Positions 1 to 64,000 of a DNA stretch of 64,000 nucleotides are shown here, in pieces. A model generated the notes under the pieces. It did no database searches. It saw only the letters and a program-made list of their open reading frames with translations, and was not told where the DNA came from. A program made the translations under genes and the position numbers. Source of the stretch: Salarchaeum japonicum (GTDB taxonomy: Archaea; Halobacteriota; Halobacteria; Halobacteriales; Halobacteriaceae); NCBI RefSeq assembly GCF_020614395.1, contig NZ_CP085324.1, positions 439,564-503,563 of the forward strand, written 5' to 3'. Position 1 is the first letter of the stretch, and each line of letters starts with the position of its first letter.

Positions 1-474
1 GTGTTCCTCGTTCAGCGCGAGTCCCGGGTGGAGGCCGGAGACGGAGGTCACCTCGTACACGCCGCGCTCGACGGCGTCAGCGACGATTTCGCGTGACTCT
101 TCGAGGGTCTTGGTGAACCCCGCGTGGTCGGCGTCGTGTTCGGTTTCGAACTGGTGGGCGGTGTCCTTGAAGTTGCAGAACAGACAGCCGGTGTTGCAGG
201 CGGTGGTGACGTTGTTGTTCACGTTCGCGACGAACGTCACCTCCTCGCCGACGACCTCGGCGCGCCGGCGGTCTGCGGCCTCAAGCACGAGCTCCTTGCG
301 CTCGGGGTCGATGCCGGGCGTGTCGGTGCCCGTGGTGATGAGTTCGACGCCGTCCGCGACCGAGAGGCGGCGGCCGTCGCGGGCGTTCGCGAGGGCGTTC
401 TCGAAGGACTGGTCGGTCTCGGGGACGAACTCGTAGTCGAACTCGTCCGCCGAGAGTGAGGCGGCGCGCGACAT
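1..474 (-). CDS. cofH: FO synthase subunit 2 (CofH), truncated by window edge
   Basis: N-terminal 158 residues of a radical-SAM enzyme; the rest lies beyond base 1. The radical-SAM cluster motif is CNTGCLFC (C93, C97, C100, C-x3-C-x2-C). It is followed by NFKDTAHQFETEHDADH, and the 5' part carries an ELITTGTD stretch; I recognise both from haloarchaeal CofH rather than CofG. CofH joins the ring precursor with tyrosine-derived 4-hydroxybenzyl to make FO, the deazaflavin chromophore of F420. The start chosen is the ATG giving MSRAAS; another in-frame ATG lies 6 nt upstream. It is divergent from purC. Confidence 0.85.
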   Translation of the reverse strand, partial: MSRAASLSADEFDYEFVPETDQSFENALANARDGRRLSVADGVELITTGTDTPGIDPERKELVLEAADRRRAEVVGEEVTFVANVNNNVTTACNTGCLFCNFKDTAHQFETEHDADHAGFTKTLEESREIVADAVERGVYEVTSVSGLHPGLALNEEH

Positions 475-611
475 ACCCATAGATGTCGGTAGGACGTGAA
501 AAACAGGCCGGTCGCGGAGATACACGAACGCGCATATTTCTCCACTGGAAACCAGGGGGTTTGGGCAGGGTAATGGAAACCGCTTTGTGAGTCGCGTCCG
601 CCCACCCACCT

Positions 612-1640
612 ATGACGAGCGTCAAGGACCTCCACGTCGACCGCGCCGCCACCGCCGACCGACTCGGCCGCGGGCGCTTCGCGTTCACGGACGACTACTC
701 GGTCTTCGACTGGGGGAAGATGCCGGACGAGATTCCCGGGAAGGGCGCGAGCCTCTGCACGACGAGCGCGTTCAACTTCGAACGCCTCGAAGCCCGCGGG
801 ATTCCCACCCACTACCGGGGCGTGGTCGCCGACGGCGACACCACGAGTCTGGACGCGCTGGACGCCGACGCGGACGCACCCGCGGAGATGGCGGTCGACC
901 TCGCGACCGTCCCCGAGTTGCCGCACGACGGCCGCGACTACGACTACGACGCCTACTACGCCGCCGCCCGCGACAACGTCCTCGTCCCCCTCGAAATCGT
1001 CTTCCGGAACTCCGTTCCCGTGGGGTCGAGTCTGCGGTCGCGCGCGACGCCCGCCGAGTGCGGCCTCGACTTCGATAGCTGGCCGGACGAACCCGTCACC
1101 CTCCCGAACCCCGTCGTGGAGTTCTCCACGAAACTCGAAGAGGGCGACCGCTACCTCGACATCGAGGAGGCCGAGCGCATCGCCGGCCCCGCCGACCTGA
1201 ACGAACTCGAATCGGTCGCGCTCGACGTGAACGAACTCGTCACCGAGCGCGCCGAATCCGTCGGTCTCACCCACCAGGACGGCAAAATCGAGTGCGTGCT
1301 CGCGGACGGCGAGATACGGGTCGCGGACGCCGTCGGGACGTTCGACGAGAACCGCTTTTCCTACGACGGCCAGCAGGTGTCGAAGGAGGTCGTCCGCCAG
1401 TACTACAAGCGCACCCAGCCCGACTGGGTGGAGGACGTGGCCGCGGCGAAGGCGCGCGCCGACGCCGAGGACGTGGCGAACTGGAAACAGTTCTGCGAAC
1501 GCACTCCGAATCAGCTCCCGGACTCGGTGGTTCGCGCGACGAGCGACCTCTACCGGGCGGGCGCGAACGCCTACACCGACACCGACTTCTTCGACGCGCC
1601 CGCGCTCGACGCCGCCGTGGACGCCGTGCGCGACCTCTAG
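612..1640 (+). CDS. purC: SAICAR synthetase (phosphoribosylaminoimidazole-succinocarboxamide synthase)
   Basis: 342-aa PurC of the long haloarchaeal type (bacterial enzymes are about 240 aa). It condenses CAIR with aspartate using ATP in de novo purine synthesis. The N-terminus has the family lysine/glycine-rich opening (RGRFAFTDDYSVFDWGKMPD) and the substrate-binding middle part PVGSSLRSR. Its stop codon overlaps the stop of purU on the other strand (convergent). purS and purQ follow at 3.3-4.3 kb, so four purine or one-carbon genes cluster here. Confidence 0.95.
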   Translation: MTSVKDLHVDRAATADRLGRGRFAFTDDYSVFDWGKMPDEIPGKGASLCTTSAFNFERLEARGIPTHYRGVVADGDTTSLDALDADADAPAEMAVDLATVPELPHDGRDYDYDAYYAAARDNVLVPLEIVFRNSVPVGSSLRSRATPAECGLDFDSWPDEPVTLPNPVVEFSTKLEEGDRYLDIEEAERIAGPADLNELESVALDVNELVTERAESVGLTHQDGKIECVLADGEIRVADAVGTFDENRFSYDGQQVSKEVVRQYYKRTQPDWVEDVAAAKARADAEDVANWKQFCERTPNQLPDSVVRATSDLYRAGANAYTDTDFFDAPALDAAVDAVRDL

Positions 1641-2581
1641 TCGTCGAGCGCCTCGTCGACGGGCGCGTCGGGGTTCGCGTCGCTCGCGGGGTCGGGCAAG
1701 CCGAGCTGGTAGTCGTCCGCGCCGTCCCGCACGCGGGTGCGGCCGCGGTGGACGCTCACGTCGTCGTTCAGGTGGAGTGAGACGGCTTCGCGGAGCGCGT
1801 CCGCTTCGAGGGGCTGACCGCGCGCCTTCACCTCCTCGACGGTGGCGTCGTCGGGCACGTCGAACGCGCGCTGGGTGATGATGGGGCCCTGGTCGAGGTC
1901 GGTCGTCACGTAGTGCGCGGTCACGCCCGCCACCCGCACGCCCTCCTCGACGGCCTGCCGGTACGCCTGCGCGCCCGGGAACGCCGGCAGGAGGCTCGGG
2001 TGGATGTTGATGATGCGGCCCTCGTACCGGAACACCACGTCCGGGCTGAGGATGCGCATGTATCGCGCGAGCACGACGAGGTCGATGCCGTACTCGTCGA
2101 GGATGTCGAGCAGTTCGGACTCGTCGGGCGTCCCGCTCTCGTCCCCGATGTCGTGGAAGGGAACGCCGGCGGACTCCGCGACGGGTTCGAGGTCGTCGTG
2201 GTTCCCCACCACGACCCGGATTTCGCCGTCGAGGTTCCCCGACCCCGCGGCGGACAGCAAGTCCTCCAGGCAGTGCGACTCCCGGGTGACGAGCACCGCG
2301 ATACCCCGGGTTTCGCGGGCGTCCGGGAACCGCACTCGGATGTCCACGCCGAGGTCGTCCGCGAGGTCGTCGAGGGCGTCCGTGAGCGTCTCGCGCGTGC
2401 ACACCATCTCCCGGGTGTCCGCGCGCAGCGTCATCCGGAACACGCCCTCCCGCACGGCCTGGTCGATGTCCTCGATGTTGATTCCGCGCTCGAACAGCAG
2501 GCTGGTGACGTTCGCGACGAGTCCGGTCTTGTCGTCGCCGACGACCGTAATCTCCGTGTACTCCTCGGTCACGCGCACCAC
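1637..2581 (-). CDS. purU: formyltetrahydrofolate deformylase
   Basis: 314 aa. An N-terminal ACT domain (about residues 8-85, TGLVANVTSLLFERGINIED) is followed by a formyltransferase-fold domain (about 95-270) with the INIHPSLLPAFPGAQAY motif and a later DLDQGPII, both typical of PurU. It hydrolyses 10-formyl-THF to formate plus THF; the formate can feed formate-dependent purine steps. A C-terminal acidic tail of about 30 residues is haloarchaeal. It converges with purC, sharing stop-codon bases. The ATG at 2581 is preceded by a short promoter-sized gap to the next divergent gene. Confidence 0.93.
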   Translation of the reverse strand: MVRVTEEYTEITVVGDDKTGLVANVTSLLFERGINIEDIDQAVREGVFRMTLRADTREMVCTRETLTDALDDLADDLGVDIRVRFPDARETRGIAVLVTRESHCLEDLLSAAGSGNLDGEIRVVVGNHDDLEPVAESAGVPFHDIGDESGTPDESELLDILDEYGIDLVVLARYMRILSPDVVFRYEGRIINIHPSLLPAFPGAQAYRQAVEEGVRVAGVTAHYVTTDLDQGPIITQRAFDVPDDATVEEVKARGQPLEADALREAVSLHLNDDVSVHRGRTRVRDGADDYQLGLPDPASDANPDAPVDEALDD

Positions 2582-2714
2582 CGCCGTAGTCGAGTCATCA
2601 CCCGTAGAAGGGCGGGGACGGCCAAAAGGGTAGCCTTCCGCGCAAACACTGGTCGCTCAAAGGGCCGTCGTGGTCTCCGGTAGGTAGTTACGGCGACCGG
2701 GCCACCCCTCGGGT

Positions 2715-3263
2715 ATGCAGCGACGAACCTTCCTCGCCGGCGCGGGCGCGGCGGGCGCGACCGGTCTCGCCGGGTGTTCCGCGCTCGCGACGGACGCGTC
2801 GGCGGCGACGCTCTGGATGGACGACGGCCGCGAAGTGTACGCGTCGTTCTCCGTGGACGGCGACGAGGTCGCGGCCGCCGGCGTGCGGTTCTACGAGCCG
2901 ACGGTCGGCGGAACCGTCCCGTTCCGCGCGTGGGTCGAACGAACCGCCGACGCGTCCTACGCGGACGTGCGCCTCGCAATCACCCACGGCGACCCCGCCG
3001 GCGCGCTCTACATGCGGCCGTCGAGCGCGACCGAACGCCCCTCGTTCTCCTACACGCACACCAGCAATCCCGCGGGCGCGGTCGTCGCGCTCGACGACCC
3101 GGACGACGCCGACACCCTCACCTACGGCTTCCGCTTCGACCCCGCGGACGGCGACACCGACCTCCGCCTCGACATCGACCTCACCCTCACCACGGGCGGC
3201 CTCCGCCCGACCCGCTGGCACTGCACGGCCACCCGAACCCTCGCCCCACACGCCCGAGTCTAA
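2715..3263 (+). CDS. Tat-exported lipoprotein, function unknown
   Basis: 182 aa. The N-terminus MQRRTFLAGAG has twin arginines followed by a small-residue-rich segment and a lipobox LAGC with the lipidated Cys at position 21. This is the usual haloarchaeal signal for Tat export and membrane anchoring. The mature part is rich in Asp/Thr with predicted beta-strand character (an Ig-like or galactose-binding-like fold is possible). No catalytic motif is seen and I do not recognise a family. It is monocistronic, between divergent purU and the downstream purS-purQ unit. Confidence 0.75.
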   Translation: MQRRTFLAGAGAAGATGLAGCSALATDASAATLWMDDGREVYASFSVDGDEVAAAGVRFYEPTVGGTVPFRAWVERTADASYADVRLAITHGDPAGALYMRPSSATERPSFSYTHTSNPAGAVVALDDPDDADTLTYGFRFDPADGDTDLRLDIDLTLTTGGLRPTRWHCTATRTLAPHARV

Positions 3264-3328
3264 CCACGTTCGTGTAACACGTCGCATAACCACAATCGTT
3301 TTTGGGCACGAACGCGCTTCTCCGCGTG

Positions 3329-3583
3329 ATGACCGCCTACACCGCGACGGTGACCGTCCGCCTCAAGCGCGGCGTCCTCGACCCCGAAGCCGAGACCACC
3401 AAGCGCGCGCTCGAACGCCTCGGGTTCGACCTCGACGGCCTCCGGTCGGCCGACCGCTTCGAACTCGACCTCGACGCCGCCAGCGAGGACGACGCCGCCG
3501 AGCGCGCGGACGAGATGGCGGAACGCCTCCTCGCCAACCCCACCATCCACGACTACACCGTCGAGGTCACCGAACGCGAATGA
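3329..3583 (+). CDS. purS: FGAM synthase subunit PurS
   Basis: 84 aa, the expected size for PurS, the small dimeric bridging subunit that couples PurQ glutaminase to PurL. The start MTAYTATVTVRLKRGVLDPE matches the family; a longer frame beginning at 3302 was rejected because conserved sequence starts here. The ATGA overlap with purQ shows translational coupling. purL is not in this window. Confidence 0.95.
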   Translation: MTAYTATVTVRLKRGVLDPEAETTKRALERLGFDLDGLRSADRFELDLDAASEDDAAERADEMAERLLANPTIHDYTVEVTERE

Positions 3584-4254
3584 CCGTCGCTATCGTCCGC
3601 TTCGGCGGGTCGAACTGCGACCGCGACGCCCTGCGCGCGCTCCAGCACCTCGACGTGGACGCGGAAATCGTCTGGCACGAAGACGGCCTGCCCGCGGACA
3701 CGTCCGGCGTCGTGCTCCCCGGCGGGTTCTCGTACGGGGACTACCTCCGCGCCGGCGCGATGGCCGCCCAGTCGCCCGTGATGGACGACGTGCGCGCGCT
3801 CGCCGCCGACGGTGTACCCGTGCTCGGCGTATGCAACGGCGCGCAAATCGGGAGCGAGTCCGGCCTCACGCCGGGCGCGTTCACGACGAACGCGAGCGCC
3901 CGATTCCAGTGCGAACACGTCCACCTCCGCGTCGAGAACGCGGACACGCCGTGGACGCGGGCGTACGACGAAGGCGACGTGCTCTCCATCCCAATCGCGC
4001 ACGGCGAAGGCCGGTTCGAACTCGACGACGACCGACTCGACGACCTCGAAACCGAGAATCGAGTGCTGTTCCGGTACTGCGACGAAGACGGAACCGTCGG
4101 CGCGGAGTCGAACCCGAACGGCTCGAAGCACAGCGTCGCGGGCGTGCTCGGCGAGCGCGAGACGGTCGCGGTGATGATGCCCCACCCCGAACGCGCCACC
4201 CTCCCCGACATCGGCGGCACGGACGGCCAGGGCGTCCTCCAGGCCTTCGACTGA
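3580..4254 (+). CDS. purQ: FGAM synthase glutaminase subunit PurQ
   Basis: 224 aa class-I glutamine amidotransferase. The nucleophile is C85 in GVCNGAQIG, and the His-x-Glu pair lies in MMPHPERATLP near residue 200. It supplies ammonia to PurL for the FGAR to FGAM step of purine synthesis. It overlaps purS by 4 nt (ATGA), so the two are one operon. It ends 1 nt before the stop of a convergent lipoprotein gene. Confidence 0.97.
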   Translation: MTVAIVRFGGSNCDRDALRALQHLDVDAEIVWHEDGLPADTSGVVLPGGFSYGDYLRAGAMAAQSPVMDDVRALAADGVPVLGVCNGAQIGSESGLTPGAFTTNASARFQCEHVHLRVENADTPWTRAYDEGDVLSIPIAHGEGRFELDDDRLDDLETENRVLFRYCDEDGTVGAESNPNGSKHSVAGVLGERETVAVMMPHPERATLPDIGGTDGQGVLQAFD

Positions 4255-4578
4255 CTACTGCTCGGTCAGCAGCACGACTTCCACGAGTTCGCCGTCGTAC
4301 CGCACGAACCGGCCGTCGAGCGACTCGTAGGCGTCACGCACCCGCTCGTATTCGCCGTCGAGTTCGACCGTCGCCTCCCCCGCGACTGCGGCGTCCCGCA
4401 CCACCCGCTTGATTTCCTCGGTCTCCACGTCGTCGTAGGCCACGACGGTCGCGTTCGCGGGCGCGTCCGCGACCGTGCTGGCTTCGAGGTAGCCGCTCTG
4501 TGCGTTCCCGAGACAGCCAGCAGTGAGGAAGAGGGCACAACACACGACGGCGAGCGCGAGGACGCGAGTGCGACGCAT
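4255..4578 (-). CDS. small lipoprotein, function unknown
   Basis: 107 aa. The start MRRTRVLALAVVCCALFLTAGC gives a signal peptide with a hydrophobic core and a TAGC lipobox (Cys about 22), so it is probably membrane-anchored and extracellular. The rest is a small acidic domain of mixed alpha/beta pattern; no known family is recognised. A longer frame reaching 4689 was rejected because the signal peptide begins at 4578 and the 5' extension would run into the raSEA 3' end. Confidence 0.7.
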   Translation of the reverse strand: MRRTRVLALAVVCCALFLTAGCLGNAQSGYLEASTVADAPANATVVAYDDVETEEIKRVVRDAAVAGEATVELDGEYERVRDAYESLDGRFVRYDGELVEVVLLTEQ

Positions 4579-4618
4579 CGCCGCGAACTCCTCACCGAGC
4601 GAATAAATTTTTTGGTGG

Positions 4619-5686
4619 CTACTCCGCGAGCGGGAGGTTGTAACTCGTCTCGCGCGCCACGACCTCTTCCCAGGTGTGCTCGCACTCACAGCTCACTTCG
4701 CTGAACACCGAGGGGTCTTGGCGGAGGTCGAAGTCCTTGATGGCTTCCTGCACCAGGTCGTCGCACTCCCCGCAGTTGTGCGGCCCCCTGTCGCTGCCGT
4801 GGCCGACGGGGTCGCTGACGACGATAGCGTCGGCGTCCGCGGTCGATTCGAGCACGTCGCAGATGCTCCACATCCACGGCGGTCGGTAGCCGCCGCGGAA
4901 GTGGAGCTGGTCGACCATCGTGTACCGCTGGACGTTACACGGATTCATCGAGACGGTGTGACAGCCCTCCACGTCCGCGCACGCCCGAATCGAGTCCTTC
5001 ATGTCCTGGACGGCCTCGCCCTCCGAGAGGAACGGCGGTTTCATCAACAGGTAGGCTTTCACGCCCGCGCCCGCCTCCTTCGCTTCGAGCGCGGCGTCCT
5101 CGAAGTCCGCGAAGTCGAAGTACTTGTTCACGCAGTCGTGGCGCACGCGGTCGTTCGCCGTTTCGAGGCCGACCGCCACGTCCGTCTCCAACCCCACGTC
5201 CACGAAGTCACGCACGCGGTCTTCCTGCACGAAGTCCGGCAGGCTCTCGACGACGATGCGCTCCCGGTCGCTGAACGTCTCCGCGATGGCCTTCCGGGTT
5301 TCGGCGGGCACCTCGCGCTCGTCGAGGAAACTCCCGCTCGTGTAAATCTTGATGAGGCCGGACTTCTCCTCGGCCTCGTGGTCGAGACACACCTGAATCT
5401 GATCCATCAGCGCCTCGTGCTCGACGCTCCCGTCCTCGACCGATTCGGCGACGTACCCGCACATCGTACACCCGCCGGCGCGCGCCCACCGACACCCGCC
5501 CGTGTTCAGGATGATGGTGAGGCTCTGGTAGACGCCGCTCGGCGTGTTGTCCTCGTCTATCCACACGCGCGTCGGCTCGTGGGGGTCGTACGTCTCGTCG
5601 CGCTCGCCCCGCAACTCCCGCATCACCTTGTTGTGGGCGTCCATCCCCCGACCCGACTCGTACACCTCGGGGCTCGGCTGACTCAT
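4619..5686 (-). CDS. archaeosine biosynthesis radical SAM protein RaSEA
   Basis: 355 aa. The cluster motif is CRWARAGGCTMCG (C65, C73, C76; C-x7-C-x2-C), the unusual spacing of the COG1244 radical-SAM family, with GLETANDRVRHDCVNKYF and CNVQRYTMVDQLHFRGGYRPPW further on. In archaeosine synthesis ArcS attaches lysine to preQ0 at tRNA position 15 and RaSEA cleaves it to give the formamidine. Assignment is by family recognition. The ATG overlaps the TAA of the upstream VanZ-like gene, so translation is coupled. mptA at 18 kb supplies the same pathway's first step. Confidence 0.88.
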   Translation of the reverse strand: MSQPSPEVYESGRGMDAHNKVMRELRGERDETYDPHEPTRVWIDEDNTPSGVYQSLTIILNTGGCRWARAGGCTMCGYVAESVEDGSVEHEALMDQIQVCLDHEAEEKSGLIKIYTSGSFLDEREVPAETRKAIAETFSDRERIVVESLPDFVQEDRVRDFVDVGLETDVAVGLETANDRVRHDCVNKYFDFADFEDAALEAKEAGAGVKAYLLMKPPFLSEGEAVQDMKDSIRACADVEGCHTVSMNPCNVQRYTMVDQLHFRGGYRPPWMWSICDVLESTADADAIVVSDPVGHGSDRGPHNCGECDDLVQEAIKDFDLRQDPSVFSEVSCECEHTWEEVVARETSYNLPLAE

Positions 5687-6021
5687 TACTCGCCGTAGCC
5701 GTCCGGCGCGTAAAGCCGCTTCGTCACCGCCGCGACCGCACCCCCGGCGAGCGCGCCCGTGAGGTTCGCCGCCGCGTCCAGCACGCTCGCGGTTCGCCAC
5801 GCCACCAGCGCCTGCACGCCCTCCACGCACAACCCGAACGCGACCGCCACCGCGACCGCCACCGGAAGCGACGACTCGCGCGCCACCAGCCACGCCAGCA
5901 CCGCGTACCCAGCCACGTGCAGGAGCTTATCCACCGGCAGCCCCCCGCCACTCGGCGGCCCCGCCGGAAGGAGCGACGCCACCAACACCACGACCGCCCA
6001 CAGTATCGCCCAGCGACGCAC
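5686..6021 (-). CDS. VanZ-like family membrane protein
   Basis: 111 aa with a GTG start directly after the previous gene. It has four hydrophobic stretches and the VanZ-type motifs DKLLHVAGYAVLAWL and a later EGVQ...R-x2-S-x-LD-x2-AN-x2-G signature. VanZ-like proteins are widespread membrane proteins of unknown biochemical role, named after the teicoplanin-resistance protein; no antibiotic role is implied. It is the middle gene of a minus-strand run DUF5813-VanZ-raSEA, with 1-3 nt gaps or overlaps. Confidence 0.75.
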   Translation of the reverse strand: MRRWAILWAVVVLVASLLPAGPPSGGGLPVDKLLHVAGYAVLAWLVARESSLPVAVAVAVAFGLCVEGVQALVAWRTASVLDAAANLTGALAGGAVAAVTKRLYAPDGYGE

Positions 6022-6023
6022 GA

Positions 6024-6485
6024 CTACAGCGGCGTGTCCTCCGCCTGCCGCTGCGCGCGCTCCCGCATCTCCTGGACTTCCTCCACGTACTCGTACCCCG
6101 GCACGATCCCCTCGAACCACGTCCCCTCCACGTAGTTCACCACCGCAAGCGCGTCATCCGCGACATTCCCCTCTCGCGCCTCCACTTCCGCCTCCACCGT
6201 CACACGCCCGCCCTCCCGAACCACCACCGGCTCAGCCGTCAACTCCGCGTACGTCACCCCACCCACGTCCTCGATACGCAGCGAGAACGTCTCGAACCAC
6301 CCCTCAGACACCGTCCCACCGACCTCCCCCTCCACCACCGAATCCAACGTCGGGACCTCCACCCGCACCCGATACTCCGACTCGCCCGGCACCACCGACG
6401 CATCCCAATCACTCCCCACAACCTCGAACACGCCGTCCGCGCGCTCGAACCGCTCACTCGCCTCGAACTCAGACTCGACACTCAT
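6024..6485 (-). CDS. DUF5813-like haloarchaeal protein
   Basis: 153 aa soluble acidic protein. The pattern of an early FERADGVFEV segment, RVRVEVPTLDSVVEGEVG, EGWFETFSLRIED and a C-terminal NYVEGTWFEGIVPGYEY matches what I know of the haloarchaeal DUF5813 family, whose function is unknown. The start is MSVESEF; an upstream M at 6506 is less likely. It is probably first in an operon with the VanZ-like gene and raSEA. Confidence 0.7.
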   Translation of the reverse strand: MSVESEFEASERFERADGVFEVVGSDWDASVVPGESEYRVRVEVPTLDSVVEGEVGGTVSEGWFETFSLRIEDVGGVTYAELTAEPVVVREGGRVTVEAEVEAREGNVADDALAVVNYVEGTWFEGIVPGYEYVEEVQEMRERAQRQAEDTPL

Positions 6486-6535
6486 ACCCCACCAAAAGAG
6501 ACTCACCGAAAAGGGCGTTTCGCGTCACCGACCAC

Positions 6536-6745
6536 GGGAGAGATTTGAACCACGCCCAGACAGTCGCCCTTCGGGCGCTGCGTCGGTCTACTTCAGAATC
6601 CCTCTCTACGCAGTTATCCTCGGTTCCCTCGGAAAACTGCGAGGGGAGGGATTTGAACCCCAGTCGGACGTGCTCACTTCGTTGCGCGCGCCCTCCCTGA
6701 TTCAAATCCCTCTACCGCATCGTTCTTCACTTCGTTCAGAACCGA
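6536..6745 (-). repeat. tRNA-Leu trailer modules: repeated tRNA 3' ends plus inverted T-arms
   Basis: This stretch immediately downstream of tRNA-Leu holds a 23-nt exact copy of the tRNA 3' end (6638-6660 equals 6746-6768, offset 108) and a decayed third copy near 6536-6551. An inverted copy of the T-arm (TTCAAATCCCTC, 6701-6712) pairs perfectly over 12 bp with 6646-6657. Hairpins CGCATCG/CGATGCG (6717-6723/6743-6749) and CGCAGTT/AACTGCG sit at each tail-copy boundary. No full tRNA can be folded from the copies. It reads as a tandemly repeated trailer module, not a gene. Confidence 0.75.
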
Positions 6746-6830
6746 TGCGAGGGGAGGGATTTGAACCCACGAACCCCTTCGGGAGCGGATCTTAAGTCCG
6801 CCGCCTTTGGCCTGGCTCAGCCACCCTCGC
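6746..6830 (-). tRNA. tRNA-Leu (anticodon TAA)
   Basis: 85 nt. The acceptor stem is GCGAGGG/CCCTCGC with discriminator A. The anticodon loop is ACTTAAGAT with anticodon TAA (reads UUA), the long variable arm contains CTCCCGAAGGGG as in class II tRNAs, and the T-arm is GGGTTCAAATCCC. CCA is not encoded. Its 3' end is repeated in the trailer region at 6536-6745. Confidence 0.95.
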
Positions 6831-6870
6831 GCACCCCTACCGAATCGGTCGGTCTACCTGAATCTGACGA

Positions 6871-7209
6871 CTACCAATCGACGGAGACGGTGCCGTCGCC
6901 GTGCGGGTCGGGCGCGATTTCCTCGTTCGTCCGGCGGTCGATGACGTGAATCACGCCCGTGTCCTTCTTCGCGGGGCACACCTCCGCGGCTTCGACGTTG
7001 TGGTCGAGTTCGGACTCGTCGAAGAAGTACGAGACGGGTTTTCCCATCCCGGAATCGAGATCCATCTCCCAGTTCGCGGAGACGTTCGCGCACTTCCCCG
7101 CGCCGATGCACTTGTTCGCCTCGAAAATCAGCTTGTAGGGCTTCTCCGCCACCGGCGGGGCGTCCGTCTCCCCGACGCTGCTCGGGTCGAACCCCTCGTC
7201 GTCGCTCAT
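6871..7209 (-). CDS. small ferredoxin, probably [3Fe-4S] type
   Basis: 112 aa. Only three cluster-type cysteines are visible: C34 and C40 in CIGAGKC, and C78 in EVCPAK. A C-x5-C pair plus a distant CP is the pattern of [3Fe-4S] ferredoxins of the actinobacterial P450-partner type, in which the central cysteine is replaced (here by Ala or Gly). It probably transfers single electrons in the cytosol; the partner is unknown and not evident from neighbours. The N-terminus has a 20-residue acidic leader typical of halophiles. Confidence 0.75.
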   Translation of the reverse strand: MSDDEGFDPSSVGETDAPPVAEKPYKLIFEANKCIGAGKCANVSANWEMDLDSGMGKPVSYFFDESELDHNVEAAEVCPAKKDTGVIHVIDRRTNEEIAPDPHGDGTVSVDW

Positions 7210-7280
7210 ACCTAGACAACGCTCCCCCGGGGACTAACGCGTATCGCTCTCCGCGCGCGAAACCCCTCCTCGTGGATTCA

Positions 7281-7379
7281 GTCAGACCGCGCGGTCTGAC
7301 CCGCGACTCGCTTTACTCGTCGTGAACGACGCCAGCGTGCGGCGCTGGCTGGCTCACGACTCGCTTTACTCGTCGTGAA
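7281..7379 (-). repeat. duplicated 3' end of the cyclophilin gene with two perfect palindromes
   Basis: The last codons, stop codon and following bases of the cyclophilin gene (23 nt, 7357-7379) recur exactly at 7304-7326, offset 53 bp. Between the copies is a 7-bp stem GCCAGCG/CGCTGGC (7331-7337/7343-7349). After the second copy is a perfect 20-bp palindrome GTCAGACCGCGCGGTCTGAC (7281-7300). So 'gene tail plus hairpin' occurs twice in tandem, the same logic as the tRNA trailer modules. Confidence 0.85.
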
Positions 7380-7881
7380 TCTCGACGGATTCGAGGACGA
7401 TATCCTTCATCGGTTCGTCGTTGCGGTCGGTGGGCGTGCTCCCGATGTCCTCCACGACGTCCATCCCATCCGTCACTTTCCCGAAGACGGCGTGTCGGCC
7501 GTCGAGGTGGGGCTGGGGGGCGAGCGTGATGAAGAACTGACTGCCGTTCGTGTTCGGGCCGGAGTTCGCCATCGAGAGGATGCCGGCGTCGTCGTGGTTC
7601 AGGTCTTCGTGGAACTCGTCGTCGAACTCGTAGCCGGGGCCGCCCCGTCCGGTGCCGGTGCGGTCGCCGGTCTGAACCATGAAGTCGTCGATGACGCGGT
7701 GGACGGGCACGTCCTCGTAGTAGGGTTCGCCCTCGACTTTTTCGTTCGTCTCGGGGTCTGTCCAGGCTTTCTCGCCCGTCGCCAACCCAACGAAATTCTC
7801 GACGGTGGTCGGGACTTTCTCGTCGTAGAGTTCGACGTCGATGTCGCCCTCGCTCGTGTGCAGGGTCGCTTCGATGGTCAT
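7366..7881 (-). CDS. peptidyl-prolyl cis-trans isomerase, cyclophilin type
   Basis: 171 aa, single-domain cyclophilin. Family motifs: [32 protein letters not shown] (catalytic Arg in the HRVI region), [22 protein letters not shown] and a C-terminal strand [10 protein letters not shown]. It catalyses proline isomerisation during folding in the cytosol; no signal peptide is visible. The start is the ATG giving [16 protein letters not shown]; the longer frame upstream overlaps the divergent NUDIX gene. Its 3' end is duplicated downstream (7304-7326). Confidence 0.95.
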
Positions 7882-7959
7882 AGGTACGCGAAGGCGACTG
7901 TTCGGGAAAACGCTGCTGGTGTGCGGTGGGCTTATCGGGCGACAGCGGGGATTCGGTGT

Positions 7960-8436
7960 ATGGACGCGCCGCGCGAACCCCAGGAACTCGTCCTCCCGGA
8001 GTCGCGCCTCGACCGGTTCCGCGAGTGGGCGACCGAGGGGACGGCGACGACCGCGGCGGCGCGCGTCCGCGACCCCGAGGGCCGTGTCGCGTTCGTGCGG
8101 AACCGCTGGTCTGACGGCTGGGTGCTCCCCGGCGGCGCGGTCGAACCCGGCGAGTCCTCGGCGGCGGCGGCGCGGCGCGAAGTCCGCGAGGAGACCGGTC
8201 TCGACCCGGTTCTCGGCGACGCGCTCGTCGTGCTCGACCAGACGTACGTCTCGGCGGCGACCGGTGAGACGGCGTTCACGGCCGAGTACGTCGTGTACGA
8301 CGCGCACGCTCGCGGCGGGATTCCGAACGGGGACGCGCTCGGCGTGGATGCCGGCGAAATCAGGGCCGCTCGGTGGTTCGACCGTGTCCCCGACGCGTTC
8401 GCCGACGACGCGCTCCGCCCGTACATTGAAGCGTGA
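7960..8436 (+). CDS. NUDIX hydrolase
   Basis: 158 aa. A complete NUDIX box runs from residue 59 to 81 ([10 protein letters not shown]...REVREETGL), matching G-x5-E-x7-REU-x-EE-x-GU, so the catalytic glutamates are present. Such proteins hydrolyse nucleoside diphosphates linked to another group; the substrate cannot be told from sequence. The ATG giving [10 protein letters not shown] was chosen because the upstream extension is the antisense of the cyclophilin gene. Confidence 0.9.
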
Positions 8437-8455
8437 CGCCGACAGACCTCTCGGT

Positions 8456-8638
8456 ATGTCGGCCCGCAGAAACCTCTACGTCGCCGCGTTCGTCGCCGCG
8501 TCGCTCGCGTACGTCTTCGTCTCGCTCGCGTACACGGGCGCGTTCCACCTGCTCCGCTGGGTGACGTTCGCCGTCTTCTTCCTCGTCGTCACCTACGGCT
8601 TCGAGCGGTTCGTGAACTGGGCGGAGACCCTGGACTAG
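8456..8638 (+). CDS. small two-helix membrane protein
   Basis: 60 aa with two hydrophobic helices (about 8-27 and 33-49) separated by a short loop, and an acidic C-terminus NWAETLD. It lies 20 nt after the NUDIX gene and overlaps the end of the convergent histidine kinase by 4 nt. No family is recognised. Small membrane proteins of this form are common in haloarchaea. Confidence 0.65.
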   Translation: MSARRNLYVAAFVAASLAYVFVSLAYTGAFHLLRWVTFAVFFLVVTYGFERFVNWAETLD

Positions 8639-9672
8639 GCTCGGGAGAGCGACACGTCCCGGAACTCGACGCGCGCGCCGCCGTCCGCTCCGTTCGTGAA
8701 TCGAACCGTCCAGCCGTGCGCGTCCGCGACGCGTTCGACGACGTGCAGGCCGTAGTGGCCCTCCTCGGGGCCGGGCGCGCCCCGCCGGAGCACGTCCGTC
8801 GGGAACCCCGGGCCGTCGTCCGCGACGAAGAACCCGGACTCGTCGTCCAGCACGCCGACCGTCACCGTGCCGTCCGCGCCCGCGTGCTCGACCGCGTTCC
8901 GAACGAGGTTCTCAAGCGCCTGTCGGAGTCGGCCCTCGTCGGCCTCCACGCGCCACGCGCGACTCGGCAACACCACGGACGCGTCCTCGGTGACGACGCT
9001 CCCCCACGCGTCCTCCACGACACGCTGGAGCGAACACGGCTCCACGTCGGCGTCCCGGCCCTCCCGCGCCTGCGCGAGCAAATCGTCCACGAGACCGTCG
9101 ATGCGCGCGAGAGCGTCCTCCACGTTCTCGAAGTACTCCTCCTCCCCGAACTCGCGAGCGAGCGAAATCTGGGCCTGCGCGACCGACAGGGGGTTCCGGA
9201 GGTCGTGACTCAGCACGCTCGCGAACTCCTCTAAGTCCTCGTTTCGCTCCCGTAACTCCTTCTCCCGGCGCTTGCGCTCGCTGATGTCCGTGAAGATACC
9301 CGTGAACAGCTGGCGGCCGTCGTACTCGTGTTCCTGCAGGCTCACCGACACCGGTACCTCGTGGCCGTCCTTGTGCTGGGCGGGGAGTTCGACGCCCGTC
9401 CAGTCGATGTGCTTCTCGCCCGTCTCCACGTACTGACTAATTCCCTCCAAGTGGGCGTCCTGCAAGCGCTCCGGGATGATGGTGAGTTTCGAACTCCCCA
9501 GCAACTCCTCCGGTTCGTACCCGAGTATCCGCTCGATGGCGGGGTTCACCGCGAGCACCGTGCTGTCCGCGTCTATCGTCAACATCCCCTCCGAGGTGTG
9601 CGCCAACAGCGCCCGGAGGAACTCCGGGTCTCCCTCCAACGACTCGGCGACGACGACGTCGCGCTCGTCCAT
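8635..9672 (-). CDS. PAS-domain sensor histidine kinase
   Basis: 345 aa. PAS domain about 16-130 (SEGMLTIDADSTVLAVNPAI, ending FTDISERKR), HisKA with phospho-acceptor H156 in SVLSHDLRNPL, and HATPase_c with N-box ENLVRNAVEH (254-263) and DDGPGF (285-290). No transmembrane helices, so it is a cytosolic sensor; no response regulator is adjacent. The PAS ligand is unknown. It is preceded by a 185-bp intergenic region that carries palindromic element A. Confidence 0.92.
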   Translation of the reverse strand: MDERDVVVAESLEGDPEFLRALLAHTSEGMLTIDADSTVLAVNPAIERILGYEPEELLGSSKLTIIPERLQDAHLEGISQYVETGEKHIDWTGVELPAQHKDGHEVPVSVSLQEHEYDGRQLFTGIFTDISERKRREKELRERNEDLEEFASVLSHDLRNPLSVAQAQISLAREFGEEEYFENVEDALARIDGLVDDLLAQAREGRDADVEPCSLQRVVEDAWGSVVTEDASVVLPSRAWRVEADEGRLRQALENLVRNAVEHAGADGTVTVGVLDDESGFFVADDGPGFPTDVLRRGAPGPEEGHYGLHVVERVADAHGWTVRFTNGADGGARVEFRDVSLSRA

Positions 9673-9767
9673 ACTCCCCCCTCACAGTCCCGAGCGTTAA
9701 CAGTTTGGACTGTCCGAGGACGACGCGAAAACACCACCACCAGCAACCCCTGCGGAACCGATACCCA

Positions 9768-9856
9768 CCGCGAACGCGGAGCGTTCGCGGCCTTTTTAGT
9801 GGAGGTTTTTGCGGTGAGCGGGTCGCCTCCGGCGACCCCGAACCGTAAAAAAGTCC
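9768..9856. repeat. stop-anchored palindromic element, copy A
   Basis: A 10-bp hairpin CCGCGAACGC/GCGTTCGCGG (9768-9777/9781-9790) is followed by CCTTTTTAGTGGAGGTTTTT, an inner stem GGTCGCC...GGCGACC, then CCGTAAAAAAGTCC ending at 9856. The outer parts are also complementary (GGAGG-T5 against A6-GTCC). It ends 1 nt before the TAA (9858-9860) of the TrpD paralogue on the minus strand. It is the same family as the copies at 29.8, 30.7 and 25.9 kb. It may act as a bidirectional terminator. Confidence 0.75.
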
Positions 9857-9857
9857 G

Positions 9858-10913
9858 TTAGAAGGCGCGGAGGTCGTGGAGGGTTTCCGCGGCCTGCCCG
9901 CTCGCGATGGTGTCGCGCGCGGTCTCCAGGCCCTCCCGGAGCGTGTCGGCGTCCCGGCGGGCGTACATGCGGAACGCGGCGTTGAGCGCGATGGCGTCCG
10001 CGAAGTCGTCGTCGCGGTCGCCCGCGAGAACCTCCTCGGTGATGGCGGCGGAGTCGTCGGTCACGTCCTCGACCTGGAGCGTCTCGTTCGAGAAGTCCAT
10101 CCCGTACTCGTCGGTCTCGATGGTGAAGTCGTCCAGGTCGCCGCCGTCCCACTCGGCGACGGTGGTGGAACCGGGCCGGATGTCGTCGTAGCCCTCCATC
10201 CCCTGGAACATGATGACGCGCTCCACCGAACTCTCCTCGCTCTCCTGGAAGGTGTTCACGACTTTCTTCGCGAACGCGAGGTGGTAGAAGCTCCCGAGGT
10301 GGACGCTCGCGTTCGCGGGGTTCGCGAGCGTCTCCACCGTGTTCACGAACGTCCGGACGCCCATCTGGTCGCGACGCCCCTCGATGGCGTCGATGCCGGG
10401 GTTGAAGTTCGGCTGGTAGTAGAACCCGAACCCGGTCGAGTCCGTCATCTCCGCGGACTCCGCCGGCGTGAGGTCGGTCTCGACGCCGAGTTCGTCCAGC
10501 ACGTGCTTGTACGCGGTGCCCTTCTGGGTGGGCACGCGGTCGCCCGAGTGCGCGACGACGGGCGTCCCCGCGGCGGCGGCGACGATGCCCGCGCCCACGC
10601 CTAGGAGGGCGGTGCGGAGCTTCCCGTCGTAGTTCGCGCCGCAGTCCACGGGATCCACGTCGGGTTCCGCGACCGCGACGGACTCCCGACGCATCACGTC
10701 CGTGTACGCGCCGAGTTCCTCCGCGCTGTTGCGCTTCCAGCGGTTCGCCAGCCAGAACGCGCCCAGCGTCGTCGGGTCGGGTTCGTCCGCGAGAATGCGC
10801 TCGAACGCCTCGGTCGCCTGCGCCCGCGTCATGTCCTCCGCGGACTTGTGCCCGGAGCCGACGACCTCGGTCATCAGCCGCTTCAACGGCCACTCGCCGA
10901 AACTCTCGCTCAT
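9858..10913 (-). CDS. anthranilate phosphoribosyltransferase paralogue (TrpD2-like), substrate unknown
   Basis: 351 aa with the overall TrpD / nucleoside phosphorylase class-III fold pattern (N-terminal helical RLMTEVVGSGHKSAEDMTRAQA, central Rossmann-like part, C-terminal SGQAAETLHDLRAF). The PRPP-binding GTGGD loop of true TrpD is replaced by CGANYDGKLRT, and the KHGNYSVSSSSGSSD region by AHSGDRVPTQKG. The genuine trpD is at 34.0 kb in the trp operon. So the activity is probably not anthranilate phosphoribosylation. Monocistronic; divergent from ahbAB. Confidence 0.7.
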   Translation of the reverse strand: MSESFGEWPLKRLMTEVVGSGHKSAEDMTRAQATEAFERILADEPDPTTLGAFWLANRWKRNSAEELGAYTDVMRRESVAVAEPDVDPVDCGANYDGKLRTALLGVGAGIVAAAAGTPVVAHSGDRVPTQKGTAYKHVLDELGVETDLTPAESAEMTDSTGFGFYYQPNFNPGIDAIEGRRDQMGVRTFVNTVETLANPANASVHLGSFYHLAFAKKVVNTFQESEESSVERVIMFQGMEGYDDIRPGSTTVAEWDGGDLDDFTIETDEYGMDFSNETLQVEDVTDDSAAITEEVLAGDRDDDFADAIALNAAFRMYARRDADTLREGLETARDTIASGQAAETLHDLRAF

Positions 10914-10994
10914 ATTTTTGAATAGGGACGGACGTGCCCTAAATCCACGCGATTCAATCCAACGACTGATAATCGTCCGCGCCCTTCTTCCGGT

Positions 10995-12080
10995 ATGGCA
11001 CTCGACGGCGACTGGCGCGACCGCCTCGACGACACCGACGCCCGCCTCGTGGACGGCTTCCAGAGCGGCTTCCCCGTCGAAGAACGCCCGTTCCGCGCCG
11101 TCGCGAGCGCGCTCGACACCACGGAAGACGACGCCCTCGAACGCGTCCAGCGACTCCGCGAGATGGGCGTGTTCCGGCGGTTCGGCGCGGTTCTCAACCC
11201 GCCCGTCATCGGGAGTTCCACGCTCGCCGCCGTCCGCGCGCCCGACGACCGCTTCGACGAGATAGCCGCGACCATCAACGCCCACCGCCAGGTGAACCAC
11301 AACTACCGCCGCGACCACGCGTACAACATGTGGTTCGTCGTCACCGCCGCCTCCAAGGAGGTACGCGACCGCATCCTCGCCGACATCGAAGCCGAGACCG
11401 GCTGCGAGGTTCTCGACCTCCCGATGCTCACGGACTACTACATCGACCTCGAATTCCCCGTCGTCAACGCGGATCGGTTCGCGCGGGAGGCGCTGCAAGC
11501 GCCTCCGAACGAACGAGCGGGGAGTGACGACCCGCGAGTACGGGAGACCGTGGACGCGACCGACGCGACCGCAACCCGGCTCAGCGAGACTGCGCGCGGC
11601 GACCTCTCCGCGCTCGAACGCCGCGTCATCCTCGAAATCCAGGACGGCTTCCCGCTCACGAAAACGCCGTACGCGGACATCGCCGCGGCGGTCGGCGCGG
11701 ACACGGACGCCGTGCTCGCCGCCATCGACCGCCTCCTCGACGACAACTGCATCAAGCGCGTCGGCTGCGTCGTCAACCACGTCGTCACCGGGTTCACGAA
11801 CAACTGCATGGTCGTCTGGGACGTCCCCGACGACGAACTCGACGCGTACGGCGAACGCGTCGGCGAACTTCCCTACGTCACGCTCTGCTACCACCGTCCT
11901 CGCCGCCCCGACCAGGACTGGCCGTACAACCTCTTCACGATGGTACACGGCCGCCAACCCGACGCCGTTGACGAGAAAATCGACGAACTCGCCGCGGACT
12001 ACCTCCCCGTCCCCCACGAACGACTCTACTCCACGGAGAAACTGAAACAGACCGGCGCGCAGTACGAAGAACTCGTCTAA
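10995..12080 (+). CDS. siroheme decarboxylase, fused AhbA/AhbB (Lrp/AsnC-like)
   Basis: 361 aa built of two homologous halves (about 10-165 and 200-361), each a winged-helix plus an AsnC-type domain. The halves carry QVNHNYRRDHAYNMWFVV and LCYHRPRRPDQDWPYNLF, the signature of siroheme decarboxylases AhbA/AhbB (NirD/NirG family) rather than of DNA-binding Lrp regulators. They convert siroheme to didecarboxysiroheme in the alternative archaeal heme pathway. Annotation as a regulator is a common mistake for this family. Confidence 0.85.
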   Translation: MALDGDWRDRLDDTDARLVDGFQSGFPVEERPFRAVASALDTTEDDALERVQRLREMGVFRRFGAVLNPPVIGSSTLAAVRAPDDRFDEIAATINAHRQVNHNYRRDHAYNMWFVVTAASKEVRDRILADIEAETGCEVLDLPMLTDYYIDLEFPVVNADRFAREALQAPPNERAGSDDPRVRETVDATDATATRLSETARGDLSALERRVILEIQDGFPLTKTPYADIAAAVGADTDAVLAAIDRLLDDNCIKRVGCVVNHVVTGFTNNCMVVWDVPDDELDAYGERVGELPYVTLCYHRPRRPDQDWPYNLFTMVHGRQPDAVDEKIDELAADYLPVPHERLYSTEKLKQTGAQYEELV

Positions 12081-12331
12081 CTCTCCTCTTCTTCGCCGGT
12101 CGCGCCCTGCAGGTCGAGCGGGCGGAGCCAGCCGTACCAGAGCACGAACAGCGCGGAGCCGTAGCCGACGACCCAGACGAGCATTCCGACGGTAAAGGTG
12201 TTCCCGCCGAGCGACACGAGTCCGGTTTCGCCGATGGCGGTGCCGGCGAGGATGCCGCGCGTGATGCCGGGGAGGACGACGCCGGCGGCGACGACGAGCA
12301 GGAACACCGGCCACGGTGGCGTGTCAGCCAT
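12077..12331 (-). CDS. small membrane protein
   Basis: 84 aa with two hydrophobic segments (about 5-25 and 44-66) and a Gly/Glu-rich acidic tail (GATGEEEES). It ends by overlapping 4 nt with the 3' end of ahbAB. I recognise no family. Confidence 0.65.
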   Translation of the reverse strand: MADTPPWPVFLLVVAAGVVLPGITRGILAGTAIGETGLVSLGGNTFTVGMLVWVVGYGSALFVLWYGWLRPLDLQGATGEEEES

Positions 12332-12361
12332 ACCCGACGGTTGGGTGGCGAGCCACCTGAA

Positions 12362-12952
12362 TCACTCGGTGTGGCGCTTCCAGACGAGCTCCCAGTCGCT
12401 GCCGTCCGCGCGCACCACCGCGTCGAACACCGTCGTGATGGCGTCGAGCGTCTGGCGGTCGTTCGCCGCGGGGTCGAAGTGGAAGTGCGCAGTCACGTCG
12501 CGCTCGCGGAGCTCCGGCATCAGCCGATGGACGAACCGGAACGTCCGCGTCAGCCCGATATCCGCGATGAGCGGGGAGAGCGCGTCGAAACACACGACTC
12601 CCGGGTCGCCCTCGATGTCACGCACGCGCTCTCGAACGCTCGACAGCAGTCGCGCGCCGTCGCCCGCCGGCACGCACTCGACCGACCCGGATTCCCCGCA
12701 CTCGCCGGGCGTGAGGATGGTTCGCGTCGCGTCCGCCGCGCCCTGGTCGGCGATGCGCTCTCGGAACTCCGCGTCCGCGTCGTACGTCACGCCGACGACG
12801 TGCTCCGCGTGCTCGCTCGGCGTCGCCAACAACTGCCGGCACCCCGACGCGGTCACTCCGTCCCCGTCCGGCCCCAACACGAGGACGCTCGACACTCCCG
12901 CCACCGACTCGAAGACGTGCCCGTCCGTCCCTGACGCGTGCGCCTGGCTCAT
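12362..12952 (-). CDS. RecA/KaiC-like haloarchaeal protein (DUF7504-like), no intact P-loop
   Basis: 196 aa. Features SVLVLGPDGDGV at the N-terminus, GVVCFDALSPLIADIGLTR and RFVHRLMPELRERDVTAHFHFDP near the C-terminus resemble a family of haloarchaeal RecA-fold proteins I associate with DUF7504. The Walker A motif is missing, so ATP hydrolysis is unlikely. The start at 12952 (MSQAHASG) was chosen because the longer frame overlaps the divergent cupin gene. The role is unknown; such proteins are often near signal-transduction genes. Confidence 0.55.
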   Translation of the reverse strand: MSQAHASGTDGHVFESVAGVSSVLVLGPDGDGVTASGCRQLLATPSEHAEHVVGVTYDADAEFRERIADQGAADATRTILTPGECGESGSVECVPAGDGARLLSSVRERVRDIEGDPGVVCFDALSPLIADIGLTRTFRFVHRLMPELRERDVTAHFHFDPAANDRQTLDAITTVFDAVVRADGSDWELVWKRHTE

Positions 12953-13041
12953 CGTCGTCCAACTGTCTCCGTCTACCGCCGCTCCTCGTATCAACGTTGT
13001 GGCACCCCCACGGTTTTCACACCACCCGTCGAAGCCCCACC

Positions 13042-13518
13042 ATGAAGCACGTCGCAATCGACGACGTCGACACCGAAGTCAACCCCCTCCAGGTTCACGA
13101 CGTCCGCAAACCCGTTTCGCGTGCGCTCGGAACCACCGACTTCGCGATGAACTACTTCGAACTCGCGCCCGGCGACAGCTTCTCCGGCGGCCTCCACACC
13201 CACCACGACCAGGAAGAAGTGTTCTACGTCGAATCCGGCACCGCCACCTTCGCCGTCGGCAAAGACCGGAACGAAATCGAAGTCGCCGCGGGCGAACTCG
13301 TCCGATTCGAACCCGGCGAGTTCCAGACCGGCTACAACGACACCGACGAACGCGTCGTCGGCTGGGCGCTCGGCGCACCCGACAACCAACACGACTGGGA
13401 CGCCATCCGCTCCTACGTCTACTGCCCCGACTGCGACGACGAACGCGAACACACCCTCGCGCTCGCCGACGGCCGCTTCGAACTCACCTGCACCGAATGC
13501 GGGAACACGCAGGGCTGA
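13042..13518 (+). CDS. cupin-domain protein with C-terminal zinc ribbon
   Basis: 158 aa. A cupin core (about 30-108) carries the metal-binding motif GGLHTHHDQEEVFYVESG, with three histidines and a Glu, and a second motif PGEFQTGYN in which the usual His is replaced. A C-terminal ribbon YCPDCDD...CTECGN has two CxxC pairs. The fusion suggests a metal-binding sensor or small-molecule binder; no enzymatic call is justified. Confidence 0.8.
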   Translation: MKHVAIDDVDTEVNPLQVHDVRKPVSRALGTTDFAMNYFELAPGDSFSGGLHTHHDQEEVFYVESGTATFAVGKDRNEIEVAAGELVRFEPGEFQTGYNDTDERVVGWALGAPDNQHDWDAIRSYVYCPDCDDEREHTLALADGRFELTCTECGNTQG

Positions 13519-13545
13519 CGGACTGAGAACACGGAGAAATGATAG

Positions 13546-13619
13546 TGGGTCAGTGCGGATTTGAACCGCAAGCCTCCACCTTATCAGAGTGGCGCTCTAC
13601 CTAGTTGAGCTACTGACCC
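13546..13619 (-). tRNA. tRNA-Ile (anticodon GAT)
   Basis: 74 nt. The acceptor stem is GGGTCAG/CTGACCC with discriminator A; the anticodon stem is CCACT/GGTGG with loop CTGATAA (anticodon GAT); the T-arm is GCGGTTCAAATCCGC. No CCA is encoded and there is no intron. Unlike the other three tRNA genes here, it has no copy of its 3' end downstream: the cupin gene ends only 27 nt away. Confidence 0.95.
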
Positions 13620-13689
13620 GCTCATGTTCCTCTATACTGCGTGGTTTGTTTAAGGGTTTCCTTTCGGCTGGCGTGGCGCTGTCGGGTGG

Positions 13690-14220
13690 TTACTTCTCGT
13701 CTTCGTCGTCGAACTCCACGTCGTAGGCGTCCTCGCTGAGGTCGTAGGTGTTCTCGGTGTCGTTCGCGTTCGCGCCGGGCGTGTTCTGGCCGGTGTTGCC
13801 GTCGTCGGGGAAGCCGAACGTGTACACCTGGCCGGTGGCGAACCCGCCGGTGCGTTCGTCGAGTTTGGGGGTGATGACGTACTTCTTGAGCGCCCAGCGG
13901 ATGGGGGCGCGAGTCACGGGAACGACGAACAGGAGGCCGATGGCGTCCGTGACGAGGCCGGGCGTGAGGAGGAACGCGCCGGCGACGAGCAGGAGGCCGC
14001 CGTCCACGAGTTCGTCCGTGGGCGGGCGGCCTTCGGCGAGCGCTTGCTGGATGCGACGCATCGTGTGGCGGCCTTCGGCGCGCACGAACAGCGTGCCGAG
14101 GAGGGCGGTGAGGACGACGAGCGCGACGAGTACCTCCCACGAGAACTGCGTGGAGAGGAACACGAGGAAGAGCATGTCGAGCAAGGGCACGAGGAGGAGT
14201 GCCGCGAGCAGCCGTTTCAT
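13690..14220 (-). CDS. FxsA-like membrane protein
   Basis: 176 aa. The FxsA core (about 1-120) shows LLVPLLDMLFLVFL at the N-terminus, then GRHTMRRIQQALAEGRPP and LLLVAGAFLLTPGLVTDAIGLLFVVP, giving about four membrane segments. It is followed by an acidic Asn/Asp-rich tail of about 50 residues. FxsA relatives are inner-membrane proteins linked in E. coli to phage exclusion of T7 when overproduced; a role here is unknown. The ATG at 14220 is preferred over the GTG just before it. Confidence 0.85.
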   Translation of the reverse strand: MKRLLAALLLVPLLDMLFLVFLSTQFSWEVLVALVVLTALLGTLFVRAEGRHTMRRIQQALAEGRPPTDELVDGGLLLVAGAFLLTPGLVTDAIGLLFVVPVTRAPIRWALKKYVITPKLDERTGGFATGQVYTFGFPDDGNTGQNTPGANANDTENTYDLSEDAYDVEFDDEDEK

Positions 14221-14309
14221 CACGCTCTCCTACCCACTGGGTGGGTTTAACGGTTGGGTCGGGTCGCCGGGTTCGAAGCGTTTTCCCGAACACGGCGTCT
14301 CTCCCGGGT

Positions 14310-15896
14310 ATGGACGAGTCCGCGGACGCGACGAAAGTGGAGTGGCGCGAGTGGGGCGAGGCGGCGTTCGAGGAGGCGGAATCCGAGGGCAAACCCCTCC
14401 TGTTGTCGCTGGTGACGCGGTGGAGTCGGCGGTGTCGCGAGATGGACGAGGGCGCGTACGCCGACCCCCGGGTCGCGGCGAATCTGAACGAGGAGTTCGT
14501 GCCGGTGCGCGCGGACGCCGACCGCCACCCCCGCGTCCGGGAGCGCTACAACATGGGCGGGTTCCCCTCGACGGTGTTCCTGACGCCGTCCGGCGCGCAC
14601 ATCGCGGGCGCGACCTACCTCGACACGGACGGGTTCCGGCAGGTCATCGAGCGCGTGCACCGCGTCTGGGAGGACAAGGGCGCTGACGCCGCCCGGGTGC
14701 CGCGCGCGCTCCGGGACGCGGAACCGCCCGCGGGCGAGGTCACCGCGGAAATCGAACGCCTCGTCGCGGGCCAGCTGGACGAGAAGTTCGACTCCGACTT
14801 CGCGGGCTGGGGGTCGAGCGAGAAGTTCCCGCTCCCCGACACCGTGGAGTTCGCGCTGAAGCGCGAGCGCTACCAGGCGACGCAGACGCTCGACGCCATC
14901 GAGCGAAACCTCCGCGCGGACTCCGGCGCGTTCGGCCGGTTCGCGCACGGCCGCGACTGGAGCGACCCACAGCGCGAGTACCTCCTCGAAACGAACGCCG
15001 CGCTCCTCCGCGCGTACAGCCACGCCTACCTCGTCACGGGCGACGAGTCCTACGAGGGAATCGCGTCCGACCTCGTGGACTACCTCACGGGCACGCTCTG
15101 GACGGGCGACGCGTTCGGGAACGCGGAACTCGCGGAGGCGGGCGCGAGAACGCCCGTGGACGACACAGCGTTCGCCACCGGGAACGCCCGCGCCGCCGAC
15201 GCGCTCGCGTGGTACGCCGCGTACGCGGACGACGACACCGCGCGCCGGTACGCCGAACGCGCGCTCGACTTCCTCGACACGCTCGTCGCGGACGGCACCG
15301 TGATGCACTTCGACGACCCGAGCAGCGAGTCCGGACTGCTCGCCGACCACGCCGCCGCCGTCCGCGCGTACGCCACCGCCGCCCAGGTGCTCGACCGCGA
15401 CTACCTCGACAGCGCGGAAGCCGTCGCGTCGGACGCCATCGACCGCCTCCAGTCCGAGAGCGGCGCGTTCGACGACGGCCCCCGCGCGGGCGTCGGCCTC
15501 CTCGATAAACCCCTCCACCCCATCGACGACAACGCCCTGTTCGCGAACGCGCTCGTCGACCTCCGCTATCTCGCGGACGACCCCGCGTACCGGGAGGTCG
15601 CGACCGACGCCGTCGGCGCGTTCGCCGGCGCGGCCGAACGCATGGGCGTCCAGGTCGCCGCGTACGCCACCGCCGCGTCCCGTCTCACCACGCGCCCGCT
15701 CACCATCGAACTCGGCGCGAGCGCGGGCAGCGACCTCCACCGGGCCGCCGTCCGCCTCGCCGACCACGAGAAGGTCGTCGTCCCCGACGCGCCCGACGTG
15801 GACGCCGGCACCGCGCGCGTCGTCACCGCGGACGCCACCCGGGAGGGCGCGACCACCCCCGAAGAACTCGCCGACCTCGTCCAGCAGTCGCTGTAA
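14310..15896 (+). CDS. DUF255 / thioredoxin-fold protein (YyaL/SPATA20-like) with degraded CxxC
   Basis: 528 aa, shorter than the usual 650-750 aa. The N-terminal thioredoxin-like domain (about 5-120) retains the family layout (KPLLLSLVTRWSRRCREMD ... GGFPSTVFLTP). The canonical CHWCHVM motif is reduced to WSRRC: the first cysteine is lost, so thiol-disulfide exchange is doubtful. The remainder is an alpha/alpha-toroid-like domain (EYLLETNAALLRAY, DDTAFATGNARAADAL, DDNALFANAL). The function of this conserved family is not established. Confidence 0.85.
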   Translation: MDESADATKVEWREWGEAAFEEAESEGKPLLLSLVTRWSRRCREMDEGAYADPRVAANLNEEFVPVRADADRHPRVRERYNMGGFPSTVFLTPSGAHIAGATYLDTDGFRQVIERVHRVWEDKGADAARVPRALRDAEPPAGEVTAEIERLVAGQLDEKFDSDFAGWGSSEKFPLPDTVEFALKRERYQATQTLDAIERNLRADSGAFGRFAHGRDWSDPQREYLLETNAALLRAYSHAYLVTGDESYEGIASDLVDYLTGTLWTGDAFGNAELAEAGARTPVDDTAFATGNARAADALAWYAAYADDDTARRYAERALDFLDTLVADGTVMHFDDPSSESGLLADHAAAVRAYATAAQVLDRDYLDSAEAVASDAIDRLQSESGAFDDGPRAGVGLLDKPLHPIDDNALFANALVDLRYLADDPAYREVATDAVGAFAGAAERMGVQVAAYATAASRLTTRPLTIELGASAGSDLHRAAVRLADHEKVVVPDAPDVDAGTARVVTADATREGATTPEELADLVQQSL

Positions 15897-15937
15897 ACTG
15901 ACCCAGGGTTTTTGCGAGCGCGCCCCGAACCCGGGGT

Positions 15938-16738
15938 ATGGCCAGCCTGAAAGACCTCGGACTCTCCGACTACGAGGCGAGCGCGTACCGCGCGCTCCTC
16001 GAAACCGGCCCGGCAACCGCGAAGGAGTTGTCCGAGGCGAGCGGCGTCCCCATGGGTCGCATCTACGACGTGCTCGCGAGCATCGAATCCCAGCACCTCG
16101 TCCGCAGCCAGGCCGCGAGCCGGCCGAAGAAGTACGCCGCCGTCGACCCCGAGGACGCCCTCGACCGCCTCCTCGACGACCGGAAACGCGAACTCCAGGA
16201 GAAAGCCGACCAGTACGAGGCGGTCGTGAACGAACTCACGGGCGACCTCGCCGCCCCCACCGCGCCCGACACCGGCTTCTGGACCGCCGCGCTCGGCCCC
16301 GACGAGACCGTCGAACTCCTCCTCGAACGCCTCGACACCGCCGACGACCGCGTCGTCCTGTTCTCCGCCACGCCCTCCTCCGGCCTCGACATCGGGGACG
16401 TGTCCAGCCGCATCACCGACCACCTCCTCGACGCCCTCGACCGCGGCGTCACCGTCTCCGTCCTCCTCGCCCGCGACCTCTCCCACGAACTCCCCGACGA
16501 AGTCAACGCCATCTACGTCTCCGAACTCGCCGAACACGACGACTTCAGCGTCCGCATCGGCGACACCGTCGATAGCAACGTCGTCGTCGTGGACGGCGAG
16601 GAAGTCTGCATCGAGATGCCGAACCCCGTTCAGCCGGACGAGTCCTTCGCGCTCGTCACCCTCAAAGACCCCGAGTTCGCGGACGACGTGACCGCAGAGT
16701 TCGCGGAGAGCTGGGAGGACGCCACCGCCCTCGAATAA
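15938..16738 (+). CDS. TrmB-family transcriptional regulator
   Basis: 266 aa. The N-terminal winged helix (about 3-75: LSDYEASAYRALLETGPATAKELSEASG, GRIYDVLASIES) is followed by a short helical linker and a C-terminal PLD-like effector domain (WTAALGPDETVELLLERL, DRVVLFSATP, DALDRGVTVSVLL). TrmB proteins control sugar and central metabolism in haloarchaea. The preferred start is the ATG after CCGGGGT. No obvious operator was found. It lies 41 nt after the DUF255 gene and may be transcribed with it. Confidence 0.88.
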   Translation: MASLKDLGLSDYEASAYRALLETGPATAKELSEASGVPMGRIYDVLASIESQHLVRSQAASRPKKYAAVDPEDALDRLLDDRKRELQEKADQYEAVVNELTGDLAAPTAPDTGFWTAALGPDETVELLLERLDTADDRVVLFSATPSSGLDIGDVSSRITDHLLDALDRGVTVSVLLARDLSHELPDEVNAIYVSELAEHDDFSVRIGDTVDSNVVVVDGEEVCIEMPNPVQPDESFALVTLKDPEFADDVTAEFAESWEDATALE

Positions 16739-16779
16739 GTGGACAAGGCTTATTGTCGTCTCCCCGGCAGTCTCGGGGT

Positions 16780-17055
16780 ATGCAGCCCTCCAAACCGTTC
16801 TTCACCCCCGACGGGGAACTCGACGCGTCCAGCGTCCTCGACGAAGCCGTCCCGCTCGCGAAACTCGTCGTCGCGGTCGCCGCCGTCGCCGCGATACCGT
16901 TCTTCCTCCAGTACCTCCTCGTCGAACTCGTCGCGGTCACCCCGCTGTTCATCGTCCCGCTCACGCTCGTCACCCAGTTCGTCCTCGCGGTCGGCACCGC
17001 GTTCGTCCTCCTCTACGTCGTCGTCCGCGCCAACCAACTCGCCACCGACGCCTGA
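16780..17055 (+). CDS. small membrane protein
   Basis: 91 aa with two to three hydrophobic segments (about 26-50 and 52-84) and a polar N-terminus (MQPSKPFFTPDGELDAS). No family recognised. It has its own short intergenic region with CTTATTG about 30 nt upstream of the ATG, consistent with a leaderless transcript. It is the last high-GC gene before the AT-rich island. Confidence 0.65.
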   Translation: MQPSKPFFTPDGELDASSVLDEAVPLAKLVVAVAAVAAIPFFLQYLLVELVAVTPLFIVPLTLVTQFVLAVGTAFVLLYVVVRANQLATDA

Positions 17056-17075
17056 CATTACACGAATAAGCCGCG

Positions 17076-17645
17076 TCAAAATCGTTCGTAATCCACCGAT
17101 TCTGGCAGCAACCACACGAGCCCTGAGACAAACAGTCCGATATAGCTGATAATCCCCGCAGATAACCCTGCAGCAATAAGGTTTGATGCAGAAAACGGTA
17201 ATTGATATGCTCCCGTTGTTTGGAACGTTCCAACGAGAGTTACTGCCGTCCCTATGATTGCGAGAAAGACTGACCCAGCCGCGAAGCGTACATATGGTCT
17301 CTTCTGCCATTCTTCGACAGTCAGTTTGTTCCTTTTCGGTTCGACCTCTACATCCGGAGGAATGGGCCACTCTGACTTTGGATGCTTTAACCAGTAGACA
17401 TCCCCATTATTGATCTCTTCATGACCCAGAACACCTCGCTCATGGAGCTCTCCCGCACGTGAACGGACTGTATCCTTGCTAACTTCCTTCTTTATCTCTG
17501 CCTGCAATCGAGTAATTGAATAAAAAGGCCGAGCATCTCGTAGAAACTCTTTAACAACCCCTCTCTGTGTCAGGCTTCGCTCGTTGTTTGGTGAATCAAT
17601 TCTTGACTCAATCCAGTCAGGTATCTCAATATCGTGTTCAGCCAT
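17076..17645 (-). CDS. winged-helix protein with C-terminal membrane helices, AT-rich gene
   Basis: 189 aa. The N-terminal half (about 25-90) looks like a winged helix (VVKEFLRDARPFYSITRLQA, SKDTVRSRAGELHERGVLG), followed by VYWLKHPKSEWPIPPD and two transmembrane segments (about 118-142 and 152-178). The layout (HTH then two helices) resembles haloarchaeal membrane-bound regulators of accessory DNA. Codon use is unlike its neighbours. No matching ligand gene is adjacent. Confidence 0.7.
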   Translation of the reverse strand: MAEHDIEIPDWIESRIDSPNNERSLTQRGVVKEFLRDARPFYSITRLQAEIKKEVSKDTVRSRAGELHERGVLGHEEINNGDVYWLKHPKSEWPIPPDVEVEPKRNKLTVEEWQKRPYVRFAAGSVFLAIIGTAVTLVGTFQTTGAYQLPFSASNLIAAGLSAGIISYIGLFVSGLVWLLPESVDYERF

Positions 17646-17818
17646 TTTATTCGTGTTCTGTATTCGCCGAACCCGGTTCTACGTTTGTGGAACGCTGTAC
17701 GAGAATCGTTGAACCCCTATTTCTGCTCTCGGATTAAGTAATTATCTCCCGACAACTCTGGTGATGCACTCACCAAAACTGCATCATGGCCGTATCGGCG
17801 TACAGGGCGGTGATACCT

Positions 17819-17992
17819 ATGAGTAAGAGTTCAGTGTTCCTCTCCATAATCGTCTTCGCGTTAACACTCGCTGTTTGGAATTGGGTCACTAATGCTATGC
17901 CGGGGAGTATTAGCGGGAGTTTGGATTGGATTATGCTCCTCTTCGCGCTCCTACTTGGTGTAGTCTCGTACCTTTGGGCTGAGACTCTGTAG
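17819..17992 (+). CDS. small membrane protein in the AT-rich island
   Basis: 57 aa from the ATG giving MSKSSVFLSIIVF; an upstream in-frame ATG at 17786 would add 11 residues. There are two hydrophobic segments (about 5-20 and 31-52). The gene shares the low G+C of the island. It converges with mptA, 24 nt away. The function is unknown. Confidence 0.55.
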   Translation: MSKSSVFLSIIVFALTLAVWNWVTNAMPGSISGSLDWIMLLFALLLGVVSYLWAETL

Positions 17993-18016
17993 AAACGGCT
18001 TTAGCTACTGTCGTCT

Positions 18017-18946
18017 TTATTTTCTGACTTCCGCGCGCAGGTCGCCGAGCGTGGCGACGCGTTCGGCGTGCGCGTTGTGCTGGTGGATGGACTCGTCGTT
18101 CGACTGCTTCATCGTCACGACGGCGTCGTCCGCGAGGTGGTCGTACTCGGAGACGACGCCCTCGGCCATCGCGCGCACGCAGTCCTCGACGAACCGGGCG
18201 TTCGCGTGCGCCTCGTACGTCATGTGGTCTTCGTCGGGGCGTTTCGCGGTGTTGTAGATGCGGGCGCTCATCGAGTCCTTCGCGAGTTCGGAGAGTTCGA
18301 TGAGGTCCACGTCGGGTTCGCCCGTCGTCTCGATGGTGAGCGTCGCGTGCCCGCGCTGGCTGTGCCCGGCCTGCGGCACCTCCCGCAGGAACTCCTTCAC
18401 GTCGTCGCTCTCGACGCCGAGCTCCCGGAGTTTCTCGCGAGCGCGGGCGCTCATCATCTGCTGGCTGCACGGACACACGGTCATCCCGGTGACGCGGACG
18501 CCGACCTCCTCGCGCGTGCGCTCGCCCTCCTGCGCGGTCGCGGACGCGAGGAAGTCCATCGTGCCCTGCGTCGGCTTCCCAGACTCGGGCGTCTCGTCCT
18601 GCGTGACGTACTGCGCTTCCATCTGCACGATGGCCTGCGACGTGTACTCGTGTTTCTCCAGGAGGCGGTCGGCGGCGTCCCCACACACGTCCTCGATGCG
18701 GTACGCGGGCTCGCTCACCGCGGCTTCGAGGGTTTCGTCGATGACCTCCATGTTCCGGCTCATGTCGATGCCCTTGCGTTCCTTCGGGAGGTCGACGTAC
18801 ACCTCAAACTCGGCGGAGAGGACGATGGGGCGCTTCTCGGGGCGCGCTATCTTCACGAGTTTCTCCACGCCCGTCACGCCCACCTGACTCAACCCCACAG
18901 ACACGTCGGGGGTCGACGCCTGCACGTCCGGCAGTTGCTCGGTCAT
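18017..18946 (-). CDS. mptA: GTP cyclohydrolase MptA (type IB / FolE2 superfamily)
   Basis: 309 aa. Family motifs: [38 protein letters not shown] (metal-binding CPC), [14 protein letters not shown] and a C-terminal [13 protein letters not shown]. It opens the guanine ring of GTP to give the dihydroneopterin-type precursor used for folate/pterin and for the preQ0 base of archaeosine. raSEA at 4.6 kb and the beta-RFAP synthase at 51.7 kb serve related routes. It is followed downstream by the AT-rich island. Confidence 0.93.
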
Positions 18947-18995
18947 TACCCAGTGTTTCCCGTGGTAGCAGGGAACTACTTTCGGTATCGGAAGG

Positions 18996-19817
18996 CTACT
19001 CCAGTTTTCCGAGCGCCTGGAAGAAGTCGCTCGCGGGGCCGGCGACCCGCGCGGGTTCGTCGGCCTCGCGGAGCGTCACCTCGCTCGGCGTCTCGATTTC
19101 GCGCGTGTTCGACCCGTCGCTCGACACGACCGCGTGCTCGGCGTCGTCAACGCGAACGGTGACCTCGCTTCCGGTCTGCGTGACGAGCGGCGGCATCGCG
19201 TCCTCCGCGCACATCCCGGTGACGACGAACCCGTGCACGCCCGGCTGGACGAGCGGCCCGCCCTCGCTGAGGTTGTACGCCGTGCTCCCGGTGGGCGTGG
19301 AGACGAGCACGCCGTCCGCGTGACTCGCCGTGTAGAGCGAGCCGTCCACCCGGACTTCGACGGTCACGCCCTGGCCGTGTCCGCGCTGTGGCCCCTGCAC
19401 CACTACTTCGTTCAGCGCGGGCGTGAGCACCCAGTCCGCGCCCGACGCCTCGATGCGCGGCACGTCCCGCGAGCGCACCGCGCCCGTTTCGAGGTAGCGC
19501 TCGACCTCCTGTTTTACCGCCGCGACCGCGTCGTCGGGCGCGACCGCGTTCAGGAACCCGACCTCGCCGAGGTTCACGCCGAGAATCGGCACGCTCCCCG
19601 CGCCCCGCGCCGCGAACAGGAACGTGCCGTCGCCGCCGATGCTCACCACGAGGTCGCACGTCGAGAACGCCGAGACCTCGTGGCCGTCCAGTCCGGCGGC
19701 GTCAGCGCTCGCCGCGTCCACCCACACCTCGACCTCGTCGGGGAGCGCGTCCGCGATGTCCGCCGCGAGGTAGGCCGCGCGCGCGTTCCCGCGCTGTGCG
19801 ACGATTCCCACACGCAT
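18996..19817 (-). CDS. nadK: NAD kinase
   Basis: 273 aa. The diacylglycerol-kinase-like GGDGT motif lies in [17 protein letters not shown] (about 60-76), [14 protein letters not shown] follows, and the NAD-binding [17 protein letters not shown] is intact. It phosphorylates NAD to NADP with ATP in the cytosol. The start [12 protein letters not shown] was chosen over an upstream M at 19859 lying in promoter sequence. It is 49 nt upstream of mptA's start on the same strand and may be co-transcribed. Confidence 0.95.
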
Positions 19818-19871
19818 ACCCGCCCCGAGAACGCCCGCGGATAAAAACCCAGTCACCACAACACCAGCTTG

Positions 19872-19889
19872 ATTTAGGCTGGCCTAAAT
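19872..19889. promoter_or_regulatory. metal-regulator box 1 (SirR/DtxR-type palindrome)
   Basis: ATTTAGGCTGGCCTAAAT is a perfect 8-2-8 inverted repeat ending 15 nt before the ATG of the HTH regulator at 19905. The half-site TTAGGC/GCCTAA is the core of DtxR/IdeR-type iron boxes. The same palindrome precedes three other units in the window, including a sirR-like repressor gene. Confidence 0.8.
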
Positions 19890-19904
19890 AGATGATAGTA
19901 GAGA

Positions 19905-20750
19905 ATGACGACCGACGCCATAACCGGCGACGATCTACCGCTCGACGAGGGATTCGTCGACGCCGTCGCCTTCCTCGCGCGCTCGGAGCACCGGATGCGC
20001 GTCCTCGACGTGCTCGCTGAGGGCCCCCACCCTCGGGAGGATCTCCTCGACGCCACGGGCGTAACCCGCGTAACGCTCAGCCGTATCCTCGGCGACCTCG
20101 AGGATCGCGCCTGGATCGTCCACGAGTACGACCCCGACCGGTACGCGCTCACAGACCTCGGCCACCTCGTCCACGAAGACCTCACGCGGCTCCTCCGAAC
20201 CGTCTCGGTCGGCCAACGCCTCGACGGCGTCTTCGAACAACTCCCGACGGACTGGTTCGGGTTCGACCCGCGGTGCCTCGCGGACGCCCGCCTCCTCTGT
20301 TCCGACAGCGCGGATCCGTCCGCCCCCGCACGCGCCGTCGCGGACGCGGTCGTGGACGCGAACCGGGTGCGCGCGCTCGTCGGGTCGTTTACCGCGCTCC
20401 CCCTGTACGCGTACGCGGCTACCTCGCACGACGGGCCGGCACCGGACGCGACCGTCGTCTACGATCCGAGCGCGGCCGCAGTCGTCGCCGAGAACGACGA
20501 CCTCGCGCACCGCCGCCGTTCGATAGAAGCCGACTACGACGCCCCCGTCTACTATCGAACCGGCGCGTCGCTTCCGTGCAACGTCGACATCATCGATGAC
20601 ACCGTCTACCTCTCCATCGGGAACGGTAGCGGCGGCTTTCGGGTCGTCGAGACCGATCATCCGGCGGTTCTCTCGTGGGCGCGCGAGGAGTTCGCGGCCG
20701 TCAGAGAGGACGCGGTTCCGCTCCGCGACTGGACGGACGAACACGCGTAG
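19905..20750 (+). CDS. winged-helix transcriptional regulator (haloarchaeal)
   Basis: 281 aa. N-terminal winged helix (about 16-90: FLARSEHRMRVLDVLAEGPHPREDLLDATG, VTLSRILGDLEDRAWIV) and a haloarchaeal C-terminal effector domain (VYDPSAAAVVAENDD, VYYRTGASLPCNVDIIDD). Box 1 sits just upstream, so it should be repressed by the metal regulator. It precedes the iron-type ABC operon on the same strand with a separate box between them, suggesting a second-tier regulator of metal or siderophore genes. The ligand is unknown. Confidence 0.75.
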   Translation: MTTDAITGDDLPLDEGFVDAVAFLARSEHRMRVLDVLAEGPHPREDLLDATGVTRVTLSRILGDLEDRAWIVHEYDPDRYALTDLGHLVHEDLTRLLRTVSVGQRLDGVFEQLPTDWFGFDPRCLADARLLCSDSADPSAPARAVADAVVDANRVRALVGSFTALPLYAYAATSHDGPAPDATVVYDPSAAAVVAENDDLAHRRRSIEADYDAPVYYRTGASLPCNVDIIDDTVYLSIGNGSGGFRVVETDHPAVLSWAREEFAAVREDAVPLRDWTDEHA

Positions 20751-20818
20751 ATACGCGTAATGAGCTGTGTTACGTGATACACGGCGCGTTCGCTGTCGAT
20801 CCGCGAGCTACTAAGATT

Positions 20819-20836
20819 GTTTAGGCATGCCTAAAC
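20819..20836. promoter_or_regulatory. metal-regulator box 2 upstream of the ABC transporter operon
   Basis: GTTTAGGCATGCCTAAAC is a perfect 8-2-8 palindrome whose last base is 4 nt before the ATG at 20840. Because haloarchaeal mRNAs are often leaderless, the box would cover the transcription start and block RNA polymerase directly. Confidence 0.85.
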
Positions 20837-20839
20837 TGT

Positions 20840-22009
20840 ATGCCTCGACGGCGAAAGATACTCGCAGGCACCGCAAGTCTCATCGCAGCAGGTATCGCCG
20901 GCTGTTCCAGCGACAGCGGCGACTCGACGACCCAGGACTCGACTACCAGCACGGCGAGCGACACCACCGAAGAGGGCCCGACGCCATACACCGTTCACGT
21001 CGAACCGAACGACCCCTACACGTTCGACGAAGTGCCCGAATCGTACGGTGTCGTCTCCGGGCCCTTGCTCGACCTCGGTATGTCACTCGGTATCCACCCG
21101 TCCGCGACCACGGGCCTCGAACGCGCCCCGCTGAAGTTCTACGATCTTCTCGATCTCGGGTTCGACGAGAGCGAGGTCGTTAAACTCGCGAGCGGAGCCG
21201 AATCCGGCTACGACAAGGAGAACTTCTACGCCGCCGACGCGGACGTCTGGCTCATCCCGGAGAGCACGCTCGACCGATTCACTGAGTGGAGCGAGTCGGA
21301 CTACCAGGAAATCGAGTCCCAGACCGGCCCCTTCCTCGGTACACCGCTTCGGTTCGCGCCGACTGCCGCAGTCTCCGGCGACCCGAACCCCTACACGCTC
21401 TACGAGGCGTTCGAGAAGTACGCGAAAGTCTTCCAGCGCCAGGAACAGTTTCAGGCCTGGCAGTCCCTCCACGACGACCTCATGAGCACAATCGAGGACG
21501 GACTGCCGCCCGAGAGCGAACGCCCGACTGTCGCCGCCATCTGGCGCGGTGTCAGCCCGGACTCCGGCCGGTTCCGTATCGCCCCGCTCCACCGACTCGG
21601 GAACAACACGAAGTCCTACTATCGCGTCGGCATGAAGGACGCCTTCGAGGGACAGTACCCGGACGGCCCCATTGGGTACGAGGAACTCCTCCGAGTCGAC
21701 CCGGACTACATCGGCGCGGTCGGCGCGCTCACGTCTTCGACGCACGAGCAGTTCGTGAACAACGTCGTCGAGCCGTTCGAGAACAACGAGAACGGCCAGA
21801 GCCTCAGCGCCGTCCAGAACGGCAACGTCATCCGGAGCGCCGGCCAGTACATGGGGCCGATTGTCGATATGTTCTCCACTGAAGCCGTCGCGAAACAGGT
21901 GTATCCCGACACCTTCGGAGAGTGGCCGGGCCCCGTCGGTGAACTCTCGGAGAGCGAACAACTCTTCGACCGGCAACGCCTCCTCGACATCGTCAACCGC
22001 GACTTCTAG
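20840..22009 (+). CDS. ABC transporter substrate-binding lipoprotein (iron/siderophore/cobalamin type)
   Basis: 389 aa. The signal MPRRRKILAGTASL has an arginine cluster and a lipobox IAGC (Cys 22), consistent with Tat export and lipid anchoring, then a Ser/Thr/Asp-rich linker. The mature domain resembles periplasmic-binding-protein class III (FecB/BtuF) proteins: SYGVVSGPLLDLGMSLGI, ADVWLIPESTLDRF, AAIWRGVSPDSGRF. It is first in an operon with a FecCD permease and ATPase. Box 2 predicts metal repression. Confidence 0.88.
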   Translation: MPRRRKILAGTASLIAAGIAGCSSDSGDSTTQDSTTSTASDTTEEGPTPYTVHVEPNDPYTFDEVPESYGVVSGPLLDLGMSLGIHPSATTGLERAPLKFYDLLDLGFDESEVVKLASGAESGYDKENFYAADADVWLIPESTLDRFTEWSESDYQEIESQTGPFLGTPLRFAPTAAVSGDPNPYTLYEAFEKYAKVFQRQEQFQAWQSLHDDLMSTIEDGLPPESERPTVAAIWRGVSPDSGRFRIAPLHRLGNNTKSYYRVGMKDAFEGQYPDGPIGYEELLRVDPDYIGAVGALTSSTHEQFVNNVVEPFENNENGQSLSAVQNGNVIRSAGQYMGPIVDMFSTEAVAKQVYPDTFGEWPGPVGELSESEQLFDRQRLLDIVNRDF

Positions 22010-22015
22010 CGTTCG

Positions 22016-23128
22016 ATGAGCAAGGTTTCTGATTCGCTCGCGGAGGGCCGCGCACGCTGGAACGACTGGTACGCGACCTCCCGGCTCGCCGTCATCGCGC
22101 TCGCCAGCGTGCTCGTCCTGATCGCAGCGACGATTCTCCAGGTGAGCTTCGGCGCGTTCCCCCTGACGCTCGCCGAAGCGTGGCACACCGTCTTCGACCC
22201 CGAGGTCGTGTTCAGCGTCGAAGTGTGGCGGTCGTTCCTCCTCACGGGCGGCGTGCCGGACTGGTTCAGTCAGCGACAGCTCATCGTCTGGAACATCCGC
22301 CTCCCGCGCATCATCGTCGGCGTCCTCGTCGGCGCGAACCTCGCGGTCTCCGGCGCGATCTTCCAGATAATCACGCGGAACGAACTCGCGAGCCCCTACG
22401 TGCTCGGCATCAGCGACGGCGCTGGGCTCGTCGTCCTCGTCACGCTGACGTTCATGACGAGCCTCCTGCCCGTGATGCCGGTGCTCGCCGCCGTCGGCGG
22501 CACCGTCGCGTTCCTCATCGTCTACCTCATCGCGTGGAAGAACGGCACCAGCCCCGTCCGCCTCGTCCTCGCCGGTGTCGTCGTCGGCACCGTCTTCGGT
22601 TCCGTCCAGCGCGCGCTCTTCTTCTTCATCGACGACCTCAGCGTCGTGATGTCCGCGCAGGCGTGGCTCGCCGGCTCACTCCTCGGCACCGACTGGGAGC
22701 AAGTCCGCATCGCGCTCCCGTTCACCGTCGTCGCGCTCGTGCTCGCGTTCGCCGTCTCACGCCAGCTCGACGTCCTCCTGCTCGGCGAGGACACCGCGAG
22801 CGCGCTCGGAATGCCCGTCGAACGCGTCCGGTTCGCGGTCGCCGGCATCGCAATCCTCTCCACCGCGGCCGCAATCGCCGTGGCGGGTCTCGTCGGATTC
22901 GTCGGCCTCATCGTCCCTCACATGGTTCGGAACCTCGTCGGAAACGACTCGAAACGCCTTCTCGCGGGCTGTCTGTTCCTCGGGCCGGCGCTCCTCGTCG
23001 GCGCGGACGTCGGCGCGCGACTCGCACTGAGTCCCGTCCAACTCCCCGTCGGCATCATCACCGGCCTCGTCGGCGGCCCCTACTTCCTCTACCTCATGCG
23101 GAAGAAGGAAGACCTCGGGTCAGTATGA
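22016..23128 (+). CDS. FecCD-family ABC transporter permease
   Basis: 370 aa, about ten transmembrane segments. The family motifs RLPRIIVGVLVGANLAVSGA (about 98-117), NELASPYVLGISDGAGL and the C-terminal GLVGFVGLIVPHMVRNLVGND are present. It forms the membrane channel for an iron-siderophore, heme or B12-type substrate. It starts 6 nt after the substrate-binding gene and its stop overlaps the ATPase start (ATGA). Confidence 0.93.
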   Translation: MSKVSDSLAEGRARWNDWYATSRLAVIALASVLVLIAATILQVSFGAFPLTLAEAWHTVFDPEVVFSVEVWRSFLLTGGVPDWFSQRQLIVWNIRLPRIIVGVLVGANLAVSGAIFQIITRNELASPYVLGISDGAGLVVLVTLTFMTSLLPVMPVLAAVGGTVAFLIVYLIAWKNGTSPVRLVLAGVVVGTVFGSVQRALFFFIDDLSVVMSAQAWLAGSLLGTDWEQVRIALPFTVVALVLAFAVSRQLDVLLLGEDTASALGMPVERVRFAVAGIAILSTAAAIAVAGLVGFVGLIVPHMVRNLVGNDSKRLLAGCLFLGPALLVGADVGARLALSPVQLPVGIITGLVGGPYFLYLMRKKEDLGSV

Positions 23129-23955
23129 CCGGGAACGACGACTCGGCCGAGTTCCGCGCGACCGACCTCGTCATCGGCTATCCCGGTCTCGACGACCCCG
23201 TCATCGACGGCGAGACCATCGAAGTCCCTCCCGGCGAGATAACCGCGCTTATCGGCCCCAACGGTAGCGGGAAGAGCACGCTCCTCGGCGGTCTCGCGAA
23301 CCAGATACCGCCCGACGACGGCACCGTCCTCGTGGACGGTCGCGAGGTCGCGTCGATGGAGTCGAAAGAACTCGCGCGCCACCTCGGACTGCTCGCCCAG
23401 CAGAACACGTCGCCGGACGGAATCAGCGTCGAGAACCTCGTAGAACGCGGCCGGTACCCGCATCAGGGGTTCTTCGGGTCGTCCACGCCCGAAGACGAGC
23501 AGGCCGTCGACGACGCTATCGAACTCGCCGGTATCGAACACCTCCGCGAGCGCGCACTCGACAGCCTGAGCGGTGGACAGCGCCAGCTCGTCTGGATTGC
23601 GATGGTGCTCGCGCAGGACACCGACGTGCTCTTGCTGGACGAACCGACGACGTTCCTCGACCTCCACCACCAGCTCGACGTGATGACCATCGTGGAGTCG
23701 CTCCGGGACGACAGCGAGATGACCGTCGTCGTCGTGCTGCACGACGTGGAACAGGCCGCGCGATACGCCGATAACGTCGTCGCGCTCCGCGACGGCCGCG
23801 TCCACGCGCACGGTTCGCCCGCCGATGTCGTTACGGCGGACTTGCTCGCGGACGTGTTCGGTGTGGATGCTGCAGTACTCGACACCGAATACGGCCGCAA
23901 AATCGTCCCACTCGACCCGCTCGATTCGAGAGAGTCCGAGGAGGCGGGGGAGTAG
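23125..23955 (+). CDS. FepC-like ABC transporter ATP-binding protein
   Basis: 276 aa. Walker A GPNGSGKST (44-52), Q-loop QQNTSP, signature LSGGQRQL, Walker B VLLLDEPTTFLDL and the switch His in VVVLHDVEQA are all intact. It powers uptake through the FecCD permease. It overlaps the permease by 4 nt, so the three genes form one operon repressed through box 2; sirR converges on it 6 nt away. Confidence 0.95.
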   Translation: MTGNDDSAEFRATDLVIGYPGLDDPVIDGETIEVPPGEITALIGPNGSGKSTLLGGLANQIPPDDGTVLVDGREVASMESKELARHLGLLAQQNTSPDGISVENLVERGRYPHQGFFGSSTPEDEQAVDDAIELAGIEHLRERALDSLSGGQRQLVWIAMVLAQDTDVLLLDEPTTFLDLHHQLDVMTIVESLRDDSEMTVVVVLHDVEQAARYADNVVALRDGRVHAHGSPADVVTADLLADVFGVDAAVLDTEYGRKIVPLDPLDSRESEEAGE

Positions 23956-23961
23956 GACGGC

Positions 23962-24333
23962 CTACGACCCTTCGGTCGGGTCGTATGGGAGCATCGTGGC
24001 GAGTCGGTCGGCCACGTCGGGGCTGAGGAGGCTCGCGACCTCCATCGCGTCGGCCTCCCGGGAGTCGAGGTCGAGGACGCTCCGGTAGAACCAGGAGACG
24101 GTGACGTAGGCCTCGTGGAGCGCGGCCGCGCGCTCCCGACCCTCCTCGGTGAGGGTCGCGCCCGCGTAGGGTTCGTGGTGGACGAGGCCGTCCCGGTCGA
24201 GGTGTTTGAACTGTTCCGTGACGGTGGACGGCGAGCGGTCGAGCAACTCCGCGACGGCGCTCGTCCCGACCGGCGGGCCGTGCTGTTCCGAGAGGATGTA
24301 GACGGCGAGCAGGTAGGGCGCGTCCCCGTTCAT
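23962..24333 (-). CDS. SirR/DtxR-type metal-dependent repressor (short form)
   Basis: 123 aa: winged helix (about 6-66: YLLAVYILSEQHGPPVGTSA, RSPSTVTEQFKHLDRDGLVHHEPY) plus a metal/dimer segment (LHEAYVTVSWFYRSVLDL). It lacks the C-terminal SH3-like domain of full-length DtxR, as is usual for haloarchaeal SirR/Idr proteins. It probably binds Fe or Mn and represses the boxes found at 19.9, 20.8, 24.4 and 32.1 kb, including its own promoter. It is preceded by an overlapping 17-codon ORF (24330-24383). Confidence 0.88.
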   Translation of the reverse strand: MNGDAPYLLAVYILSEQHGPPVGTSAVAELLDRSPSTVTEQFKHLDRDGLVHHEPYAGATLTEEGRERAAALHEAYVTVSWFYRSVLDLDSREADAMEVASLLSPDVADRLATMLPYDPTEGS

Positions 24334-24383
24334 CGCCGCCCCTCGTTCACGCGCTCGCCGCGGTCTGCCGTTCCACCACCCAT
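24330..24383 (-). CDS. putative leaderless mini-ORF overlapping the sirR start
   Basis: ATG at 24383, 17 codons (MGGGTADRGERVNEGRR), with a TGA that overlaps the sirR ATG (ATGA). It begins 4 nt downstream of box 3, so a transcript starting at the box would be leaderless for this ORF. Translation of sirR could then depend on termination of the mini-ORF. There is no independent evidence of expression. Confidence 0.35.
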   Translation of the reverse strand: MGGGTADRGERVNEGRR

Positions 24384-24387
24384 GCCG

Positions 24388-24403
24388 TTTAGGCTCGCCT
24401 AAA
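24388..24403. promoter_or_regulatory. metal-regulator box 3 (sirR autoregulation)
   Basis: TTTAGGCTCGCCTAAA, a perfect 7-2-7 palindrome, upstream of sirR on the minus strand. It points to autorepression. A further half-site TTAGGC lies just beyond at about 24409-24414. Confidence 0.8.
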
Positions 24404-24430
24404 AGTTATTAGGCGTTCCGGTTCGCCGGA

Positions 24431-24799
24431 CTACAGCGCCGCGTCGAAGGCGTCCACCACTCGCTTCACCTCCGCCGCGTCCTCCACGAACACCAGGAGT
24501 CGCGGCGGCTCGACGGCTTTCGGCCGCGTCCGCAACCCCCGCTCCGTCGCCGCCGCCCGCGCCGCGTCCAGTCCGGTCTCGAACTCCACGTGCGCGCGCT
24601 CCGAGTGCACGAACACCCGCGCCACCCGCTCGTCCGCGCGCTCCACGTCGTAGGCGCGCGCGCCGTCAGCCGTCGGCTCCACGTCCAGGTCGGCGTTCTC
24701 CACCGACACGTCCGCGAACGCGCCGACCTGCCGGCCCGTCAACTCCGACGCCAGGAGCTCCGCGATGCGCACGCCGTCGTTCAGGGACTCGGCGACCAT
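24431..24799 (-). CDS. conserved hypothetical protein next to DUF2240 and S8e
   Basis: 122 aa, acidic, alternating beta-alpha pattern, ending LLVFVEDAAEVKRVVDAFDAAL. I do not recognise the family. Its ATG overlaps the stop of the upstream DUF2240 gene, so the two are translationally coupled. Location next to rps8e suggests a housekeeping rather than accessory role. Confidence 0.6.
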   Translation of the reverse strand: MVAESLNDGVRIAELLASELTGRQVGAFADVSVENADLDVEPTADGARAYDVERADERVARVFVHSERAHVEFETGLDAARAAATERGLRTRPKAVEPPRLLVFVEDAAEVKRVVDAFDAAL

Positions 24800-25239
24800 C
24801 AGAGTCCCTCCCGGGCCTTCGCGGCCGCGTCGTCCACGTCCACGCCCTCGCGTCGCGCGTACACCACCGCCGCCGCGTCCGCCGTGATACCGAGTTCCTG
24901 CTGGAGTTCGTTCACGCCAGCGACGACCGCCTGCTTCTCCATGCCCTCCGCCTCCAGCGCCTCCACCGCGCGCTCGAACGCCGAGCGCTCCCGGAACACC
25001 GACTCGTCCGGCGAGAACTCCTCCGGCACCTCGACCGAATCGAGGTCGAAATCCGCGATGAGGTCGCCGTCGTCCCGCGACACCAGCCCCTCGCCCGTCG
25101 CGATGTCGATGACGCGCTTCGCCTGGTCGGGCGACAGCCAGTCCCGGTCGAGCGAGAGCGCCACCACGAACTCGTGCTCGCCGATACGGGCCTTCCCCCG
25201 CTGTTTGAACGGGGCCGCCACCGTCACGCGCAGACTCAT
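24799..25239 (-). CDS. DUF2240 family protein
   Basis: 146 aa, matching the haloarchaeal/methanogen DUF2240 layout: MSLRVTVAAPFKQRGKARI at the N-terminus, DRDWLSPDQAKRVIDIATG in the middle and a C-terminal helical region (ELGITADAAAVVYARREGVD). It probably has a winged-helix-like fold; function unknown. It is divergent from rps8e and coupled to the following gene by overlapping stop and start. Confidence 0.8.
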   Translation of the reverse strand: MSLRVTVAAPFKQRGKARIGEHEFVVALSLDRDWLSPDQAKRVIDIATGEGLVSRDDGDLIADFDLDSVEVPEEFSPDESVFRERSAFERAVEALEAEGMEKQAVVAGVNELQQELGITADAAAVVYARREGVDVDDAAAKAREGL

Positions 25240-25334
25240 CACCCGTAGTCCACGCCCGTCGGGCGTAAATCGCGTGGTTTCCCCGCGAGTCCGGTTCCGA
25301 GCCTTTTTAGTACGCGCTGAGCCACAATACGGGT

Positions 25335-25709
25335 ATGCAATACCAGGGCCGCTCCAAGCGCACCAAAACGGGTGGGCGAACCCGACCGCACAGCAAGAAG
25401 AAGAAGAACGAACTCGGCCGCACCCCCACCGAGACCACCGTCGGCGAACCCAAGTTCCGCACCGTGGACTCCCGCGGCGGCGACGAGAAGGTTCGCACGC
25501 TCTCCACGAACGTCGCGAACGTCACCGAGGGCGGCGAGACCACGCACGCCACCATCGAGGACGTCGTCGAGAACCAGGCGAACCCGAACTACGTCCGCCG
25601 GAACATCATCACCAAGGGCGCGCTCATCGAGACGGACGCCGGCACCGCCCGCGTCACCTCCCGCCCCGGCCAGGAAGGCCAGGTCAACGCCGTCGTCGTC
25701 GAAGACTAA
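25335..25709 (+). CDS. rps8e: 30S ribosomal protein S8e
   Basis: 124 aa, archaeal S8e: MQYQGRSKRTKTGGRTRPHSKKKK at the basic N-terminus, VRTLSTNVANVTEGGET, ANPNYVRRNIITKGALIETD, ending with an acidic tail. It is a component of the small subunit. A clear T-rich promoter (CTTTTTAGTACGC) lies about 30 nt upstream, so the mRNA is probably leaderless or short-leadered. Confidence 0.97.
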   Translation: MQYQGRSKRTKTGGRTRPHSKKKKNELGRTPTETTVGEPKFRTVDSRGGDEKVRTLSTNVANVTEGGETTHATIEDVVENQANPNYVRRNIITKGALIETDAGTARVTSRPGQEGQVNAVVVED

Positions 25710-25869
25710 GGCCGCACCGACACGACGTTCTTACTCTTCCGTTTCTCACTACTCGACAACTGCCGGACTCGTCCGGCGACCGAGCGGGTCGAAGACCCCG
25801 GAGGGTCGCCGGTTCACTGCGCGAGTGAAACGAGCGCAGGCCGACGAGCGACCATCGGGAGCGAGGAGT

Positions 25870-25926
25870 GCTTTTGGTGCAGCTTTTACCGAGGCGCGCG
25901 AAGCGCGCCGCAGAGTAAAAGGTGCG
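25870..25926. repeat. stop-anchored palindromic element, copy D (diverged)
   Basis: GCTTTTGGTGCAGCTTTTAC, an inner perfect stem GGCGCGCG/CGCGCGCC-like (25893-25909), then GTAAAAGGTGC. The outer arms GCAGCTTTTAC and GTAAAAGGTGC are complementary apart from one mismatch. It ends 1 nt before the TAA of cdc48 (25927-25929). It has the same layout as copies A-C but different bases. It may act as a bidirectional terminator. Confidence 0.65.
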
Positions 25927-28149
25927 TTATTGGAAGCCGATGTGGCCGCCTTCCCGGCGCTGTTCGGCGGTCTGACCGCCCTTGAACTGCTCTTCGACGT
26001 CCTCGTAGTAGGCGAGGAGGTCGTCGGTGATGGTGGGGCGGACGTTCTCCATGGCTTTCCGGAAGTGCCGCATGCCGACGTCGGTGGCGTCGTCGTCCTC
26101 GCGGAGCGCTTCGATGGCGGCTTCGCGCGCGATGTTCGCGAGGTCCGAGCCGACGTACCCATCAGTTATCTCGGCGAGTTCGCGGAGGCTCACGTCGGGC
26201 GCGAGCGGGGTGTCGTCGGTGTGGATGCGGAGGATGCGTTCGCGGCCCTCGATGTCGGGCTGGCCGACCATCACCATGCGGTCGAAGCGCCCGGAGCGGA
26301 TGAGCGCGGGGTCGATGATGTCGGGGCGGTTGGTCGCGCCGATGACCATCACGTCCTCCATGTCTTCGAGGCCGTCGAGTTCGGTGAGGAGTTGGTTGAC
26401 GACGCGCTCTGAGACGTTGTTCCCGGCGTTCTGGCCGCGGCCGGGCGCGAGGCTGTCGAGTTCGTCGAAGAAGATGATGGTCGGGCTGACCTGCCGGGCC
26501 TTCCGGAAGGTCTGCCGAATCGCCTTCTCCGACTCGCCCACCCACTTCGAGAGGAGCTGGGGTCCCCTGACGCTGATGAAGTTCGCGTTCGTCTCGTTCG
26601 CGACGGCTTTCGCCATCAGGGTCTTCCCCGTGCCGGGCGGGCCGTAGAGGAGGACGCCGCTCGGCGGTTCGACGCCCATCCGCCCGAACTTCTCGGGGGA
26701 GTTGAGCGGCCACTCGATGGACTCCTGCACCTGCTGTTTCGCGTCGGTGAGGCCGCCCACGTCGTCCCACGATATCTTCGGGAGTTCGACGAGGACTTCC
26801 CGCATCGCGGAGGGCTCGACCTCGTTGAGCGCGCCGCGGAAGTCCTGGCGCTTCACGATCATGCGGTCGATGAGGCTCGGCGGGATGTCCTCCTCGTCGA
26901 GGTCGATTTCGGGGAGGTAGCGCCGGAGCGCGCGCATCGCGGCTTCCTTCGTGAGGCTCTCGATGTCCGCGCCGACGAAGCCGTGCGTGTCGTCCGCGAG
27001 GTTCCCGAGGTTCACGTCGTCGGACAGCGGCATGCCGCGCGTGTGGATTTTCAGGATTTCCTCGCGGCCGACCTCGTCGGGGACGCCGATTTCGATTTCG
27101 CGGTCGAACCGGCCGGGCCGGCGGAGCGCGGGGTCGACGGCGTCAACGCGGTTGGTGGCCGCGATGACGATGACCTGGCCGCGGCCTTCGAGCCCGTCCA
27201 TCATCGTCAACAGCTGGGCGACGACGCGGCGCTCGACTTCGCCCGTCACGTCCTCGCGCTTCGGCGCGATGGAGTCGAGTTCGTCGATGAAGATGATGGA
27301 CGGCGAGTCGTCCTTCGCGTCCTCGAATATCTCCCGCAACTGCTGTTCGGACTCCCCGTAGTACTTCGAGATGATTTCGGGGCCGGCGATGGAGAAGAAC
27401 GAGGCGCTCGTCTCGTTCGCCACCGCCTTCGCGAGCAGGGTCTTCCCCGTTCCGGGCGGGCCGTGCAGGAGCACGCCCTGCGGCGGCTCGATGCCGAGCT
27501 TCTGGAATATCTGGGGGTGCTTCATCGGGAGTTCGACCATCTCCCGGACGCGCTGAATCTCGTTCTGGAGGCCGCCGATGTCCTCGTACGTGATGCCGCC
27601 GCCGGTGCGCTCGAACCCGCTGATGGGTTCCTCGCGGAGTTCCACCTCTGTGTCCTCGGTGACAAGGCAGACGCCCTCGGGTTCGGTCTCGACGGCGATG
27701 AGCGGAATCGCCTGGCCCGGCGAGCGCATGAACGGGTGGTTCGTCGACGACATGACGGGGACGATGTCGCGGGCGACGACCGGCCGCTTCAGAATCTGGC
27801 GTTTGACCATGCCGGCGGCGTCCGACCCGAACTGGACGGAGGCCTCCTCGGGCGGCGCGAGCACGAGCTTGTCCGCCTTCTCCGCCTCGGCCTTCCGAAT
27901 CTTGACGCGTTCGCCGATGCCGACGTCCGCGTTCTGCCGGGTGAATCCGTCGATGCGGACGGTGTCGGTGTTCCAGTCCTGGCGGTCGGCGCGCCAGACC
28001 TTCGCGGCCGTGGTCTCCGCGCCCTCGATCTCGATGATGTCGCCCGGGCTGAGCTTCAGGTGGAGTAGCGTGTCGGGGTCGAGGCGCGCGATGCCCCGGC
28101 CCGAGTCGTTCGGGTAGGCTTTCGCGACCTCGAGTTGGACTTCGTTCAT
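25927..28149 (-). CDS. AAA+ ATPase Cdc48/VAT
   Basis: 740 aa. An N-terminal double-psi barrel region (about 1-180) precedes two AAA modules. D1 has Walker A GPPGTGKT (230-237), Walker B IIFIDE (285-290) and arginine finger RRPGRFDR. D2 has Walker A (503-510), IIFFDE and RSGRFDR. This is the hexameric unfoldase that feeds the 20S proteasome and remodels protein complexes. The C-terminus ends GGHIGFQ, so no HbYX motif is present. Start [13 protein letters not shown]; upstream extension rejected. Confidence 0.96.
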
Positions 28150-28205
28150 CGTTAGTTGGGTGAAGGTGTGACCTGTCGCCCGAAGAACCTTCCGACGACA
28201 GACGT

Positions 28206-28222
28206 ATGCCAACGTATGGCAT
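28206..28222. promoter_or_regulatory. inverted repeat upstream of cdc48
   Basis: ATGCCA-N5-TGGCAT, a perfect 6-bp inverted repeat about 57 nt upstream of the cdc48 ATG, in a 111-bp promoter region. It is a candidate operator for an unknown regulator; significance is uncertain. Confidence 0.3.
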
Positions 28223-28260
28223 GGACACACATAGCGGTGACGGTGCCCCCCGTTCGTCGC

Positions 28261-28989
28261 CTACTCTCCGTGCTCCTCGATGGCCTCGTCCAGCGTCAAC
28301 TCCCCGCGCGCCACCCGCCGCGCGAGCGACTCCGGAATCGTCTGGTTCTCCGCGGAGCGCTCCCGAGACCGGTTCTTGATGACCTGTAACTCGCCTGGCG
28401 TCGGCTCGAACGACCGCGACGTGACGACCTCGCCCTCCAGGCGCGCGATGTTCGCCGCCGCGAGCACGTCGTCCAACCCCCGCACGCCCGCGCCGAGGTA
28501 GGGCGTCGTCCCCGTCTCGTCCACGAGTTCGACCGTCACCCCGGCCTCCGCGAGTCCGTCCACGACGCGCGCGCCGTGCAGACGCGCGCCGTCGCCCACT
28601 CGAACCAGGGGGTCGAGCGCGCCCTCGATTTCGTCCAGCACCACGTCCACGGTGTCCTCAACGGGCACGCGGAACGCCGCGACCACGAGGTCGCCCGAGA
28701 GGACGGCGATGCCGGGGTTCGGCCCCGGGTCGACGCCGACGATGGTTCGCCCCGTCCCGCCGCGGAGGACGGCGAGCGCCTCGTCTACCGCCTTCCGCGC
28801 GTCGTCGGCGTCCGCGACCACGGTGTCGAGGGCGGCGTCCACGTCGTCGGACTCGCCGGTCACGAGCACCGCCGCCTCCTCGGGAATCGGGTCGCCGGGT
28901 TCGATGGTCGTGAACGCGACGTCCCGGTCTCTGAGCTCCGCGAGGAGTTCGTGGTAGAGCTCGAAGTCCTCGGTCGCGACGACTATCAC
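28261..28989 (-). CDS. RNase H-fold (RuvC-like) protein of unknown function
   Basis: 242 aa from a GTG (two GTG starts 6 nt apart are possible). The first part (about 1-75) is an alpha/beta module (VVATEDFELYHELLAELRDR). It is followed by the RNase H-fold entry strand TIVGVDPGPNPGIAVLSGD with a metal-ligand-type Asp, and a C-terminal helical tail with ELQVIKNRSRERSAENQTIP. It may be a nuclease or nucleic-acid-binding protein. It starts back-to-back with radB, which hints at a DNA-repair context. Confidence 0.6.
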   Translation of the reverse strand: MIVVATEDFELYHELLAELRDRDVAFTTIEPGDPIPEEAAVLVTGESDDVDAALDTVVADADDARKAVDEALAVLRGGTGRTIVGVDPGPNPGIAVLSGDLVVAAFRVPVEDTVDVVLDEIEGALDPLVRVGDGARLHGARVVDGLAEAGVTVELVDETGTTPYLGAGVRGLDDVLAAANIARLEGEVVTSRSFEPTPGELQVIKNRSRERSAENQTIPESLARRVARGELTLDEAIEEHGE

Positions 28990-29069
28990 GCCCACGACTC
29001 GGACGGCGGCGAGTAAAAGCACTCCGCCGTTCGGTGTGTTTTTCCCCGATAGCGCGCAACGTAGGGGTA

Positions 29070-29756
29070 GTGACCGACTCCGCTCTCACCACGGGGTGCG
29101 GCGCGCTCGACGACCTGCTCGGCGGCGGGTTCGAGCGCGGCACCGTCACCCAACTCTACGGCCCGCCGGGTGCCGGGAAGACGAACGTCGCGCTCTCCGC
29201 CGCGGTCGAGGCCGCCGCCGACGGCGACACCGTCGTCTACGTGGACACGGAAGGCCTCTCCGTCGACCGCTTCCGGGACGTGCTGGAGGCGAACGCGAGC
29301 GACCCGGACGCCGCGTCCTCGCGCATCGTCGTCTCCGAAGCCCACGACTTCGACGAACAGGCGGAGGCGGTGCGGGACGCGAGCGAGTTCGCGCCCGACG
29401 CCAGCCTCATCGTCCTGGACTCCGCGACCGGGTTCTACCGGCTCCGCCGCGCCGACGACGAGGAGGCCGGGGACGCGCTCCGACAGGTCGCGAAACAGGT
29501 GACGCACCTGCTGTCGCTCGCGCGCAAGCACGACCTCGCCGTCGTCCTCACGAACCAGGTGTACACCGACCCCGACTCCGACACCAGTCGCCCGCTCGGC
29601 GGCCACACCCTCCAGCACTGGACGGGAACCGTGGTTCGCCTCGACCGATTCAAGGGCGACCGCCGCCGCGCCACGTTAGAGAAGCACCGCGCGAAACCCG
29701 AGGGCGACCGCGCACAGTTCCGCATCACGAACGACGGCATCGAGAGCGTCACATGA
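29070..29756 (+). CDS. radB: RecA-family recombination paralogue RadB
   Basis: 228 aa, GTG start. Walker A GPPGAGKT (31-38); Walker B SLIVLDSATG; no N-terminal helix-hairpin-helix domain, which separates RadB from RadA. It acts as a mediator that assists RadA loading in homologous recombination. It ends ...RAQFRITNDGIESVT. The last 49 bases are duplicated 146 bp downstream with 45/49 identity, and palindromic element B lies between. Confidence 0.92.
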   Translation: MTDSALTTGCGALDDLLGGGFERGTVTQLYGPPGAGKTNVALSAAVEAAADGDTVVYVDTEGLSVDRFRDVLEANASDPDAASSRIVVSEAHDFDEQAEAVRDASEFAPDASLIVLDSATGFYRLRRADDEEAGDALRQVAKQVTHLLSLARKHDLAVVLTNQVYTDPDSDTSRPLGGHTLQHWTGTVVRLDRFKGDRRRATLEKHRAKPEGDRAQFRITNDGIESVT

Positions 29757-29769
29757 TGTACCGCACGCA

Positions 29770-29855
29770 TCGCGCGACGGGGTCGCGCGAGCTTTTTAGT
29801 GGAGGGTTTTGCGTGGAGCGGGTCGCGGACGCGACCCCGACACGGAAAAACGTCC
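29770..29855. repeat. stop-anchored palindromic element, copy B (between duplicated radB tails)
   Basis: 8-bp stem TCGCGCGA/TCGCGCGA (29770-29777/29783-29790), then GCTTTTTAGTGGAGGGTTTT, an inner stem GGTCGC/GCGACC, then CGGAAAAACGTCC. It lies downstream of radB in the orientation opposite to copies A and C relative to the gene. Its last bases abut the second copy of the radB tail at 29854. Confidence 0.75.
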
Positions 29856-29902
29856 GCGCGCAGTTCCGAATCACGAACGACGGCATCGAGGGGGTCACAT
29901 GA
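29854..29902 (+). repeat. second copy of the radB 3' end
   Basis: 49 nt with 45/49 identity to 29708-29756 (the end of radB including TGA). Three of the four differences are in the last third or are synonymous in the radB frame (GCA/GCG, CGC/CGA). The TGA here overlaps the ATG of the 30-aa gene, the arrangement expected of the ancestral radB end. Confidence 0.85.
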
Positions 29903-29991
29903 ACGCGAACTTCTGGGTGCTCGCGGGCGCGGCGGGCTGTTCCGTCCTGTTCGTGGTGTTCGCGTATCTCTGGCTCCAGCTCAAGGCGTAG
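29899..29991 (+). CDS. 30-aa single-pass membrane micro-protein
   Basis: 30 aa, MNANFWVLAGAAGCSVLF... with one hydrophobic helix (about 5-24) and a short basic end LQLKA. The ATG overlaps the TGA of the duplicated radB tail (ATGA), so it was probably once translationally coupled to radB and is now separated by the 140-bp insertion. No known family. Confidence 0.55.
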   Translation: MNANFWVLAGAAGCSVLFVVFAYLWLQLKA

Positions 29992-30028
29992 CGCAACGGT
30001 TTTTCTCGCTGGGCGGCCAGGACGGCGT

Positions 30029-30541
30029 ATGGAGGTTCGACGCCTCGCGTCCCCCGACGACCTCGCCGGACTCCAGCGCGTGAACGCGCTCGCGTGGCGG
30101 GCCGCCTACAGCGGTCTCGTCCCGGAGTCGGTTCTCGACTCGCTCTCCACTGACGTTTCCGACGACACTGCGGAACGGCGCTTCGAGGAACTCAGAGACG
30201 CCGACGGACGGGTGTTCGTCGCGGAGCGGAACGACGCCATCGTCGGGTACGCCCGCGTCCGCTGGACGGACACCGAGCGGTTCGTCAATCCCGGGGAAGC
30301 CGGCCTGACGGAACTCTACGTCCACCCCGACCACTGGCAGGAGGGCATCGGAACGGCGCTCCTCGACCGCGTCCTCGACAGCCTCCCCGACGACACGGAC
30401 GCGCTCGTGCTGGAAGCCCTCGCGGGCAACGAACGCGCCCAGGCCTTCTCCACCCGCCGCGGGTTCGTCCACGCCGGCAGCCGCACCGCCGAATTCGCGG
30501 GCGACGAACTCGAAACCGCAATCTACCGACGAGACCTGTAA
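30029..30541 (+). CDS. GNAT-family N-acetyltransferase
   Basis: 170 aa. The acetyl-CoA motif is in YVHPDHWQEGIGTALLDRVL (about 97-116; Q-x2-G-x-G) and the later core NERAQAFSTRRGFVHAG. The substrate cannot be inferred. TTTTTCTCGC about 20-30 nt before the ATG is promoter-like. It converges on the CBS gene with element C between. Confidence 0.9.
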   Translation: MEVRRLASPDDLAGLQRVNALAWRAAYSGLVPESVLDSLSTDVSDDTAERRFEELRDADGRVFVAERNDAIVGYARVRWTDTERFVNPGEAGLTELYVHPDHWQEGIGTALLDRVLDSLPDDTDALVLEALAGNERAQAFSTRRGFVHAGSRTAEFAGDELETAIYRRDL

Positions 30542-30649
30542 CGTCTCGCCGTAGTGCGGCGCGGTACTGGGTGGCGCGGCGCGGTGGCTGTGCAGTGCGG
30601 CGGCTGTGCGGTGCGGATGCGGTCGCGGAAGAACGGCCCGCGGGTAGTA

Positions 30650-30739
30650 CCGAGCGCGCCGGCGGCGCGCTCGGCCTTTTTAGTGGAGGTTTTTACGGTG
30701 AGCGGGTCGCGTTCGCGACCCCGACACGGAAAAAAGTCC
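30650..30739. repeat. stop-anchored palindromic element, copy C
   Basis: 11-bp stem CCGAGCGCGCC/GGCGCGCTCGG (30650-30660/30664-30674), then CCTTTTTAGTGGAGGTTTTT, an inner stem GGGTCGC/GCGACCC, then CGGAAAAAAGTCC. The final C is part of the TAG (30739-30741) of the CBS gene on the minus strand. It lies between two convergent genes. Confidence 0.75.
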
Positions 30740-31899
30740 TAGAGCTCGTTCAGTTTGCGGAGGAGCTGTCCCTTGTACTCTTCGTCGGCCTGGATGCCTT
30801 TGAGTTCGAGGACGTTGCGTTCGAGGTGGTCGAGGGCGAGGTTGAGGGCGTTGTCCGCGCCGTAGCCTTCGCCGGTGCCGGCGGCCTGGCCTTTGTTGGT
30901 GCGGAGGCGGATCTGGCAGTAGATGAGGGGCGTGCCGCGGAGGCGTTCTTTGTGCTCGTGGAAGCGCACGTGGGCGTGCTGGACGTGCATGTCGCTGTAC
31001 TTCTGGGTGATGTCCTCGATGCCTTCGCGGACGTCCTCGCGTCCGATGGTGTCGAGGAGGTCGATGTTCGTGATCTGGACGTCCATGCGTTCTTCTTCGG
31101 TGTAGGAGAGCGCGCGGAGGACGTCGGTCTTGGTGAGGATGCCGCCGACGACGCGCTCGTCGTCTTCGGGGGTGACGACGAGGCCGGCGATGTCGTCGTC
31201 GAGCATGGTGCGGACGGCGTCCTCGACGCTGTCACCGGGATGGATGGTGGTGACGGGGCTGGACATCACGTCGTAGACGGGGAGGTCGAGGAGGCGTTCC
31301 ATCTCGCCGCGGCGGTCGCCGCGCGTGGTCTTGTCGACGTCGCGGACGATGAAGTCCACGAGGTCGTGGACGGTGACGATGCCGGTGAGGAAGCCGTCTT
31401 CGTCGAGGACGGGGAGGCGGCTGATGGAGTTCTCGCGGAGGCGGTTGATGACAGTGCCGATGTTGGCGTCCTCGTCGATGGTGACGATGTCCTCGCTGAA
31501 GATCTGGTCGACGGTGAGCGCGTCGAGGTTGTCGAGGACGGCTTCGAGGATGAGGTCTTCGGTGACGACGCCCCAGAGCTGGTCGGCTTCGAAGACGGGC
31601 GCGACTTTCGTGTTCCCCTCAACGAGTTTGCGCGCGACGTCCCGGACGTTCTCGGTGCGGTCGAGTTTGGGGACGCTGTGGCTGGAGGGGTTGGTGAGCG
31701 AGGAGACGCGGGTGTCGTCCTCGATGTGGGAGGAGAGGAGTTGTTTCTGGGTGATAACGCCCTCGAATTCAGCGCCGCCGGCGTGCGTGACGATGATGCC
31801 CTTGGGGTTCTCCTCCTCGAAGAGCGAGCGCACTTTCCCCATTCGTTTTTCGGCGTCGACCGAGACGTAGTCCTGCGTCGCGATGTCGGAGATATCCAT
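30739..31899 (-). CDS. four-CBS protein with C-terminal HPF/S30AE-like domain
   Basis: 386 aa. Four CBS repeats (about 1-60, 62-125, 128-195, 210-270; e.g. SRLPVLDEDGFLTGIVTVHDL, AGLVVTPEDDERVVGGILTK) bind adenine nucleotides in other proteins. The last about 105 residues (MDVQITNIDLLDTIGREDVR ... NLALDHLERNVLELK) follow the beta-alpha-beta pattern of ribosome hibernation-promoting factors. A nucleotide-sensing ribosome-associated role is plausible but unproven. The start is the ATG at 31899. Confidence 0.8.
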   Translation of the reverse strand: MDISDIATQDYVSVDAEKRMGKVRSLFEEENPKGIIVTHAGGAEFEGVITQKQLLSSHIEDDTRVSSLTNPSSHSVPKLDRTENVRDVARKLVEGNTKVAPVFEADQLWGVVTEDLILEAVLDNLDALTVDQIFSEDIVTIDEDANIGTVINRLRENSISRLPVLDEDGFLTGIVTVHDLVDFIVRDVDKTTRGDRRGEMERLLDLPVYDVMSSPVTTIHPGDSVEDAVRTMLDDDIAGLVVTPEDDERVVGGILTKTDVLRALSYTEEERMDVQITNIDLLDTIGREDVREGIEDITQKYSDMHVQHAHVRFHEHKERLRGTPLIYCQIRLRTNKGQAAGTGEGYGADNALNLALDHLERNVLELKGIQADEEYKGQLLRKLNEL

Positions 31900-31992
31900 G
31901 TCTGTCGGAGAGTGCACCGGGAAACTCTTGAAGGTTGTTGCAGAACGGTTCGCACCCGAAGGCTCAACAGGCTGAGTGTGGTAGGCGTGGGC

Positions 31993-32091
31993 ATGGGCGA
32001 GCGAGCGTGCTACCTGGCGTTCTGTCCCGAGTGCGACCTCTCTGTGTCCGTCGCGGCCGACGAGTGCCCGGCGTGCGGCGCGTCGCTGTAG
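31993..32091 (+). CDS. 32-aa zinc-ribbon micro-protein
   Basis: 32 aa: MGERACYLAFCPECDLS... with two CxxC knuckles (CPEC, CPAC), so it is likely a single zinc-ribbon. It is divergent from the CBS gene and 39 nt upstream of the metal-box flavoprotein gene. It has its own ATG after a G-rich spacer. Small zinc-finger proteins are common but rarely annotated in haloarchaea. Confidence 0.6.
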   Translation: MGERACYLAFCPECDLSVSVAADECPACGASL

Positions 32092-32110
32092 TCCGAAACA
32101 CCCATACTTG

Positions 32111-32126
32111 TTTAGGCAGACCTAAA
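32111..32126. promoter_or_regulatory. metal-regulator box 4 upstream of flavoprotein
   Basis: TTTAGGCAGACCTAAA, 7-2-7 with one mismatch, ending 4 nt before the ATG at 32130. It matches the boxes at 19.9, 20.8 and 24.4 kb and places this gene in the same predicted regulon. Confidence 0.75.
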
Positions 32127-32129
32127 ATT

Positions 32130-32945
32130 ATGAGTGGCTCCACGCCCAGCGTCGTGGTGGTCGGCGGCGGCCCCGCCGGCTGCGCGACCGGCGTCTTCAC
32201 CGCCCGCTACGGCCTCGAAACGACGATACTCGACCGCGGAAGCTCCTCCCTCCGTCGCGCCGCGTTCGTCGAGAACTACCTCGGCTTCCCCGCCGGCATC
32301 GACCCCGAGACCTTCTACGACCTCGCGCACGACCACGCGCGCGAAGCGGGCTGCGACCTCGTCGAGGACATGGTGGTCGAGGTGACGGACGCGAGCGAGG
32401 GCTTCCGCGTCGAGACGCAGGACGACCGCGTCCTCGACGCCGACTTCGTCGTCGCCGCGACGAAGTACGACTGGCAGTACCTCGACGCCCTCCCCGTGGA
32501 CTTCGTCGATGACGGCGAGTACGAGCAGTTCGACTCCTCGCTCGTCGAACAGGACGGCGCGACCCCCCTCGACGGCCTGTACGTCGCCGGGCCGAACGCC
32601 GGCGTCCCCGACCAGGTTCTCGTCGCCGCCGGCCACGGCGCGCACGTCGGCCGCGCCATCATCGCGGACGTCCGCCGCGCCGACGGCTACGAGGGAACGT
32701 TCGCCGAGCACTACGACTGGCTCCGCCGCGAGGAGAACCTCACCGGCGAGTGGGCGACCCGCGAACGCTGGCAGGAGTACCTCGACGACGCCCCCGACGC
32801 GCCCGACGACGACGAACTCCGCGAGCGCTACATCGACGACCGCTTCGCGAAGTACCTCGACGAGGACGAACGCGAAGAACGCAAACGGAACGCGCACCGC
32901 CGCCTCGCAGACCACCTCGACCTCGGGGAGGAACTCACGGACTGA
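32130..32945 (+). CDS. FAD-dependent oxidoreductase, thioredoxin-reductase-like, metal-regulated
   Basis: 271 aa. The N-terminal FAD motif GGGPAG (about 11-16) and C-terminal DGLYVAGPNAGVPDQ resemble the thioredoxin-reductase family. There is no redox CxxC and the NADPH domain is shortened. A helical C-terminal extension (about 200-271, AEHYDWLRREENLTG ... DRFAKYLDEDEREER) is unusual. Box 4 predicts derepression under metal limitation, so a role in ferric or ferric-siderophore reduction is an attractive inference, not shown. Confidence 0.8.
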   Translation: MSGSTPSVVVVGGGPAGCATGVFTARYGLETTILDRGSSSLRRAAFVENYLGFPAGIDPETFYDLAHDHAREAGCDLVEDMVVEVTDASEGFRVETQDDRVLDADFVVAATKYDWQYLDALPVDFVDDGEYEQFDSSLVEQDGATPLDGLYVAGPNAGVPDQVLVAAGHGAHVGRAIIADVRRADGYEGTFAEHYDWLRREENLTGEWATRERWQEYLDDAPDAPDDDELRERYIDDRFAKYLDEDEREERKRNAHRRLADHLDLGEELTD

Positions 32946-32980
32946 CGAGGGCTTTTCACGCCACACACCCACCCTAGGGT

Positions 32981-33514
32981 ATGGACTACACGGAGCGAAT
33001 CGAGCGCGAGCGCGCCGAGAAGGACGAGTACTTCGCGGAACACCCGCGCTCGCCGATTCCGATGGGCGAACGCGAGGACTTTGACGGCCTCGACTACTAC
33101 GACCCCGACCCGACCTATCGCTTCGAACTCGAACTCCGCGAGTTCGACGACCACGACACCATCCATGTCGAAACCACGCAGGACGGCGAACAGACCTACC
33201 ACCGCTGGGGCGAGTTCGAATTCGACCTCGACGGCGACACCCACACTCTCACCGCCTACCGCCGCGACCCCGGCGAAAAACAGCTCTGGGTGCCCTTCCG
33301 TGACGAGACGAACGGCGACACCACCTATCCCGCCGGCCGCTACCTCGACCTCGACAGCGACTTCGAGAACGAGGGCGTCTGGCTCCTCGACTTCAACCGC
33401 GCCTACAGCCCCTTCTGCGCGTACTCGGACGCCTACGAATGCCCGCTTGTCCCCTTCGAGAACCACCTCGACACCCGCATCGAAGCCGGCGAACGCTACG
33501 AAAACACCGACTAA
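32981..33514 (+). CDS. DUF1684 family protein
   Basis: 177 aa. Typical DUF1684 features: ERAEKDEYFAEHPRSPIPMGEREDFDGLDYYDPDP at the N-terminus, LWVPFRDETNGDTTYPAGRYLDL and VWLLDFNRAYSPFCAYSDAYECPLVPFEN. A predicted beta-barrel-like cytosolic protein; function unknown. It is followed by about 315 nt of tRNA-Val trailer repeats. Confidence 0.88.
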   Translation: MDYTERIERERAEKDEYFAEHPRSPIPMGEREDFDGLDYYDPDPTYRFELELREFDDHDTIHVETTQDGEQTYHRWGEFEFDLDGDTHTLTAYRRDPGEKQLWVPFRDETNGDTTYPAGRYLDLDSDFENEGVWLLDFNRAYSPFCAYSDAYECPLVPFENHLDTRIEAGERYENTD

Positions 33515-33829
33515 CGCTCCTCACGAATTCGTCGCTCGCCAGTTAACTCGCGACAGAATGTGTGGGCTGGGGCGGCTTGTGAACTTCAGTCGTTCCACTC
33601 TCTCACGCTCGTTTCACTCCCTGGTTCAAATCCGCCGAACACCATTCACTCCGCCACAACGCACGCAGCGACACAGTCGTCGCTGCGTGGCGTTGGTTTG
33701 TAGAGAAGTGGGTTGGGGCGGATTTGAACCTCAGTCACTCCGCCCCGCTTCGTTCCTTGGTTCAAATCCGTCTGTCCACTTCGACGAACGGACTCTTCAC
33801 TATCGTTCATCGTTGCGGTTCGTCAGAAG
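33515..33829 (-). repeat. tRNA-Val trailer modules (two copies of tRNA 3' end plus inverted T-arms)
   Basis: This 315-nt stretch has no gene. A 27-nt exact copy of the tRNA-Val tail and 5 flanking bases (33704-33730 equals 33825-33851) is followed by a decayed copy (about 33563-33585). Inverted T-arms GGTTCAAATCCG lie at 33759-33770 (pairing perfectly over 12 bp with 33719-33730) and 33623-33634. An 11-bp perfect stem CACGCAGCGAC/GTCGCTGCGTG is at 33662-33672/33679-33689. The spacers carry GAACGAAG/GTGAAACGAG-type repeats also seen behind tRNA-Leu. Confidence 0.8.
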
Positions 33830-33904
33830 TGGGTTGGGGCGGATTTGAACCGCCGGCCTCCTCCATGTCAAGGAGGTGTCATAGCCTGACTAGACCACCA
33901 ACCC
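33830..33904 (-). tRNA. tRNA-Val (anticodon GAC)
   Basis: 75 nt. Acceptor stem GGGTTGG/CCAACCC, discriminator A; anticodon stem CCTCC/GGAGG with loop TTGACAT (GAC); T-arm GGCGGTTCAAATCCGCC. No CCA, no intron. The 3' end is duplicated downstream (33704-33730). Confidence 0.95.
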
Positions 33905-33987
33905 GCCTGCGATTTTCCGTATGCCGGCGCTACACTTGACGGTTTCGACTCGGCATCGACTCCCGGCCGCGACAGGCTTAAGTCGAC

Positions 33988-34002
33988 GTACACACTTGTA
34001 CA
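33988..34002. promoter_or_regulatory. TRP-box-like operator of the trp operon
   Basis: GTACA-CACT-TGTAC is a perfect inverted repeat whose right half reads TGTACA, the sequence bound by the methanogen tryptophan repressor TrpY (TRP box). It lies 33 nt before the trpD ATG, close to a CTTAAG TATA-like element at about 33977, so binding would block initiation. No TrpY-like gene is in this window. Confidence 0.6.
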
Positions 34003-34034
34003 TCGTAACCCACAATCGAACATTGGTGGCCACT

Positions 34035-35033
34035 ATGCAGGACTACATTCGACGCGTGACGGACGGCGACGACCTCTCACTGGACGACGCTCGGAGCGCC
34101 GCGTCCGCGGTGTTCGAGGACGCCACGGACGCCCAGATCGGCGCGCTGCTCGCCGGACTCCGCGCGAAGGGCGAGACCGAGGACGAAATCGCGGGGTTCG
34201 CGCAGGGCATGCGGGACGCCGCGCGCACCATCGACCCCGACCGAAGCCCGCTCGTGGACACCTGCGGCACCGGCGGCGACGACTACGACACCATCAACGT
34301 CTCCACCACCACGGCGCTCGTCGTCGCGGGAGCGGGCGTCCCCGTCGCCAAACACGGCAACTACTCTGTCTCCTCCTCCTCCGGCAGTTCGGACGTGCTG
34401 GAGGAGGTCGGCGTCGACCTCGACGCCAGCCCCGCCGCCGTCGAAGACCGCATCGAGGACGACGGCATCGGCTACATGCACGCGCCCGCGTTCCACCCCG
34501 CGATGAAGGCCGTCATCGGCCCCCGCCGCGAACTCGGGATGCGCACCATCTTCAACGTCCTCGGCCCGCTCACGAACCCCGCGGGCGCGGACGCCCAACT
34601 GATGGGCGTCTACGACCCCGACCTCGTCCCCCTGCTCGCGAACGCGCTCACCCGGATGCCGACCGAGCGCGCGCTCGTCGTCTACGGGAACGGCCTCGAC
34701 GAAATCGCGATTCACGACGAAACCGTCGTCGCGGAAGTCCGGGACGGAACCGTGGAGGAGTACACGCTCACGCCCGCCGACATGGGGCTCGACCGCGCCC
34801 CCATCGAGGCGATTGAGGGCGGGACGCCCGCGGAGAACGCCGACGACCTCCGGGGAATCGTCGAGGGCGTCGTCACCGGCCCGAAGCGCGACGTGATTCT
34901 CGCGAACGCGGGCGCGGCCATCTACGTCGCCGGCGAAGCCGACAGCATCGAGGCGGGCGTCGACCGCGCGCGCGAGGCCATCGACTCCGGCGCGGCCGCC
35001 GAGACGCTCGCGACACTCCGGGCGTCGAAATGA
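34035..35033 (+). CDS. trpD: anthranilate phosphoribosyltransferase
   Basis: 332 aa. PRPP-binding loop CGTGGDDYDTINVSTTTAL (about 77-95) and AKHGNYSVSSSSGSSD are intact, and GYMHAPAFHPAMKAVIGPRREL follows. It transfers phosphoribose from PRPP to anthranilate. First gene of trpDFEG; trpF overlaps by 4 nt. Start at the ATG giving MQDYIRRVTDGDDLS; a longer frame covers the tRNA-proximal promoter. Confidence 0.97.
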   Translation: MQDYIRRVTDGDDLSLDDARSAASAVFEDATDAQIGALLAGLRAKGETEDEIAGFAQGMRDAARTIDPDRSPLVDTCGTGGDDYDTINVSTTTALVVAGAGVPVAKHGNYSVSSSSGSSDVLEEVGVDLDASPAAVEDRIEDDGIGYMHAPAFHPAMKAVIGPRRELGMRTIFNVLGPLTNPAGADAQLMGVYDPDLVPLLANALTRMPTERALVVYGNGLDEIAIHDETVVAEVRDGTVEEYTLTPADMGLDRAPIEAIEGGTPAENADDLRGIVEGVVTGPKRDVILANAGAAIYVAGEADSIEAGVDRAREAIDSGAAAETLATLRASK

Positions 35034-35671
35034 CGCGCGTGAAAGTCTGCGGCATCACGAACGAGGACGACGCCGCCGCGGCGGTCGGCGCGGGCGCGGA
35101 CGCTCTCGGGTTCATCGCGGACGTGCCCGTGGACACGCCCCGCGAACTCGACGCCGAGCGCGCGACCGACCTCGTCGCGGCCGTTCCGCCGTTCGTCACC
35201 ACGGTTCTCGTGACGATGCCCGAGTCGCCCGCGGACGCCGCCGACCTCGCCGCCCGCGTGCGGCCGGACGTCCTCCAGGTGCACGGCGACCTCCCTGCGG
35301 ACGACCTCGCCGCGCTCGCGGACGACGTGGACGCGAAGCTCGTGAAGACCGTGGACGCCGACAGCCCGGAGGACGCCGCGCGCTACGACGGCGTCGCGGA
35401 CGCGCTCCTCGTGGACTCGACGGACGCCTCGGGCGCGGGCGGCACGGGTCGCACGCACGACTGGACCGTCACCCGCGACCTCGCCGCGCGCCTCGACTCG
35501 CCGGTCGTGCTCGCGGGCGGTCTCACCCCCGACAACGTCGCCGAGGCGGTCGAGACCGTCCGGCCGTTCGCGGTGGACGTGGCGTCCGGCGTCGAACAGT
35601 CGGGCGGCGTGAAAGACCACGACGCCGTCGCGGCGTTCGTCGCCGCCGCGAAACACGAGGTGGTCGCGTGA
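35030..35671 (+). CDS. trpF: phosphoribosylanthranilate isomerase
   Basis: 213 aa TIM-barrel. Catalytic Cys in VKVCGITN and Asp in LLVDST, with GAGGTGRTHDW and LAGGLTPDNV as the phosphate-binding C-terminal strands. It performs the Amadori rearrangement to CdRP. It overlaps trpD by ATGA and precedes trpE by 4-nt overlap. Confidence 0.96.
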   Translation: MTRVKVCGITNEDDAAAAVGAGADALGFIADVPVDTPRELDAERATDLVAAVPPFVTTVLVTMPESPADAADLAARVRPDVLQVHGDLPADDLAALADDVDAKLVKTVDADSPEDAARYDGVADALLVDSTDASGAGGTGRTHDWTVTRDLAARLDSPVVLAGGLTPDNVAEAVETVRPFAVDVASGVEQSGGVKDHDAVAAFVAAAKHEVVA

Positions 35672-37236
35672 ACGTCGAGCGCGCCGACTTCGTGGAGCGC
35701 TGCATGGGCGACGACCCCGTGGTCGCGTACGCGAGCGCCACCCTCGACACCGACGCGTCGCCGCTCGCCGCGTACGCCGCGCTCGCCGACGGCGACCACT
35801 CCTTCCTCCTCGAATCCGCGAGCAAGACCGCCGCGAGCGACCCCGACGGGGCGTTCCAGCACGAGTCCGACGACCGGCACGCCCGCTACTCGTTCGTCGG
35901 CTACGACCCGGACGCGCTCGTCACCGTCGACCCCGACGGCGCGACCGTCGAACCCCTCGCCGGCACCGGCTCCGCCGAGTACGTCACGCCCGAGCAGGGC
36001 GACGACGTGCTCGACACGCTCCGCACCGCGCTCCCCGACGCGACTCGGCGGGGGTTCCCGGACGCCGACCGCCAACTCCTCGACGGTGGCCTCGTGGGCT
36101 TCCTCGCCTACGACGCCGTCTACGACCTCTGGCTCGACGAGGTCGGCGTGGAACGCCCGGAGACGCCGCTCCCGGACGCCCAGTTCGTCCTCACCACGCA
36201 GACGCTCGTCTTCGACAACACGACGGATGAGGTCTCGCTCGTGTTCACGCCCGTCGTCGGCCCGGACGACGACCCGGGCGACGTGTACGACGCGCTCGCG
36301 GCGGAAGCCGACCGCGTCGCCGCCGAACTCGCGGACGCCTCGCACCCGGAGACGGGCGGGTTCCGGAAGACCGGCGAGTCCGCGGGCCCGCGCGACGAGT
36401 ACACGAACGCCGTCGAACGCGCGAAGGACGCCGTCCTGGACGGCGAAATCTACCAGGGCGTCATCTCCCGCACGCGCGAACTCCACGGGGACATCGACCC
36501 GCTCGGGTTCTACGAGCGCCTCCGGGACGTGAACCCCTCGCCCTACATGTACGTCGTCCGCACCGGCGACCGCACCGTCGTCGGCGCGAGCCCCGAAACT
36601 CTCGTCTCCGTCCGCGGCCGCACCGTGTTGAACAACCCAATCGCCGGCACGTGTCCGCGGGGCACGAGCCCCGTCGAAGACCGCCGGCTCGCCGGCGAGA
36701 TGCTCGCGGACGAGAAGGAGCGCGCCGAACACACGATGCTCGTCGACCTCGCGCGCAACGACGTGCGCCGCGTCAGCGACCCCGGGTCGGTCTCCGTCCC
36801 CGAGTTCATGCGCGTCCTCAAGTACAGCCACGTCCAGCACATCGAGTCCACCGTCACCGGCCACCTCGCCGACGAGTACGACGCGTTCGACGCCGTGCGC
36901 GCGTCGTTCCCCGCGGGCACGCTCTCCGGCGCGCCCAAGGTGCGGGCGATGGAACTCATCCACGACCTCGAAAACGGCCCGCGGGGCGCGTACGGCGGCG
37001 GCGTCGGCTACGTCTCCTGGACGGGCGACGCCGACTTCGCCATCGTCATCCGCACCGCCACAATCGAACACGGCGAGCGCCGCGAGCAACACGACCGCGG
37101 GGCGGATACGATTCGGGTGCGGGCGGGCGCGGGCGTGGTCGCGGACTCCGACCCCGACAGCGAGTTCGAGGAGACGGAGAAGAAGATGGGCGGCGTGCTC
37201 GACGCGCTCGCCGAGCTCACGGAGGTGGTCGAATGA
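35668..37236 (+). CDS. trpE: anthranilate synthase component I
   Basis: 522 aa, GTG start overlapping the trpF stop. It has the chorismate-utilising core (NPIAGTCPRGTSPVEDRRLAGEMLADEKERAEH, SFPAGTLSGAPKVRAMELI, RTATIEHGERRE) and an N-terminal lobe with the feedback-site-like LLESASKTAAS (S-kinase-like LLES). It makes anthranilate from chorismate with TrpG. It overlaps trpG by ATGA, so stoichiometric coupling is expected. Confidence 0.96.
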   Translation: MNVERADFVERCMGDDPVVAYASATLDTDASPLAAYAALADGDHSFLLESASKTAASDPDGAFQHESDDRHARYSFVGYDPDALVTVDPDGATVEPLAGTGSAEYVTPEQGDDVLDTLRTALPDATRRGFPDADRQLLDGGLVGFLAYDAVYDLWLDEVGVERPETPLPDAQFVLTTQTLVFDNTTDEVSLVFTPVVGPDDDPGDVYDALAAEADRVAAELADASHPETGGFRKTGESAGPRDEYTNAVERAKDAVLDGEIYQGVISRTRELHGDIDPLGFYERLRDVNPSPYMYVVRTGDRTVVGASPETLVSVRGRTVLNNPIAGTCPRGTSPVEDRRLAGEMLADEKERAEHTMLVDLARNDVRRVSDPGSVSVPEFMRVLKYSHVQHIESTVTGHLADEYDAFDAVRASFPAGTLSGAPKVRAMELIHDLENGPRGAYGGGVGYVSWTGDADFAIVIRTATIEHGERREQHDRGADTIRVRAGAGVVADSDPDSEFEETEKKMGGVLDALAELTEVVE

Positions 37237-37820
37237 ACGTCCTGTTCGTGGACAACTTCGACTCCTTCACGTACAACCTCGTGGAGTACGTCTCCGAGCG
37301 CGGCCACGACACCACGGTGCTGAAGAACACCGCGTCGCTCGACGAGGTGCGGGCCGCCGACCCGGATGCCGTCGTCATCAGCCCGGGGCCGGGCCATCCG
37401 GCGACGGAGCGCGACGTGGGCGTGACGATGCCCGTCCTGCGCGAGGTCTCCCCCGAGGTGCCGACGCTCGGCGTCTGCCTCGGCATGGAGGCCGCCGTCT
37501 ACGAGTTCGGCGGCACCGTCGGGCACGCGCCCGAACCCGTCCACGGGAAAGCCTACCCGATCAGTCACGACGGCGACGGCGTCTACCGCGGCCTCGAACA
37601 GGGGTTTCACGCGGGACGCTACCACTCGCTCGTCTGCACCGAGATACCCGAGTGCTTCGACGTGACCGCGACCACCGACCACGCCGGCGAGACGCTCGCG
37701 ATGGGCGTCCGCCACGAGACCTATCCGCTCGAAGGCGTGCAGTTCCACCCGGAGAGCGTGCTCACCGGGGTCGGCCACGACATCGTCGGGAACTTCCTCA
37801 CGACAGCCCGAGAATACTGA
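37233..37820 (+). CDS. trpG: anthranilate synthase component II (glutaminase)
   Basis: 195 aa class-I amidotransferase: VDNFDSFTYNL at the N-terminus, nucleophile Cys in TLGVCLGMEAAV (GMEA replaces the more common GHQA), and the His-x-Glu in VQFHPESVLTG. It provides ammonia to TrpE. Last gene of trpDFEG; its 3' end overlaps 23 nt with a convergent membrane-protein gene. Confidence 0.95.
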   Translation: MNVLFVDNFDSFTYNLVEYVSERGHDTTVLKNTASLDEVRAADPDAVVISPGPGHPATERDVGVTMPVLREVSPEVPTLGVCLGMEAAVYEFGGTVGHAPEPVHGKAYPISHDGDGVYRGLEQGFHAGRYHSLVCTEIPECFDVTATTDHAGETLAMGVRHETYPLEGVQFHPESVLTGVGHDIVGNFLTTAREY

Positions 37821-37989
37821 GCACGTAGAGCGCGGCGACGACGACGCCCGCGACGAGCAGGAGTTTCCACGCGACGCTCAACAGGAAGCGGCCGACGAGT
37901 ACGATGACGAGGAGCGCGACGATGGCGACGAGGAGGTTCCCGAGCGGCGACCCGACGCCCATCGCCGCGAGCAGTGCTGGCGCGAACAT
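37798..37989 (-). CDS. small two-helix membrane protein
   Basis: 63 aa with two hydrophobic segments (about 15-36 and 40-60). It overlaps the trpG 3' end by 23 nt in the convergent direction. The ATG giving MFAPALLAAMG is preferred to the upstream start at 38016. No family recognised. Confidence 0.6.
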   Translation of the reverse strand: MFAPALLAAMGVGSPLGNLLVAIVALLVIVLVGRFLLSVAWKLLLVAGVVVAALYVLSILGLS

Positions 37990-38202
37990 ACTCCGAGAAC
38001 GGACGACCACGGCCAAAAGCGTGTGGGCCCCACCACGCCCGTTTTACTTTCACTCCCCTTTGGGTAGGGTTATACTCGTCCCGGTGCTACCGACGTGACA
38101 GCACGCCGGGTGCCGTGACGACACCCGGTCACCGAATCCACTAGGTATATGGTTCGGGCTACAGTAATACATCGTCGTCACCTGACTCCCGGAGATCTAC
38201 AC

Positions 38203-38256
38203 ATGAAACGAGACCCGACTTCCCTACACGCCGAATCCCGGAGGTACAGACTATGA
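38203..38256 (+). CDS. 17-codon mini-ORF coupled to nrdJ
   Basis: ATG with a Shine-Dalgarno-like GGAG 8 nt upstream, 17 codons (MKRDPTSLHAESRRYRL), and a TGA overlapping the nrdJ ATG by 4 nt. nrdJ itself has GGAGGT at 38240-38245 within the mini-ORF. It could be a leader peptide controlling reductase translation. No expression evidence. Confidence 0.45.
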   Translation: MKRDPTSLHAESRRYRL

Positions 38257-41200
38257 GTTCGCACGACCTGTCCGCGGGCGACCTCACGCTCCCGATCAAG
38301 CGCGTCACCGGCGACACGCTGGAAGACCGCCTGACCGCGAACGCGTACAACAACATCCTGCCCGCGCGCTACCTGAAGAAGAACGCCGAGGGAGACCTCG
38401 TCGAGACGCAGGAAGACCTCTTCGACCGCGTCGCGAAGAACATCGCGCTCGCCGAGGCCGTCTACGAGTCCGAGAAGCAGGATGTCGAAGTGCTCGTCAC
38501 GCCCGACCAGCTCAAGCCCGACCACCCGCGCCGCGACGAACTCGCGGCCGAGGTGTTCGGTGAGGGCGTCACCGCGGACGACGACGCGGAGACCGAACTG
38601 ACGGCGGAGAACGTCAACAAGTTCGCGTACGACACCGTCGTCCCCGACCTCCCCGAGGAGATCCGCGCGCACGTCGAGGACACCGCGGCGGAGTTCCAGG
38701 ACTTGATGGAGTCCCTCTCCTTCATGCCGAACAGCCCGACCCTGATGAACGCGGGCGACGAACTCCAGCAGCTCTCCGCGTGCTTCGTGGACTCGCCCGG
38801 CGACGACATCACGGACATCCACGAGACCGCGAAGGAGGCCGCGGAAGTGTTCCAGTCCGGCGGCGGCATGGGGTACGCGTTCTGGCAGCTCCGACCGTAC
38901 GGCGACCCCGTCGGCAGCACGGGCGGCATCGCGTCCGGCCCGATGACGTTCATGGAGACGTTCGACCAGATGTGCGAGACCATCGCGCAGGGCGGCGCGC
39001 GCCGCGGCGCGCAGATGGGCGTCATGCGCATCAGCCACCCGGACGTCATCGAGTTCATCCACTCGAAGAACAAGGACGTCAGCCTCGCGCACTGCCTGAA
39101 GCTCAACGACCCCGACGACTACACGTACACGACGTTCAACGAGGCCCTCGAAGAGGCGCGGAGCCTCATCGACGAGGACGGGAAGGTGCCGAAGCACCTC
39201 CGGAACGCCGTCGAAGGCCACCTCTCGAACTTCAACATCAGCGTCGGCGTGACGGACGACTTCATGGAGGCGCTGGAGAACGGCGAGGAGTTCACGTTCA
39301 CGAACCCCCGGACGGGCGAACCCCACATCGCCACCGAGGAGACGAAGGAGATGTACGCCCGGTACGGCCTCGAAGAGTACGTCGAGGTCGGCGAACCGCT
39401 CTCGATGCCCGCCGACGTGGTCTGGGATCCCATCGTCGAGGGCGCGCACGAGAACGGCGAACCCGGCGTCATCTACCTCGAACGCGTCAACAAACAGCAC
39501 TCCTTCGACGTGGAGGAGCACCCCGACCACCGCATCCTCGCGACCAACCCGTGCGGCGAGCAGCCGCTCGAAGAGTACGAGGCGTGCAACCTCGGGCACA
39601 TCAACCTCTCCACGCTCGCCGCGCAGGACGCGCCCGACTGGCGCGTCTGGAGCGAGGAACACGAGTACGACACGCTCGAAGAGGGCATCAGTCGGTTCCT
39701 CGACGACGCGCTCGACCACGAGGAGTTCGACCACCGCATCGAACAGGGCACGCGCTTCCTGGAGAACGTCGTCACGATGTCGGACTTCCCCGTCGAGGAG
39801 ATCGAGGAGAAGGTTCGGGAGATGCGGAAGATCGGCCTCGGCGTGATGGGGCTTGCCCAGCTCTACGTCCAGCTCGGCGTCGAGTACGGCACCGAGCCCG
39901 CGAACGAGATCGCGAGCCAGGTCATGACCCACATCAACCACGGGTCGAAGGACGCGAGCCACGAACTCGCGAAGGAACGCGGAAGCTTCGACGAGTGGGA
40001 TAAGTCGAAGTACGCGAACCCGACCGAGTACCGCGAGTGGTTCGAACACCACACGGGCGAGTCCGCCGACGACTGGGCGGACGGCTACCCGATTCGGAAC
40101 CACAACACGACCACCATCGCGCCGACGGGCACGACGTCGATGGTCGGGAACACCACGGGCGGCTGTGAACCCATCTACAACGTCGCGTACTACAAGAACG
40201 TCAGCGACGACGTGCAGGGCGACGAGATGCTCGTGGAGTTCGACGATTACTTCCTCCGCACGCTGGAGGCGAACGACATCGACGTGGACGCCGTCAAGGA
40301 GGAGGCCCAAGAGCAGATGGCGAACAACGAGTTCGACGGCGTCACCGGGCTCTCCACGGTGCCGGACGCCATCGGCGAACTGTTCGTCGTGACGGAAGAC
40401 CTCTCCGGGAAGCAGCACGCGGCCGTCCAGACCGCCTGCCAGAACGGCGTGGACTCCGCCATCTCGAAGACGTGTAACTTCCCGAACTCCGCGAGCGTGG
40501 AGGACATGGACGAAGTCTACCGCTACATCTACGAGCACGGCGGGAAGGGCGTCACCGTCTACCGCGACGGCACGCGCTCGAAGCAGGTGCTCACCACGCG
40601 CGCCGACAACGCTGAGTTCGCGGACGAGGACGAGGCCGCGGAAGTCCTCCTCGAACAGATTCAGGACGCCTTCGGCGACCTCGAAAGCTTCCTCGACAAC
40701 GAGGACGTCCGGGAGGCCATCGGCGGCGACACGGACGACCTCATCGACGTCGAAGTCGACGGCGCGCAGAAGCGCCCGCGCCCCGACGTGCTGTACGGCG
40801 TCACCCAGCGCATCGACACGGGCTACGGGAAGCTCTACGTGAACATCAACGAGGACGAGCAGGGCCGGCCGTTCGAACTGTTCGCGAACATCGGGAACAG
40901 CGGCGGGTTCACGGCCTCCTTCACGGAGTCCCTCGCGAAGACCGTCTCGACGGCGCTCCGCGCGGGCGTCGACCCCGAGGAGATAGCGAGCGAACTCCAG
41001 GGCATCCGCAGTCCGAAGGTCGCCTGGGACAAGGGCGAGCAGATCAACTCCATCCCGGACGCCATCGGCACGGCGATGCGGCGCTACCTCGACGGCGACA
41101 TCGACAAGCAGGTGCCGAAACAGCAGAACCTCACCGAACTCGCCGAGGACGAGGAGAACGCCGACGCCGATACGGACGCCGACGTCGCGAAGCTCGACGG

Positions 41201-41420
41201 CGGCGCGACCTCGGAGAGTCCGAACGCGGACACCGAACCCGTCGGCACCGCGACGCCGGACACCGAGCAGGCGAAACCCGGCGACGACGCGAACGAGGAC
41301 ATGACGAAGAAGCTCATCGAGGCCGGCGAGATGCCGGAATGTCCCGACTGCGGGACGATGGATCTCTACTACTCCGAAGGCTGCAAGACCTGTCAGAACT
41401 GCGGCTGGAGCGAGTGCTGA
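38253..41420 (+). CDS. nrdJ: adenosylcobalamin-dependent (class II) ribonucleotide reductase
   Basis: 1055 aa, continuous with no intein. Family motifs: MPNSPTLMNAG, QLSACFVDS (substrate-pocket Cys), QSGGGMGY, NPCGEQPLEEYEACNLGHIN (radical Cys region), APTGTTSMVGNTTGGCEPIYN, CQNGVDSAISKT, and a C-terminal zinc/redox tail CPDCGTMDLYY ... CKTCQNCGWSEC. It reduces all ribonucleotides using B12 and thioredoxin-type electrons. Preceded by a strong SD (GGAGGT) and a mini-ORF. A 7-bp stem CCGGGTG/CACCCGG sits in the 5' region. Confidence 0.96.
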   Translation: MSSHDLSAGDLTLPIKRVTGDTLEDRLTANAYNNILPARYLKKNAEGDLVETQEDLFDRVAKNIALAEAVYESEKQDVEVLVTPDQLKPDHPRRDELAAEVFGEGVTADDDAETELTAENVNKFAYDTVVPDLPEEIRAHVEDTAAEFQDLMESLSFMPNSPTLMNAGDELQQLSACFVDSPGDDITDIHETAKEAAEVFQSGGGMGYAFWQLRPYGDPVGSTGGIASGPMTFMETFDQMCETIAQGGARRGAQMGVMRISHPDVIEFIHSKNKDVSLAHCLKLNDPDDYTYTTFNEALEEARSLIDEDGKVPKHLRNAVEGHLSNFNISVGVTDDFMEALENGEEFTFTNPRTGEPHIATEETKEMYARYGLEEYVEVGEPLSMPADVVWDPIVEGAHENGEPGVIYLERVNKQHSFDVEEHPDHRILATNPCGEQPLEEYEACNLGHINLSTLAAQDAPDWRVWSEEHEYDTLEEGISRFLDDALDHEEFDHRIEQGTRFLENVVTMSDFPVEEIEEKVREMRKIGLGVMGLAQLYVQLGVEYGTEPANEIASQVMTHINHGSKDASHELAKERGSFDEWDKSKYANPTEYREWFEHHTGESADDWADGYPIRNHNTTTIAPTGTTSMVGNTTGGCEPIYNVAYYKNVSDDVQGDEMLVEFDDYFLRTLEANDIDVDAVKEEAQEQMANNEFDGVTGLSTVPDAIGELFVVTEDLSGKQHAAVQTACQNGVDSAISKTCNFPNSASVEDMDEVYRYIYEHGGKGVTVYRDGTRSKQVLTTRADNAEFADEDEAAEVLLEQIQDAFGDLESFLDNEDVREAIGGDTDDLIDVEVDGAQKRPRPDVLYGVTQRIDTGYGKLYVNINEDEQGRPFELFANIGNSGGFTASFTESLAKTVSTALRAGVDPEEIASELQGIRSPKVAWDKGEQINSIPDAIGTAMRRYLDGDIDKQVPKQQNLTELAEDEENADADTDADVAKLDGGATSESPNADTEPVGTATPDTEQAKPGDDANEDMTKKLIEAGEMPECPDCGTMDLYYSEGCKTCQNCGWSEC

Positions 41421-41462
41421 GCTGACCTAGCGGTTTTTCTCCCTCCCGGTCTTCCTCCCCGT

Positions 41463-41579
41463 ATGAGCGGTGGGCCGACGTGTCCGATGTGCGAGTCCGA
41501 ACTCCTGAAGCGCCACTGCAAGTACGTCTGCCCGCAGCACGGCGTGCTCGCGGACTGTAGCGACCCGTTCACGCCCTGA
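41463..41579 (+). CDS. HVO_2523-like zinc-finger micro-protein
   Basis: 38 aa. Cysteine/histidine pattern CPMCESELLKRHCKYVCPQHG...DCSD, matching a conserved family of short haloarchaeal zinc-finger proteins that I associate with HVO_2523. One zinc ion is likely bound. It begins 42 nt after nrdJ, possibly co-transcribed. Confidence 0.75.
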   Translation: MSGGPTCPMCESELLKRHCKYVCPQHGVLADCSDPFTP

Positions 41580-41629
41580 CTTCTGCCGGCACCCGACTGC
41601 TTTTGCGGGCGAGACGCGAACCCGCGGGT

Positions 41630-41986
41630 ATGGACGAGTGGAGCGAGTCGTGGACGGCGGAGGCGGCCGTCGAAGGCGAGCGGTCGCCCGACCCGGGTGC
41701 GTCGAGCGAGGCGTTCGGCACGCTCGCGAACGAGGTTCGCGTCACCGTGCTCGTGCGGTTGGTGCGCGCGGAACGCGATGGCGAGACCCCCGTCTCGTTC
41801 TCCGACCTGCACGCGGCGGCCGACACCGAGAGTTCGGCGGGGTTCGCGTACCACCTCCGACAGCTGACGGGGCGGTTCGTGGAGAAGACCCCCGACGGAT
41901 ACGTACTGACTGACGCGGGCCGGCGCGCGGCCGACGCGGTGCTCTCCGGCGCGTTCCTCGACGACGGTCAGCGGCGTGCGAGCTAG
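41630..41986 (+). CDS. winged-helix transcriptional regulator (ArsR-like)
   Basis: 118 aa. Helix-turn-helix region FGTLANEVRVTVLVRLVRAE ... SFSDLHAAADTESSAGFAYHLRQL, followed by wing KTPDGYVLTDAGRRAADAV. Ligand unknown. Start is the ATG giving MDEWSESWTAEA; another M nine codons upstream lies in untranslated sequence. Confidence 0.82.
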   Translation: MDEWSESWTAEAAVEGERSPDPGASSEAFGTLANEVRVTVLVRLVRAERDGETPVSFSDLHAAADTESSAGFAYHLRQLTGRFVEKTPDGYVLTDAGRRAADAVLSGAFLDDGQRRAS

Positions 41987-42070
41987 CGAACCGACTACTG
42001 GGATTCTCCGCGGCCAACGCCCGGCGTCGCGTGTGCGGTCTCGAAAAAGTGTCGTGGGTTCGTGGGGAGT

Positions 42071-42826
42071 TTACTGCGCGAGGAGTCCGCCGTCGACGAT
42101 GATCGGCTGTCCCATCACGTACGAGGCGTCCTCGGAGCACAGCCAGACGACGGTGTCGGCTATCTCCTTGGGGTCGCCGAGGCGTCCCGCGGGGATTCCC
42201 GCGGTGATGCGTTCCAGTTCCTCCGCGTTGTCCTCGCCCGCCTGTTGCACCATCGGCGTGTCGATGACGCCCGGGCAGACGGCGTTGAATCGGATGCCGT
42301 CGTCGGCGTAGTCGACCGTCGCGCGCCGGGTCAGTCCGATGACGCCGTGCTTGCTGGCGGCGTAGTGTGCGCTCCCGTTCGCGCTCACGCCGGCGACCGA
42401 CGAGGTGTTGACGATAGCGCCGCCGCCGCGTTCGACCATCTCCGGTATCTCGGCTTTCAGGCACCGCCAGACGCCCTTCAGGTTCACGTCGATCATCTGA
42501 TCCCACTCCTCCTCGTCGAAGTCGGCGAGGCGCGCGCCCTCCTCCGCGATGCCGGCGTTGTTGTGCGCGAAGTCCAGGCCGCCGTACTCGTCGAGCGCGG
42601 TCTGTACCATCGCGGCCACGTCGTCGGAGTCGGTGACGTCGGTTCTGACGAACGTCGCGTCGCCGCCGTCGTTCTCGATCATCTCGACGGTCTCGCGGCC
42701 GCCGTCCTCGTCGACGTCAGCGACGACGACCTTCGCGCCTTCCTCGGCGAACCGAATCGACGACTGTCGGCCGATTCCCGAGCCACCGCCAGTAACGACC
42801 GCGACGCCGCCTTGTATTCCCTTCAT
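42071..42826 (-). CDS. short-chain dehydrogenase/reductase
   Basis: 251 aa classical SDR. Cofactor motif TGGGSGIG (about 12-19) with VVADVDEDG after strand 2 (acidic residue, so probably NAD); NNAG; catalytic Ser in NTSSVAG and YAASK. The C-terminal SYVMGQPIIVDGGLLAQ is standard. Substrate unknown. Confidence 0.93.
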   Translation of the reverse strand: MKGIQGGVAVVTGGGSGIGRQSSIRFAEEGAKVVVADVDEDGGRETVEMIENDGGDATFVRTDVTDSDDVAAMVQTALDEYGGLDFAHNNAGIAEEGARLADFDEEEWDQMIDVNLKGVWRCLKAEIPEMVERGGGAIVNTSSVAGVSANGSAHYAASKHGVIGLTRRATVDYADDGIRFNAVCPGVIDTPMVQQAGEDNAEELERITAGIPAGRLGDPKEIADTVVWLCSEDASYVMGQPIIVDGGLLAQ

Positions 42827-42952
42827 AGTATCACTCGCCGCGTCTGGGGACGCGACAGTTAGTAGTTCGCTCGCTAATGTGAAGTAGGTACCGCAGATTC
42901 CGAGTCGGTGGTAGTGGTGGCCGATACGCTCCGGCTGGACGCCCCCGGGTCG

Positions 42953-43615
42953 CTACTGTTCGGCGAACGTCGCACCGTCGGCGGTGACGGTGACGGTCTC
43001 CGTGGGGTGGTCGTCGCCGGCCGCGGCGTCGAGCGCGTCCCGCGCGAGCGCGTCGGCGTCCGCCGCGCTGAGGTCGGCTTCGTAGGCGTTTTCGAGGTAG
43101 TCCTGTGCGTCGGGCGCGCCGTCCCCGAGGGCGTTCGCGCGCCACTCGCGGGTCGCGCCCGACGGGTCGACCTCCACGAGCGTCGGGCCGTCCGCGTCGC
43201 CGGCGACGAGGAGCGCGGTGCCGTACGGCCGCGCGCCCCCGGTCTGGGTGCGCTCCTGGACGTGGTCGGCGAGCGCGGTGGCGAGCGCGTCCGCCGGCAT
43301 CGGTTCCTCGTACCGCACGCGCTCCTCCTGGGCGGTCTGGCGGGCGATGTCCACGAGGCGGCGGGCGTCCGCGGCGTGCCCGGCGGTGGCGACGGCGAGG
43401 TGGTCGTCCACGCGGTGGAGTTTCTCGATGCTGTCCGTCTCGACGAGCGGCGACCCGCCGTCGGGCGCGGCGGCGAGCACGACCGCGTCGTCGCCCCGGA
43501 CGCCGACGACGGGCGCGCCCTGTCCGACGGCCTCCCGGGCGTACTCGACCTGGTAGAGCCGGCCGTCCGGCGAGAAGATGGTGGTGCCGCGGTCGTACGC
43601 CTGCTGGTTCTCCAT
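42953..43615 (-). CDS. proteasome subunit alpha, divergent
   Basis: 220 aa. The N-terminal gate sequence AYDRGTTIFSPDGRLYQVEYAREAV is present. The pocket lysine for HbYX docking is kept (IEKLHRVDDHLAVATAGHAADAR). The C-terminus is shorter and more divergent than typical alpha. It starts directly at the beta stop. It forms the outer ring of the 20S proteasome, fed by Cdc48. Confidence 0.88.
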   Translation of the reverse strand: MENQQAYDRGTTIFSPDGRLYQVEYAREAVGQGAPVVGVRGDDAVVLAAAPDGGSPLVETDSIEKLHRVDDHLAVATAGHAADARRLVDIARQTAQEERVRYEEPMPADALATALADHVQERTQTGGARPYGTALLVAGDADGPTLVEVDPSGATREWRANALGDGAPDAQDYLENAYEADLSAADADALARDALDAAAGDDHPTETVTVTADGATFAEQ

Positions 43616-44302
43616 CTACGCCACCTCCCCGGCGTCGGCGTACTCCTCGACCTGCACGCCCTCGCGGGTGACGGTGGCGACGGTGACGCCGTTCCCGCTC
43701 GCGGTGTCGCGCTCGCTCGCGCTCCCGACGGCGGACGCGGCGACCGCTCGCGCGTCCGCGGTGGTGAGGTCGTCGCGGTAGGCGTCTTCGAGCGCGCCGT
43801 ACGCGAGTTGCATCCCGCTCCCGCCGGCGGCGTACGTGTCGCGGAGCACGCCGCCCGCGCCGTCCACCTCGAAGACGTGGCCGCCGGTGTCGTCCACGCC
43901 GCCGAGCAGGGGGCTGACCTGCAGGCCGGAGGTTCGGAGGACGTTCCCGGCGAGCGTGGAGAGCGCGGTCATCGAGGGGTCGGTGCCGCGGCGGTCGGCG
44001 TACAGCCGGGTTTCGGCGCGGAGGACGCGCACGAACTGCTGGAGGTGGCCGACGGTGCCGGAGAGCGCCGCGGCGGCGGTCGGGTGGACGGGTTCGACCT
44101 TCCGCACGTGCTTGTTGGTGACGACGCGGCCGCCGACGCTGGCACGCCGGTCCGCGGCGAGCACGACGCTCTCGTCGGCGACGACGCCGACGACGGTGGT
44201 TCCGGTCTCCGCGCCCTCGCCGGGTTCGGGCGAGACGAGGCCGGGGTTCGATTCGTGGAGCGCGCGCCGACCGGCGGGGTCGGACTCGGCTGGTGTTTCC
44301 AT
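43616..44302 (-). CDS. proteasome subunit beta
   Basis: 228 aa with a 34-residue propeptide ending AETG, then TTVVGVVADESVVLAADRRAS, so T35 becomes the catalytic Thr1 and the ADRRAS Asp is Asp17. A Lys follows in KHVRKVEP, aligning with catalytic Lys33 (one residue offset). Gene order is beta then alpha in one operon, 0 nt apart. It is a proteolytic chamber subunit. Confidence 0.93.
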   Translation of the reverse strand: METPAESDPAGRRALHESNPGLVSPEPGEGAETGTTVVGVVADESVVLAADRRASVGGRVVTNKHVRKVEPVHPTAAAALSGTVGHLQQFVRVLRAETRLYADRRGTDPSMTALSTLAGNVLRTSGLQVSPLLGGVDDTGGHVFEVDGAGGVLRDTYAAGGSGMQLAYGALEDAYRDDLTTADARAVAASAVGSASERDTASGNGVTVATVTREGVQVEEYADAGEVA

Positions 44303-44349
44303 ACTCCCGCTTGGGCCGACCCACGCAAATATGTTAGCTAAAATATATT

Positions 44350-44979
44350 TTAGCGGCGGCGCGAACGATACAGCGGCCCCGCGAGCAGGAGGACGGCGAT
44401 CAGGACGCACGCGCCGACGAGCACCGGATCGAACGCGCTCTTCGGACTGAACGAATCGAGCGACGACCCGATGCCCACCGCGGCTATCGTCCACGGGAGT
44501 TCCCCCACCAGCGTCCCGGCGACGAACGCCCGCGCGGGGACGCCGGCGATACCCGCGCCCGCCGACACGACTTCCGCCGGGGTCGGCGCGAGCCGCGCCG
44601 CGACGACGCCACGGGTGTCCCCCGCGGCCGCGAAGTACCGCTCGCCGCTCTCGCGAACCGGACCGAGCACGCGCCCCGCCGTCGGCAACCGGTCGCCGAC
44701 GTAGTACGGAATCAGGCTCGTCCCCACCGCGCCCACGAGCGCTATCGGCACGCCGAGAACGAGACCGTACTTGTACCCGACGAGCACCGAGAGCGCGGAC
44801 ACCGGCCACGCGAGAAACGGCCGCACGACGTACAGACCCACGAGAATCAGGGGGAACCACGGGCTCGCCACGACCCCGCGCACCCGCGCCAGCACGCCCT
44901 CCGGCACGAGCAGGGCGAGCGCCACCACTAGCGCGGCCGCCAGCGCCACGAGCACTACCCGCCGCGACACCGACACCAT
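44350..44979 (-). CDS. TVP38/DedA-type membrane protein
   Basis: 209 aa, about five membrane segments: VALAAALVVALALLVPEGV, FPLILVGLYVVRPFLAWPVSA and a family region LSVLVGYKYGLVLGVPIALVGA, then ARLAPTPAEVVSAGAGIAGV. VTT-domain proteins are often implicated in lipid scrambling or polyprenyl transport; function here is not determined. It is preceded by AT-rich sequence (TTAGCTAAAATATATTT) just 3' of psmB start. Confidence 0.8.
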   Translation of the reverse strand: MVSVSRRVVLVALAAALVVALALLVPEGVLARVRGVVASPWFPLILVGLYVVRPFLAWPVSALSVLVGYKYGLVLGVPIALVGAVGTSLIPYYVGDRLPTAGRVLGPVRESGERYFAAAGDTRGVVAARLAPTPAEVVSAGAGIAGVPARAFVAGTLVGELPWTIAAVGIGSSLDSFSPKSAFDPVLVGACVLIAVLLLAGPLYRSRRR

Positions 44980-45037
44980 ACCCGGAATCCGACACCGAAC
45001 GCTAAATGTCTTGTACTCCGCGGTCGGGTTCTCCCGT

Positions 45038-45388
45038 ATGGACGCGGTCGAAGCGGGCGTCGAACTCCTCGCCGCGATGGACGACGACACGCTCTCCGTC
45101 GCCGACGCCGTAGACCGACTCGAAGCCGTCACCACCCACCCCGAGAAGACCCGGCGCATCCTCGACGAAGCCGAATCCCGCGGCATCATCGACCGCGACG
45201 CCAGCGAACTCACGTTCACCAAGGGCGGCTACGGCGGCTTCGACCCCGACATCGTCACGAAGGACGGCGACTTCACGTGCCGGCGCTGCGGCACCGCCAT
45301 CTCCACCGGCTACTTCCTCGACCTCGACACGGGCGAACTCGGCCCGTTCGGCTCCTCCTGCGTCCGCAAAGTCACCGGTCGCGAATAG
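45038..45388 (+). CDS. DUF5830-like protein, winged helix plus zinc knuckle
   Basis: 116 aa. N-terminal helical/winged-helix-like part (EAGVELLAAMDDDTLSVADAV, HPEKTRRILDEAESRGII), then a zinc-binding FTCRRCGTAISTGYF ... GPFGSSCVRKV. I match this with the haloarchaeal DUF5830 family; function unknown. The 3' end overlaps 17 nt with the convergent PH-like gene. Confidence 0.7.
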   Translation: MDAVEAGVELLAAMDDDTLSVADAVDRLEAVTTHPEKTRRILDEAESRGIIDRDASELTFTKGGYGGFDPDIVTKDGDFTCRRCGTAISTGYFLDLDTGELGPFGSSCVRKVTGRE

Positions 45389-46379
45389 TCTCCCGCAGGG
45401 CCTCGATGCGCTCGCGCTGCTCGTCCAGCAACTCCGACTGCCGCGCGACGAGCGCCTCCTGCTCCGCGATGTACTCCGCCTGCTGTTCGACGGTCTCCTC
45501 CAGGTCGTCCAGTTCCGCCCGGAGTTCCTCCACATCCACCGACGGCTCCGGCTCGGACTCCGACTCCGCCACCTGCGCGCTCGCCTGCCCGCCGTTCGTC
45601 TGTCCGCCGTTCGCCTGCCCGTTCGCGTCCGCCTCAGCTGGGGCGTCCACCGGTTCGCTCGCGTCGTCGCGGCCGCCGAGCGGTTCGATGTCGTCGTTGT
45701 CGAACGCCACCGCGCTCCCCGGGTCGCCCGCCGGCTGGTCGCTCGCCACCGCGCGCCGGAACTCCTGGTAGGTGTCGGCGTCGTGCGCTGCGAACAGCGC
45801 GTCCTCCACCGTCTCCCGCACGTCCCGGAACGAGTCGTTCGGGGCCTTGATGCGCTGCGTGCGCCCCGTCGTTTCGAGGACGAGCTGGCTCGCCACGCTC
45901 CCCTCCTCCGTGTCGATGTCCGTCACCTCGTCGAAGACGATTTCCTCGTAGTCGTCGTCCCATACCGCCGCGCCGACGTGCTTCACGAGCCGGTCGCTCG
46001 TCACGATGAGCGTGAGTTCGCTGAACCGATACGTCCGCTTCACCGTCTCCCCCGGCGCGGTCACGTCCGCGTGGTTCAACACGCCCGCAATAATCGGGTG
46101 GAGCGCGTCGTCCAGCTTCCCCGCCGGCACCGTCAGCGTCTCCTCGCCCTCCAACCCGTAATCGAGGGTCACCTTCGACTTCCGCCGGCCCTCCGACACC
46201 GTGATGCGCTCGGCGGCGTGCGGGTACTCCTCCACCGACTCGTCGCTCAACAGCCCGTCCGCCCGGTACGCGAGCGTCCGCGTCGCCGTGACGAACAACG
46301 CGTCCTCGCCGCGGAGCGGGATGCGCGCCGCGACGCTCTCACCGTCGAGCGCCGCGTCCACGGCCGCAGGTACGTCCAT
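45372..46379 (-). CDS. haloarchaeal protein with two PH-like domains and coiled-coil tail
   Basis: 335 aa. Two related about 90-residue units (residues about 24-100 and 115-200) of PH-like beta pattern: ALFVTATRTLAYRADGLL and LTLIVTSDRLVKHVGAAVW. A low-complexity acidic/Gln linker (ANGQANGGQTNGGQASAQ) is followed by a C-terminal coiled coil (about 280-335). Possibly a membrane- or protein-scaffold; related to what I know as DUF7115. Function unknown. Start at 46379. Confidence 0.7.
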   Translation of the reverse strand: MDVPAAVDAALDGESVAARIPLRGEDALFVTATRTLAYRADGLLSDESVEEYPHAAERITVSEGRRKSKVTLDYGLEGEETLTVPAGKLDDALHPIIAGVLNHADVTAPGETVKRTYRFSELTLIVTSDRLVKHVGAAVWDDDYEEIVFDEVTDIDTEEGSVASQLVLETTGRTQRIKAPNDSFRDVRETVEDALFAAHDADTYQEFRRAVASDQPAGDPGSAVAFDNDDIEPLGGRDDASEPVDAPAEADANGQANGGQTNGGQASAQVAESESEPEPSVDVEELRAELDDLEETVEQQAEYIAEQEALVARQSELLDEQRERIEALRETIRDR

Positions 46380-46472
46380 ACCCCCGAAAAACGCACCTGC
46401 GGACATAAACCCGGCGGGTCACCCGGCCCAGATGAGAACCTTAATAGGCGACAGCCGTCTACCGGAAACCGA

Positions 46473-46625
46473 GCCCGGGTGGCTTAGTCTGGTCATAGCG
46501 CCGCACTCATAGGGTTCCGAGATTCGGTGCGGCAGCCATTCGGTGGCTGTGCGTGTCCCCCGAGGCCCGCCGAGCCTCGAACCTGGGACATGCGGAGGCC
46601 GAGGGTTCGAACCCCTCCCCGGGCA
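46473..46625 (+). tRNA. elongator tRNA-Met (CAT) with 78-nt intron
   Basis: Exons 46473-46511 and 46590-46625; intron 46512-46589 between positions 37 and 38. Acceptor stem GCCCGGG/CCCGGGC, anticodon stem CCGCA/TGCGG, loop CTCATA|A. The intron pairs GGTTCCGAG with CCTCGAACC near its ends, giving a bulge-helix-bulge for the splicing endonuclease. Haloarchaeal elongator tRNA-Met introns are known. A decayed copy of the 3' end follows (46765-46785). Confidence 0.93.
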
Positions 46626-46790
46626 CTTTCTGACGAACCGACGAGCGTTAGCGAGTCGTTCGTCGAAACGCCCCGTGAGGGTTCGAACGAGACGAGTCAC
46701 AGCGACCGACCCGTGGGAGACCGACCGTCTCGGCGTAGTTCAACGCGAGCGGGGTGAGCGTGCAGAACCCCCTTCCCGGGCATTTTCCCG
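46626..46790 (+). repeat. decayed tRNA-Met trailer module
   Basis: A stem GACGAACCGAC/GTCGTTCGTC-like lies just after the tRNA, then AGGGTTCGAAC (46678-46688, inverted T-arm). A degenerate tail copy GAACCCCCTTCCCGGGCATTTT (46765-46785) resembles the tRNA 3' end and its following ACTTT. It has the same organisation as the Leu and Val loci but is more mutated. Confidence 0.6.
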
Positions 46791-46897
46791 TCGTCGCTCG
46801 CATCGGTGAGCGACAGCCCCGTGAAACTAACGGGGTGGTCTCACCGGGTGGGCGTCGGCGGGTGTTTTTATCTGGTGTGGGCGTGTCAGTACGCGTG

Positions 46898-47341
46898 ATG
46901 TACGACCGTATCCTCTTGGCGACTGACGGAAGCGAGGCGTCCGCGGACGCTATCGAACACGCTGTGGCGCTGGCGGAGGCGACGGGTGCGACGCTGCACG
47001 CGCTGTACGTGGTGGACGAAGACGTGTACTCGGCGTACTCGGGCGACGAGTACGTCCAGGAGCACGAGGGATTGGAGAGCGGGCTGGAGGAGGCCGGCGA
47101 GGACGCGCTCGCGGCCGTCGAGTCCGCGGCCGACGACGTGACCGTGGTGACCGAGCTGGTGCACGGGCGACCGTCGGACGAGATTCTCGCGTACGGGAAC
47201 GACCACGACGTCGACCTCATCGTCGTCGGGACGCGCGAGCGGTCGGCGGCGTACCGGAACCTCCTCGGGAGCGTGACGGAGCGCGTCGTCCGCATCGCGT
47301 CGCGGCCGGTGACGGTCGTGAAGACGCAGGTCGAGGACTAG
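46898..47341 (+). CDS. universal stress protein (UspA family)
   Basis: 147 aa. MYDRILLATDGSEASADAIEHAV, VDLIVVGTRERS and the ATP-binding-type end G-S-V-T-E-R-V-V-R-IASRPVTVV. Probably a nucleotide-binding dimer involved in stress adaptation. Preceded by about 107 nt of G+C-rich region after tRNA-Met trailer. The gene overlaps 4 nt with the next convergent gene. Confidence 0.93.
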   Translation: MYDRILLATDGSEASADAIEHAVALAEATGATLHALYVVDEDVYSAYSGDEYVQEHEGLESGLEEAGEDALAAVESAADDVTVVTELVHGRPSDEILAYGNDHDVDLIVVGTRERSAAYRNLLGSVTERVVRIASRPVTVVKTQVED

Positions 47342-48021
47342 AGTCGCCGGCGAACCGCTGTTTCTATCTGCGGACTCCAGTAGAGGGTGGCGAGCGCGAC
47401 GACGTAGACGAGGGTGGAGGCGTCCCACGTGTACGCGGTCGCGCCGGCGAACGTGCTCGCGCCGAGCAGGGGGACGAGGAGGCTCATCGTGCAGCCGACG
47501 CAGGAGAACAGGCCGAGGACGGCGGACGCGACGATGCGGGTGGCGTCGAGCAGGCGGGCGTAGAGGACGTACGCGAGCGCGAGATACCCGATTAGTTTGA
47601 ACGGGACGAGGGTGAGTTGGACGCCGAGCGCGCGGGCGGTGACGATGGGACCCCAGCCGGGCATCACCCAGGAGACGGAGAACGCGGTGCCGGCGTGCGG
47701 CGGGTTGACGACGGGGAGGAAGAGCAGGCCGCCGACCGCGGCGAGCACGGCGAAGTAGCCCGCGGCGAGCGCGCCCGAGACCCGTCTGGTTCGCGCGCTC
47801 GGGTCGCGTTCGCGAACCCAGCGGCGGGTGTGGACGACGGCGAGCAGACCGAGGTTAATCCAGACGAACGGGTAGACGACGTACCGGGGTTCGGTCACCC
47901 AGCCCGGCGTAATCGCGAGGTAGAAGACGACGAGCGTGAGTTCCGACCAGACGACGACCCCCCAGGCGGCGAGCGTCTGGGGGTCGAATCGGTCGAGGAC
48001 GCCGGACGCGCGCGTTGCCAT
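47338..48021 (-). CDS. multi-pass membrane protein, function unknown
   Basis: 227 aa with about six hydrophobic helices (e.g. VVVWSELTLVVFYLAITPGW, GYFAVLAAVGGLLFLPVV, YLALAYVLYARLLDA). It contains LGLFSCVGCTMSLLVPLLGAS with two Cys (CVGC) in a membrane segment. No family assigned. Convergent with uspA. Confidence 0.7.
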   Translation of the reverse strand: MATRASGVLDRFDPQTLAAWGVVVWSELTLVVFYLAITPGWVTEPRYVVYPFVWINLGLLAVVHTRRWVRERDPSARTRRVSGALAAGYFAVLAAVGGLLFLPVVNPPHAGTAFSVSWVMPGWGPIVTARALGVQLTLVPFKLIGYLALAYVLYARLLDATRIVASAVLGLFSCVGCTMSLLVPLLGASTFAGATAYTWDASTLVYVVALATLYWSPQIETAVRRRL

Positions 48022-48061
48022 ACTCGTGGTTCGCGCTCCTGTGAGTAAAGCGGTGTGGAGT

Positions 48062-48484
48062 TCAGACCGGGGCCGCGGCGGCGGACGGCCGCACCGCGTC
48101 CGCCTCCGCCCGCCACGCGTCCGCCTTCGACGCCGCGATGTCGTCTACGACGCGGTCGATGCGCGCGCCGCCGGTGTGGAACTCCGTGAACAACCGCATC
48201 AGGTCTTCCGCGACGTGGTGGGCGTCCGCGAGCGACGGCACCGCGGCTATCTGGATGGTCGTCACGTCCTCGGGGCCGCTGCCGTGCCGGAGGTCGACCC
48301 GGTAGCCCTTGTTCGAGTCGTCCACGCGGTCGGGGACGCGGCCGGGCGCGAGCACGACCCAGATGTCGCGGTCGATGTGCTCGTACTCGATGACCGGGTG
48401 CGGGTCGTACTTGCGGCCCACGTCCTCCTCGTACTCGGGGTCGTCGTGTCGCCAGTTCGGCGGAACGGTCAACCCATCAGACAT
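48062..48484 (-). CDS. conserved hypothetical protein
   Basis: 140 aa, soluble: RHDDPEYEEDVGRKYDPHPVIEYEHIDRDIWVVLAP, TTIQIAAVPSLADAHHVAEDLMRLFTEFHTGGARIDRVV. I do not recognise the family. Start is the ATG at 48484 (MSDGLTVPPNW) rather than the M eight codons upstream. Confidence 0.6.
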   Translation of the reverse strand: MSDGLTVPPNWRHDDPEYEEDVGRKYDPHPVIEYEHIDRDIWVVLAPGRVPDRVDDSNKGYRVDLRHGSGPEDVTTIQIAAVPSLADAHHVAEDLMRLFTEFHTGGARIDRVVDDIAASKADAWRAEADAVRPSAAAAPV

Positions 48485-48695
48485 GTCTCGTCCTTCACGC
48501 GGCCCCACTAAACCACTACCGGCCCCGAACTCCGCGCGGGGCGTCGGCGGACGAGAACGTTCGATAAAACGTCTCGCGCTCGCTCGCCGGCCGATAAAAC
48601 ATCGCGAGTCGCGCTCGTGGAGCGTGTGAAACGTCCTGAAACCACGCCAACGGTTGACCCGTTATATGGGGATGGGTGGTGTAGGACGGGATGTG

Positions 48696-48929
48696 ATGTC
48701 GAGCCCTTCAACCGCTCACGATAACAGCCGCGTCGGGTCGCGAACGCTTCCCCTGGGCGTCCCGAAACCCCTCGAAGCCGTCGGGTTCTGGAGCGCGGTC
48801 GCCCTCCCCTTCCTCTACGTCCCCCTGTTCGTCGCGGGACTCCCGTCGGCGGACGCGCAGGTCGCGTTCGCCGCGCTCGTCCTCGCGCACGCCGTGACCC
48901 TCTTCCTCGGGCACGGCTACGAGGCCTAA
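48696..48929 (+). CDS. small membrane protein
   Basis: 77 aa with two hydrophobic segments (about 30-48 and 55-72) and a 25-residue polar N-terminus. TTATATGG at 48662 is a good TATA box for this start. The 48485-48695 gap upstream has a repeated CGATAAAAC motif but no gene. Confidence 0.55.
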   Translation: MSSPSTAHDNSRVGSRTLPLGVPKPLEAVGFWSAVALPFLYVPLFVAGLPSADAQVAFAALVLAHAVTLFLGHGYEA

Positions 48930-48936
48930 GCGAACG

Positions 48937-50652
48937 TTAGTCTCGCCGCACGGCCGGGTTCGTCACCGCGCCCTGGGCGGCCGAGCCGAACAAGTCCCCG
49001 TACTTCCGCAACACGCCGGAGTCGTACTGCTGGTCGGGTTCCTCGCGCTCCCGGACGCGCTCTTCTACCTCGTGGCGGTCGAGGTCGACGGAGAGTTCGC
49101 GGTTCGGGATGTCCACCGTCACGGTGTCGCCGTCCTCGACGCCCGCGATTGGGCCGCCGGCCGCCGCCTCGGGCGCGACGTGCCCTATCATCGGGCCGCG
49201 GGTCGCGCCGCTGAACCGGCCGTCGGTGAGGAGCGCCACGTCGTCCTCGTGGCCCTGCCCGACGACGGCCGCGGTGACGCCGAGCATCTCCCGCATCCCG
49301 GGGCCGCCCTGCGGGCCCTCGTTCCGGATGACGATGACGTCCCCGCTCGCGATTTTCCCGGTCTGGACGTACTCCATCGCGTCCTCCTCGTTCTCGAACA
49401 CGCGCGCCGGTCCCTGGTGGTAGAGTTCGTCGTCGCCCGTCACCTTGAGAACCGCGCCGTCGGGCGCGAGGTTCCCCGTCAAGACCTTTATCGCGCCCTC
49501 CTCGTGGAGCGGGTCGTCCGTCGTGTAGAGGAAGTCCGTCTCGATGTCGTCGTCCGCGGGCAGGTCGAGTTCGTCGAGTTCCTCCGCGATGGTGCGGCCG
49601 GTGACGGTCATCGCGTCGCCGTGCATGTACCCGCCCTCGACGAGGCGGCGGACGATGATGGGAACGCCGCCGACGGCGTGGAGGTCGTTCATCACGCGCT
49701 CGCCGCCGGGCTGGAGGTTCGCGATTTTCGGCGTGCGGTCGCTGATGGTGTTGAAGTCCTCGATGTCGAGGTCGATACCGGCTTCGGCGGCGAGCGCGAG
49801 CAGGTGGAGGACGGCGTTCGTCGAGCCGCCGAGCGCGACCTGGAGCGCGATGGCGTTCTCGAACGACTCCCGGGTGAGGATGTCCGAGGGTTTCCGGTCG
49901 TTCTCGACGGCGTCGAGCACGAGGTCGCCGGCGTCCCGCGCCACGTCGTAGCGCTCCTCGGACTCGGCGGGCGCGCTCGCAGACCCGAGGGGGGCGAGGC
50001 CGAGCGCTTCGCTGATGGACGCCATCGTGTTCGCGGTGAACATCCCGCCGCAGGAGCCCGCGCCCGGGCAGGCGTGACACGCCATCTCCTCGATTTCGTC
50101 CTCGTCCATCTTCCCGGAGGACACCGCGCCGACCGCCTCGAAGACGTTCTGCACGGTGATGTCGCGGCCCTCGTGCTCGCCGGGCATGATGGAGCCGCCG
50201 TAGAGGAAGACGGTCGGGAGGTCGGTGCGGATGGCCGCCATCATCATCCCGGGGAGGTTCTTATCGCAGCCGGCGACGGTGACGAGCGCGTCCATGCGCT
50301 CGCCGAACGACACGAGTTCCACCGAGTCCGCGATGACCTCCCGGCTGATGAGGGAGGCCTTCATGCCCTCGTGGCCCATCGAGATGGCGTCCGAGATGGT
50401 GATGGTGCCGAACTCGATGGGCATCCCGCCCGCGTCCTCGACGCCCTCGTAGGCCGCGGCCGCCACGTCGTCCAGGTGGACGTTGCACGGCGTGATGTCG
50501 GCGGCGGGGTTGGCGACGCCGACCATCGGCTTCGAGAGGTCGTCTCGGTCGTAGTCCATCGCGTAGAACATCGCGCGGTGGGGTGCGCGCTCCGGGCCCT
50601 CCGTGACTTCGGCGCTCCGAAGCCCCGGGTCTTTCGTGGGGTGGTCGCTCAT
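48937..50652 (-). CDS. ilvD: dihydroxy-acid dehydratase
   Basis: 571 aa. Iron-sulfur cysteines in [12 protein letters not shown] and [16 protein letters not shown], plus PCNVH. Other family signatures: [22 protein letters not shown] and GEREHEG-type EMLGVTAA. It makes 2-keto acids in Ile/Val synthesis. No other ilv genes are adjacent. Start [13 protein letters not shown]; longer upstream frame is antisense to the next promoter. Confidence 0.96.
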
Positions 50653-50750
50653 ACCACGAACTGGCGCTCGGGACGAATAAACCCACCCGACCGAACAGAC
50701 GTTGCCGGACGACCGGAAGCTACACCCGCCGGGAGGTTCGACACCGCAGT

Positions 50751-51686
50751 ATGCACGTCGCGGTCGCACACTACCCGGAGGGCGCGGGCCACGCCACCCG
50801 AATGCTCGCGGTCACGCGCGAACTCGAAGCCCGCGGCGCGCGCGTCTCGCTCGCGGGCGGCGGCCCAGGCGAACGCTTCGCCGACCTCCTCGGGTACGAC
50901 GAGTACGTCCCCACGCGCGTGGACTTCATCGGGGACTACCAGGACGGCGGCGGCCTCGCGGACGTTCTCACCGGCAGTCTCCCGGACAGCGCGCGCCGCG
51001 TCCGCGACTTCTACCGCTGGCTCCGCCGCGAGAACCCGGACGCGCTCGTGACGGACGACATGTTCGCGGCGATGGCCGCGCCGATGGCGCGCGTCCCGCT
51101 CTACGTCTGCACGCACAACGCGCCCGGCCTCTACGACGACACGGTCGAGCGCGCGGGCGCGTGGGCGCTCACCGCCTACCAGGTCGCGGCGGCCCGCGAC
51201 TTCCTCTTCCCCGCGGTCTGGCCGCCCGGGGACGCCGACCCGATGGGCGTCTCGCGGATTCCGCCGCTCGCCCTCGACGCGGACGCGCCCGTCGTCGGCG
51301 ACCCGGACGTGGTGATGGTACCGAGCACGTACTCGGACGAACTCGACGCGGCCGCAGACGGCCTCCGCGAGAACGGGCGGCGGGTCACCGTCGTCGGCGG
51401 CGACGGCTGGGAGCCGGTGGCGTCGATGCTGCCGACGCTCCGCGCCGCGAACCTCGTCGTCTGCCCCGGGTACTCGACGGTGATGGAGGCCGCCGTCGCC
51501 GGCACGCCCACCCTCATCTATCCGTTCACGAGCGAGCAGCGCGGCGTCGCCCGCCTCGCCGCCCGCGCCACCGGCTTCCGCACCGTCACCAGTTCCGGCG
51601 AGGTCGTCGCGGCCGCCGCCGATCCGCCCGACCCGCCCGCGTTCGAGAACGGCGCGGGCGTCGTCGCGGACGCCGTGCTCTCGTAG
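50751..51686 (+). CDS. GT-B glycosyltransferase-like protein
   Basis: 311 aa, MurG/UDP-glycosyltransferase fold: [21 protein letters not shown] (N-terminal Rossmann), [11 protein letters not shown], and the C-terminal donor-binding [25 protein letters not shown]. Probably sugar transfer to lipid or protein; substrate unknown. It is followed 49 nt later by the beta-RFAP synthase gene. Confidence 0.8.
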
Positions 51687-51735
51687 GCGTTACCGGTGTC
51701 GAAACCGGCTTTTCCGTACTCTCCGAGGTGTCCGT

Positions 51736-52716
51736 ATGGCCGTTCGCGTCTCCGCGCCCGCCCGCCTCCACTTCGGGTTCTGCAACCTCTCGCTCGCCCA
51801 CGAGCGCCTCTACGGGAGCCTCGGCGTCGCGCTCGCCGAACCCCGCACCGTCGTCACCGCCGAACCCGCCGATTCCGTCGTCTGCGACCACCCGACCGCC
51901 CGCGAGCACGCCGCCCGCGCCACCAGTCTCCTCGACGTGTCCGGCGCGCGCGTCTCCGTCGAGGACGAACTCCCGCGGCACGTCGGCCTCGGGAGCGGCA
52001 CCCAGCTCGCGCTCGCCGTGCTCGCCGCCGTCGCACGCGCGCACGACCGAGAGCCGCGCGTCAGGGAGCGCGCGCCGGCGCTCGGCCGCGGCGGCCGGTC
52101 CGGCGTCGGCGTCGCCGGGTTCGAGTCCGGCGGGTTCGTGCTGGACGCCGGACACCCGACCGAGCGGTTCACCGCGGAAGCGCCCGACCCAGGCGGCTGG
52201 ACGGTTCCCGGCGTCGCCGCGCGCCACGAACTCCCCGACGACTGGCGGTTCGTGCTCGCGCTCCCGGACGCCGACCCCGGCCGGCACGGCGACGCGGAGG
52301 AGACGAGCATGCGCGCCGCCGTCGAGGACGCCGACCCTGGCGTCGCGGACGCCATCGCGGGCCTCGTCGTCCGACGCGTCCTCCCCGCCGCCGCGGACGG
52401 CGACCGCGGACGGTTCGGGCGGGCGGTCGCGGAACTCGGCCGCCTGAACGGGCAGTGGTACGCGGACGAACAGGGCGGCGTCTACCGGCCGCCCGCGGGC
52501 GCGGTGGTGGACAGCCTCCGCGCGTCCCCCGCGGTCTCCGGCGCGGGCCAGTCCTCGTGGGGGCCGGCCGTGTACGCGGTCACGGACGCGACGCACGCCG
52601 CGGAAGCCCGGCTCGCCGCGCGGGACGCGCTCGACGACGCCGACTGCGACGGCCGCGTGCGCGTCGTCCGCCCCGACGACGACGGCGCGCGCGTCGAATC
52701 CAACCCCAACTCGTAA
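51736..52716 (+). CDS. beta-ribofuranosylaminobenzene 5'-phosphate synthase family protein
   Basis: 326 aa GHMP-like fold. SAPARLHFGFCNLSLAHERLYGSLGVAL is the family start, HVGLGSGTQLALAVLAAVA the phosphate-binding loop. In methanogens MptG condenses PRPP with 4-hydroxybenzoate or pABA in methanopterin synthesis; in haloarchaea a folate-like C1-carrier route is plausible. mptA at 18 kb is an earlier step. Confidence 0.85.
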   Translation: MAVRVSAPARLHFGFCNLSLAHERLYGSLGVALAEPRTVVTAEPADSVVCDHPTAREHAARATSLLDVSGARVSVEDELPRHVGLGSGTQLALAVLAAVARAHDREPRVRERAPALGRGGRSGVGVAGFESGGFVLDAGHPTERFTAEAPDPGGWTVPGVAARHELPDDWRFVLALPDADPGRHGDAEETSMRAAVEDADPGVADAIAGLVVRRVLPAAADGDRGRFGRAVAELGRLNGQWYADEQGGVYRPPAGAVVDSLRASPAVSGAGQSSWGPAVYAVTDATHAAEARLAARDALDDADCDGRVRVVRPDDDGARVESNPNS

Positions 52717-52740
52717 GCACTCCCCCGCCGTCTCTCCCGT

Positions 52741-53577
52741 ATGGCTCGGATTCCGTTCGGTATCTCCCGGCTGGACGACCAGATCGGGGGCGGAGCGCCC
52801 GGCGGGAGCGTCGTCCTGCTCGCGGGCGAAGCGGGTGCCGGCGCGCGCGAGTTCCTGTTCACGAGCGCCGTGATGAACGGCCTCGCGTACAACGACACCG
52901 ACCTCTTCGACCTCCACTACGGCGACGTGGGGCCGGCCGCCGAACTCCCCGAGGAGGTTCACTACGTCTCCTTCACGGCGAGCGGGAACGAACTCCACCG
53001 CGAGGTGTCGCTGACGATGGACGACGACATCGTGGACGCCGGCCTGCAGTCGGTTCGGTTCGAAGACCTCTCGCCCGAGTTCTTCCAGTTGAGTCCGGTG
53101 CCCCGGGAGTGGTACGTCGGGCACACGCGCGCCATCACGGAACTCGGGAAGGACGCGGAGCGCCGCGACGTCATCGAGGCGTTCGCGGACTACCTCGACG
53201 CGAACGCGGAGAACAGCCTCGTGGTCGTGGACTCGCTCACCGACCTCGTGGGCGCGCAGACGGGCGACCTCCCGTTCAGCGACATCGTGTACGCCCTGAA
53301 GGGGTTGCGGAAGGCGGCGCGGTCGTGGAACGGCCTCATCCTCATCCACGTGAGCCAGGAGGCCCTCACCGATGTACAACTCGGGAACCTCGTGACGAGC
53401 GTGGACGGCACCATCCAGTTCGAGTGGGAGACCGGCGGGAACGAGCGCGTGCGGACGATGTTCGTCCGGGAGTTCCGGGGCGTGCTCTCCCAGTTGGAGG
53501 ACGACGACATCATTCGGTTCGAGACGGAGATTCACGAGGCCGGGTTCGACGTGAGCAACGTCCGGAAGATTCGTTGA
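52741..53577 (+). CDS. KaiC/RecA-like protein with non-canonical P-loop
   Basis: 278 aa. RecA fold with GISRLDDQIGGGAPGGSVVLLAGEAGAGAREFLFTS. The Walker A Lys-Thr/Ser is replaced by Ala-Arg (GEAGAGAR), so ATP binding is questionable. The Walker B-type LVVVDSLTDLVG is retained, ending RKIR. Family resembles haloarchaeal 'HTR-like' proteins. 24 nt after the beta-RFAP gene; may be co-transcribed. Confidence 0.7.
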   Translation: MARIPFGISRLDDQIGGGAPGGSVVLLAGEAGAGAREFLFTSAVMNGLAYNDTDLFDLHYGDVGPAAELPEEVHYVSFTASGNELHREVSLTMDDDIVDAGLQSVRFEDLSPEFFQLSPVPREWYVGHTRAITELGKDAERRDVIEAFADYLDANAENSLVVVDSLTDLVGAQTGDLPFSDIVYALKGLRKAARSWNGLILIHVSQEALTDVQLGNLVTSVDGTIQFEWETGGNERVRTMFVREFRGVLSQLEDDDIIRFETEIHEAGFDVSNVRKIR

Positions 53578-53656
53578 CTCTCCCCGACACCTCGCGGCAC
53601 GAATTTTACTATAGCAGTCAAACACGTTAAGGCATCCGCCCGCCAACTAGGGACGA

Positions 53657-54526
53657 ATGCCCGACGGGACGAGTGAGACCACGGGGGAGGTGTCGGTCTC
53701 CGGGGGCGCGGCGAAGTGGCTCGAAGCCCGGGCCGCCGAGTCGAACCTGGACCCCGACGCCTTCCTGATGCGGCTCGTCGCCGCGTTCCGCACCGTCGAG
53801 GAGTCCGGAGAGGTGTCCTTTGCGACCGAGAGCGACCTCGACTCGGTCTCCGAGGAAGTCGAAGCGCTCTCCGGGGACGTGGACTCGCTCGAAGACGACC
53901 TGGACGCGCTCCGGCGCGAGACCGAGGCCGACGTCGAGGACGTGCGCGAGCGCGTGGTGCAGGTCGCGGAGGCGCTCGACGAGACGGCGGACGCCTCCCA
54001 CGACCACCCCGAACTCACCGAACGCATGGACACGGCCGCGGAGACGGTGAAACACCTCCGCGCGGAGACCCGCGCCGTCTCCGAGGAGGTCGAAGACCTC
54101 CGGGAGTGGGCGACCGAGGGGTTCGAGAACTACGAGGACGTCCTCGAATACCTCACGGAGACGACGGAAGACCTGGACGAGAAGGTCGGGACGCTCGCGC
54201 GCGTCCTCGTGGACGTGCGGCGCTCCACGCGCGCGCTCGCCGCCGCGGAGGAGGAGCGCGCCGCCGCGGGCGCGCTGAAGCACATGGCGAACGAACAGGG
54301 CGTCCGCGAGGGCGTCTGCGAGGAGTGCGAGAACGCCGTGGACATCGCGCTCCTCACCGACGCGACGTGTCCGTTCTGTCAGAGCACGTTCTCCGGCGTG
54401 GAGTCCTCGCGGCGCTTCGGGTTGTTCCAGTCCGCGACGCTCACCACGGGCGAACGCCCCGCCCTGGAAGCGCCGGACGTGGAGGACAGCCTCGACGACG
54501 AACTGGAGGAACTCGTCGATGAGTGA
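53657..54526 (+). CDS. long coiled-coil protein with zinc ribbon
   Basis: 289 aa. N-terminal CopG-like or short helical part (GGAAKWLEARAAESNLDPDAFLMRLVAAF), a long coiled coil (about 55-200) and a zinc ribbon CEECENAVDIALLTDATCPFCQ. Possibly a structural or chromosome-associated protein. ATGA-type overlap (8 nt) with the next gene. Confidence 0.7.
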   Translation: MPDGTSETTGEVSVSGGAAKWLEARAAESNLDPDAFLMRLVAAFRTVEESGEVSFATESDLDSVSEEVEALSGDVDSLEDDLDALRRETEADVEDVRERVVQVAEALDETADASHDHPELTERMDTAAETVKHLRAETRAVSEEVEDLREWATEGFENYEDVLEYLTETTEDLDEKVGTLARVLVDVRRSTRALAAAEEERAAAGALKHMANEQGVREGVCEECENAVDIALLTDATCPFCQSTFSGVESSRRFGLFQSATLTTGERPALEAPDVEDSLDDELEELVDE

Positions 54527-55112
54527 CGACGAGCAGGCGGACGAGCGCCGGGCGGACGACGACCCCGACGTGAACCTCGTGGACGACGCGCCCGGCACGC
54601 GCGAGGACTCGGACGCGGCACGCGAGCGCGAGGCCACCGAGCAGTCCGTGGACGAGGCCGCGCCCGCCGAGCGGGCGTCCGCGGAGCCGACCGCGAGTGA
54701 AGAGTCGGACGACGCGGACGACGATGCGCGGAGCGCACCGCTGTCGGAGCTGGCGACGGGCGTGCGCGAACGCGAGGCGTCCCGGGAGAGCGACCAGGAG
54801 TTCGACGAACTGTTCTCCGAGGTGGACGTGGGCGAACTGGACGGCGAGCAGGCGTGGCGGGACTTGCTCGCGGAGGAGGAGGGCGAACCGCTCGCCATCG
54901 GCGAGCGCGTGCAGACGGACGAGGACAGGGACGTGCGCGTCATCGAGAACCGCACCTGCCACAACTGCCAGTACTTCGGGGAGCCGCCGGAACTCCACTG
55001 CACGCACGAGGGCACCGACATCCGGCGGGTCGTGGACACCGACCACTACGAGGTCGTGGACTGTCCGATGGTCGTGGACGAGGAGGAGTTCGACCTCCCG
55101 GACGCCGAATAA
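54519..55112 (+). CDS. acidic low-complexity protein with C-terminal Cys cluster
   Basis: 197 aa. About 110 highly acidic, disordered residues followed by a compact domain with CHNCQYFGEPPELHCTHEG and CPMVVDEEEF (four Cys and one His, likely zinc). Coupled to the preceding coiled-coil gene by overlap, so both may work together. Function unknown. Confidence 0.7.
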   Translation: MSDDEQADERRADDDPDVNLVDDAPGTREDSDAAREREATEQSVDEAAPAERASAEPTASEESDDADDDARSAPLSELATGVREREASRESDQEFDELFSEVDVGELDGEQAWRDLLAEEEGEPLAIGERVQTDEDRDVRVIENRTCHNCQYFGEPPELHCTHEGTDIRRVVDTDHYEVVDCPMVVDEEEFDLPDAE

Positions 55113-55147
55113 CGAGGATTTTTTCGCCGCCCGCCCGTAGCCGGGGT

Positions 55148-55468
55148 ATGCAGTTCTGCGACGAGTGCGGGTCGATGATGCGCAAGGAGGACGGCGCGAT
55201 GGTGTGTTCGTCGTGCGGGCACAGCGAAGCCCAGGACGAGGAACTCGCGGCGGCGTTCGTCTCGACGGACGCCCAGGACACCTCCGACGTCATCGAGTCC
55301 GACCCCGAGAGCGGCGACGAAGGCAAGCCCACGGCGGAAGTCGAGTGCGACGCCTGCGGGAACGGCACGGCGTGGTACACCATCAAACAGACCGGGTCGG
55401 CGGACGAACCGCCGACGCGCTTCTTCAAGTGCACCGAGTGCGGGCACCGCTGGCGGAGTTACAGTTAG
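55148..55468 (+). CDS. transcription factor S (TFS)
   Basis: 106 aa archaeal TFIIS/RPB9-like protein. N-terminal zinc ribbon CDECGSMM ... CSSCGH and C-terminal ribbon CDACGNGTAWYTIKQTGSADEPPT...CTECGHRWRSYS. The catalytic acidic pair of TFIIS (DE) is replaced by AD in the tip region, as usual for one class of archaeal TFS; the other class induces RNA cleavage. It helps backtracked RNA polymerase. Confidence 0.93.
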   Translation: MQFCDECGSMMRKEDGAMVCSSCGHSEAQDEELAAAFVSTDAQDTSDVIESDPESGDEGKPTAEVECDACGNGTAWYTIKQTGSADEPPTRFFKCTECGHRWRSYS

Positions 55469-56316
55469 GCGATGAGGAGCCAGGCGGCGAACACGGCGAC
55501 GCCGCCGGCGAGCACGCTGACGACGGCGTGTTTGCGGAGGCGGTCGAGGGTGTGGTGGGCGTGGTCGTCGAGGTCGGCGGCGTCGTGGATTTCGCTCCCG
55601 ACCTCACAGCGGGGGAGGAAGTCCATGGCGATGTGGAGGAAGATGCCGGCGGCGAACCCGAAGACGATTCCCCTGAACTCGGGGCTGGCGGGTATCTGGA
55701 GCGCGCTGGCGGCGATGGCGGCGATGCCGACGCCGGCGGCGGGGAGGAGGAGCATGCTGAGGGGGCGGCCGTTGCGGCGGAGGCGGCCGGCGGCGGCGTA
55801 GCCCGCGGGGCCTTTGTGGGAGACGATTGCGAGGCCGAGCAGAAGGCCGAGGTCGGGCATGGAGCCGTAGATGATGCCGATGATCGCGCCGGCGGAGAGC
55901 GCGTGCGCGGCGATTTGTGCGGTGGTCGTGTCCAGGGGGAGGTCGCGGTGGGTGAGTTCGTGGCCGACGGTGTGCGCGGCGAACCCGGCGAGGATGCCGG
56001 CGGCGATGCCGAACCCGCCGAACTTGGGGTGTTGGCCGATGGCTTGCGGGACGATGAACGCGGCGGCGCTGGCTATCATCGCGCCGGCGGAGAGGCCGTA
56101 CCCCCAGACGAGCGCGGTGGGGTTGCTGGAGGGGGCGCGGTAGCCGACGGCGGCGAACCCGAGCATCCCGACGAAGGCGACCCAGGAGATGCCGAGTAGT
56201 TTGTACGATTCGGCGGTGACGGCGTACGCGGACGCGGCGAGGAACGCGAGGACGCTGAGCGCGCCGAGCACGACCGCCGGACGATAGTTGTGATTCGAGG
56301 TGGCTCCGGAACTCAT
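55465..56316 (-). CDS. ZIP-family metal transporter
   Basis: 283 aa, about eight hydrophobic segments. Metal-binding motifs AAHTVGHELTHRDLP in TM4 and AIVSHKGPAGYAAAG in TM5. A His-rich acidic loop HDAADLDDHAHHT lies near the C-terminus. Imports Zn or Fe/Mn. Promoter region with direct repeats just upstream suggests metal control. Confidence 0.88.
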   Translation of the reverse strand: MSSGATSNHNYRPAVVLGALSVLAFLAASAYAVTAESYKLLGISWVAFVGMLGFAAVGYRAPSSNPTALVWGYGLSAGAMIASAAAFIVPQAIGQHPKFGGFGIAAGILAGFAAHTVGHELTHRDLPLDTTTAQIAAHALSAGAIIGIIYGSMPDLGLLLGLAIVSHKGPAGYAAAGRLRRNGRPLSMLLLPAAGVGIAAIAASALQIPASPEFRGIVFGFAAGIFLHIAMDFLPRCEVGSEIHDAADLDDHAHHTLDRLRKHAVVSVLAGGVAVFAAWLLIA

Positions 56317-56319
56317 TCA

Positions 56320-56352
56320 TTAACAACATTGGGAGTTGGGTTATTAACATTG
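56320..56352. promoter_or_regulatory. direct repeat upstream of ZIP transporter
   Basis: On the minus strand CAATGTTAATAA and CAATGTTGTTAA are spaced 21 bp, two helical turns. The first overlaps a TATA-like element about 29 nt before the ZIP ATG. Candidate operator for a metal-dependent regulator, different from the TTTAGGC box. Confidence 0.5.
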
Positions 56353-56396
56353 TCGATGGCCGCCGGGTAGAAGGCGCTGGCCACCGCACTGTCCGT

Positions 56397-57083
56397 ATGC
56401 GCGTCATCGACATGGACTGGGAGCGCGTCTGCTTCGCCAGCTGGCCCGTCGACCCCGCGCTCGTGGAGCGCTCGCTCCCCGACCGCCTCACCGCCGACAC
56501 CTACGACGGCCGCGCCTACCTCTCCGTCGTCCCGTTCCTCATGGGGCGCGTCCGCCCCCGCCATGCCCCCCGCAGAGTCGGACTGGACTTCGCGGAACTC
56601 AACCTCCGCACGTACGTCGAACACGACGGCGAGCCCGGCATCTACTTCTACAACCTCGACGCCGCCGACCCCGTCGGCGTCGCGCTCGCCCGCACGCTCT
56701 TCAGCCTCCCCTACTACCGCGCCGACACCAACGTCGAGCGCGCGCCCGACGACGGCACCCGCTTCGAGTCCACGCGCACCCACGGCGGCGTCCCCGCCTG
56801 CGAGTTCGCCGCGACCTACCGCCCCACCGAGACCCCCGCGAGGCCCGACTCCGGGAGCCTCACCGAGTGGCTCGTCGAACGCTACCGGTTCTACACTGAG
56901 GGCCGCAGTCGGCTCTGGTACGGCGACGTGGAACACCCGCCCTGGCGGGTCGCGGACGCCACCATCGCGTTCGACGACAACGACCTCTTCGCCGCGAACG
57001 GCTTCGACCACCCCGGCGGCGACCCCCACGTCGCGTACAGCCCCGGCGTCCCCGTCACCGCCCACCACCTCCGCCCCGCGTAG
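56397..57083 (+). CDS. YqjF/DUF2071 family protein
   Basis: 228 aa. MDWERVCFASWPVDPALVERSLPDRLTADTYDGRAYLSVVPFLM and LRTYVEHDGEPGIYFYNLDA with SLPYYRADTNVERA are family signatures. Function not known; DUF2071 members are cytosolic beta-rich proteins. Divergent from ZIP, upstream of the carotenoid operon. Confidence 0.85.
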   Translation: MRVIDMDWERVCFASWPVDPALVERSLPDRLTADTYDGRAYLSVVPFLMGRVRPRHAPRRVGLDFAELNLRTYVEHDGEPGIYFYNLDAADPVGVALARTLFSLPYYRADTNVERAPDDGTRFESTRTHGGVPACEFAATYRPTETPARPDSGSLTEWLVERYRFYTEGRSRLWYGDVEHPPWRVADATIAFDDNDLFAANGFDHPGGDPHVAYSPGVPVTAHHLRPA

Positions 57084-57133
57084 GCCGTCGCGCTGCCTGT
57101 CGTTTTATTGTCCGCGCGCCCCCTCTCTCCGGT

Positions 57134-58597
57134 ATGACTTCCCCCACGTCCGCCGTCGTCGTCGGCGGCGGGTTCGGCGGCCTCTCGACCGCCTGCTACC
57201 TCGCGGACGCCGGCCTCGACGTCACGCTCCTGGAGAAGAACGACCAGCTCGGCGGCCGCGCGAGCGTCCTCGAACGCGACGGCTTCCGGTTCGACATGGG
57301 GCCGTCGTGGTACCTGATGCCGGACGTCTTCGAGTCCTTCTTCGCCGACTTCGGGCACGTCCCCGAGGACTTCTACGACCTCCAGCCGCTCGACCCCCAC
57401 TACAGAATCTTCTTCAAGGACGGCGACCGCGTGGACATGACCGGCGACCTCGACCACGTCCGCTCCGTCTTCGAGTCCTACGAGGCGGGCGCGGGCGACG
57501 CCTTCGAGGACTACCTCGCGAAGAGCGAGCGCAACTACGACGTGGGCATGGAGCACTTCGTCTACGAAGACCGCCCCCGCCTCCGCGACTACCTCTCGCT
57601 CGACGTGGCGCGGAACGCCCGCGGCCTCACCCTCCTCGGGTCGATGGAAGACCACGTCGAGAACTACTTCGAGAACGAGAAACTCAAGCAGATCGTCCAG
57701 TACTCGCTCGTGTTCCTCGGCGGCAGCCCGCAGAATACGCCCGCGCTCTACAACCTCATGACGCACGTGGACTTCAACCTCGGCGTCCACTACCCCGAGG
57801 GCGGGATGCGCGGCGTCGTGAACGGCATCGTCGCCCTCGCCGAGACCCTGGGCGTCACCTTCCACACGGACGCCGCCGTCGAGCGCATCCAGCCTCGCGA
57901 CCCCGGGTTCACCGTCGCCACCGCCGAAAACGAGTACGAGGCCGACGTGGTGGTGAGCGACGCCGACTACGCGCACACCGAACAGGAACTCCTCCCCGCC
58001 CAGTACCGCCAGTTCGACGAGGCCTACTGGGACTCCCGCACCTACGCGCCCTCCGCGTTCCTGCTCTACCTCGGCGTCGAGGGCGACGTTGACCCGCTCG
58101 CCCACCACACGCTCGTCCTCCCCACCGACTGGGACGAACACTTCGCGGAGATATTCGACGACCCCGCGTACCCCGACGACCCCGCCTACTACGTCTGCGT
58201 CCCCTCCGACACCGACGACACCGTCGCGCCCGACGGCCACAGCAACCTCTTCGTCCTCGTCCCAATCGCCCCCGGCCTCGACGACACCCCGGAGATTCGC
58301 GAGGAGTACCGCGACCTCGTCCTCGACGACCTCGCCGAGAACACCGGCGTCGACGTGCGCGACCGCATCGCCGTGGAGGAGTCCTTTTCGGTGAACGACT
58401 TCGCGGAACGCTACAACAGCTACGACGGCACCGCGCTCGGGATGGCGCACACGCTCACCCAGACCGCGCTGTTCCGCCCGCCGCACGCGAGCGAGTCCTG
58501 TGATGGCCTCTACTTCACGGGCGCGAACACCACGCCCGGCATCGGCGTGCCGATGTGCCTCATCTCGGGCGAACTCACCGCCGACTACGTGCTGTAG
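57134..58597 (+). CDS. crtD: carotenoid 3,4-desaturase (CrtD)
   Basis: 487 aa CrtI-type flavoprotein. FAD motif VVVGGGFGGLSTACYLADAG, LGGRASVLERDGFRFDMGPSWY and a C-terminal GLYFTGANTTPGIGVPMCLISGE. Operon with lyeJ and cruF fits the bacterioruberin desaturase CrtD rather than phytoene desaturase. The lyeJ gene starts at the stop codon. Produces C50 carotenoid backbone. Confidence 0.9.
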   Translation: MTSPTSAVVVGGGFGGLSTACYLADAGLDVTLLEKNDQLGGRASVLERDGFRFDMGPSWYLMPDVFESFFADFGHVPEDFYDLQPLDPHYRIFFKDGDRVDMTGDLDHVRSVFESYEAGAGDAFEDYLAKSERNYDVGMEHFVYEDRPRLRDYLSLDVARNARGLTLLGSMEDHVENYFENEKLKQIVQYSLVFLGGSPQNTPALYNLMTHVDFNLGVHYPEGGMRGVVNGIVALAETLGVTFHTDAAVERIQPRDPGFTVATAENEYEADVVVSDADYAHTEQELLPAQYRQFDEAYWDSRTYAPSAFLLYLGVEGDVDPLAHHTLVLPTDWDEHFAEIFDDPAYPDDPAYYVCVPSDTDDTVAPDGHSNLFVLVPIAPGLDDTPEIREEYRDLVLDDLAENTGVDVRDRIAVEESFSVNDFAERYNSYDGTALGMAHTLTQTALFRPPHASESCDGLYFTGANTTPGIGVPMCLISGELTADYVL

Positions 58598-59425
58598 ATG
58601 ACCCTCCGGTACCTCCTCACGCTCTCCCGGCCGCGGTTCTGGCTCTACCTCGCCGGCCCCGTCCTCGTCGGCGCGACCTACGCCGCCGCCGAACTGAGCG
58701 ATCTCACCGCGCCCGTCGTCCTCGCGCTCGCCGCGTACTTCCTCGTGCCCGCGAACGTCTTCCTCTACGGCGTCAACGACATCTTCGACCGCGACGTGGA
58801 CGAACACAACCCCAAGAAGGAGGCGCGAGAAACCCGGTATCGGGGGTCGCGGGACGTGCTCGTCGCCGTCGCCGCCTCAGGGGTTCTGGGACTCGGGACG
58901 TTCGCCGTCACGCCAGCCGTCGCGTGGCCGTGGCTCGCCGGCTTTTTCGCGCTCGCTGTCGCGTACAGCGCGCCCCCCGTCCGCTTCAAGACTACGCCGC
59001 TCCTCGACTCCGCCTCGAACGGCCTCTACGTCCTTCCCGGCGCGGCCGCGTACGCCGCGCTCACCGGCCACCACCCCCCGCTGCTCGCCGTGCTCGGCGG
59101 GTGGCTGTGGACGATGGGGATGCACACCTTCAGCGCCATCCCCGACATCCAGCCCGACCGGGAGGCCGGCATCCAGACCACCGCGACCTGGCTCGGCGAA
59201 CCCCGCACGTACGCGTACTGCGTCGCGGTGTGGGCGCTCGCCGCCGCCGCGTTCGCCCTCCTCGACCCCCGACTCCTCGCCGTCTTCGCCGTCTATCCCG
59301 TCTTCTGCGCGTGGGTCGCGCGCTCCGCCGTGCCGGTCGAGCGCGCGTACTGGTGGTTCCCGTACCTGAACGGACTCGCCGGCATGACGCTCACGCTCGC
59401 CGGCCTCTGGAGGCTCTATGGATAG
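58598..59425 (+). CDS. lyeJ: lycopene elongase / 1,2-hydratase
   Basis: 275 aa UbiA-type prenyltransferase with about eight membrane helices. Both aspartate motifs are present: NDIFDRDVDEHNPKKE and SAIPDIQPDREAGIQT. Adds C5 isoprene units to both ends of lycopene to give dihydrobisanhydrobacterioruberin. Overlaps cruF by 8 nt. Confidence 0.93.
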   Translation: MTLRYLLTLSRPRFWLYLAGPVLVGATYAAAELSDLTAPVVLALAAYFLVPANVFLYGVNDIFDRDVDEHNPKKEARETRYRGSRDVLVAVAASGVLGLGTFAVTPAVAWPWLAGFFALAVAYSAPPVRFKTTPLLDSASNGLYVLPGAAAYAALTGHHPPLLAVLGGWLWTMGMHTFSAIPDIQPDREAGIQTTATWLGEPRTYAYCVAVWALAAAAFALLDPRLLAVFAVYPVFCAWVARSAVPVERAYWWFPYLNGLAGMTLTLAGLWRLYG

Positions 59426-60221
59426 ACGCAGTCTCGAAGCACGGCTGGAGCGCCTCGTCCGCGAGAACCGCTTCACCATCGCCGTCGTCTTCCCGCTCGT
59501 CGGCGCGCTCACGCTCGTCGCGAGCGAGACGGGCGTCCTCCCGCCGCCGCTCGCGTTCAACCCCGCGTTCGTGCTGTTCGGCACGCTCGTGATGCGACTC
59601 CCGCTCGTCGCCGGCTTCCTCCCCCTGGTCGGCCGCCGCGAAGCCGTCGCGCTCGCCGGCCTCACCACCTACACGTACCTCGTGGAGTACGTCGGCGTCC
59701 ACACCGGCCTCCCGTACGGCGAGTTCGAGTACCTCGTCAGCCTCGGCCCGATGCTCGCCGGCGTTCCCGTCGGCCTCCCCGTGTTCTTCTTCCCGCTCGT
59801 CCTGAACGCCTACCTCCTCGTCCTCCTCTTACTCCGCGCGAACACCCCCGGCTGGGTGCGGGTCGCGCTCGCCGTCTTGGTGGTGGTTCTCGGCGACCTC
59901 GTCCTCGACCCCGCCGCCGTCAGCCTCGGGTTCTGGCGGTACGCCGACGGCGGCGTCTACTACGGCGTCCCCGTCTCCAACTACCTCGGCTGGGTGGTCT
60001 CCGCCACCGTCGCCATCGGGTTCGTCGAGTACGCGTTCAGCCCGCGCGCGCTCGCCGAACGACTCTCGCGTTGCGAGTTCATGCTCGACGACCTCGTGAG
60101 CTTCGTCCTGCTCTGGGGACTCGTCAACCTCGTGTACGCGAACTGGATTCCCGCGCTGCTCGCCGGACTCGGCGTGCTGGTGCTCGTCAGAACCGAGCGC
60201 TTCGACTTCCGCGTCCGCTAG
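59418..60221 (+). CDS. cruF: bisanhydrobacterioruberin hydratase
   Basis: 267 aa DUF422/CruF family, about seven membrane segments. Motifs: TYLVEYVGVHTGLPYGEFEY, GVPVGLPVFFFPLVLNAYLLV, DLVLDPAAVSLGFWRY. Adds water to the ends to make bacterioruberin. Last gene of crtD-lyeJ-cruF; overlaps the convergent crtB stop by 4 nt. Confidence 0.93.
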   Translation: MDRRSLEARLERLVRENRFTIAVVFPLVGALTLVASETGVLPPPLAFNPAFVLFGTLVMRLPLVAGFLPLVGRREAVALAGLTTYTYLVEYVGVHTGLPYGEFEYLVSLGPMLAGVPVGLPVFFFPLVLNAYLLVLLLLRANTPGWVRVALAVLVVVLGDLVLDPAAVSLGFWRYADGGVYYGVPVSNYLGWVVSATVAIGFVEYAFSPRALAERLSRCEFMLDDLVSFVLLWGLVNLVYANWIPALLAGLGVLVLVRTERFDFRVR

Positions 60222-61183
60222 AGGGTCGCAATTCCTTCCTCGCGCTCCCGGTCGTCCTCGGGCGCGCCCGCGCGGTCGGCCGGCACCGCGCTCACCGCGT
60301 CGAACACCGCCTCCGGGTCGTCGTTCCGCCACCACCGCCAGCTCGTCTTCGCCGTCACGTACAGCTTCCGCGGGAGGCTGAGACTCGGCGGGTCGGACAG
60401 CACGTCGAACCCGCGTTGCCGGATGAGACGGTGGTGCTCCGCGTACAACACCGCGGCGAGCAGGACGGGAAACTGGCAGTCCCGGGGGAGGTACTTGATG
60501 CCCGCGACGCCCTCCCGGTAGAGCGACTCCGCGCGCGACAGCTCCGACTGGAGCGCGGTCGTCAACCCCTTCGACGACTCGTGGTTCCGGAGCTGGTCAA
60601 TGGTGACGCCGTTCGACCGCAGGCGCTCCATCGGCACGTACACGCGGTCGAGGTCGTCGATGTCCTCTCGCACGTCCCGGATGAAGTTCGTGAGCTGGAA
60701 CGCCTTCCCGAGCGCGCCCGCGTGCGGCAGCGCCGCGTCCGCGTTCTCCCGCTCCGGATCCATCAGGTACACCATCATGTGGCCGACTGACACCGCAGAC
60801 CCCCGCATGTACTCGTCCAGGTCGGCCGCCGTCTCGTACGTCCGCTGTTCGATGTCGGCCTCCATCGCGTCCAGGAACACCTCGACCTCGCCGTCCGGGA
60901 TGCCGTACTCCTCCTTCACGTCCGCGAACGCCGCGAGAACGGGGTCGTCGGGCGTCGCGTCGCCGAGCACGCCCTCGCGGATGCGTTCGAGTTCCGCGCG
61001 CTGCTCGTCGGGCGAGCGGTCTTCGTCGCCGTCCACGACCTCGTCCGCGACGCGGAAGAACCCGTAGAGGACGTACGTCCCGCGTCGCACGCGCTCCGGG
61101 AGGAGGCGGGTCGCGAGGTAGAACGTCTTCCCCGTTCGTCGGTGTATCGACTTCGCCGTCGCGACCTGCTCCCGGGAGACCAT
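60218..61183 (-). CDS. crtB: phytoene synthase
   Basis: 321 aa trans-isoprenyl diphosphate synthase. Two Asp-rich motifs: DEVVDGDED (about 47-55) and DVREDIDDLDRVYVP (about 170-184); substrate-binding TNFIRD just upstream. Joins two GGPP into phytoene. Convergent with cruF; a Bat-type regulator is next to its 3' context. Confidence 0.95.
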   Translation of the reverse strand: MVSREQVATAKSIHRRTGKTFYLATRLLPERVRRGTYVLYGFFRVADEVVDGDEDRSPDEQRAELERIREGVLGDATPDDPVLAAFADVKEEYGIPDGEVEVFLDAMEADIEQRTYETAADLDEYMRGSAVSVGHMMVYLMDPERENADAALPHAGALGKAFQLTNFIRDVREDIDDLDRVYVPMERLRSNGVTIDQLRNHESSKGLTTALQSELSRAESLYREGVAGIKYLPRDCQFPVLLAAVLYAEHHRLIRQRGFDVLSDPPSLSLPRKLYVTAKTSWRWWRNDDPEAVFDAVSAVPADRAGAPEDDREREEGIATL

Positions 61184-61227
61184 TGGTACCTCGAAAACAC
61201 GGCCGCCGGCGACTTAGTTGTGCGGGG

Positions 61228-61866
61228 CTACCGGAGCGCGTTCTCGATGAGGGCGGCGTGCGCGCGCCGCAACCGCTCCGAGAGCGACTGGTCGGAGATG
61301 CCGAGCGTCTCCGCGAGTTCGACCGTCGTCGTGTCCCGCGGCACGTCGTAGAACCCGGCGTCGAGCGCGGCGAGCAGGGTCTCGTGTTGGTCGTCCGTCA
61401 ACCCGAACGCCGCGTTCTCCCGCAGGCCGTCCTTCTGGAGGCTCAGCACTTCGAGCGGGCTGTCCCGGGCCTGACGCTGGTCGCTGAACGCCGCGAGGTC
61501 GTCCTGCGTCTGGAACCGCGTCTCGAACTCCCAGTAGTCGCCGTTCCCGCCCGCCGACAGCACGTGCGCGCCCGCGTCCCGGAGGTCGGCGAACATGCTC
61601 CCGGCGTCGTTCGTCCACGACAGCGAGTACCGTCGGCTGTCCTCGTGCTCGTCCAGCACCGAGAACTCGGAGACGTTCCCGGTCGCGTGCAGTTCCTGTT
61701 CGAACGTCGCGAAGTCGGCGTCCGCGGCTCCTTCGACGTGAATCGACCGCGTCCCCGACTCCAGCGGGACGAGCGGGTCTACGGTGACGCTCACGCCTGC
61801 CGCGCGCGCGGCACGACCGAACGAAATCGCGTCGGAGGGCACGCGAAACGTGAGGAGGACGCTCAT
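61228..61866 (-). CDS. Bat-type HTH transcriptional regulator (HTH-10)
   Basis: 212 aa. N-terminal dimerisation/sensing part (about 1-150) and C-terminal HTH-10 motif FGLTDDQHETLLAALDAGFYDVPRDTTTVELAETLGISDQSLSERLRRA. Family of bacterio-opsin activator Bat. Adjacency to crtB suggests control of carotenoid or opsin genes. Start ATG at 61866; longer frame overlaps next gene. Confidence 0.85.
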   Translation of the reverse strand: MSVLLTFRVPSDAISFGRAARAAGVSVTVDPLVPLESGTRSIHVEGAADADFATFEQELHATGNVSEFSVLDEHEDSRRYSLSWTNDAGSMFADLRDAGAHVLSAGGNGDYWEFETRFQTQDDLAAFSDQRQARDSPLEVLSLQKDGLRENAAFGLTDDQHETLLAALDAGFYDVPRDTTTVELAETLGISDQSLSERLRRAHAALIENALR

Positions 61867-61912
61867 ACGTGCCGTTACACCCGTTCGGGGATAAGCCTGT
61901 TCGCCTACGAAC

Positions 61913-63235
61913 CTACAGGTCGAACACGTCGTCCAGCACGCCCGCGGGGGTCGCGTCACGGAACTCGATGCGGTAGGACACGTCCACGATTGGCGCGTCC
62001 ACGTCCACGACGCGTTCGAGCGCGATGGGCGTCCCCGCGACCACCGCGTCCGGACTGACCGCGTCGATGGTCGCTTCGAGGTCGGCGACCTGAGCGTCCG
62101 AGTACCCCATCGCCGGGAGGACGCGGTCGAGGTGGTCGTACTCGTCGAGCACGTCCGCGATAGACCCGACCGCCGCGCCGCGCGGGTCGAGGCGTTCCGC
62201 CGCGCCGCACTCCTCCGCGGCGACCGTCCCCGCGCCGTACGCGGCGTCCCCGTGCGTGAGCGTCGGCCCGTCCTCCACCACGAGCACCGACGCCCCCCGA
62301 ATCGGGTCGGGGTCGTCGGCGGTGACGACGGAGTCCGCGTGATAGACGGGCGCGTCGGAGTTCGCGTCCCGCACCCGGGAGACCGTCTCCGCGATGTCGT
62401 CCTCGCTCGCCGCGTTCTCCTTGTTCACGACGACCGCGTCCGCGGCTCGGAGGTTCGCCTCCCCCGGATGGTAGGTGTCGGTGTCCCCCGGGCGCAGGGG
62501 GTCTGCGAGCACCACGTGGGCGTCCGGCCGCACGAACGGCAGTTCGTTGTTCCCGCCGTCCCACACCAGCACGTCGCTCTCGTCGCTCGCGCGCGCCAAT
62601 ATCGCCTCGTAGTCCACGCCCGCGTACACCGTGTGGTCGCGCTCCACGTGCTGTTCGTACTCCTCGCGCTCCTCCACGGTCAGACTGTCGAGGTCGCCGA
62701 CGGTGTCGAAGCGCTGCACGCGGTTCGCGGCGAGGTCGCCGTACGGCATCGGCTCACGAACCACGCCCACGTCGAACCCCCGCTCCTGGAGTTCGTCCGC
62801 GAACGCCCGCGAGAGCTGTGACTTCCCGCACCCGGTTCGCACGGCGTCCACCGCCACCACCGGCACGTCCACGGCGAGTTGCATCTCGTCCGGGCCGACG
62901 AGCCGGAACCCCGCGCCAGCGCCGAGCGCGCGCGACGCCGCGTGCATCACGCGCTCGTGTGAGACATCGGAATACGAGAAGACGACCGTGTCCGCGTCCT
63001 CCTCGCGCACGATGTCCTCCAGCTCGGCTTCGGGGCGAACGGGGATGCCGTCGGGGTACCGGGGGCCGGCGAGTTCGGGCGGGTAGCGGTCGTGTCCCGC
63101 GTCGGTCTCCCCGAGGTTCTGGCCGGGCGCGCGCGTGAACGCCACGACCTCGACGGACTCGTCACCGCGGAAGACGGTGTTGAAGTCGTGGAAGTCGCGG
63201 CCCGCCGCGCCCATGATGACCACGCGTTCTGCCAT
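61913..63235 (-). CDS. cyclic 2,3-diphosphoglycerate synthetase-like P-loop protein
   Basis: 440 aa. N-terminal Rossmann VVIMGAAGRDFHDFNTVFRGD, P-loop in VAVDAVRTGCGKSQLSRAFAD (Lys-Ser present) and metal-binding VLVWDGGNNELPFVRPDAH. COG2403-like predicted GTPase/ATPase; in some archaea related enzymes make cyclic diphosphoglycerate. Activity in haloarchaea unknown. Start at 63235. Confidence 0.8.
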   Translation of the reverse strand: MAERVVIMGAAGRDFHDFNTVFRGDESVEVVAFTRAPGQNLGETDAGHDRYPPELAGPRYPDGIPVRPEAELEDIVREEDADTVVFSYSDVSHERVMHAASRALGAGAGFRLVGPDEMQLAVDVPVVAVDAVRTGCGKSQLSRAFADELQERGFDVGVVREPMPYGDLAANRVQRFDTVGDLDSLTVEEREEYEQHVERDHTVYAGVDYEAILARASDESDVLVWDGGNNELPFVRPDAHVVLADPLRPGDTDTYHPGEANLRAADAVVVNKENAASEDDIAETVSRVRDANSDAPVYHADSVVTADDPDPIRGASVLVVEDGPTLTHGDAAYGAGTVAAEECGAAERLDPRGAAVGSIADVLDEYDHLDRVLPAMGYSDAQVADLEATIDAVSPDAVVAGTPIALERVVDVDAPIVDVSYRIEFRDATPAGVLDDVFDL

Positions 63236-63276
63236 ACGGGAACGAGGGCGGGGACGCCCAAAAGTCCGGAGGCCGC

Positions 63277-64000
63277 CTAGAGGAGGACGGCGGGGAGGTA
63301 GCAGAGGAGACAGGCGAGCGCGCTCCGCCGCTCCATCGCGCCCTCCCGCGCGAGCAACGCGAGCACGACCGCCGACACCCCGGTCATGTACGCGATTGGG
63401 AGGAGGACGTTCCCGGAGACGGCGAGGCCGCCGACGGCCGCGCCGACGCCGAGCGAGAACAGCGGGTCGGTGATGTTGCTCCCGAGGAGGGTGCCGACGG
63501 CGATGCCCTCGCGGTCGCGGCGCACCGCGAGCACGGCGACCGTAATCTCGGGGAGCGTCGTGCCGAGGCCGGTGACGACGCCGACGAGGTACGCCGGCAC
63601 GCCGGTCTCGACGGCGAGCGCGCGCCCGCTGGACACGAGAACGTGCCCGCCCGCGACCACGAGCGCCAGCCCGACGACGGTGCGGAGCGCGGCGCGGGCG
63701 CGCGTCGTGTCGCTCGTGCGCTCGGCCAGCCCCCCGTAGTCCTCGTGTTCGTAGAGTGCGGCGAGGAACACGACGTAGAGCGCGACCGCGAGCACGCCCT
63801 CCAGGTGGCTGACGCCGCCGCCGGTCGCGACGAGCGCGGCCATCACCGTCATCGCGGCGAGCATCCCGCCGCCGTACGCCGCGACCTTCCCCCGGGAGAC
63901 GACGAGCGGGCCGACGAGCGCGACCACGCCGATGCCGAGCGTTATCTGGGACGTGGCGGAGCCGACGATGTGGCCGACCACGAGGTCGCCCGCGCCGTAC
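63277..64000 (-). CDS. Na+/Ca2+ antiporter-type transporter, N-terminus cut by window edge
   Basis: About 241 residues of a CaCA-type exchanger, ending with stop at 63277. The alpha-repeat motifs YLVGVVTGLGTTLPEITVA and GTLLGSNITDPLFSLGVG are present, and the first alpha-repeat is partly seen at the edge (GAGDLVVGHIVGSATSQ). Frame is open to base 64000 so the start is outside. It probably exports Ca2+ in exchange for Na+. Confidence 0.88.
   Translation of the reverse strand, partial: YGAGDLVVGHIVGSATSQITLGIGVVALVGPLVVSRGKVAAYGGGMLAAMTVMAALVATGGGVSHLEGVLAVALYVVFLAALYEHEDYGGLAERTSDTTRARAALRTVVGLALVVAGGHVLVSSGRALAVETGVPAYLVGVVTGLGTTLPEITVAVLAVRRDREGIAVGTLLGSNITDPLFSLGVGAAVGGLAVSGNVLLPIAYMTGVSAVVLALLAREGAMERRSALACLLCYLPAVLL

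Follow-up and report, generated by a model that had tools for sequence, protein, structure and literature searches.

In Salarchaeum japonicum, the end of radB is followed, after a short spacer, by a second copy of itself. How did this arrangement arise, and what is the spacer? We analysed the window, a stretch of 64,000 nucleotides (assembly GCF_020614395.1, contig NZ_CP085324.1, positions 439,564 to 503,563 of the forward strand), whose first base is position 1 in the coordinates given below (Table 1).

The radB tail is duplicated around a structured spacer

The identity of RadB is backed by an NCBIfam equivalog in a profile search. The last 49 bases of the gene recur downstream at 45/49 identity with a start-to-start distance of 146 bp, and the direct repeat reaches 47/52 when three further bases at its 5' edge, which add the pair GAC/GTC, are included. 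In the radB frame, two of the differences are synonymous (GCA/GCG and CGC/CGA), and one codon carries two base changes that exchange Ser and Gly (AGC/GGG). The downstream tail overlaps the ATG of a 30-aa ORF by ATGA; searches of Pfam and NCBIfam with this ORF gave no match. Local alignment of the two flanks of the spacer scored 37–39.5, compared with at most 10 in 50 shuffles of the same flanks and with a 99th percentile of 14.5 when flanks were swapped between loci. Because the score lies far above both controls, a chance origin of the repeat is excluded. The spacer contains two palindromes, hairpins H1 and H2.

Table 1 Features of the radB locus and related copies in the window.
Feature	Position	Strand	Basis or remark
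radB gene, last stretch being the upstream tail copy	29073..29756	+	NF006861 / TIGR02237 RadB equivalog, 399.5 / 276.5 bits; Rad51 match
Upstream copy of radB 3' end, 49-52 nt including TGA	29705..29756	+	47/52 identical to 29851-29902
Downstream copy of radB 3' end, ancestral ATGA overlap retained	29851..29902	+	Direct repeat; sister-species comparison
30-aa membrane-like ORF	29899..29991	+	Ortholog in sister species G001; recognisable in G007
Structured repeat element E	29757..29856	+	Left end directly 3' of radB TGA; absent from sister species
Hairpin H1, TCGCGCGAC/GGG/GTCGCGCGA	29770..29790	+	Element fold z -3.6
T-tract 1, adjoins H1, terminator-like for radB	29793..29797	+	Sequence; family-conserved
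Trinucleotide GGA, 5' side of covarying stem	29801..29803	+	Covariation among 53 copies
T-tract 2, pairs with A-tract	29807..29810	+	Family alignment
Hairpin H2, GGGTCGCG/GA/CGCGACCC	29820..29837	+	Fold and family alignment
A-tract (T-tract on minus strand), terminator-like for opposite strand	29846..29850	+	Sequence; family alignment
Trinucleotide TCC, 3' side of covarying stem; element end about here, second tail start, CCG common	29853..29855	+	
Second window copy, at stop codon of minus-strand CBS-domain gene	30654..30741	+	81% global identity to radB element
Third window copy, at stop codon of minus-strand gene	9770..9858	+	Repeat search and R1 model

The second tail was most probably gained in the Salarchaeum japonicum lineage

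The locus was compared with that of the sister species (G001, the only congener compared; S. japonicum is G000), whose RadB is 96% identical in amino acids, with 632 of 684 nucleotides in common. The sister's radB end reads ...CACATGAAC..., ...GGCATCGAGAGCGTCACATGAACTCGGACGTC..., a single tail without spacer that has the same ATGA overlap, so that the net difference between the two species at radB is 146 bp. Among 30 haloarchaeal radB loci, a second tail was found in that of S. japonicum alone. Since the sister is single-tailed and only 1/30 loci has the repeat, the 146 bp were most probably gained in the S. japonicum lineage. A preliminary description of this DNA had reported the 49-base repeat and the two synonymous differences, both of which the alignment bears out. 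It had also taken the downstream copy with its ATGA overlap for the ancestral radB end and supposed that element and second end were added to it, and had proposed a look at the radB-downstream region of relatives; exactly such a junction in the sister and the single positive locus among 30 agree with these suppositions. A further claim, that a replacement 3' end was placed upstream, did not hold: measured against the one tail of the sister, the two copies show 3 and 4 differences in 52 positions, and with divergence so similar neither can be named new.

The reverse history, in which tail-element-tail is ancestral at radB and relatives lost it when their two tails recombined, can appeal to the ease with which direct repeats are deleted and to a glutaredoxin arrangement common to two congeners. 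We nevertheless regard it as quite improbable, given the 29 other radB loci without a second tail and the perfect restoration of the ATGA overlap, kept by the sister, that such a loss would need.

The spacer is one copy of a class-wide repeat family

Sequence search recovered eight further, diverged copies of the spacer in the S. japonicum genome, two of them inside the window. The copy after the CBS-domain gene is the closest relative of the radB element in the genome and also the nearest, 884 bp downstream; the unusual arm CCCCGACACGGAAAAA is common to both. A covariance model made from 8 copies (R1) found about 30 copies in S. japonicum and as many in its congener, and a second made from 53 copies (R2) matched in 99 of 116 Halobacteria genomes and 43 of 45 genera. 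For the two congeners the count is 33 and 31; copy numbers are lower bounds, as the model filters lose weak copies. The radB element, itself among the R1 source sequences, scored 94.6 bits with R1, the third highest score in the genome. When 84,980 species were scanned for an exact 20-mer of one subtype, all matches listed came from haloarchaea or euryarchaeal MAGs.

Family elements are about 90–110 bp long. On the window + strand, they consist of a G+C hairpin (H1), CTTTTT, xGT, a trinucleotide, two purines, T-tract 2, GC..GAGCGG–hairpin H2–CCCGA, an A-tract, two purines and the complementary trinucleotide. The trinucleotide pair varies among the 53 copies (CCA/TGG 18, GGA/TCC 13, GCA/TGC 6, GAA/TTC 4 and GTA/TAC 3). 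This stem is paired in 97.8% of cells compared with 83.7% after shuffling, and its covariation score is 0.336, against 0.094 for shuffled and at most 0.117 for slid controls. T-tract 2 and the A-tract pair in 98.6% of cells. Because the trinucleotide stem covaries, we infer that the outer stem is maintained, whether through selection or through copying that preserves palindromes.

A search of Rfam 15 with 11 loci gave no family match up to E=1, and the only hit of a further search, to SAM_alpha (14.1 versus 36 bits), was discarded as a chance match. An interpretation of the GAG/CGA internal loop as a kink-turn was also rejected, as the polarity is wrong for the consensus and several copies lack the loop. 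In the openly licensed literature, we found no description of the repeat family or of recurrent gene-tail duplication.

Copies adjoin stop codons and resemble bidirectional terminators

For 94 of the 155 copies examined, a minus-strand gene has its stop codon at the right (A-tract) end, which lies within -6 to +9 nt of it; ORFs were called by a simple rule of length and third-position G+C, and single gene assignments may be wrong. Read on the strand of the gene, these copies present the stop codon, about 5–7 nt and then T4-6. One copy adjoins the 3' end of a tRNA-Pro gene (L152, G008), and a related tandem array is present in a congener (L159, G002). The family has the features of a bidirectional terminator, with a T-tract soon after the stop on the strand of the gene and T-tracts on both strands. 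According to the available sections of PMC7237163, T-stretches terminate transcription efficiently in Haloferax volcanii (95% for a T5C insert). Because both strands meet a T-tract at a hairpin edge and T-stretches terminate in Haloferax, termination in both directions is the simplest reading, and members of the family are most likely bidirectional transcription terminators. A half element with only H1, a T-tract, the trinucleotide and the second T-tract follows the stop of a maeB-like gene (L350, G050); it may be either a remnant or a simple terminator acting on one strand.

Elements recurrently lie between two copies of a gene's own tail

Two near-identical stretches flank 28 of the 155 copies (score of at least 20, with 99% of swapped-flank controls at 14.5 or below); we attribute the few high control scores to pairings of orthologous or overlapping loci. 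The upstream stretch contains the stop of a + strand gene in 20 of the 28 and of a minus-strand gene in none. The tail that is duplicated belongs to the gene flanking H1 and includes the stop codon; one copy lies on each side of the element, in constant orientation. Tail duplication was also found in 38/74 copies of a second sample, which is not a rate, as this sample was gathered by an exact 20-mer and not by model score and is non-random. Sample rows include orthologs and members of single arrays, so independent events are fewer than rows; the first sample holds about 19 different genes. Genes like hisE, hisF, gyrA, pheT, tyrS, maeB, glutaredoxin and the polymerase D large subunit are among them, as judged by sequence inspection. 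The duplicated tails vary from 25 to more than 140 nt. In most cases the second tail starts about 3–9 nt past the closing trinucleotide, at the hairpin base; at the right junctions, duplicated lengths vary without clear homology. Perfect or near-perfect tandem arrays of tail plus element, with about 2 to 3 units of 139–220 bp, also occur at gene ends (L296, L229, L158, L160 and L198; Natrinema, Natribaculum and others).

The label 'minimal mobile element or recombination scar', which the preliminary description had given to the spacer, is fair as a short name, but the spacer is no unique scar. The main point beyond that account is that it belongs to a class-wide family, with tail duplication at many genes. 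The idea that an element carried in the distal part of its target gene fails here: the family sits in many unrelated genes, and each copy has its own gene's tail, so the tail was copied from the target, not carried. The underlying model of a site-specific integrative element reduced to its ends would explain a duplicated 3' end with the gene intact. With many unrelated targets that have no common att core, and with an element of about 95 bp that offers no room for an integrase gene, it is extremely improbable.

Filled and empty sites reveal fast turnover between sister species

At seven sites, one of the two sister species has tail-element-tail and the other a single tail without a full element: radB, hisE and pheT-like, tyrS-like, maeB-like, dph6-like and thiolase-like genes. 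The empty thiolase-like site retains an H1-like palindrome, and on the filled side a truncated second element follows the second tail. At the maeB-like, hisE and thiolase-like sites, the left junction falls within sequence already present at the empty site (a hairpin, part of a hairpin or a short T-run). In genus g40, one species has a single element at hisE and its congener has tail, element, tail and truncated element. An ancestral tail-element-tail at hisE or maeB was considered; the arrangement is patchy (3/30 and 2/30 loci, respectively), and recurrent gain or repeated loss is therefore likely.

At 20 orthologous sites, the elements are on average 78% identical, compared with 94% for the adjoining gene end, and 13 of the 20 are nearer to another copy in their own genome than to their ortholog. 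Two distant S. japonicum sites (G000:C1:1090370 and 1482258; L082 and L076) have almost the same element, through the TAG stop. In the sister species, the first of these sites is occupied by a different element, and the stop there is TGA. The copied tract thus seems to include the stop codon. Between orthologs of the two species, H1 or H2 loops are in many cases exact inversions of each other (for example, 1554643/1384745, 1873940/285593 and 2093352/494307), a sign that inverted repeats were miscopied. At the glutaredoxin gene of genus g27 (L157 in G103, L167 in G049), the two tails are identical within each species (61/61 and 55/55) and differ between species, and the elements are 90% alike. 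Such comparisons indicate that gene-tail copies are homogenised within genomes by concerted evolution, and tail identity is consequently no clock for the events.

Template switching or an insertion enzyme could have duplicated the radB tail

Any explanation has to cover a repeat family with a covarying stem that sits at gene ends and turns over quickly between sister species, as well as recurrent gains in which gene tails are duplicated. We put at about even the chance that radB acquired a bidirectional terminator through replication template switching at the terminator's hairpin. While the radB end was being copied, the replicating or repairing strand would have switched to another terminator element, copied it up to its hairpin base and then returned to its own template some 50 bases too early, copying the radB end again. 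One such event would add the element and leave both radB and the overlapping downstream gene whole. The copy after the CBS-domain gene is a plausible local donor, because the nearest element is also the closest relative and has the same unusual arm. Breakpoints at the hairpin base, inverted loops, tandem arrays and truncated second elements speak for template switching. Against it stand the H1-side-only orientation, which is more regular than plain template switching predicts, and the right junctions, with their widely variable duplicated lengths and lack of clear homology. Donor searches gave no near-identical copy for the radB element in its genome (best 84% local, 81% global). For the G001 hisE element, the best matches were 77–81% in G000, with no other match in G001, and for the G103 glutaredoxin element the best was 86% elsewhere in its own genome. 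Fast turnover could hide the donors of recent-looking cases.

The main rival to template switching is a non-autonomous mobile element moved by a putative enzyme whose cuts in the two strands would lie 25 to about 150 bp apart at gene 3' ends, the tail being an unusually long, variable target-site duplication. We consider this possible but doubtful. Such an enzyme would account for a well-defined element whose right end is regular, for its single orientation to the gene and for a duplication on both sides, and the empty sites in the sister species and scattered presence within genera fit as well. On the other hand, no such enzyme was identified, neither genome has RVT_1 and no element was found at TnpB loci; partial second elements and tandem arrays fit copying errors better, and a recent burst would have left near-identical element variants, which are not seen. 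To our knowledge, no transposase makes duplications so long and variable. Target-primed retroinsertion was rejected, PF00078 (RVT_1) being absent from G000 and G001 while control genomes were positive.

Alternatively, a circle or foreign fragment with tail and element could have recombined into radB through one crossover within the tail. This would yield tail-element-tail in one step, and tandem arrays if repeated, and it fits the absence of a donor in the same genome. However, it calls for a prior molecule in which the right end of the element was already joined to the tail of the same gene, and the two G001 hisE tails are similar to one another (81/82) and not to a foreign allele; we regard it as unlikely. 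Very improbable, finally, is a PATE, the remnant of an IS605-type transposon. The element is short, palindromic and without transposase, like the haloarchaeal PATEs of Haloquadratum described in the accessible text of PMC3119063. According to the same text, PATEs make no target duplication, in contrast to the gene-tail duplication at radB and many other genes; moreover, R2 found no element at 11 TnpB loci of these genomes (best E 0.053), and the family has a strong stop-codon placement.

Implications and relation to known systems

We tentatively propose, at clearly less than an even chance, that these elements are class-wide mobile terminators. They would insert at the 3' ends of genes through a directional mechanism not described so far, in which the tail of the target gene is duplicated. 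The target would remain intact with a new transcript end, and old copies would continue to serve as terminators, be altered by conversion and be used again. Little is known of the ways in which archaeal genes obtain and swap transcript ends, and here the process can be read from sister genomes, in filled and empty sites, a single orientation and duplicated tails in core genes (radB and hisE-, gyrA-, tyrS-, pheT- and DNA polymerase D large subunit-like genes). The pattern points to an undescribed way for genes to gain new ends. It makes termination, insertion and concerted tail evolution testable in tractable Haloferax species, and it accounts for frequent short gene-end duplications that otherwise resemble scars or assembly errors.

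The T-stretch terminators of Haloferax volcanii are alike in having a T-stretch 3' of genes, sometimes with hairpins, and the available sections of PMC7237163 report no such sequence family. The present elements differ in their conserved two-hairpin module, T-tracts on both strands, covarying stem and class-wide sequence family. Haloquadratum PATEs and SMRs (PMC3119063) are likewise short, transposase-free palindromic repeats of haloarchaea with strain-specific insertions; the accessible text describes neither target duplication nor stop-codon placement for them and derives PATEs from IS605-type ends. By the features tested, the family lies outside the haloarchaeal PATEs, SMRs and MITEs covered there, which differ in their ends, missing duplication or placement.

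Bacterial REP/BIME palindromes (compare PMC3733652) are also dispersed, palindromic, extragenic and often 3' of genes, and differ in sequence and architecture. Roles in termination have been proposed for them, and REPs move with RAYT transposases; we know of no gene-tail duplication by REP/BIME. The element spreads somewhat like a REP-type repeat. MITEs, too, are small non-autonomous repeats with duplications at their insertion sites. Here, in contrast, no terminal inverted repeats of a known transposon were recognised (TnpB loci compared), and the duplications, tied to the gene 3' end, are long and variable, not short and constant. Template switching at inverted repeats, as in quasipalindrome mutagenesis (PMC7202029) and gene amplification (PMC11790251), resembles the present case in that hairpins provoke strand switching, mutations and duplications. 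Compared with the template-switch mutations in the available parts of these reports, the event described here also brings in a functional-looking element of about 95 bp and recurs class-wide at gene ends.
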